A DNA stretch of 21,403 nucleotides from a virus: the IMG/VR virus record IMGVR_UViG_3300020445_000095, positions 1-21,403 of that record. One strand, given 5' to 3'. Both the position numbers and the translations under genes were made by a program. This document shows positions 1-21,403 of this stretch, in pieces; the stretch's first letter is position 1, and each line of letters starts with the position of its first letter. Below the pieces are notes generated by a model. It saw nothing but the letters and a program-made list of their open reading frames with translations, had not been told where the DNA came from and ran no database searches.

Positions 1-1841
1 AGAGTAACAGTAGCAGCACCTGATCCATCGACTGTTACATCAACTTTCAGAAGTGTTCCATTACCACCTGTAGGTGACAATCCAGTGTATGTACCTGCAG
101 CACGAGAACCGTCAGCACCACTTACACTGTCAAGAGTTTTTGCTTTACCTGCAACAACTGTTGCCATGTAACGGTTTTCGTTAACTATAGTTGGAGTATC
201 ATAGAGTGTATCACCTGCTACAAATGGTGCAGAATCACCATCAAGTGAAATTTTCAGTAAGTTAAGTGCCTTGTCAAATTCATGCACATAACCCCATGAA
301 CCTTCAGTTACACCTGATGCTGCAATAGTATAAGTTGTGTCACTTAAAGTAAACTGATCAGCAGCAGAAAAACCTGCACCTCTCAATTTATAGATAAAGA
401 TCTCCTCATAAGCAGGGTTTGCTATAACAGTCATTGACCAACCAAATCCAGCATTAGAGTCCGCAGTGTTTGCTACTGCAGGTTCTGCATATGACTCTAA
501 TGATAGTGGTGAGTTAGAAGTAATCTCAATTTGTAAATAACATCCTGCCTGTCCTGCAGTACCAACCTTGGTTACATTACCAGTGTACTCAGTACCAGTT
601 AATGATTGAGTACCATCTGCCTGTTCAGAAAATCTGAATGGATGACCTGTGTTAGAAGCATCTGTCTGCCAGAACTTATAAGTTCTCTCATTATTGAGAC
701 TCTTATTTAAGTATAGTTCGTATGTGTTACCACTAGCATCCTCTGCAACAATAAATCTATCTTGATTCTCAATATTAAATGATCCTTGAGAGAAGTTCAG
801 TGGTAAACTAGCAGCAGAAGTACCACCAGTGATGGTCTCTGCTTCAGTAAAGAAGTTGAGGTGATAGTCACCTGCGTCAGTCATCTGTGTAACTGCAGTA
901 CCATCATTGTGGTTAACTGCAGAAGTACCATACTGACCACGAACAACAGTCAAGTCGTTACCTGCAACAGCAGAAACCTGAATTGTCTCGTTACCAATCT
1001 GTATGAAACCACCTTCTAAGAATCCAGTTGCATCTGCAAGTGTAAGTGTGGTATCACCAGCAGCGAAAGTAGCACCTTCGTTGATAGTAGATGCAGTAGC
1101 AGAGTCAATAAAGCACTTAGCAAATGCTCCTGCAGGAATTGCACTTGCTGTTGTACCATATACTCCTCTTGTTACTGTCAATACATTGGTAGTAGTATTA
1201 ATACCAGAAGCATTGATGGATATAATTTCTGTAGCTGCTTGAGTAGCATCACTTGATATCATCAACCTTGCGTTATCTGCAAGACCTGTATTTCTCGATA
1301 CGTTAACTGCGGTAGCACCCGATGCAACATCTGCTATGGAAGCATGAAATCCTCCAGACTCAGTGTCTATACTTCTTAATGTACCACTAATACCTGATGT
1401 ACCACCCGTTACTGTCTCACCAAGTTGGAATATACCCGTTAGGTTTGCATTATCACCCGTTGAGAATAGTAGTTTCTCTACCTTAATCCATCTCTCCAGT
1501 ATAGAAGTATCCTTAAACACATCAAGGAGTTTTGCTGTAGATCCATTAGTTGTAGTTATATCAGCACCTGGTATAGCACTACTGAAACTTACACCTGGAC
1601 TAACCTTTAGTTTATACTGGGATATTGGGTTACCCTTCTGAAATTCTAATGCAGTCGTTTCATCACCATCAAGTTGTAATATCTGATCATAGTCACGAAC
1701 TGCTGCACGATATGTAACGCCAGATCCTGATACATTCGTTGCTGTAAAAACTGCTGATGCAGTATTGTCTATATCAGCTGAATAGAGTACTGTATTTGTC
1801 GTTGCCCCTGGTTTTGAGGCGGCTAACCTTCCTGCTGTCAT
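1..1841 (-). CDS. Large modular virion structural / tail-fibre-like protein, partial (C-terminus beyond window)
   Basis: An open frame starts at ATG 1841-1839 and runs off the left end, giving about 613 residues without a stop. The first residues are MTAGRLAASKPGATTNTVLY. The protein is rich in Gly, Thr, Ser and Ala, has no membrane segment, and looks beta-rich like phage tail and fibre proteins. It contains diverged internal modules: a 'LTVTRGVYGT' element near residue 220 and 'LTVVRGQYGT' near 295, each preceded by a block ending in EIISI or ETIQV. Two 'ET(V/I)TGGTS' elements lie near residues 145 and 330. The start sits 6 nt after the stop of the upstream gene and is preceded by GGTGG as a plausible ribosome site. 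RGxYGT modules occur in phage tail proteins. The fibre role is inferred, and host-range or adsorption function is only a possibility. Confidence 0.75.
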   Translation of the reverse strand, partial: MTAGRLAASKPGATTNTVLYSADIDNTASAVFTATNVSGSGVTYRAAVRDYDQILQLDGDETTALEFQKGNPISQYKLKVSPGVSFSSAIPGADITTTNGSTAKLLDVFKDTSILERWIKVEKLLFSTGDNANLTGIFQLGETVTGGTSGISGTLRSIDTESGGFHASIADVASGATAVNVSRNTGLADNARLMISSDATQAATEIISINASGINTTTNVLTVTRGVYGTTASAIPAGAFAKCFIDSATASTINEGATFAAGDTTLTLADATGFLEGGFIQIGNETIQVSAVAGNDLTVVRGQYGTSAVNHNDGTAVTQMTDAGDYHLNFFTEAETITGGTSAASLPLNFSQGSFNIENQDRFIVAEDASGNTYELYLNKSLNNERTYKFWQTDASNTGHPFRFSEQADGTQSLTGTEYTGNVTKVGTAGQAGCYLQIEITSNSPLSLESYAEPAVANTADSNAGFGWSMTVIANPAYEEIFIYKLRGAGFSAADQFTLSDTTYTIAASGVTEGSWGYVHEFDKALNLLKISLDGDSAPFVAGDTLYDTPTIVNENRYMATVVAGKAKTLDSVSGADGSRAAGTYTGLSPTGGNGTLLKVDVTVDGSGAATVT

Positions 1842-1847
1842 TTTAAT

Positions 1848-3182
1848 TTACCACCCTGCTTGGAAAAAAGATTGTAATCGGAGTCTACCACCGAATGTAG
1901 GTGCTGATAAAGGACCACCAAAGCTAACACCAACCGCCTCGATGTTGTTAGTAGATAGTAGTGTAGCATCTGCACCTGGGAACTGAATATTAACTGGTTC
2001 AGTAATGTTAGTGGCATCAATAGTGATTAAACCGTTAACATTCTCTGGGTTGTTAATCTTCATGAATTCCATTGTTTTGTTCGCTAGAGTCTGCGTTGCT
2101 TTCTCTGCGACTAAAACGTTGGTATCAATACCATTATTTAGAGGTTCTGCAAGAGAACCTTCTGGGAAAGTCCACTGCAAATTGCTGTTAGCATTAAGAT
2201 TTGTTAGATTAAAACTAATCTTCTTAGTGTTATCACCAGTGTCCTCAAAAATGGCACCCTTATAAACCTTGTTAGTTAATGTCTGTGTAGATGAAGTTCC
2301 TACCACAGTAACATTAAGGTCTGGCCAAGTAACCGTACGATCTGAAGTTAATCCAGATGAATCGAAGATTATATACTTGGTTGGATTATTCTCATCTGTA
2401 GACGGTGTAGTAGACATGGTGGGGTTCACCAAGTTCTTATTCTTAACGTCTTGCTGAGTTATATCATCAAGTAGTGTTGACTGCGTAATGGTAGTACCAT
2501 AATCAGGAAGACGATAGATATGCTGACCAGGAGCATCCCACGCATCTGTCTCGAACTTTGCAATCTTAGAAACGTCAGTAGAACCAGTTATCTGTAGGTC
2601 ATTATCTTTAATGATAATAGACTTATTAGTTAACGTTTGGAATGTATCTGCTGCAACTATAGTTGCTGAAGTATTTGCACCTACATTAGGAAAGTCGAAA
2701 CGACGTATACCACCTGCAGTAGAAACGGTATCTACATTAAAGACCACCTTCTTTCCAGGGTTTTGATCCCCCTCAAAGAATACGTTAGAGTCTGTAAATG
2801 TAGCAGATCCATTAACTGTGAAATATCCACTACCCTGAGGGACTACCTCCACATTAGAGTTTGCTGACGCAGTATCAACAGCACGAATTTGTAATGTTGA
2901 TGAACCGTCTTGGTTTGCGTTACGTTGATTATATAATGATGCACTACCGAATGTGAGTCCAATTTCATTAACTGCACTCTGGTAGATTCCAGTGTCCCTA
3001 TCCAAATCGAAAGCCAGTCCTGGAGCACTCTGTGAGCCTGCAGAAACTGACCTAAAAAGTTGATTAACCTTTGATTTTCTATTCGGAATAAGTGGGTCTG
3101 ATATAACAATAGGAAGCACCGCTTCCCCAGTCACCAACGCATCAGCTATAGTATCAAGTTGTGATATTCTTTTAGTTGCCAC
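1848..3182 (-). CDS. Tail-fibre-like virion structural protein with TLTNK repeats
   Basis: This 444-residue protein starts at GTG. An in-frame TGA lies two codons upstream and no in-frame ATG is available. The N-terminus (ATKRISQLD, then a block ending in KVNQLFRSVSAG) is followed by PGLAFDLDRDTGIYQS near residues 54-70, a signature common in phage fibre and appendage proteins. Three diverged repeats carry the core QTL(T/A)NK, at about residues 183, 303 and 362, each following a beta-rich stretch. The C-terminus ends FGGRLRLQSFFQAGW. A TATAAATA box lies 27 nt upstream of the start, which fits late expression, and the gene is followed after 6 nt by another large structural gene. The exact structural role is not known. 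Fibre or decoration protein is an inference from the repeats. Confidence 0.75.
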   Translation of the reverse strand: MATKRISQLDTIADALVTGEAVLPIVISDPLIPNRKSKVNQLFRSVSAGSQSAPGLAFDLDRDTGIYQSAVNEIGLTFGSASLYNQRNANQDGSSTLQIRAVDTASANSNVEVVPQGSGYFTVNGSATFTDSNVFFEGDQNPGKKVVFNVDTVSTAGGIRRFDFPNVGANTSATIVAADTFQTLTNKSIIIKDNDLQITGSTDVSKIAKFETDAWDAPGQHIYRLPDYGTTITQSTLLDDITQQDVKNKNLVNPTMSTTPSTDENNPTKYIIFDSSGLTSDRTVTWPDLNVTVVGTSSTQTLTNKVYKGAIFEDTGDNTKKISFNLTNLNANSNLQWTFPEGSLAEPLNNGIDTNVLVAEKATQTLANKTMEFMKINNPENVNGLITIDATNITEPVNIQFPGADATLLSTNNIEAVGVSFGGPLSAPTFGGRLRLQSFFQAGW

Positions 3183-3208
3183 TATTCATCTATATGGTTC
3201 TTCCGAGT

Positions 3209-3216
3209 TATTTATA
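3209..3216 (-). promoter_or_regulatory. T4-type late promoter box TATAAATA for the fibre-like genes
   Basis: Read on the minus strand this is an exact TATAAATA, the T4 gp55-dependent late promoter element. It lies 27 nt upstream of the GTG start at 3182 and overlaps the end of the preceding 78-aa gene. Position and orientation fit a late promoter serving the two structural genes to the left. Confidence 0.7.
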
Positions 3217-3448
3217 CGTCCAAATTCCTCTCTCCCATAAGAAGTGATTTAAGTTTATTTGCTTTCTCTAAATGCTCTTTATGATAGTCTATCCAAGACT
3301 GTACTTCAGTCAAAATATTCTCATAAGTTTTGTCTGAAGATTCCTCGCTAGTAAGATAATCACCAATGACATCGTTTAATGTATTGAGACGATGCTGTGC
3401 CTCTGGTGGATAACTAGCATTGTAGTTTTCGACGTGTGGTCCGCTCAT
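3212..3448 (-). CDS. Small hypothetical protein (78 aa)
   Basis: A 78-residue acidic, mostly helical protein of unknown function. The C-terminal half (about residues 36-72, from SEESSDKTYENILTEV to LKSLLMGER) looks like a long amphipathic helix or coiled coil. Its ATG overlaps the TGA stop of the upstream 73-aa gene by 4 nt (ATGA), so translation is probably coupled. A TATAAATA box lies about 55 nt upstream inside the previous gene. No family was recognised. Confidence 0.65.
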   Translation of the reverse strand: MSGPHVENYNASYPPEAQHRLNTLNDVIGDYLTSEESSDKTYENILTEVQSWIDYHKEHLEKANKLKSLLMGERNLDV

Positions 3449-3666
3449 TGATACTTCTCGTTAAATTCCTTAAATGACGAACTGCAATCAGGTGGTTCTG
3501 GATATTTATATCCCTTCATTTTCATCCACTTCTGATGCAAAGCACCCAGTATCCATGACTGAGATAGACTCTTAGGTCCATTTTCCAATAGTTCCAAGTG
3601 TTTCTTGTTGGAAGTGTACGCTTTGTACTCCTCCCTCCAATTACTGTCGTCCCAATCTTTTGTCAT
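3445..3666 (-). CDS. Small hypothetical protein (73 aa)
   Basis: A 73-residue protein rich in Trp, Lys and Glu, starting MTKDWDDSNWREEYKAY. It has no signal peptide or membrane segment. A strong ribosome site, GAGGAG at 3673-3678, lies 6 nt before the ATG and within the last codons of the preceding 57-aa frame, which supports this start. The stop overlaps the start of the next gene (ATGA). No family was recognised. It is part of a run of small genes between gp5 and the fibre genes. Confidence 0.65.
   Translation of the reverse strand: MTKDWDDSNWREEYKAYTSNKKHLELLENGPKSLSQSWILGALHQKWMKMKGYKYPEPPDCSSSFKEFNEKYQ
3503..3510 (-). promoter_or_regulatory. Possible late promoter box TATAAATA
   Basis: An exact TATAAATA on the minus strand inside the 73-aa gene, 55 nt upstream of the 78-aa gene start. 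The match is perfect, but the distance is longer than for the other late boxes here, so it may be a chance AT-rich hit. Confidence 0.4.
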
Positions 3667-3669
3667 GTG

Positions 3670-3843
3670 TTACTCCTCTATTTCGAAAGACCATTTTATA
3701 GAATTAATATAGTCAAATGTATCCGTTACATCATGGTCACAGTTAGTGTTGTACTTTCTTTCACAAAGGAATCTTCTCAACCCTTCGATTGAGTTAAAAC
3801 ACCCCATATGCGTATGGTTGTCATTGTAAAGATGGTACTTCAT
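3670..3843 (-). CDS. Short hypothetical protein (57 aa)
   Basis: A 57-residue frame starting at ATG 3843-3841 (MKYHLYNDNHTHMGCFNSIE...) and ending TAA at 3672-3670. It begins 1 nt after the stop of the Phd-like gene and ends 3 nt before the next start, so it fills the operon exactly. It holds three cysteines (positions 15, 27, 35) and several histidines. Its last codons (E-I-E-E) carry the GAGGAG ribosome site of the following gene. It sits where a toxin partner of the Phd-like protein would be expected, but its sequence does not resemble Doc, RelE or YoeB. Function unknown. Confidence 0.6.
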   Translation of the reverse strand: MKYHLYNDNHTHMGCFNSIEGLRRFLCERKYNTNCDHDVTDTFDYINSIKWSFEIEE

Positions 3844-3844
3844 G

Positions 3845-4114
3845 CTAACTCTTTAATTCATTTTGCATCTCATTAAGTGTTTCACTAACATATGTTTGCA
3901 CACCAACTGGATCAGGTTTCCAATCCTGTGGCATAGGGATCTCAGGTAGATCTCCCTGCTCGTACTTGTCAAGCACAGGTACAGGTGTCAGTAGAATTGA
4001 TGGTTTCCCATCTTGAGCAATCTTTATTGTATTACCTCTTTCACATAATGTCAAGAGGAAATCAAAGTTGCTCTTAGCCTCATCAATAGAGACTTCTAGA
4101 ATTTGAGATTTCAT
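3845..4114 (-). CDS. Phd/YefM-like antitoxin, apparently without a toxin
   Basis: An 89-residue protein. The first 45 or so residues follow the Phd/YefM antitoxin pattern: a short beta strand (ILEVSIDEAKSNFDFLL), a helix, then GNTIKIAQDGKPSILLTPV, where family members read along the lines of 'G..v.I...GkP.a.l.P'. This N-terminal half is normally the DNA-binding and dimerising domain. The C-terminal half, about residues 47-89, is Pro- and acid-rich, corresponding to the flexible toxin-binding tail. The start overlaps the stop of the upstream 64-aa gene (TAATG). No toxin-like gene lies beside it. It may neutralise a host toxin or act as a regulator; this is inference. Confidence 0.7.
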   Translation of the reverse strand: MKSQILEVSIDEAKSNFDFLLTLCERGNTIKIAQDGKPSILLTPVPVLDKYEQGDLPEIPMPQDWKPDPVGVQTYVSETLNEMQNELKS

Positions 4115-4308
4115 TAGAATACAAATGTAAGATCGTCTGGCTCTAAGAAGTCTTGCAAGATAGCAATAGTATCCTCAAAACTGCTCATACCCTCTTCATC
4201 AAAGTTAAACCGAACTTCTTCGGTATAACCTTCCTCATCCCGAAGGACAACTCTCCTTTTGGCAACATGTATAAAAGCATGTTCCACATAATCAACTAAT
4301 TCTTCCAT
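4114..4308 (-). CDS. Small acidic hypothetical protein (64 aa)
   Basis: A 64-residue acidic protein with an apparent alpha/beta pattern (HAFIHVAKRRVVLRDEEG, then EEVRFNFDEEGMSSF). It has no membrane segment and no family was recognised. The start shares one base with the gp5 stop (TAATG) and its stop overlaps the Phd-like start in the same way, so it is probably translated by coupling within the gp5 transcript. Confidence 0.65.
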   Translation of the reverse strand: MEELVDYVEHAFIHVAKRRVVLRDEEGYTEEVRFNFDEEGMSSFEDTIAILQDFLEPDDLTFVF

Positions 4309-7049
4309 TAGTTAAGCATCACAGGCAATCCATATATCTGGGTTGCACCCAAAGCAGTACCAAAGGCAGAGAAACCTACCCCGACACCGTATGAGATTAT
4401 ACCAGAAGTACACTGATTTATTATAGCACCTTGTCCTGCTGTGACAACCTCTCCTATGCCACCTGTCGGACTGGCTACTAGGGTCATGTGTCCACCTGGA
4501 CTAGCTCCTGTGATAATATCTGCCATAGCAGTGGGCATGGATTGCCCCAGGGAGAGCCGAACCTGAGCTGGTGGTGATGCACCTGGGAATGGTAAATCCA
4601 TTGTAACATCTACAATAGATCCTTTTACTATACTATACTGTCCTGTTATAACAGGCATCTGCTGGAATATACCAATGATATCAAAGCGTCCACAGTTAAG
4701 GAATGAAGTAATCCAGTTAGCTTCGTTTATGATCTCACCATGTGCAGTGTTATTAATTGCACCCGCCTCAACGTTATAGTTCTGACCCTTCATGTTGATT
4801 GCAGATACAGCAGTGAAGTTAAACTTGTTAGCTTGTACTGTCCAGTCACCTTGATAGTTACAATCGTGGTCACCTGCTACGGTATGTACTGACTTAGATT
4901 CTCTTTCTCCTACCTCTACATCAAACTGTGGTTTATTACGTTTAGCTATCTTATCCTGTAAAACTGCTTGCATTTGATCTGTTGCAGTTCCTGCAGTGTC
5001 TAGAGAACCCTCCAGAGCCTCGAATCCATCTTCAGGATCCAAATCTTTATATGTTTGTGCTGTGAATTTAGAGCTATTACCTGCTCCTTGCAATGGTTTC
5101 TGGTCACCCCATGTACTACCTGAGGAGAAACCACCATTAGCATCAGATGCTTGAGCACCAGGACCATTTGATACATGAGTATTCATGGATCCTGCAACCT
5201 CAATATGGAAATCACCCATAACCTTAAGGTGGTAGTCACCTTCTATAGTATGTACATGATTACCTTTAGCATTGTGTACTAAGTCTCCACCGTAAATGGA
5301 AGTAAAGTTGCCAGGTACATTTAAGTGTTCGTTACCTCTCTTATCTTGGAAATAGGTAACACCACCAGGACCAGAGGTTACAAACTTTTCTTTACCAGGC
5401 GTTGCATCATTCAGTACCCTAGTACCATTAAGTGATGTCTGTGTCTCCATTAAGAATGGGTTAATATTCTTATAGAAATCATCAAAGAAGGTACCAGTTT
5501 CTGCTGAACCACCTGAACTTTGAGTAAGTCCTGGTGCATTTGTTCCCGAAGGTGGTGGACAACTACTATAGTCACCTCCACCTGGACCTGCCACGCCTGG
5601 TGTATCATCAGGATCACATTGCGTGGTACCTAACAACGGAACCCATGCTTGTGATCGGGGTTTTCGACTATCACGACCACATCCTTTATTACCAAGGATC
5701 ATAGCAAGGATTGCCTTAAGGATGCTAAGAAGTGACTGGAAGTCTAACTTAGTGAAATCTAATGCAAATATACTACTGATACCATCTGCTAGTTTTGCTG
5801 CTCCCTTAACCGCAGTTATTGCTGAGAATATTTTATCTGCTGCACCGTTAATGGCATTGAGTCCTTTACAAATCTGACCCTGAATACCAGACATTGCATT
5901 CTCAACCCAGTCAGTGATTTTTGATTCCATCTCACCGATGAAATCCATTATATTATCGAAGACCTTGTTGAGATAACTCGTTATGAATCCCATTATGTTC
6001 TTCATAACACTGACCCATTGTGGGGTAGGTTTACAGAACATAGAGAATATAATTTCTAGGATAGCACCAATTGCTGTCACTACGACAACAGGAACCATAT
6101 TAGAAATTAGCTTTAATATAGTATCAATCGCTTGCTGAATCAGTCTCGCTGCCAGCTCCTTCAGAGGAGCGAGCATACCCGAAACTGCATTGGTAACATA
6201 GTTGGTTAGGTTAGATAACTGTCCAAGTATTGCTTTACCTTCTACCATTCTGCCTGTAATAGCAGACATGAAACTACCACTGTCAGTATCTTTTGCTAAA
6301 CCACCTACCTGAACACCAATGTCAGATAGCATCCTCTTCATATCAAGGTTAAAACCTTTATTAGCAGGTCCAGTTGTACCATCAGCAATACCACCTGGCA
6401 TTCCTGACATCTTGATAGGGTTAGTGTATATGTTAGCAGGTGTATCTACTTCACCTTTGGAAACTGCACCTCTTGCTACTTCTTCGCCACCTTCTGCAGA
6501 TCCTGGTGTCTGACCCTGAACCTTAGCAAATGGGTGACCACCTAATGAAAACTGATTATTAACTGCTTTCTGCTGAGGAGTATCGGTTGCCATCTGGACA
6601 CCAATCTCAGGATCAGCAATATATGTACGTCCTAATTGGTTTGGTGCACCTCTCTCTTCTCCACTAGCACCACCCTCATTCTGTCTCTCAGCATGACGGA
6701 AACTACGGAAAGCACCCATAACACAAGGTAACTGACCTTCATTACCATCCAAGAAGAAACCAAGAACGTTAGAACCTACCTGTAATTCTGTAGTTGTTCC
6801 TGCGTTTTTAGTCTGTGGTTTATCTGTTGGCAGTAGAACAGTTGCCCATGGGAGCATTTTCCTAGGAAGTTCTTGCAAGTGAGCAGAGTTTCCATCCTCA
6901 TCCGTTTTATTGCTGGTATACCAACCAAGTATACGAACTCGTACTCTACCTAACTGTGAAGGATCTTGGTTGTCTTCTACTTCTCCGACCCACCAATTAA
7001 ATCCATCACGTCCAGCGAAATCAGTTTTTGCTTGTGCGACAGCGACCAT
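4308..7049 (-). CDS. 5: Baseplate central hub/spike protein gp5-like, lacking the lysozyme domain
   Basis: A 913-residue protein. Residues about 18-115 match the T4 gp5 OB-fold: FNWWVGEVEDNQDPSQLGRV aligns with T4 NLNWFVGVVEDRMDPLKLGRV, followed by LPWATVLLP and GFFLDGNEGQLP. T4 gp5 forms the membrane-piercing spike with gp27. Here the T4 lysozyme domain cannot be recognised. The middle, about residues 230-460, is instead helical and very hydrophobic, with VPVVVVTAIGAILEIIFSMF near 315-335. A Gly/Pro-rich linker follows, then strand-turn repeats about 575-630 (GDYHLKVMGDFHIEVAGS) that resemble a beta-helix needle. The C-terminus is Gly-rich and ends GLPVMLN. The start overlaps the CpeT stop (TAATG), and a CTAAATA box lies 26 nt upstream. 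Confidence 0.85.
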   Translation of the reverse strand: MVAVAQAKTDFAGRDGFNWWVGEVEDNQDPSQLGRVRVRILGWYTSNKTDEDGNSAHLQELPRKMLPWATVLLPTDKPQTKNAGTTTELQVGSNVLGFFLDGNEGQLPCVMGAFRSFRHAERQNEGGASGEERGAPNQLGRTYIADPEIGVQMATDTPQQKAVNNQFSLGGHPFAKVQGQTPGSAEGGEEVARGAVSKGEVDTPANIYTNPIKMSGMPGGIADGTTGPANKGFNLDMKRMLSDIGVQVGGLAKDTDSGSFMSAITGRMVEGKAILGQLSNLTNYVTNAVSGMLAPLKELAARLIQQAIDTILKLISNMVPVVVVTAIGAILEIIFSMFCKPTPQWVSVMKNIMGFITSYLNKVFDNIMDFIGEMESKITDWVENAMSGIQGQICKGLNAINGAADKIFSAITAVKGAAKLADGISSIFALDFTKLDFQSLLSILKAILAMILGNKGCGRDSRKPRSQAWVPLLGTTQCDPDDTPGVAGPGGGDYSSCPPPSGTNAPGLTQSSGGSAETGTFFDDFYKNINPFLMETQTSLNGTRVLNDATPGKEKFVTSGPGGVTYFQDKRGNEHLNVPGNFTSIYGGDLVHNAKGNHVHTIEGDYHLKVMGDFHIEVAGSMNTHVSNGPGAQASDANGGFSSGSTWGDQKPLQGAGNSSKFTAQTYKDLDPEDGFEALEGSLDTAGTATDQMQAVLQDKIAKRNKPQFDVEVGERESKSVHTVAGDHDCNYQGDWTVQANKFNFTAVSAINMKGQNYNVEAGAINNTAHGEIINEANWITSFLNCGRFDIIGIFQQMPVITGQYSIVKGSIVDVTMDLPFPGASPPAQVRLSLGQSMPTAMADIITGASPGGHMTLVASPTGGIGEVVTAGQGAIINQCTSGIISYGVGVGFSAFGTALGATQIYGLPVMLN

Positions 7050-7525
7050 TATGTTAAATCTAGTTTCCTCGAATTATTTAGCTTAGTAAAAGTAAAGAAA
7101 CCCTCAGACGGTTCTTTACCCCAAGAAAATTTTCCCGTTTCTATGTTATACCCAGTGTCGATTGACCTGTAGTTTGTCCCATCAAATTCTACAGCACTAA
7201 CAACTTTAGTGTCTCTGACTATACATTCACCCTTAATCTCACCATACCAAGTACCTTCGAAGAATCCCCACTGCATTTCACATCCCTCCTTATCAATCAA
7301 GAGGTTGTGTGCTTTAGTGAAAACCGTCTCTTCATCATAAACCTCAAAGGTTATATGGTAGTGTCTGTACGGTTCATCCTCCCCTGCATAGTTATACCAC
7401 TGCTTGAGTTCTAATACATTAGGTTTTACTTTGGTGTAGAGAATATTAACCCATGGCCACTTGGTAGGATTGCTATAGGCTTGTTTCTTATTCTCATAAT
7501 GACCAATAATCAATTTATCGAACAA
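7049..7525 (-). CDS. cpeT: CpeT-like phycobiliprotein lyase (auxiliary metabolic gene)
   Basis: This 158-residue protein matches the CpeT/CpcT bilin lyase family throughout. It has an N-terminal GHYENKKQAYSNP, a central EPYRHYHITFEV, a GCEMQW element followed by F-x-G-x-x-x-G, and a C-terminal FDGTNYRSIDTGYNIETG followed by WG and FFTF. Host CpeT/CpcT enzymes attach chromophores to beta subunits of phycoerythrin or phycocyanin, and cpeT homologues are known in cyanomyoviruses. No ATG or GTG lies between the upstream in-frame stop and the conserved core. The best start is therefore TTG at 7525, giving MFDKLIIGHY, although a second TTG at 7513 is possible. The gene overlaps the oxygenase by 11 nt and is followed by gp5 with TAATG. 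Activity on host bilins is inferred. Confidence 0.85.
   Translation of the reverse strand: MFDKLIIGHYENKKQAYSNPTKWPWVNILYTKVKPNVLELKQWYNYAGEDEPYRHYHITFEVYDEETVFTKAHNLLIDKEGCEMQWGFFEGTWYGEIKGECIVRDTKVVSAVEFDGTNYRSIDTGYNIETGKFSWGKEPSEGFFTFTKLNNSRKLDLT
7075..7081 (-). promoter_or_regulatory. CTAAATA late-promoter-like box upstream of gp5
   Basis: Minus-strand CTAAATA within the 3' end of cpeT, 26 nt upstream of the gp5 ATG. It resembles the T4 late box TATAAATA, and the same 7-mer recurs 23 nt upstream of CP12 and gp26. The motif is short, so support comes from the repeated position. Confidence 0.45.
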
Positions 7526-8120
7526 GGTTATACCATCCTGTAATAATCATCTTCTCTTCATTGGGTGCAGGACATCCCTTATGAAAATGTGTCCAGTCAC
7601 TTGGCCAAATCAGTGTCAACCCCTTCTTGGGTTTCACTTTTGCTTGCTGTACATCAAATAATGTTTCTCCACCTTCTTCTATATCATTAAGATAGGTCAT
7701 CCATGCCATAACACGAGTGACCGCTTCTATATCTGCATTGTTTCTTTCACAATGCATCTGTTTAAATCCTCCACCTTTGGGATACCACTGCAAGTTAAAA
7801 TCACTCTGCAGATCCCAATGGATCGTTCTAAGCATGGGCCAGTAGTTTACATATTCTCTCGTAATCTCTGCTAGACCATCTATGTAATCACAAATTCTTT
7901 TATCCTTAAAATACCTAGGAACGGTCATATCAATCGATTCTTTGATCGTTTTGTTGACCTTATCTCCTTGTCCACCGCAGTGACCTTCAGTCTTCTCAAG
8001 GTATGTATTGACCACTGGGTCATCCCAGAAGTCCCATAAACCATCAACAATTTCAGGTTCCATGACCCCACCCCCTATAAAGGAGTAGGGTGCATCTATA
8101 TCAATATATTCACCAAGCAT
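7515..8120 (-). CDS. 2-oxoglutarate/Fe(II)-dependent oxygenase (prolyl-4-hydroxylase type)
   Basis: A 201-residue protein with the double-stranded beta-helix signature of 2OG/Fe(II) oxygenases. The proximal iron ligands are in KQMHCERN (H-x-E) near residue 122. GGETLFD follows, as is typical of prolyl-4-hydroxylase-like members. The distal histidine is in WTHFHKG near residue 180, and a basic residue in EEKMIITGWY probably binds 2-oxoglutarate. Length is normal for the phage members. Such genes are frequent in T4-like cyanophages, but the substrate (protein, nucleic acid or metabolite) is unknown. It lies between CP12 and CpeT and overlaps CpeT by 11 nt. No good ribosome site precedes its ATG. 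Confidence 0.8.
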   Translation of the reverse strand: MLGEYIDIDAPYSFIGGGVMEPEIVDGLWDFWDDPVVNTYLEKTEGHCGGQGDKVNKTIKESIDMTVPRYFKDKRICDYIDGLAEITREYVNYWPMLRTIHWDLQSDFNLQWYPKGGGFKQMHCERNNADIEAVTRVMAWMTYLNDIEEGGETLFDVQQAKVKPKKGLTLIWPSDWTHFHKGCPAPNEEKMIITGWYNLVR

Positions 8121-8135
8121 AATATAAAATTGGTA

Positions 8136-8363
8136 TTAATCGTCGTATACTAAGCACTCAGGCTCATCAGGGTTTTGATCACAGAATAGTTCTAAGCAAT
8201 TTGGATCATGGTGATCACCTGCTTCTATCTCTGCCTTATGATGGTCAGCATATTCTACTAGATCATGTAGTTCTTCTTTAATGTGACGACGAGCAGCAGG
8301 ACTAACCTGTGGATCATCTAAGATCTCTCTGTCTTTTTGGATGTGTTCTTCGATAGTATGCAT
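8136..8363 (-). CDS. cp12: CP12-like Calvin cycle inhibitor (auxiliary metabolic gene)
   Basis: A 75-residue acidic protein with the CP12 termini: TIEEHIQKDREI at the start and LFCDQNPDEPECLVYDD at the end. Host CP12 binds GAPDH and phosphoribulokinase under oxidising conditions and switches off the Calvin cycle. Phage copies are thought to steer carbon into the pentose phosphate pathway. The C-terminal pair C61/C70 with Tyr-Asp-Asp, the GAPDH-binding end, is intact, and an additional C56 is present. The N-terminal cysteine pair of typical CP12 (AxCD...xECxxAWD) is absent and is replaced by a stretch reading LDDPQVSPAARRHI. GAAGG about 9 nt before the ATG serves as a ribosome site, and a CTAAATA box lies 23 nt upstream. 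Confidence 0.85.
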   Translation of the reverse strand: MHTIEEHIQKDREILDDPQVSPAARRHIKEELHDLVEYADHHKAEIEAGDHHDPNCLELFCDQNPDEPECLVYDD

Positions 8364-8385
8364 AATTGTACCTTCAGTACCCTAC

Positions 8386-8392
8386 TATTTAG
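8386..8392 (-). promoter_or_regulatory. CTAAATA late-promoter-like box upstream of CP12
   Basis: Minus-strand CTAAATA in the 48-nt gap between gp27 and CP12, 23 nt before the CP12 start. Its position matches the boxes before gp26 and gp5. It would let the metabolic cassette be transcribed separately from the hub genes. Confidence 0.5.
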
Positions 8393-8411
8393 GCAAATTA
8401 TAGCACAAATA

Positions 8412-10037
8412 TCAAGATTTGGGTACCGAATCCCTACAAAGGTAGAGTTCTGTGGTGATTCCCTCTTTATTGTAATGATGTACTAGACCCTTAATAAGGT
8501 ACCTACCACTGTACCTTGCGTCATCCTGAACTGTGTCTGTACCTTTGGTTTGTATAGATGACGGTATCACACAACTGATTACTGAACCTGCATATAAAGC
8601 AGTATTTCCTGGAACCTTGATAGTTAGGGACAGTGTATTTAATAATGATAGTCTACCTGATGCATAGTTAGATACAGCTAATATATCCTCAGGTGCATTA
8701 TCAGCACCGTTATTAGGTTGACCAGCAGTCTGATTAGAATACTTTGGAAGAATCTTAACCTTAATCCTAGTAGGATGATCTTTTATATATTGGGCTGCTT
8801 TCTTAGCATCGTAAGGGAATCCCTCCTCTAAAGTAGATGCAATCTCAAACAACTTATTCATTGCATTGATAGCAGGTGGCATCTTAGTACCTCCTGGTTT
8901 TGACTGGTTCTCTGCAGTTTTAATCTGAGTAGCAGTATTCTTCCAGTTCATAGTATTGGCATTAATATCCATATTAAATGAACGATCCGATTCTCCCCCT
9001 GCATTATAGAAATTAACTGATGTCTTACCTTTATCTAAGTAATCTTGGAACTCTGCACTATTAAGTGATTTTGCTTTCTCTGGGTTAAAAGCATCTCCAA
9101 CGATTTGCTTAGTGTTCTTATATACATCATACAATTTATCAAATATACCACTACTACTAGCAGATCCATTTGGAATAGCACTCTCTGAAATAGCAGAAAT
9201 TACAACACCGTAAGAGATATTCTTATATAATCCTGTTCTCATCTTATCCAGATGATTCATCCTTTCTGGATATGTAATAGACTCAATACGATAAGCATTA
9301 TCACCACGAGCACTACCAGATAGGTTTGCTTGAGTGTAAGTATAAGTCTCAAGAGTATCCTGCTCACAGAGTTTATCAATACTATGAAAATTAAATCCCT
9401 TCCTATTCTCGTAGAATAAGAACCCTGACTGAGATACCTTCTTACCACCCTTCTGTCCTTTAGGTGATTTTCTTACTACTTTATCAGTCATATAACTGAT
9501 ACAGTCAACAGGTCTCCAGTTAGGAGAAACAAAATTAAGATTACTATGTGGTTCTATTGCTTCATCATGCTTAATCTTATGTGGTGCCTTTAATTTCTCA
9601 GAAATAACAGTCTTTATTACTTCTGGTTTCTGGGCATAAGGACCAAGTGCACCAAAGGTTCTATTAGATTCATTTAGATATATCTCTGGAGATGAACAAT
9701 GGAGTATATACGCCTTCTTCCTTTCCGACTTAATAACTGATCCTATCTTATAAATCTGCAGATCAGCATCTATCATAATTCTCTCTGGATCTCTACTCTG
9801 TCTCCTATTCTTAGGTACTGCTGCGTAGGTCTCAAAGCACAACTTAACCATCTCATCACCAAACAACCTGTCACCAAACTGTACGGTATCTAACATACTA
9901 ATATCACACCGAACAAATGGTGAATCTATGGTTTCATACCACTGAAATTCTGCAATCATTCCAGTAATATCATACTTTTCATCTTGTACTACGACATAAG
10001 CGTCGTGTAATCTATATTCTTTGGTATCTGCTGACAT
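8412..10037 (-). CDS. 27: Baseplate hub protein gp27-like
   Basis: A 541-residue protein without a signal peptide or membrane segment, located directly before the metabolic cassette and gp5. The gp27-gp5 order and the beta-rich N-terminus (VVVQDEKYDITGMIAEFQWY, then FVRCDISMLD with FGD) fit the T4 gp27/VgrG hub fold. The C-terminus, about residues 450-541, has a tube-like pattern: GRLSLLNTLSLTIKVPGNTA, then YSGRYLIKGLVHHYNKEG and a final strand TTELYLCRD. T4 gp27 has 391 residues. The extra length falls mainly in a Ser/Asn/Lys-rich middle, roughly 285-400. The start overlaps the stop of the preceding gene (TAATG). Identification rests on context plus weak sequence similarity. Confidence 0.75.
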   Translation of the reverse strand: MSADTKEYRLHDAYVVVQDEKYDITGMIAEFQWYETIDSPFVRCDISMLDTVQFGDRLFGDEMVKLCFETYAAVPKNRRQSRDPERIMIDADLQIYKIGSVIKSERKKAYILHCSSPEIYLNESNRTFGALGPYAQKPEVIKTVISEKLKAPHKIKHDEAIEPHSNLNFVSPNWRPVDCISYMTDKVVRKSPKGQKGGKKVSQSGFLFYENRKGFNFHSIDKLCEQDTLETYTYTQANLSGSARGDNAYRIESITYPERMNHLDKMRTGLYKNISYGVVISAISESAIPNGSASSSGIFDKLYDVYKNTKQIVGDAFNPEKAKSLNSAEFQDYLDKGKTSVNFYNAGGESDRSFNMDINANTMNWKNTATQIKTAENQSKPGGTKMPPAINAMNKLFEIASTLEEGFPYDAKKAAQYIKDHPTRIKVKILPKYSNQTAGQPNNGADNAPEDILAVSNYASGRLSLLNTLSLTIKVPGNTALYAGSVISCVIPSSIQTKGTDTVQDDARYSGRYLIKGLVHHYNKEGITTELYLCRDSVPKS

Positions 10038-12484
10038 TAGAACATCTCAACTGGTGCGGTATTTCCCTCTGCCATCAATCCATATCTAGTCTGGAAATAA
10101 TCGTTAGCAGGTACTTCATATTTACTGTCAACGAATATTGGTGGTGGAGGACCAGCATCCGCTTGTTTACCCATTTTAATAGGTGCTAGATCTCCTTTAT
10201 GTATACTAACACCACCATCACTATCTCCTCCTCCTTCATCAAATTCACCACCCTCTGACATTGCCTGAACATTAATATATTCACCTGTAAGTTCTGCTTT
10301 TGGTACCATACCACCTGCAGATAAGCGACCTGCAGCTTTCTTTGCACTAGCAGATATATCAGCACCTAGAATCTCCATTTCCATCTGATCCTTAAGTTCT
10401 AACGCAAACCTTGCTTCAGGGTTTGATGCAAGATACGCTTGCTTATCTTCTTCAGTTAACCTCTCCTCCGATCCCTCAAAAATAAGTTCTTTACCTCTTT
10501 GTTTGTACTTCCATTTGGTTCTCGTCATGGTATCGAAATTCATATCATCAGATGATTCTTCTTTTATTCCAGCACCATAATATTCTTTACCCATTGCTTT
10601 TGTAAGTTCCACACCATCAGCATAAGTTATTTTCTTTAAAGGAGGTAATCCCAGAAATTCTGTTCGTTCTTTATTAACCCAATAAAGAGTTTCCTCTTCT
10701 ATACGTCTTTTCTCTTCTGGATCAGTTACGGTACCCCTAGTATGTCCTAACTCTTCACTCATAGGGTTCTTACCATATTTGAGATTACCACCGTTCTTCA
10801 TATCCTGAAGCAATCCACCAGCACTAAATCCTGGTATGCTAAATCCTTTATTGGCTGCTTCCTGAGTCCTTCTACCAGTTAATCCTGCATTACCTCTAGT
10901 TGCAGGAGTATCATATGGGACTACAAATGCACCACCAGTTTTCTTTTGTGCAACATACTCTGTGCCATGACCTATAAATGATGTGCTCCTACCACCATCA
11001 AGTGATACAGGATAACCTGACTGAGGTCCAGTTATCCAACCACCTGCTGCCATCTTTGGCTGATTCTGGTATGCCCTCATATTCCTAGAGAGAATATTAC
11101 GTTCCCTAGCACCTATGTCATTAGTCCATTCATCATCACTTAATCCAGCAAAAGGTTGAGAAAGATCGTATGTTTTCCTACCAATCTTAAATTCTTTCTC
11201 TATTGGTTTTACATTCTTCTTCTTCGTTTTCTCCGTTTTCTCCTGTGTATTCTTTGGTTTCTCTTTATTCCCAAAAAGGTTTAACCCCCCTTTGGCAATT
11301 TTTTTAGGTTTAACTTTTCCTTTCTTACCCTTACCCTCTGCTCTTTCTAATTTCTGTTTTAATGCATCAAGAACATCCTTATCACCACCATTTAGTTCCT
11401 CCTCTCTAATCTGAAGCTTAATATATTCAGGCATATCAAGAGCATCAGTCCCAAATTTGTCGGTTAGACGATCCATCTTCTCTTCTAATTCTATCTCCTC
11501 ATCCACACTAGCCGTATCTGCTTTTTTCTTTTTACCTTTGGGATCATCTTCATCATCCTTCTTCCCACCAAATAGAGTCTTTAATCCCCATGCAGCAAGT
11601 ACACCTGCACCTACCATAAGAGCAGCTCTAGGTCTTGCCATAATGAAGCCTAATACTCCCTTAAAGACACCCATCAATCCTTTGAGCATGGAACCTATAA
11701 GCTTAAAGAGTTTGCCACCCTTAAAGAGTGCCATTACACCTTTCATGCCTAGTGCTGCCATCTTTGCAGGTGCAAAGAATACTGCTGCAGCAGTTAAGAA
11801 TTTAACAATTCCAAATATACCTTTAAAACTAAGTGGATTCTCTAAGAAGTCTGTAAGACCATCTAATCCCATATTAATTAAGAATCCAGCAATCTTAAGT
11901 AACCACTTACCTATTCTGGTAACACCCTGTACAACCTTCTCCACCTTCTTCAGGTTTTCAGGATTACCCATCCACTTCAGGAAGGCAACTGTTACCATTG
12001 TCTTAAAGATTCTACCAATAAATTTAGCTATACCTTCGAAGAATCCAAATGCATTAGAGACAGCACCTACAACAGCACCTGCTTTATACCCAAATCCTGT
12101 CTTTTCTTTAGGATCTGGTGATCCTTCTTGTTGTGCTTCACCCTCTAGATCCTCTTCTAAATTTTCTTTTTGTTTTATATCCTCTGCTTCTGCCTTTCTC
12201 TGATCTACTAATTTTTGTACACCCTCTTCTCTCTGATCTGCTAATTCTTGCTGTTGTTGTATCTGCATTTTCATGCTTTCAGCAAAAGTCGCATTCATCT
12301 GTGCGACCATTATTGCAATACTATTAGTAGTAAGACCTAACCTGTTGATTGCCTTTACGGATGTGGTCATACCCTCAGTACCACCACCGTAAGTAAAGCT
12401 TTTACCTACCTCCACAGTGATACCACCTCCAGGTTTAGGAGGAGTTATTACTTTATATAATCGTGCTTTTGGTGTTGCTGCCAT
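10037..12484 (-). CDS. Tape-measure-like / baseplate hub structural protein, paralogue B
   Basis: An 815-residue protein with three parts. The N-terminal helical region, about residues 45-125, is rich in Gln, Glu and Lys (MKMQIQQQQELADQREEG) and looks like a coiled coil. Residues about 130-300 are hydrophobic and amphipathic, with VAFLKWMGNPENLKKVEKVV near 165 and repeated Gly-rich membrane-like stretches to about 300. A charged Lys-rich hinge (about 305-420) leads to a Gly-rich C-terminal part with YDLSQPFAGLSDDEW near 440. The layout, length and position after the tail chaperone resemble phage tape-measure proteins, which set tail length and enter the host membrane. It is paralogous to the gene just upstream. 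T4 gp29 is the functional candidate, but direct identity was not established. Confidence 0.65.
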   Translation of the reverse strand: MAATPKARLYKVITPPKPGGGITVEVGKSFTYGGGTEGMTTSVKAINRLGLTTNSIAIMVAQMNATFAESMKMQIQQQQELADQREEGVQKLVDQRKAEAEDIKQKENLEEDLEGEAQQEGSPDPKEKTGFGYKAGAVVGAVSNAFGFFEGIAKFIGRIFKTMVTVAFLKWMGNPENLKKVEKVVQGVTRIGKWLLKIAGFLINMGLDGLTDFLENPLSFKGIFGIVKFLTAAAVFFAPAKMAALGMKGVMALFKGGKLFKLIGSMLKGLMGVFKGVLGFIMARPRAALMVGAGVLAAWGLKTLFGGKKDDEDDPKGKKKKADTASVDEEIELEEKMDRLTDKFGTDALDMPEYIKLQIREEELNGGDKDVLDALKQKLERAEGKGKKGKVKPKKIAKGGLNLFGNKEKPKNTQEKTEKTKKKNVKPIEKEFKIGRKTYDLSQPFAGLSDDEWTNDIGARERNILSRNMRAYQNQPKMAAGGWITGPQSGYPVSLDGGRSTSFIGHGTEYVAQKKTGGAFVVPYDTPATRGNAGLTGRRTQEAANKGFSIPGFSAGGLLQDMKNGGNLKYGKNPMSEELGHTRGTVTDPEEKRRIEEETLYWVNKERTEFLGLPPLKKITYADGVELTKAMGKEYYGAGIKEESSDDMNFDTMTRTKWKYKQRGKELIFEGSEERLTEEDKQAYLASNPEARFALELKDQMEMEILGADISASAKKAAGRLSAGGMVPKAELTGEYINVQAMSEGGEFDEGGGDSDGGVSIHKGDLAPIKMGKQADAGPPPPIFVDSKYEVPANDYFQTRYGLMAEGNTAPVEMF

Positions 12485-12485
12485 C

Positions 12486-14993
12486 TTACGACCTCATATT
12501 GCCATTAAGCATAACTGGAGTAGATGTATATACTACTTTTGGTGCTGGTGTTGGACTAGAACCAGGTATGTATACCTGTTGTCTAGCTGCTACCACAACA
12601 GTATTTGTTCTTGCCCTACGTTTCCGCTTAATGGGTCTATTGATTTTAGGAACTTTACTTCCAACTGCGTCCCTTGTATTTATCCTTCCACCTATAGATT
12701 TCTTACCTATCTGGAACGGAATTACTCCACCCATTCCCTTCTTAGGTGCCTCTTTCATCTTCTGCTCTTTATGATCCCATCCCCATTCACTTACTGGAAC
12801 ACCTGAAAGGTCCGTATAATACATAATATGATTTGTGACTTGTTTCCTTTCCCAGTCACTTAACTCTTTAGTATATTGTTTATTAGTCAATCCACCCATA
12901 AGTCTGGATAAATCAAACATACGATTTTTGTATTTTGATTTCTTTCCGAACCTAATATCCTTACCTTTCTTAAAAGGAGACTTGTGTGGGTAAACTTTCT
13001 TCTCTTCCTTCTTCTTCTCGCTAACAGGTGTAATATCCTTCGCATCTTCTTTTTCTCTTTTCTCTGCTAATTTTTGTTGATCGCCAGAAAGCTTATCATT
13101 CATCGCTGTATCATCAGGATCCCTTACTATCTTTCTTGGACTTAATCCAGTTAACTTCGCAAAAGGATCATCAATAGTACCCAATTTACCTTTAGGAGTT
13201 GGCATATGCACTAATCCTTTAGCAAGTAATCTTGCTGCTTGCTCTCCAACAAATCCACCTGCCATACCAGTAATAAATCCAGGAGCACCACCAAACGGAG
13301 CACCAATGGCAAAACCTGCTGTATATCCTAACAACCCACCAAGTGCTCGAAGAATAGCATTAACAGGAGACTCACCTAATAAAGCATAATCAATAACTCC
13401 CATGATAGCAGCGATAACCTTATCAACACCACCAATCTTCATCTTCTTTGCTGCTTTAAGACCGTCTTTTAGTTTTAATACATTCTTATTCTTTGATGCA
13501 CCTTTTAATATCTTACCTATTTCTTTGGGGTTTTTCCCAATTTTCATTACCTGTTTGATAGTCTTATTCTTTTTAAGAATGCCATCTATCTGACCCATCA
13601 GTTGCTTCTTAACCTTATCAACCAACTTCATAGGATTCTTTGCCAACTCAACGACATCACCTATAGTCTGAGCCCATTTCGCAGCCCTTCCTCTAATGCC
13701 ACCAATAACGTTATCAGCATTTGCCAGTTGTTTTTTGGCATAACCATCTGCCCACTTCACGAACTTGCTACCCTGTTCACCTATAACGTTTTTAAGCTTA
13801 GTACCTTCTCTAATTCCAGTTTTCCATAGATTCTGCCCAGTAGATTTAAGACTCTTCCACCAGCTTCCACCACCAGGAGGTTTCTTTACTTTCTCAAGTA
13901 ACTTCTGACCCTTTTGTGCAAGAGGTTTAACGTTTTTCTTAACAAACTGCTCGGCACCTTCTTCTATCGCTTTTCTCTTCTTAACAATAGTTTCCTTAGT
14001 CTGCTTAATACGATCAGCAAAGGTCTTGGGTTTCGTTTTTATTTTGGTTTTTGTCTTAGTAGTCTTTTGATTCTTCTTTTGATTCTTCTGCTGCTTCTTC
14101 TTATTATCCTTTTTCTGCTTCTTATCCTGTTTCTTCTTATTATCCTTCTTCTTATTATCCTTCTTCTGATTCTTCTGATTCTTTTTAAAATCTGGTTTCT
14201 CACCCATTGTCAATGCTCTACCTATGCTACGCATAGCTTTGACATCACTTAATAGCTTCCATGGCATTAGCATCCTAGATGCTAACCAGAAACTCGCCAT
14301 TCCACCCAGAATCTTAAAGACCCCAAACATTGCCTCAAAAGCTTTGCTAAGGTGACTTTGACCTGGTTCTCTATCTCCAAATATATTACCAATGCCCTCC
14401 AAGACATTATTCATACCAAAACTGACCAAACCGAATACCAGTTTACCCAGTCCTCTTATGAATTTAAGGAATGTCTCTATCCGTTTAGTATTCTTCGGAT
14501 CAGACAACCATTTCATGAACCCAACCGCAATAAACGGTCCTATAAGATTCTTAAGAAAACTGAATAACGGTTTAAAGGGAGCAGCAAGTGTCTCTATCCA
14601 ACTAAATTTCTTCTTATCTGCTTTTTCTGCTTGATCTAACCCCGCTTCGTTCTCTTCTTCCTCATTTGGTTCTAATTCTTGTGCAGTTTCTGCCTCTTGA
14701 TCCTGTATTCGATCCTCTTTTTTCTTCTTTTTCTTAGCAGTCTGTTTCCTCATGCTAAGTTTCTTATTAGTCTCTTCTTCCTGTTTTTTAGTTCTCTCTA
14801 AAAAATTCTCAAGAAGAAACTCTTTCTGAAACTCCATCATAGTAACGATACCTTGCAGGTTCTTTCCAATACCTGTCAAAGTACCACCTAATCTATTATA
14901 GGCAAAAGTCTGAGCTCTAAGTTGCTTCCCAAAGGCAGTAGTTGCCTTAGGAGGTGGAACGTTTATATATTTCTTTAGAACTGCTGTTGCCAT
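12486..14993 (-). CDS. Tape-measure-like / baseplate hub structural protein, paralogue A
   Basis: An 835-residue, very basic protein. After an N-terminal region of coiled coil and charge clusters (about residues 50-130) comes VGFMKWLSDPKNTKRIETFL near 155, aligning with VAFLKWMGNPENLKKVEKVV of the downstream gene. It then has hydrophobic segments to about 245, a Lys/Asn/Gln low-complexity tract at about 268-318, further helices, and a Gly/Ala-rich hydrophobic block near 545-590 (GLLGYTAGFAIGAPFGGAPG). FDLSRLMGGLTNKQYTKELS near 695 aligns with YDLSQPFAGLSDDEWTNDIG of the paralogue. The start overlaps the stop of the 63-aa frame (TAATG). Position directly after the putative tail-assembly chaperone makes it the leading tape-measure candidate; this is inference. 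Confidence 0.65.
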   Translation of the reverse strand: MATAVLKKYINVPPPKATTAFGKQLRAQTFAYNRLGGTLTGIGKNLQGIVTMMEFQKEFLLENFLERTKKQEEETNKKLSMRKQTAKKKKKKEDRIQDQEAETAQELEPNEEEENEAGLDQAEKADKKKFSWIETLAAPFKPLFSFLKNLIGPFIAVGFMKWLSDPKNTKRIETFLKFIRGLGKLVFGLVSFGMNNVLEGIGNIFGDREPGQSHLSKAFEAMFGVFKILGGMASFWLASRMLMPWKLLSDVKAMRSIGRALTMGEKPDFKKNQKNQKKDNKKKDNKKKQDKKQKKDNKKKQQKNQKKNQKTTKTKTKIKTKPKTFADRIKQTKETIVKKRKAIEEGAEQFVKKNVKPLAQKGQKLLEKVKKPPGGGSWWKSLKSTGQNLWKTGIREGTKLKNVIGEQGSKFVKWADGYAKKQLANADNVIGGIRGRAAKWAQTIGDVVELAKNPMKLVDKVKKQLMGQIDGILKKNKTIKQVMKIGKNPKEIGKILKGASKNKNVLKLKDGLKAAKKMKIGGVDKVIAAIMGVIDYALLGESPVNAILRALGGLLGYTAGFAIGAPFGGAPGFITGMAGGFVGEQAARLLAKGLVHMPTPKGKLGTIDDPFAKLTGLSPRKIVRDPDDTAMNDKLSGDQQKLAEKREKEDAKDITPVSEKKKEEKKVYPHKSPFKKGKDIRFGKKSKYKNRMFDLSRLMGGLTNKQYTKELSDWERKQVTNHIMYYTDLSGVPVSEWGWDHKEQKMKEAPKKGMGGVIPFQIGKKSIGGRINTRDAVGSKVPKINRPIKRKRRARTNTVVVAARQQVYIPGSSPTPAPKVVYTSTPVMLNGNMRS
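14065..14187 (-). repeat. Lys/Asn/Gln low-complexity repeat tract
   Basis: Within paralogue A the plus strand shows imperfect tandem copies of units such as ttcttcttattatcc and gattcttctt. They encode a run of Lys with interspersed Asp, Asn and Gln at residues about 268-318. The composition is strongly biased compared with the flanks. It probably forms a flexible basic linker and is a likely site of length change by slippage. Confidence 0.7.
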
Positions 14994-15184
14994 TAAAGAC
15001 TTACTCTATTACTGTTTTCCTGTTGTTTCGCCTTCCTCTCTTGTTCCTGTAAATGAGCAATGAGAAGATTCACATAGACATCACGTTCCCACGGTATCAT
15101 ATTCTCCAACTCAGTAAGACTATACTTATGATGCTGCATTAATGCAAAGTTAGTCTCAAACATATTCTTAAGACTATCGTGCAT
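14993..15184 (-). CDS. 63-aa frame, probable -1 frameshift extension of the gp26 tail-assembly chaperone
   Basis: A 63-residue helical frame (MHDSLKNMFETNFALMQHHK..., then LENMIPWERDVYVNLLIAHL, ending in a charged tail). Its frame is open upstream of its own ATG through L, A, I and R codons, up to the T TTT TTC heptamer at the end of gp26, where an in-frame TAG closes it. It is therefore exactly the -1 extension of gp26. Its own ATG, 5 nt after the gp26 stop, has only a weak GGAT-type ribosome site. Similar short C-terminal extensions, between a chaperone and the tape-measure gene, are the T part of lambda GT-type fusions. Separate translation by reinitiation is possible. It occupies a place where T4 gp51 could be expected, but the length (T4 gp51 is 249 aa) gives no support for that name. 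Confidence 0.65.
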   Translation of the reverse strand: MHDSLKNMFETNFALMQHHKYSLTELENMIPWERDVYVNLLIAHLQEQERKAKQQENSNRVSL

Positions 15185-15189
15185 TAACG

Positions 15190-15891
15190 CTATCCGAAAA
15201 AACTAGCTAGTCCCTCCAGTAATAGTTCGCTCTTTTTCTTAGTCTTAGGATTAAAAACCTCAATGGTATGCTCAAGTTTTGGCATAGTCTCAAAGAAATC
15301 TTGGATTTTCTTAAACTGATCCTGATTCATGTCACCGATGAAATCAACTGCTTCCTGTTTAGTAAAGGAGTCATAGATCTCTTCGCCTTGATATACTTTA
15401 TCAATACACTCTGCAGAGAGTGCAAAAACATCATCCATAGATGGTTCATTTTTCATATTACGATCAATGAACGCATTTAGAGAAGGATACTTCATCTCTA
15501 TTTTAATGTCATCATCTACATCAAGGATCCTTTTATGTTCCTTAGGTATAGTTAACTCAATGTCTTCCAAATTAAGTTCGACATCAATTTGGGTTTTATC
15601 ATCATCAGGGGCAGTAACCTTAAATTCACTCTTTTCTCCTACTGCTTTCGCACGGATCCTGAGGAATAAGTACTCTATCTCAAATGTAGGCAGTTTATTA
15701 ATATCTTTCACATTGGTGCATGATTTAAGAATATTCCTAACCGCCTTTGCCATTTCCTTCTCATCTTGGGATTCCATTGCCAAGTAAAGCAATTTCTCCT
15801 CTTTCACAAGAAATGGTCTATAACTGACTTTTGTACCACTAACAGGTAGTACGCAGTCATAATCAGGCACTGCAAGTTTTGGTAAAGGCAT
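15190..15891 (-). CDS. 26: Baseplate hub / tail-assembly chaperone gp26-like
   Basis: A 233-residue acidic protein fitting the T4 gp26 baseplate protein family (T4: 208 residues). The N-terminal segment (YDCVLPVSGTKVSYRPFLVK, followed by EEKLLYLAMES) and the centre (EYLFLRIRAKAVGE) are characteristic. The C-terminus ends LLLEGLASFFG. Located right before the tape-measure-like genes, it takes the place of the tail-assembly chaperone. The final codons AGT TTT TTC GGA TAG contain a slippery heptamer. A -1 shift would give a product of about 299 residues, with 232 gp26 residues joined through R-I-A-L to the 63-aa frame. A 25-nt AT-rich spacer separates it from gp54, and a CTAAATA box lies 23 nt before the ATG. 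No clear ribosome site is visible. Confidence 0.8.
   Translation of the reverse strand: MPLPKLAVPDYDCVLPVSGTKVSYRPFLVKEEKLLYLAMESQDEKEMAKAVRNILKSCTNVKDINKLPTFEIEYLFLRIRAKAVGEKSEFKVTAPDDDKTQIDVELNLEDIELTIPKEHKRILDVDDDIKIEMKYPSLNAFIDRNMKNEPSMDDVFALSAECIDKVYQGEEIYDSFTKQEAVDFIGDMNQDQFKKIQDFFETMPKLEHTIEVFNPKTKKKSELLLEGLASFFG
15196..15217 (-). promoter_or_regulatory. Programmed -1 frameshift signal (GGAGG stimulator plus T TTT TTC heptamer)
   Basis: On the minus strand, GGAGG (15217-15213) is followed by 10 nt and then TTTTTTC (15202-15196), read in the gp26 frame as ..T TTT TTC. This is a standard X XXY YYZ slip site. The distance from a Shine-Dalgarno-like element equals that known for E. coli dnaX. 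GGAGG is 28 nt from the next ATG, too far to serve it. The -1 frame opens exactly at the heptamer (TAG just before) and runs into the 63-aa frame. No strong downstream hairpin is evident. Confidence 0.65.
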
Positions 15892-15913
15892 AATTAATAT
15901 ATTACGATATTAA

Positions 15914-15920
15914 TATTTAG
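15914..15920 (-). promoter_or_regulatory. CTAAATA late-promoter-like box upstream of gp26
   Basis: Minus-strand CTAAATA overlapping the TAA stop of gp54, 23 nt before the gp26 ATG, followed by an AT-only stretch. It has the same spacing as the box before CP12. It would provide a separate late start for chaperone and tape-measure genes. Confidence 0.5.
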
Positions 15921-16723
15921 ACACCCAATTTGCGGAAAGTTCCTTCGGGTTCAGTACCTACCAAATTAGAAGAATCTCTAACGATCTGAGGTGAATTAAC
16001 ATTAAACCTACCATCATTGGCAGTATCAAACCTATATCTCTCCATTTGGAATTGTATATTCAGTTCCATAAGAGATCTCTGGTCATTATTTAAAGACTGT
16101 GTTCCTAGATTCTTTGGAAATACACCATACATCCTATAAACTGCTGATGCTGCATTCATTCTTATCTTAAAATCATTTACATTACTACCTTCTTCTGCTA
16201 TTTTAGTCAACCATACATTAGATCCACCTTCCCACTTAATAATATCTACCTGAGTCACATACTGTTCATATATTCCTACAGTATTATCTGCATCAGAAGC
16301 ACAGTTGTGCATCCATTGCTCAAAATATGCCCTATGTTGCTGATCTTTAGTTGTTATAAAAGTTACATCCAAATCTGTTGGGGACTGTCCACTAGCATAA
16401 CTACGGTTCATTCCATGAACATGTGCTTCAGTAGTTGTTACATTTCGAGAAGGGATAGTAACATTATTTGCAAATAAACTTAAATTCTTTTTTATATTCC
16501 TTTGATTAGCATCTGAAGGTAGCCATCCTGTACGAGTATTACCACGCAAAGATGTTGAGATCATGCAAAGAGGTGAATTAAAAACAATCTCGTATAAGTT
16601 ATTGCGTGCGGGTTCCAAATGACCCATTGCAATTGCTTCCTTAAATGTTTCGAAATAATTTGGACTATAGTCCAAAGTATCCACTGTTGCTGTTTTATCT
16701 TTTGCTTGTATTTGTAATACCAT
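15917..16723 (-). CDS. 54: Baseplate tail-tube initiator gp54-like
   Basis: A 268-residue protein (T4 gp54: 320). The tube-like core is visible: NNLYEIVFNSP near residue 41, LFANNVTIPSRNVTTTEAHV near 88-107, then DLDVTFITTKDQQHRAYFEQ near 119-138. A final strand set follows, with VYRMYGVFPKNLG and LMELNIQFQMERYRF near 192-235. In T4, gp54 caps the central hub and starts tube polymerisation together with gp48. The start overlaps the stop of the preceding unknown gene (TAATG). No lipid signal or membrane segment. Similarity to T4 is distant, but the fold pattern and neighbouring gp26, gp48 and gp53 agree. Confidence 0.75.
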   Translation of the reverse strand: MVLQIQAKDKTATVDTLDYSPNYFETFKEAIAMGHLEPARNNLYEIVFNSPLCMISTSLRGNTRTGWLPSDANQRNIKKNLSLFANNVTIPSRNVTTTEAHVHGMNRSYASGQSPTDLDVTFITTKDQQHRAYFEQWMHNCASDADNTVGIYEQYVTQVDIIKWEGGSNVWLTKIAEEGSNVNDFKIRMNAASAVYRMYGVFPKNLGTQSLNNDQRSLMELNIQFQMERYRFDTANDGRFNVNSPQIVRDSSNLVGTEPEGTFRKLGV

Positions 16724-17199
16724 TAAACCCTACTCCATATATGGCTACTGGGAAGATCCATCCACATACCACCTCTCTTAATCCAGAACTCTTCTAGTGG
16801 AAGAGGTGTCCAATTCTTAAAGTTATCCCTAGGTACATCCATAGCTTGTGATATACTAGACATAAAGTATTTATGATGGCACTGCATAGGATACTGATTA
16901 GACCCAGTAGCCCACTGTCTCCCCACTGCTCGTCTGAATTCTGGTCTCAAATAATGTAAGTTACCACCAGAAAATTGTCCTTTACCGAGATTTCTATCCA
17001 ATACCTGCACCATAGGATACTTGTCATACCATGGTAAAGGTGGAGATGGTGTTTGTGGACTATACTCAAAAAATAATATATCACCAGTCATAAACCCACC
17101 ATCGTACGGTTGTAGACCATAAACCAACTGTGAACGATACCATTTCTTACTCTTTGGTGCACCGCCAGCTAAATCCTTTATGTCATTAAATATGCTCAT
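16723..17199 (-). CDS. Conserved-looking unknown protein (158 aa) between gp4 and gp54
   Basis: Unrecognised. I take the ATG at 17199, which overlaps the gp4 stop as ATGA, rather than the in-frame ATG at 17253 that lies inside gp4; the longer form would have 176 residues. The protein starts MSIFNDIKDLAGG. It has an aromatic-rich core: KKWYRSQLVYGLQPYDGGF, then TGDILFFEYSP, PLPWYDKYPMVQVLD and NLHYLRPEF. The TGDILFFEY...MVQVLD pattern suggests a small beta-barrel of SH3-like type. A late Trp-rich part ends MWMDLPSSHIWSRV. Translational coupling with gp4 and gp54 suggests a virion or tail-assembly role, which is inference only. Confidence 0.7.
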   Translation of the reverse strand: MSIFNDIKDLAGGAPKSKKWYRSQLVYGLQPYDGGFMTGDILFFEYSPQTPSPPLPWYDKYPMVQVLDRNLGKGQFSGGNLHYLRPEFRRAVGRQWATGSNQYPMQCHHKYFMSSISQAMDVPRDNFKNWTPLPLEEFWIKRGGMWMDLPSSHIWSRV

Positions 17200-17639
17200 A
17201 CCCTGAGTTCTTTTTCTGTTAATATCATAAATTTCATTTGACGATCCTTGCAATAACTATCTGCTGCCTTCCATTTGGCGTTATTTACTGCAAAAGTCTT
17301 TACTTCTGATAAATAGGATCTAGTTACCTTAACCTTCTTAACTGGACGTTTCGGTTGCTGAGTTTGTGCATAAGGTTTAATTTCGATAATGCTCTTTGCG
17401 AGCTTTCCCGTTCGGGTTCTTGCCTTAACATAAAAATCGGGAAAATAACGATGGATCCGATTATCCACGGGACTGCGATAAGGTATAATAATTTCTTCAC
17501 TTCCCCACTCCATAACGTTTTCATTTTTGTCACACCAGTGCATAAATTTCTTTTCCCACAAAGACCTATAAATAATGTTGGTGGGATCCCCTTTATATTT
17601 TTTGTAGTTTTGAGGTCTAAACTTTCCAGAATAAGACAT
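17196..17639 (-). CDS. 4: Head completion protein gp4-like (PD-(D/E)XK nuclease fold)
   Basis: 147 residues from the ATG at 17639. The start MSYSGKFRPQNYKKYKGDP aligns directly with T4 gp4 MAYSGKWVPKNISKYRGDP (150 residues). An ATG at 17687 would add 16 residues without support in T4. GGAG lies 6 nt before the chosen start. In T4, gp4 acts late in head completion before tail joining. The sequence keeps a TnsA/PD-(D/E)XK nuclease layout: SLWEKKFMHW at the start, RYFPDFYVK near residue 65, then IIEIKPYAQT near 86 (Asp...Glu-x-Lys). The stop overlaps the next gene (ATGA). The start codon overlaps that of divergent gp48. Confidence 0.9.
   Translation of the reverse strand: MSYSGKFRPQNYKKYKGDPTNIIYRSLWEKKFMHWCDKNENVMEWGSEEIIIPYRSPVDNRIHRYFPDFYVKARTRTGKLAKSIIEIKPYAQTQQPKRPVKKVKVTRSYLSEVKTFAVNNAKWKAADSYCKDRQMKFMILTEKELRV
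17567..17574 (+). promoter_or_regulatory. Late promoter TATAAATA for gp48-gp53
   Basis: An exact plus-strand TATAAATA lying inside the gp4 coding region, 63 nt before the gp48 start. It is the only perfect late box found facing the plus-strand operon, so gp48-gp53 transcription probably begins within gp4 antisense to it. Confidence 0.7.
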
Positions 17640-18783
17640 GTCAACTCCAGTAGCAACTAATACATCTAGCTCTAAAGGTTCTGCCACGAGATATATATAC
17701 CCTTCTATTGCACCAGATGGTCCATTATCATCAGATAAGGAGATAAGAGGTGGTAGGCAATGGCAGTCTAAAGCTCTAGATTATCTTAAGTTAACCATTT
17801 ACGATCCTTCTATACAAAGCCCATATACATGGGTTGGTGGTAAAGAAGCAGGTGACTATGGTAAATTTAAGGGTAGTGCAAGTGATGAACAAGGTATATA
17901 CAGCTCTATTTATCTACATATGCCTCATCAGTTAAATGAGAACTATTCAGTCAAGTATAATAGAGCAACATTAGGACCATTTGGCGGTGCTTTAGAACAA
18001 GCAGTTGCTGGAGCAAATGCGAAAGATGGTACGAGTAACGTTGCTACGCAACTAAACGCAGGTGCAGGAACTGGTGCTTCTCAAGCAGTATTTGGTGCTA
18101 TAAGTGGTTTATTTAATGATGCTTCTCAGCAACTGAATGTTGATGGTAATCTATCAAGAGATCAAATAGTTGGATTAACCAAGCAAAGAGTTTTTAACCC
18201 ATACGAAGAAACAGTATTCGAGGGAACAAATTATCGTAGTCATAACTTTGACTTTGATCTAGTACCAAGAAACAGTAAAGAAGTAACAGAAATATACCAG
18301 ATTATTAATACATTAAGAGATTCCATGTTACCTGGTATGGATGGAACCAAAAACCAATGGTTAACTATTCCTAGATTCTTTAAAGCTGCTCTTGTAAGAT
18401 TCGAACCAGCACAAGGTCAAGTAAATTCTGGTGATAACGAAGGACGAGGATTGGGTAGACCTGCAACATTATCACGAATCCTACAATTCCCTGTAAAAAT
18501 GGTTCTTGTAAATATGGATGTCAATCTAACTCCCATGGGATCCCATACAAGTTTAAGAGATATGACTGCTATGAAGAGATATCAGGATCTTGGTCCTGCT
18601 GCATATAAACTAACATTATCCTTTGATGAGACTGCACTTATCACTCGTAACATGCTTGAGGGTGGTACTGGTTACAAATCAGACTGGGATGGAGTTGGTG
18701 ATGAAGCAAAAGATATGGATCAATTTAACTTCTTCGAAGAGAAGAAAGAAGATGGTAAAGAAGGTACGGAGGCTGATAAGTAA
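17638..18783 (+). CDS. 48: Baseplate tail-tube cap protein gp48-like
   Basis: A 381-residue protein (T4 gp48: 364). Similarity to T4 gp48 is seen in the centre: AVFGAISGLFND corresponds to AVFGALESITQG. Near residues 200-223, HNFDFDLVPRNSKEVTEIYQ corresponds to KVFTWDLTPRSTEDLMAIIN. The late part (PVKMVLVNMDVNLTPMG and YKLTLSFDETALITRNML) matches the T4 C-terminal tube-like strands. gp48 sits on the hub and, with gp54, starts the tail tube. A charged tail follows (FFEEKKEDGKEGTEADK). No strong ribosome site precedes the ATG. The next gene overlaps by one base (TAATG), after a GGAGG inside the last codons. Confidence 0.85.
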   Translation: MSTPVATNTSSSKGSATRYIYPSIAPDGPLSSDKEIRGGRQWQSKALDYLKLTIYDPSIQSPYTWVGGKEAGDYGKFKGSASDEQGIYSSIYLHMPHQLNENYSVKYNRATLGPFGGALEQAVAGANAKDGTSNVATQLNAGAGTGASQAVFGAISGLFNDASQQLNVDGNLSRDQIVGLTKQRVFNPYEETVFEGTNYRSHNFDFDLVPRNSKEVTEIYQIINTLRDSMLPGMDGTKNQWLTIPRFFKAALVRFEPAQGQVNSGDNEGRGLGRPATLSRILQFPVKMVLVNMDVNLTPMGSHTSLRDMTAMKRYQDLGPAAYKLTLSFDETALITRNMLEGGTGYKSDWDGVGDEAKDMDQFNFFEEKKEDGKEGTEADK

Positions 18784-19640
18784 TGGCATATTTTAGATCT
18801 CTACCTAACGTAAGAGTTAGGACAAAAAGTACAAGAAGCAATAACGTAGAACCTTGGGTTGTTGCAAAAAACATCTTCAGACGAATAAAACTGATAGATG
18901 ACATACAAGGTAGTATATTGGGTTTTAACCAATATACTATTGGTAATGACGTAAAACCCTATCAGGTAGCACAGGACGTATATAATGATTCATCATATGA
19001 TTGGATTCTTATGCTGTGCAACAATATAACCAATATGTACAAAGAATGGCCAATGTCTGAACATGAACTACATAACTACGTTCTGAAGAAATATGGTAGT
19101 GCAGACGATGTTCACCATTATGAGACAAATGAGGTAAAAACCGATAAAGGTGAAATTATATTAAAGAAAGGAATGGAGGTAAATGGGGAATTTCGTTATT
19201 ATAGGTCAGATGGCACTATAGTCCCAAATGTCACATATCCTGTTTCTAACTGGGAATACGAAAATAACCAAAATACATATAAATCAAATATTTGGATATT
19301 AAAGAAAACTTACGTTTCTGACTTTATTTCAGAATTTAGACAATTAGTCAAATATTCTCCAAATGAAGAAGTTGGAGATGATGACGTTAAGATGACATGG
19401 GGTGCAGTAGAAGAAATCTTCAGTACATCCTCAGAATCATATACTACACGTTATGGTATGGTACCATCTATCGGTTTTGCGTCTTCACAGGAATTGGTCA
19501 ATAGAACCGTTACTGTAGAAGTTACCGAATCTGGTGCACAGGTAAGAACAGTAGATACATCAAATACTGGTACTAACGCAAGTGGAGTTATATCAGGTAC
19601 TACAGATTCATCAACTACACAGTCAGGTGCTTCATACTAA
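18783..19640 (+). CDS. 53: Baseplate wedge protein gp53-like with extended C-terminus
   Basis: A 285-residue protein (T4 gp53: 196). Residues about 30-90 match T4: DIFRNYKDYFKR-type and YWVLLMCNDNYDPYYGW of T4 correspond to NIFRRIKLID and YDWILMLCNNITNMYKEWPM, followed by the helix HELHNYVLKKYG. A C-terminal segment (LKKTYVSDFISEFRQLVKYS, about 175-195) corresponds to the end of T4 gp53, which links baseplate wedges. Beyond it lie about 85 further residues ending in a Ser/Thr/Gly-rich tail (from about 240), which T4 lacks. It starts by TAATG overlap with gp48, and its own stop overlaps the start of a 31-aa frame. Confidence 0.9.
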   Translation: MAYFRSLPNVRVRTKSTRSNNVEPWVVAKNIFRRIKLIDDIQGSILGFNQYTIGNDVKPYQVAQDVYNDSSYDWILMLCNNITNMYKEWPMSEHELHNYVLKKYGSADDVHHYETNEVKTDKGEIILKKGMEVNGEFRYYRSDGTIVPNVTYPVSNWEYENNQNTYKSNIWILKKTYVSDFISEFRQLVKYSPNEEVGDDDVKMTWGAVEEIFSTSSESYTTRYGMVPSIGFASSQELVNRTVTVEVTESGAQVRTVDTSNTGTNASGVISGTTDSSTTQSGASY

Positions 19641-19735
19641 TGATTGTAGTGAATGGTGAAAATATCAGATTATTCCTTATAATGGTATTAGCGGTCACAT
19701 GGATATTTGTCTTTAACCTTCCAACAGAAGAATAG
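19640..19735 (+). CDS. 31-aa single-pass membrane peptide
   Basis: A short frame, MIVVNGENIRLFLIMVLAVT, then WIFVFNLPTEE, ending TAG. Residues 10-26 form one hydrophobic helix flanked by Arg10 and an acidic end, so a small inner-membrane peptide is likely. The ATG shares one base with the gp53 stop (TAATG), the junction used repeatedly in this window, which supports real translation. No own ribosome site. Function unknown; a lysis or membrane role is only a guess. Confidence 0.5.
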   Translation: MIVVNGENIRLFLIMVLAVTWIFVFNLPTEE

Positions 19736-19767
19736 GTAAAAATACTTAAGCGACCCTACAGACAAAA

Positions 19768-19797
19768 AAATACCCCGAATTTTTATTCGGGGTTTTC
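19768..19797. terminator. Bidirectional intrinsic terminator between convergent units
   Basis: A perfect 8-bp stem, CCCCGAAT (19773-19780) with ATTCGGGG (19785-19792), encloses a TTTT loop. TTTTCTT follows on the plus strand, and an A-run (AAAAAAAT) precedes it, giving a U-run on the minus strand. It sits between the gp48-gp53 unit and the gp32 unit, which converge here. Confidence 0.85.
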
Positions 19798-19821
19798 TTG
19801 TTTCTAAAGGCGAATTATATA

Positions 19822-20292
19822 TCAACCTCCATCGATATCACATCCAATGGTAGCACCAGTCACCACACCGAGTGGTATTGCCCACCATCTTCCATCACCT
19901 CTTGATAATGCTGCACCAGCAGCACCTCCCAGTAATCCACCAGCAATCTTACCATCAGTACAATCATTGGTATCGTACTCGATTGTTTCTCTTCTGGTGT
20001 ACCCACCACCATCTCGGCAGGGTACTTCGACTGTTTCATTCCATGATCTAATATGACCTGGATTGCTTGCTGTACCAGGAATGTACTCTTCACGATACTC
20101 TTGACGAATACATGTCCTATCTGTACTGTATCCTGCAGAAGAACTATCGGGTGATCTTGACACCCGATTGCTATCATCAACCACAAGTCCATCCCAATCC
20201 CTTAACCAGATTCCATCTTGTTGGTAATGGGTGGCTCTTGTTCCTGCTGATACAGGACTAGCAAACAATAGTGCTGCTAATAACAGTTTCAT
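19822..20292 (-). CDS. Secreted glycine-zipper protein downstream of gp32
   Basis: 156 residues with a Sec signal peptide (MKLLLAALLFASPVSA, likely cleaved after the A of VSA). The mature part is polar and contains four cysteines (about positions 61, 91, 111 and 151). A C-terminal glycine-zipper segment, DGKIAGGLLGGAAGAALSRG, is followed by WWAIPLGVVTGATIG, near residues 112-150. Such Gly-zipper hairpins occur in bacterial envelope proteins such as the 17-kDa antigen family. The start overlaps the gp32 stop (TAATG), and a GAGGAGG ribosome site is provided by the acidic gp32 C-terminal codons. A phage-encoded envelope protein suggests a role in the infected host's periplasm, such as superinfection exclusion or lysis; not proven. 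Confidence 0.7.
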   Translation of the reverse strand: MKLLLAALLFASPVSAGTRATHYQQDGIWLRDWDGLVVDDSNRVSRSPDSSSAGYSTDRTCIRQEYREEYIPGTASNPGHIRSWNETVEVPCRDGGGYTRRETIEYDTNDCTDGKIAGGLLGGAAGAALSRGDGRWWAIPLGVVTGATIGCDIDGG

Positions 20293-21200
20293 TAATCCTC
20301 CTCTGCTAATCTAGAAAAGTATGCGAGGTCTGGATCAACCTCTGTCTTTAATGATTCTACAGCACTACCGAACCCACTGGGTGCAGCAGGAGTCTCTTCT
20401 GTAACTGTCACAGGAAGTTCTAGTTCTTCCTCCTCTACACGAGATTGTACTCTCGCTTTTCCTTTACCAAGTACCAAGTTTAGTCTCTTCTCTAGGTCTT
20501 CATAAGACTTAAAGTTCTTAGGACTCGTAAACTCTACTAGAGAATACTCTTGGTTGTAAATTTCTTCCAACTTGGCATCATCATAATCACCTAGAGTTGA
20601 TGGAGCAGAGAACTCGGAACGATCATAGTTCCAGTATCCGTCCTGCTTAACAATCTTTAATTTAAAGTCAGCACCTTTCCAAAAATCAAATGGATTAATA
20701 GGTTGCTCATCCTCAAACTGTGGCTTCATTGCCTCAACTAACTTATCATGGATCTTCTTACCATACTTGTACAAGAAGACACGACCTTCATTCTCTGGAT
20801 GTAATGGATCCTTCACGACTTGGATGTTACTGAAGTAGGAGAGTTTTCTCTTCTGCTTTCTTGCTACATCTTTATCGGAATCAATACCACTGTTCCATAG
20901 TACACGGTTTAGTTCACCGACTGGATCATTCTGACCTAGTGTAGTCAGACTGTTCTCGATGTACCAACCACCTGGTCCTTGGAATGCGTGACTCCAGACC
21001 TGTGCCCATGGTAGTTCCTCTCCTGTTGGTGCAGGAAGGAAACGAATGACTGCATAACCGTTCCCTGCTTTATCGACTTCTGGTTTCCAGAGTCTGTCGT
21101 CAGGACCGTTACCGCCACCCCCTTTACTGCTAAGTTTCTCTAGTTCCTTAGTCAGTTTTGCGACTGAACCAGAGGACTTCTTAAGGGATGCAAATGACAT
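20292..21200 (-). CDS. 32: Single-stranded DNA binding protein gp32-like
   Basis: A 302-residue protein (T4 gp32: 301) that coats ssDNA in phage replication, recombination and repair. It has a basic N-terminal cooperativity region (KLTKELEKLSSK), an OB-fold core with WYIENSLTTLG and SYFSNIQVVKDPLHPENEGR (T4: [20 protein letters not shown]), then YKYGKKI and FWKGADFKLKI. An acidic C-terminus ends LAEED. T4 Zn ligands C77, C87 and C90 are replaced: the T4 ETCSST becomes ENSLTT and CPVCQY becomes DPVGEL. Only the equivalent of H64 may remain. The ribosome site is CGGAGAA. A CATAAATA box lies 58 nt upstream. Confidence 0.95.
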   Translation of the reverse strand: MSFASLKKSSGSVAKLTKELEKLSSKGGGGNGPDDRLWKPEVDKAGNGYAVIRFLPAPTGEELPWAQVWSHAFQGPGGWYIENSLTTLGQNDPVGELNRVLWNSGIDSDKDVARKQKRKLSYFSNIQVVKDPLHPENEGRVFLYKYGKKIHDKLVEAMKPQFEDEQPINPFDFWKGADFKLKIVKQDGYWNYDRSEFSAPSTLGDYDDAKLEEIYNQEYSLVEFTSPKNFKSYEDLEKRLNLVLGKGKARVQSRVEEEELELPVTVTEETPAAPSGFGSAVESLKTEVDPDLAYFSRLAEED

Positions 21201-21257
21201 TTGTATTCTCCGTATTGAGTGTATTTGGCTTGTTTGTACTTTATTATCGTACCTTAT

Positions 21258-21265
21258 TATTTATG
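21258..21265 (-). promoter_or_regulatory. CATAAATA promoter box upstream of gp32
   Basis: Minus-strand CATAAATA differs from the T4 late box only in the first base. It overlaps the stop codon of the preceding gene and lies 58 nt before gp32. The 60-nt leader between (21201-21260) is AT-rich and carries the ribosome site. In T4 the gp32 leader is bound by gp32 itself, but no clear pseudoknot was recognised here. Confidence 0.5.
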
Positions 21266-21403
21266 CGTTGTCAAGTAGTCCTCTTCTCCATGTCTGCAAT
21301 TTCTGTTCCATGGCATCCAAGACTGCCATTAGGTTTTGACCACCTGAGTAGACACTACTGCAAGAGTCTATCCTATCCTTGATCTCCTTGATCTCTTGGT
21401 CTG
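21261..21403 (-). CDS. C-terminal fragment of an unknown gene, partial
   Basis: The last 46 codons of a gene entering from the right: DQEIKEIKDRIDSCSSVYSG, then GQNLMAVLDAMEQKLQTWRR, and a short end before TAA (21263-21261). The heptad-like pattern suggests a coiled coil. It is the gene upstream of gp32 on the same strand. In T4 this position is near gp59 and gp33, but neither is recognisable in this fragment. Confidence 0.65.
   Translation of the reverse strand, partial: DQEIKEIKDRIDSCSSVYSGGQNLMAVLDAMEQKLQTWRRGLLDNA

What the first reader, a model, noticed from the sequence alone, without database searches (positions are those of the whole stretch)
15182..15217. Programmed -1 ribosomal frameshift joining gp26 to the following 63-aa frame
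Seen: the minus strand reads GGAGG, 10 nt, then T TTT TTC in the gp26 reading frame, followed by GGA TAG. The -1 frame has a TAG immediately before the heptamer, then is open through CGG ATA GCG TTA and into the ATG of the 63-aa frame, so the opening coincides precisely with the slip site. Known: lambda-like phages produce two forms of the tail-assembly chaperone by -1 slippage just before the tape-measure gene, and dnaX uses a Shine-Dalgarno-like stimulator 10 nt before its slip site. Inference: a T4-like cyanophage uses the same device at gp26, and the 63-aa frame is mainly an extension domain.
Basis: partly seen in the sequence, partly recalled or inferred. Interest (0 to 1): 0.85.

Follow-up and report, generated by a model that had tools for sequence, protein, structure and literature searches.

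The report
Frameshifted tail-assembly chaperone in cyanophage
In this marine T4-like phage the ribosome is programmed to slip back one base at the end of gene 26, so one gene makes a short and a long form of the protein that chaperones tail assembly; the signal is real and conserved, but this kind of frameshift was already proposed for T4-like phages in 2022.

Summary
The minus strand carries GGAGG, 10 nt, T_TTT_TTC, one codon, then the gp26 stop, and the -1 frame runs into the 63-aa frame. The slip site is invariant in 76 of 76 non-redundant environmental relatives, and the codon before it always ends in T although its amino acid varies. The residues between the slip site and the supposed ATG are conserved, and 8 of 76 relatives have no ATG/GTG/TTG in the first ten extension codons. 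T2 gp51, on the opposite strand from gp26, is a gp26-like domain plus the same extension, and T2 gp26 has not kept the slip codons. So T4-type phages encode the two forms as separate genes, while this group makes both from one gene. The gene is the tail assembly chaperone (TAC-N/TAC-NC), the counterpart of lambda G/GT. This was proposed by Vladimirov, Gautam and Davidson (Virology 2022), which I could cite only through later papers and memory. It is a well-supported member of a known kind. The two-sided stimulator and the non-canonical sites in Ackermannviridae are what I did not find described.

The parts
15190..15891 (-). gp26-family gene (TAC-N, short form, 233 aa)
   Evidence: PF12322 E=4e-68; PHROG 150
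15213..15217 (-). Shine-Dalgarno-like stimulator GGAGG, 10 nt before the heptamer
   Evidence: GAGG or GGAGG at spacing 10 in 59/76 relatives, weaker GAAGG in 17/76
15196..15202 (-). slippery heptamer T_TTT_TTC in the gp26 frame
   Evidence: invariant in 76/76 non-redundant relatives
15190..15192 (-). 0-frame stop TAG ending the short form
15136..15190 (-). predicted stimulatory hairpin (11-bp outer and 10-bp inner helix) starting 5 nt after the heptamer
   Evidence: z -4.9 against dinucleotide shuffles of the 98-nt stretch; z -4.5 against synonymous resampling; covariation in 14 clade members; folding peak at this place across 75 loci
14993..15196 (-). -1 frame extension (TAC-C; 67 codons, RIAL plus the 63-aa frame, then stop)
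   Evidence: PHROG 634; conserved residues before the ATG
14993..15891 (-). predicted -1 frameshift product TAC-NC, 299 aa
   Evidence: inference
12486..14993 (-). 835-aa ORF directly downstream; candidate tape measure protein, by position only
   Evidence: HTVC008M annotates a tape measure in this neighbourhood

Best explanation
[quoted passage not shown] Most ribosomes end at the gp26 stop and make the short form (TAC-N, 233 aa). A minority pause, with the SD-like GGAGG bound to 16S rRNA and a hairpin at the mRNA entrance. Both Phe tRNAs slip from T_TTT_TTC to TTT_TTT, the stop is passed, and the long form (TAC-NC, 299 aa) is made. The long form adds the domain annotated elsewhere as gp51. 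The two forms would chaperone the tape measure protein encoded downstream. Shown: the sequence, its conservation, the homology of the parts and the structural potential. Inferred: that slippage occurs, its efficiency, the role of each stimulator, and the chaperone function.
For: Heptamer codons are 100% invariant in 76 non-redundant relatives, while other conserved Phe columns mix TTT and TTC; the preceding codon is AGT/TCT/GCT/AAT/GGT, always T-ending. -1 phase and spacing are the same in all 82 loci read. The pre-ATG extension is conserved (R 75/76, H 73/76), and 8/76 have no ATG/GTG/TTG in the first 10 extension codons. Single-base codon differences in the four codons after the slip are 2863 synonymous to 2353 non-synonymous in the -1 frame, against 1924:2102 in the 0 frame and 289:4092 in the +1 frame (a modest contrast between the first two). 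The extension in the -1 frame is found in Pelagibacter, Methylophilales and Caulobacter phages, non-Tevenvirinae Straboviridae, Vibrio and Rhizobium phages. T2 gp51 = gp26-like domain + extension. T2 gp26 has FF as TTC TTT, as expected if the codons are kept only where slippage is needed. A folding-energy peak lies exactly downstream of the slip site. Prior literature.
Against: No expression data. Most relatives do have an ATG near the start of the extension, often a few nt after the stop, so coupled re-initiation could also make a free extension. The hairpin is absent or weak in some close relatives (L007, L011, L012), and the GCATTAATGC palindrome encodes ALM twice, so part of the outer stem may be incidental.
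Confidence: 0.93

Rival explanations
1. The 63-aa frame is a separate gene translated by termination-reinitiation at the ATG that follows the gp26 stop; the T-run is only a consequence of the FF codons.
For: Most relatives have ATG within a few codons of the slip site; public records annotate a separate gp51.
Against: 8/76 lack any ATG/GTG/TTG in the first 10 extension codons. Annotated gp51 starts fall at an internal ATG inside the conserved extension in Syn1, HTVC008M and Melnitz. Residues before the ATG are conserved. GGAGG is 28 nt from the ATG, too far for initiation. Slip codons are invariant where other Phe codons vary.
Confidence: 0.05
2. Both frameshifting and re-initiation operate, giving TAC-N, TAC-NC and a free TAC-C.
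For: TGATG or TAATG stop-start overlaps exist in some relatives such as Cr30, Rhizobium AF3 and Vibrio 6E35.
Against: The start codon is not conserved in the cyanophage set, so a free TAC-C is not a conserved product.
Confidence: 0.1
3. Transcriptional slippage on the T-run makes the fusion mRNA.
For: Runs of T can make RNA polymerase slip (general knowledge).
Against: The run is only six T followed by an invariant C in the cyanophage set. The phase-fixed codons, SD-like element at fixed spacing and hairpin at 5 nt are ribosomal signals.
Confidence: 0.02

Closest known systems
[quoted passage not shown]
   Same: Tail assembly chaperone TAC-N of T4-like phages with T-rich -1 frameshift signals; some T4-like phages instead carry a short gene and a longer fusion gene (as cited in PMC10885494 and PMC12846349; that the frameshift holds in several T4-like groups and that the T4 genes are 26 and 51 is from memory of the abstract).
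   Different: Nothing in kind. This contig is an undescribed member; the two-sided stimulator is my addition, and I could not check whether that paper reports it.
Bacteriophage lambda gpG/gpGT
   Same: A -1 frameshift near the end of the short chaperone gene makes a long form that acts with the tape measure protein (review PMC5009743).
   Different: No sequence relation detected here; different heptamer (GGGAAAG in lambda, from memory).
E. coli dnaX frameshift
   Same: SD-like element about 10 nt upstream, slippery heptamer and a hairpin about 5 nt downstream (dnaX details from memory).
   Different: A_AAA_AAG heptamer and a DNA polymerase gene; in dnaX the shifted product is the shorter one (from memory).
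Vandenendeviridae and Andersonviridae tail assembly chaperone -1 frameshift (PMC12846349)
   Same: T-rich conserved slip motif (GTTTTT), open -1 frame in all genomes.
   Different: Different phage families.

Membership tests
Programmed -1 ribosomal frameshift site | X_XXY_YYZ heptamer in the 0 frame | tested here: met
   T_TTT_TTC
Programmed -1 ribosomal frameshift site | -1 frame open and encoding a conserved domain | tested here: met
Programmed -1 ribosomal frameshift site | stimulatory element (SD-like and/or downstream structure) | tested here: met
   by sequence and prediction only
Programmed -1 ribosomal frameshift site | trans-frame product detected | not testable with these tools
   no proteomic data on hand
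Tail assembly chaperone (TAC-N/TAC-NC) of T4-like phages | TAC-N belongs to the gp26 family | tested here: met
   PF12322, PHROG 150
Tail assembly chaperone (TAC-N/TAC-NC) of T4-like phages | C-terminal extension homologous to the gp51 C-terminus | tested here: met
Tail assembly chaperone (TAC-N/TAC-NC) of T4-like phages | position just upstream of the tape measure gene | tested here: inconclusive
   a large ORF follows directly, but its tape-measure identity rests on position; weak similarity to the HTVC008M tape measure
Tail assembly chaperone (TAC-N/TAC-NC) of T4-like phages | TAC fold | tested here: inconclusive
   Foldseek hit to HK97 tail assembly chaperone 2ob9 is rank 2 (prob 0.57) but E=1.2
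Tail assembly chaperone (TAC-N/TAC-NC) of T4-like phages | binds the tape measure protein and is absent from the virion | not testable with these tools
   needs biochemistry

The most novel reading that the evidence does not exclude
The cyanophage TAC site is a two-sided, dnaX-like frameshift cassette (SD-like element, heptamer, hairpin at about 5 nt) whose hairpin has been rebuilt with different sequences in different lineages, so the TAC-N to TAC-NC ratio is under selection and tuned by lineage.
Probability: 0.45. Interest if true: 0.45.

Novelty: new member of a known kind. Interest (0 to 1): 0.35.

Why it matters
Many deposited cyanophage genomes annotate this extension as a separate gp51 gene, at least three of those I opened with an internal start, so a conserved protein is misdescribed. 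The comparison with T2 shows that one frameshifting gene in most T4-like groups corresponds to two separate genes, 26 and 51, in the T4 group, which makes gp26 and gp51 of T4 readable as the short and long forms of a tail assembly chaperone. The two-sided stimulator offers a compact site for measuring frameshifting on cyanobacterial ribosomes.

Tried and rejected
A separate 63-aa gene with its own start was considered and rejected, because starts are not conserved and residues before the ATG are. A single conserved hairpin for all relatives was rejected: RNAalifold on all loci gave no common structure, although energies peak there. The PDB fold search was not significant, and the PDB sequence search gave nothing useful. 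The Vladimirov paper is not held. Tape-measure identity of the downstream ORFs could not be settled by sequence. A second T_TTT_TTC near the end of the 1848-3182 ORF was looked at and leads only to a short -1 tail.

Full report
What is there. On the minus strand the gp26-family gene (15891-15190) ends CTG GAG GGA CTA GCT AGT TTT TTC GGA TAG. GGAGG lies at 15217-15213, ten bases follow, and the heptamer T_TTT_TTC lies at 15202-15196. A -1 slip reads TTT TTT CGG ATA GCG TTA ATG and continues through the 63-aa frame to the stop at 14995-14993, giving a 299-aa product. The first-stage reader described this correctly.

Is it more than chance. Eighty IMG/VR relatives of gp26 and cyanophage P-RSM6 were read at the junction. 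Every one has NNT TTT TTC, one codon, stop, with the extension in the -1 frame; in two of them (L022, L053) that frame is cut short by a later stop. After removing loci 90% or more alike, 76 remain. In these the two Phe codons are TTT and TTC without exception, whereas the other conserved Phe columns vary. The codon before is AGT, TCT, GCT, AAT or GGT: the amino acid changes and the third base does not. Glu in the SD-like stretch is GAG in 59 of 76, against about 36% GAG in these genes overall, at a fixed spacing. The window's -1 stop directly before the heptamer is not a conserved detail.

Frameshift or separate gene. The extension residues before the supposed ATG are conserved (R, then I/V/L, A/S/G, L/M, then H two residues on). 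Eight of 76 loci have no ATG, GTG or TTG in the first ten codons of the extension. In Syn1, HTVC008M and Melnitz the annotated gp51 starts at an internal ATG inside the conserved extension, a sign that the gene caller could not find a proper start. The GGAGG is 28 nt from the ATG, too far to start translation there. None of the records I opened annotates slippage at this site.

Downstream structure. The window folds into a two-helix hairpin at 15190-15136, starting five bases after the heptamer (-31 kcal/mol for the 98-nt stretch, z -4.9; this includes a second, upstream hairpin between the GGAGG and the T-run). Against synonymous resampling the downstream part scores z -4.5. Fourteen clade members show more paired changes than shuffles and far more pairing than slid controls. 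Across 75 loci, mean z in 72-nt stretches is -2.2 to -2.3 directly after the slip site and -0.2 to -1.1 in twelve stretches upstream in gp26 and in those starting eight or more codons further on. Lineages use different hairpins, for example GGTCCATATGGACC in many others.

Wider distribution. The -1 extension occurs in Pelagibacter HTVC008M and Melnitz (T_TTT_TTT), Caulobacter Cr30 (T_TTT_TTT), Cronobacter LPCS28, Aeromonas 65 and Vibrio 6E35 (T_TTT_TTC) and Rhizobium AF3 (T_TTT_TTG). In Ackermannviridae (G ATT TTC or A ATT TTC) and Vibrio K357 (A CTT TTC) the extension is present in the -1 frame but the heptamer is not canonical.

T4 itself. In T2 genes 26 and 51 lie on opposite strands. Gp51 matches the gp26 family over residues 1-201 and the extension after that. 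T2 gp26 ends at the homologous place with FF encoded as TTC TTT, so the slip codons are not kept where a separate long gene exists.

Known or new. [quoted passage not shown] I recall the abstract as naming T4 genes 26 and 51 for the latter and as finding frameshifting in several T4-like groups; the paper itself is not held, so I could not confirm that cyanophages are among them. The finding is therefore a new member of a known kind. An older review that excepts T4 from the conserved G-T frameshift (PMC5009743) is consistent with this.

Function. The chaperone role rests on the lambda analogy, the neighbourhood and the published assignment. A T4 review lists gp26 and gp51 as hub assembly chaperones (PMC3004832). 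The AlphaFold model of gp26 (pLDDT 85) has the HK97 tail assembly chaperone as second PDB hit, but not significantly; matches in the viral library are mostly gp26-type baseplate hub proteins.

Noticed in passing
L091, L100, L105, L108, L115, L116 (Ackermannviridae) and L090 (Vibrio K357), gp26 3' ends: The gp51-like extension sits in the -1 frame but the site reads ATT TTC or CTT TTC, not a canonical heptamer; L090, L115 and L116 have TAATG overlaps instead. How the long form is made there is open.
   Followed up: partly
window 1848-3182 (-), near its 3' end: A second in-frame T_TTT_TTC lies 12 nt before the stop of this 444-aa ORF; the -1 frame closes after a few codons, so it is probably incidental.
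   Followed up: partly
window 15196-15217 (-): GGAGGGACT can pair with AGTTTTTTC in a hairpin that would hide both the SD-like element and the slip site in free mRNA.
   Followed up: no
window 12486-14993 and 10037-12484 (-): The two large ORFs downstream share PHROG matches (17500, 1200, 2588, 13530, 790), so they look like paralogues; which one is the tape measure is unclear, and the PHROG label endolysin looks doubtful.
   Followed up: partly
L084, L092, L093 (HTVC008M, Melnitz, Syn1): Annotated gp51 starts are internal and truncate the conserved extension.
   Followed up: yes
L022 and L053 after the slip site: The -1 extension is cut short by a stop (42 and 16 codons), which may be sequencing or assembly error or real loss.
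   Followed up: no
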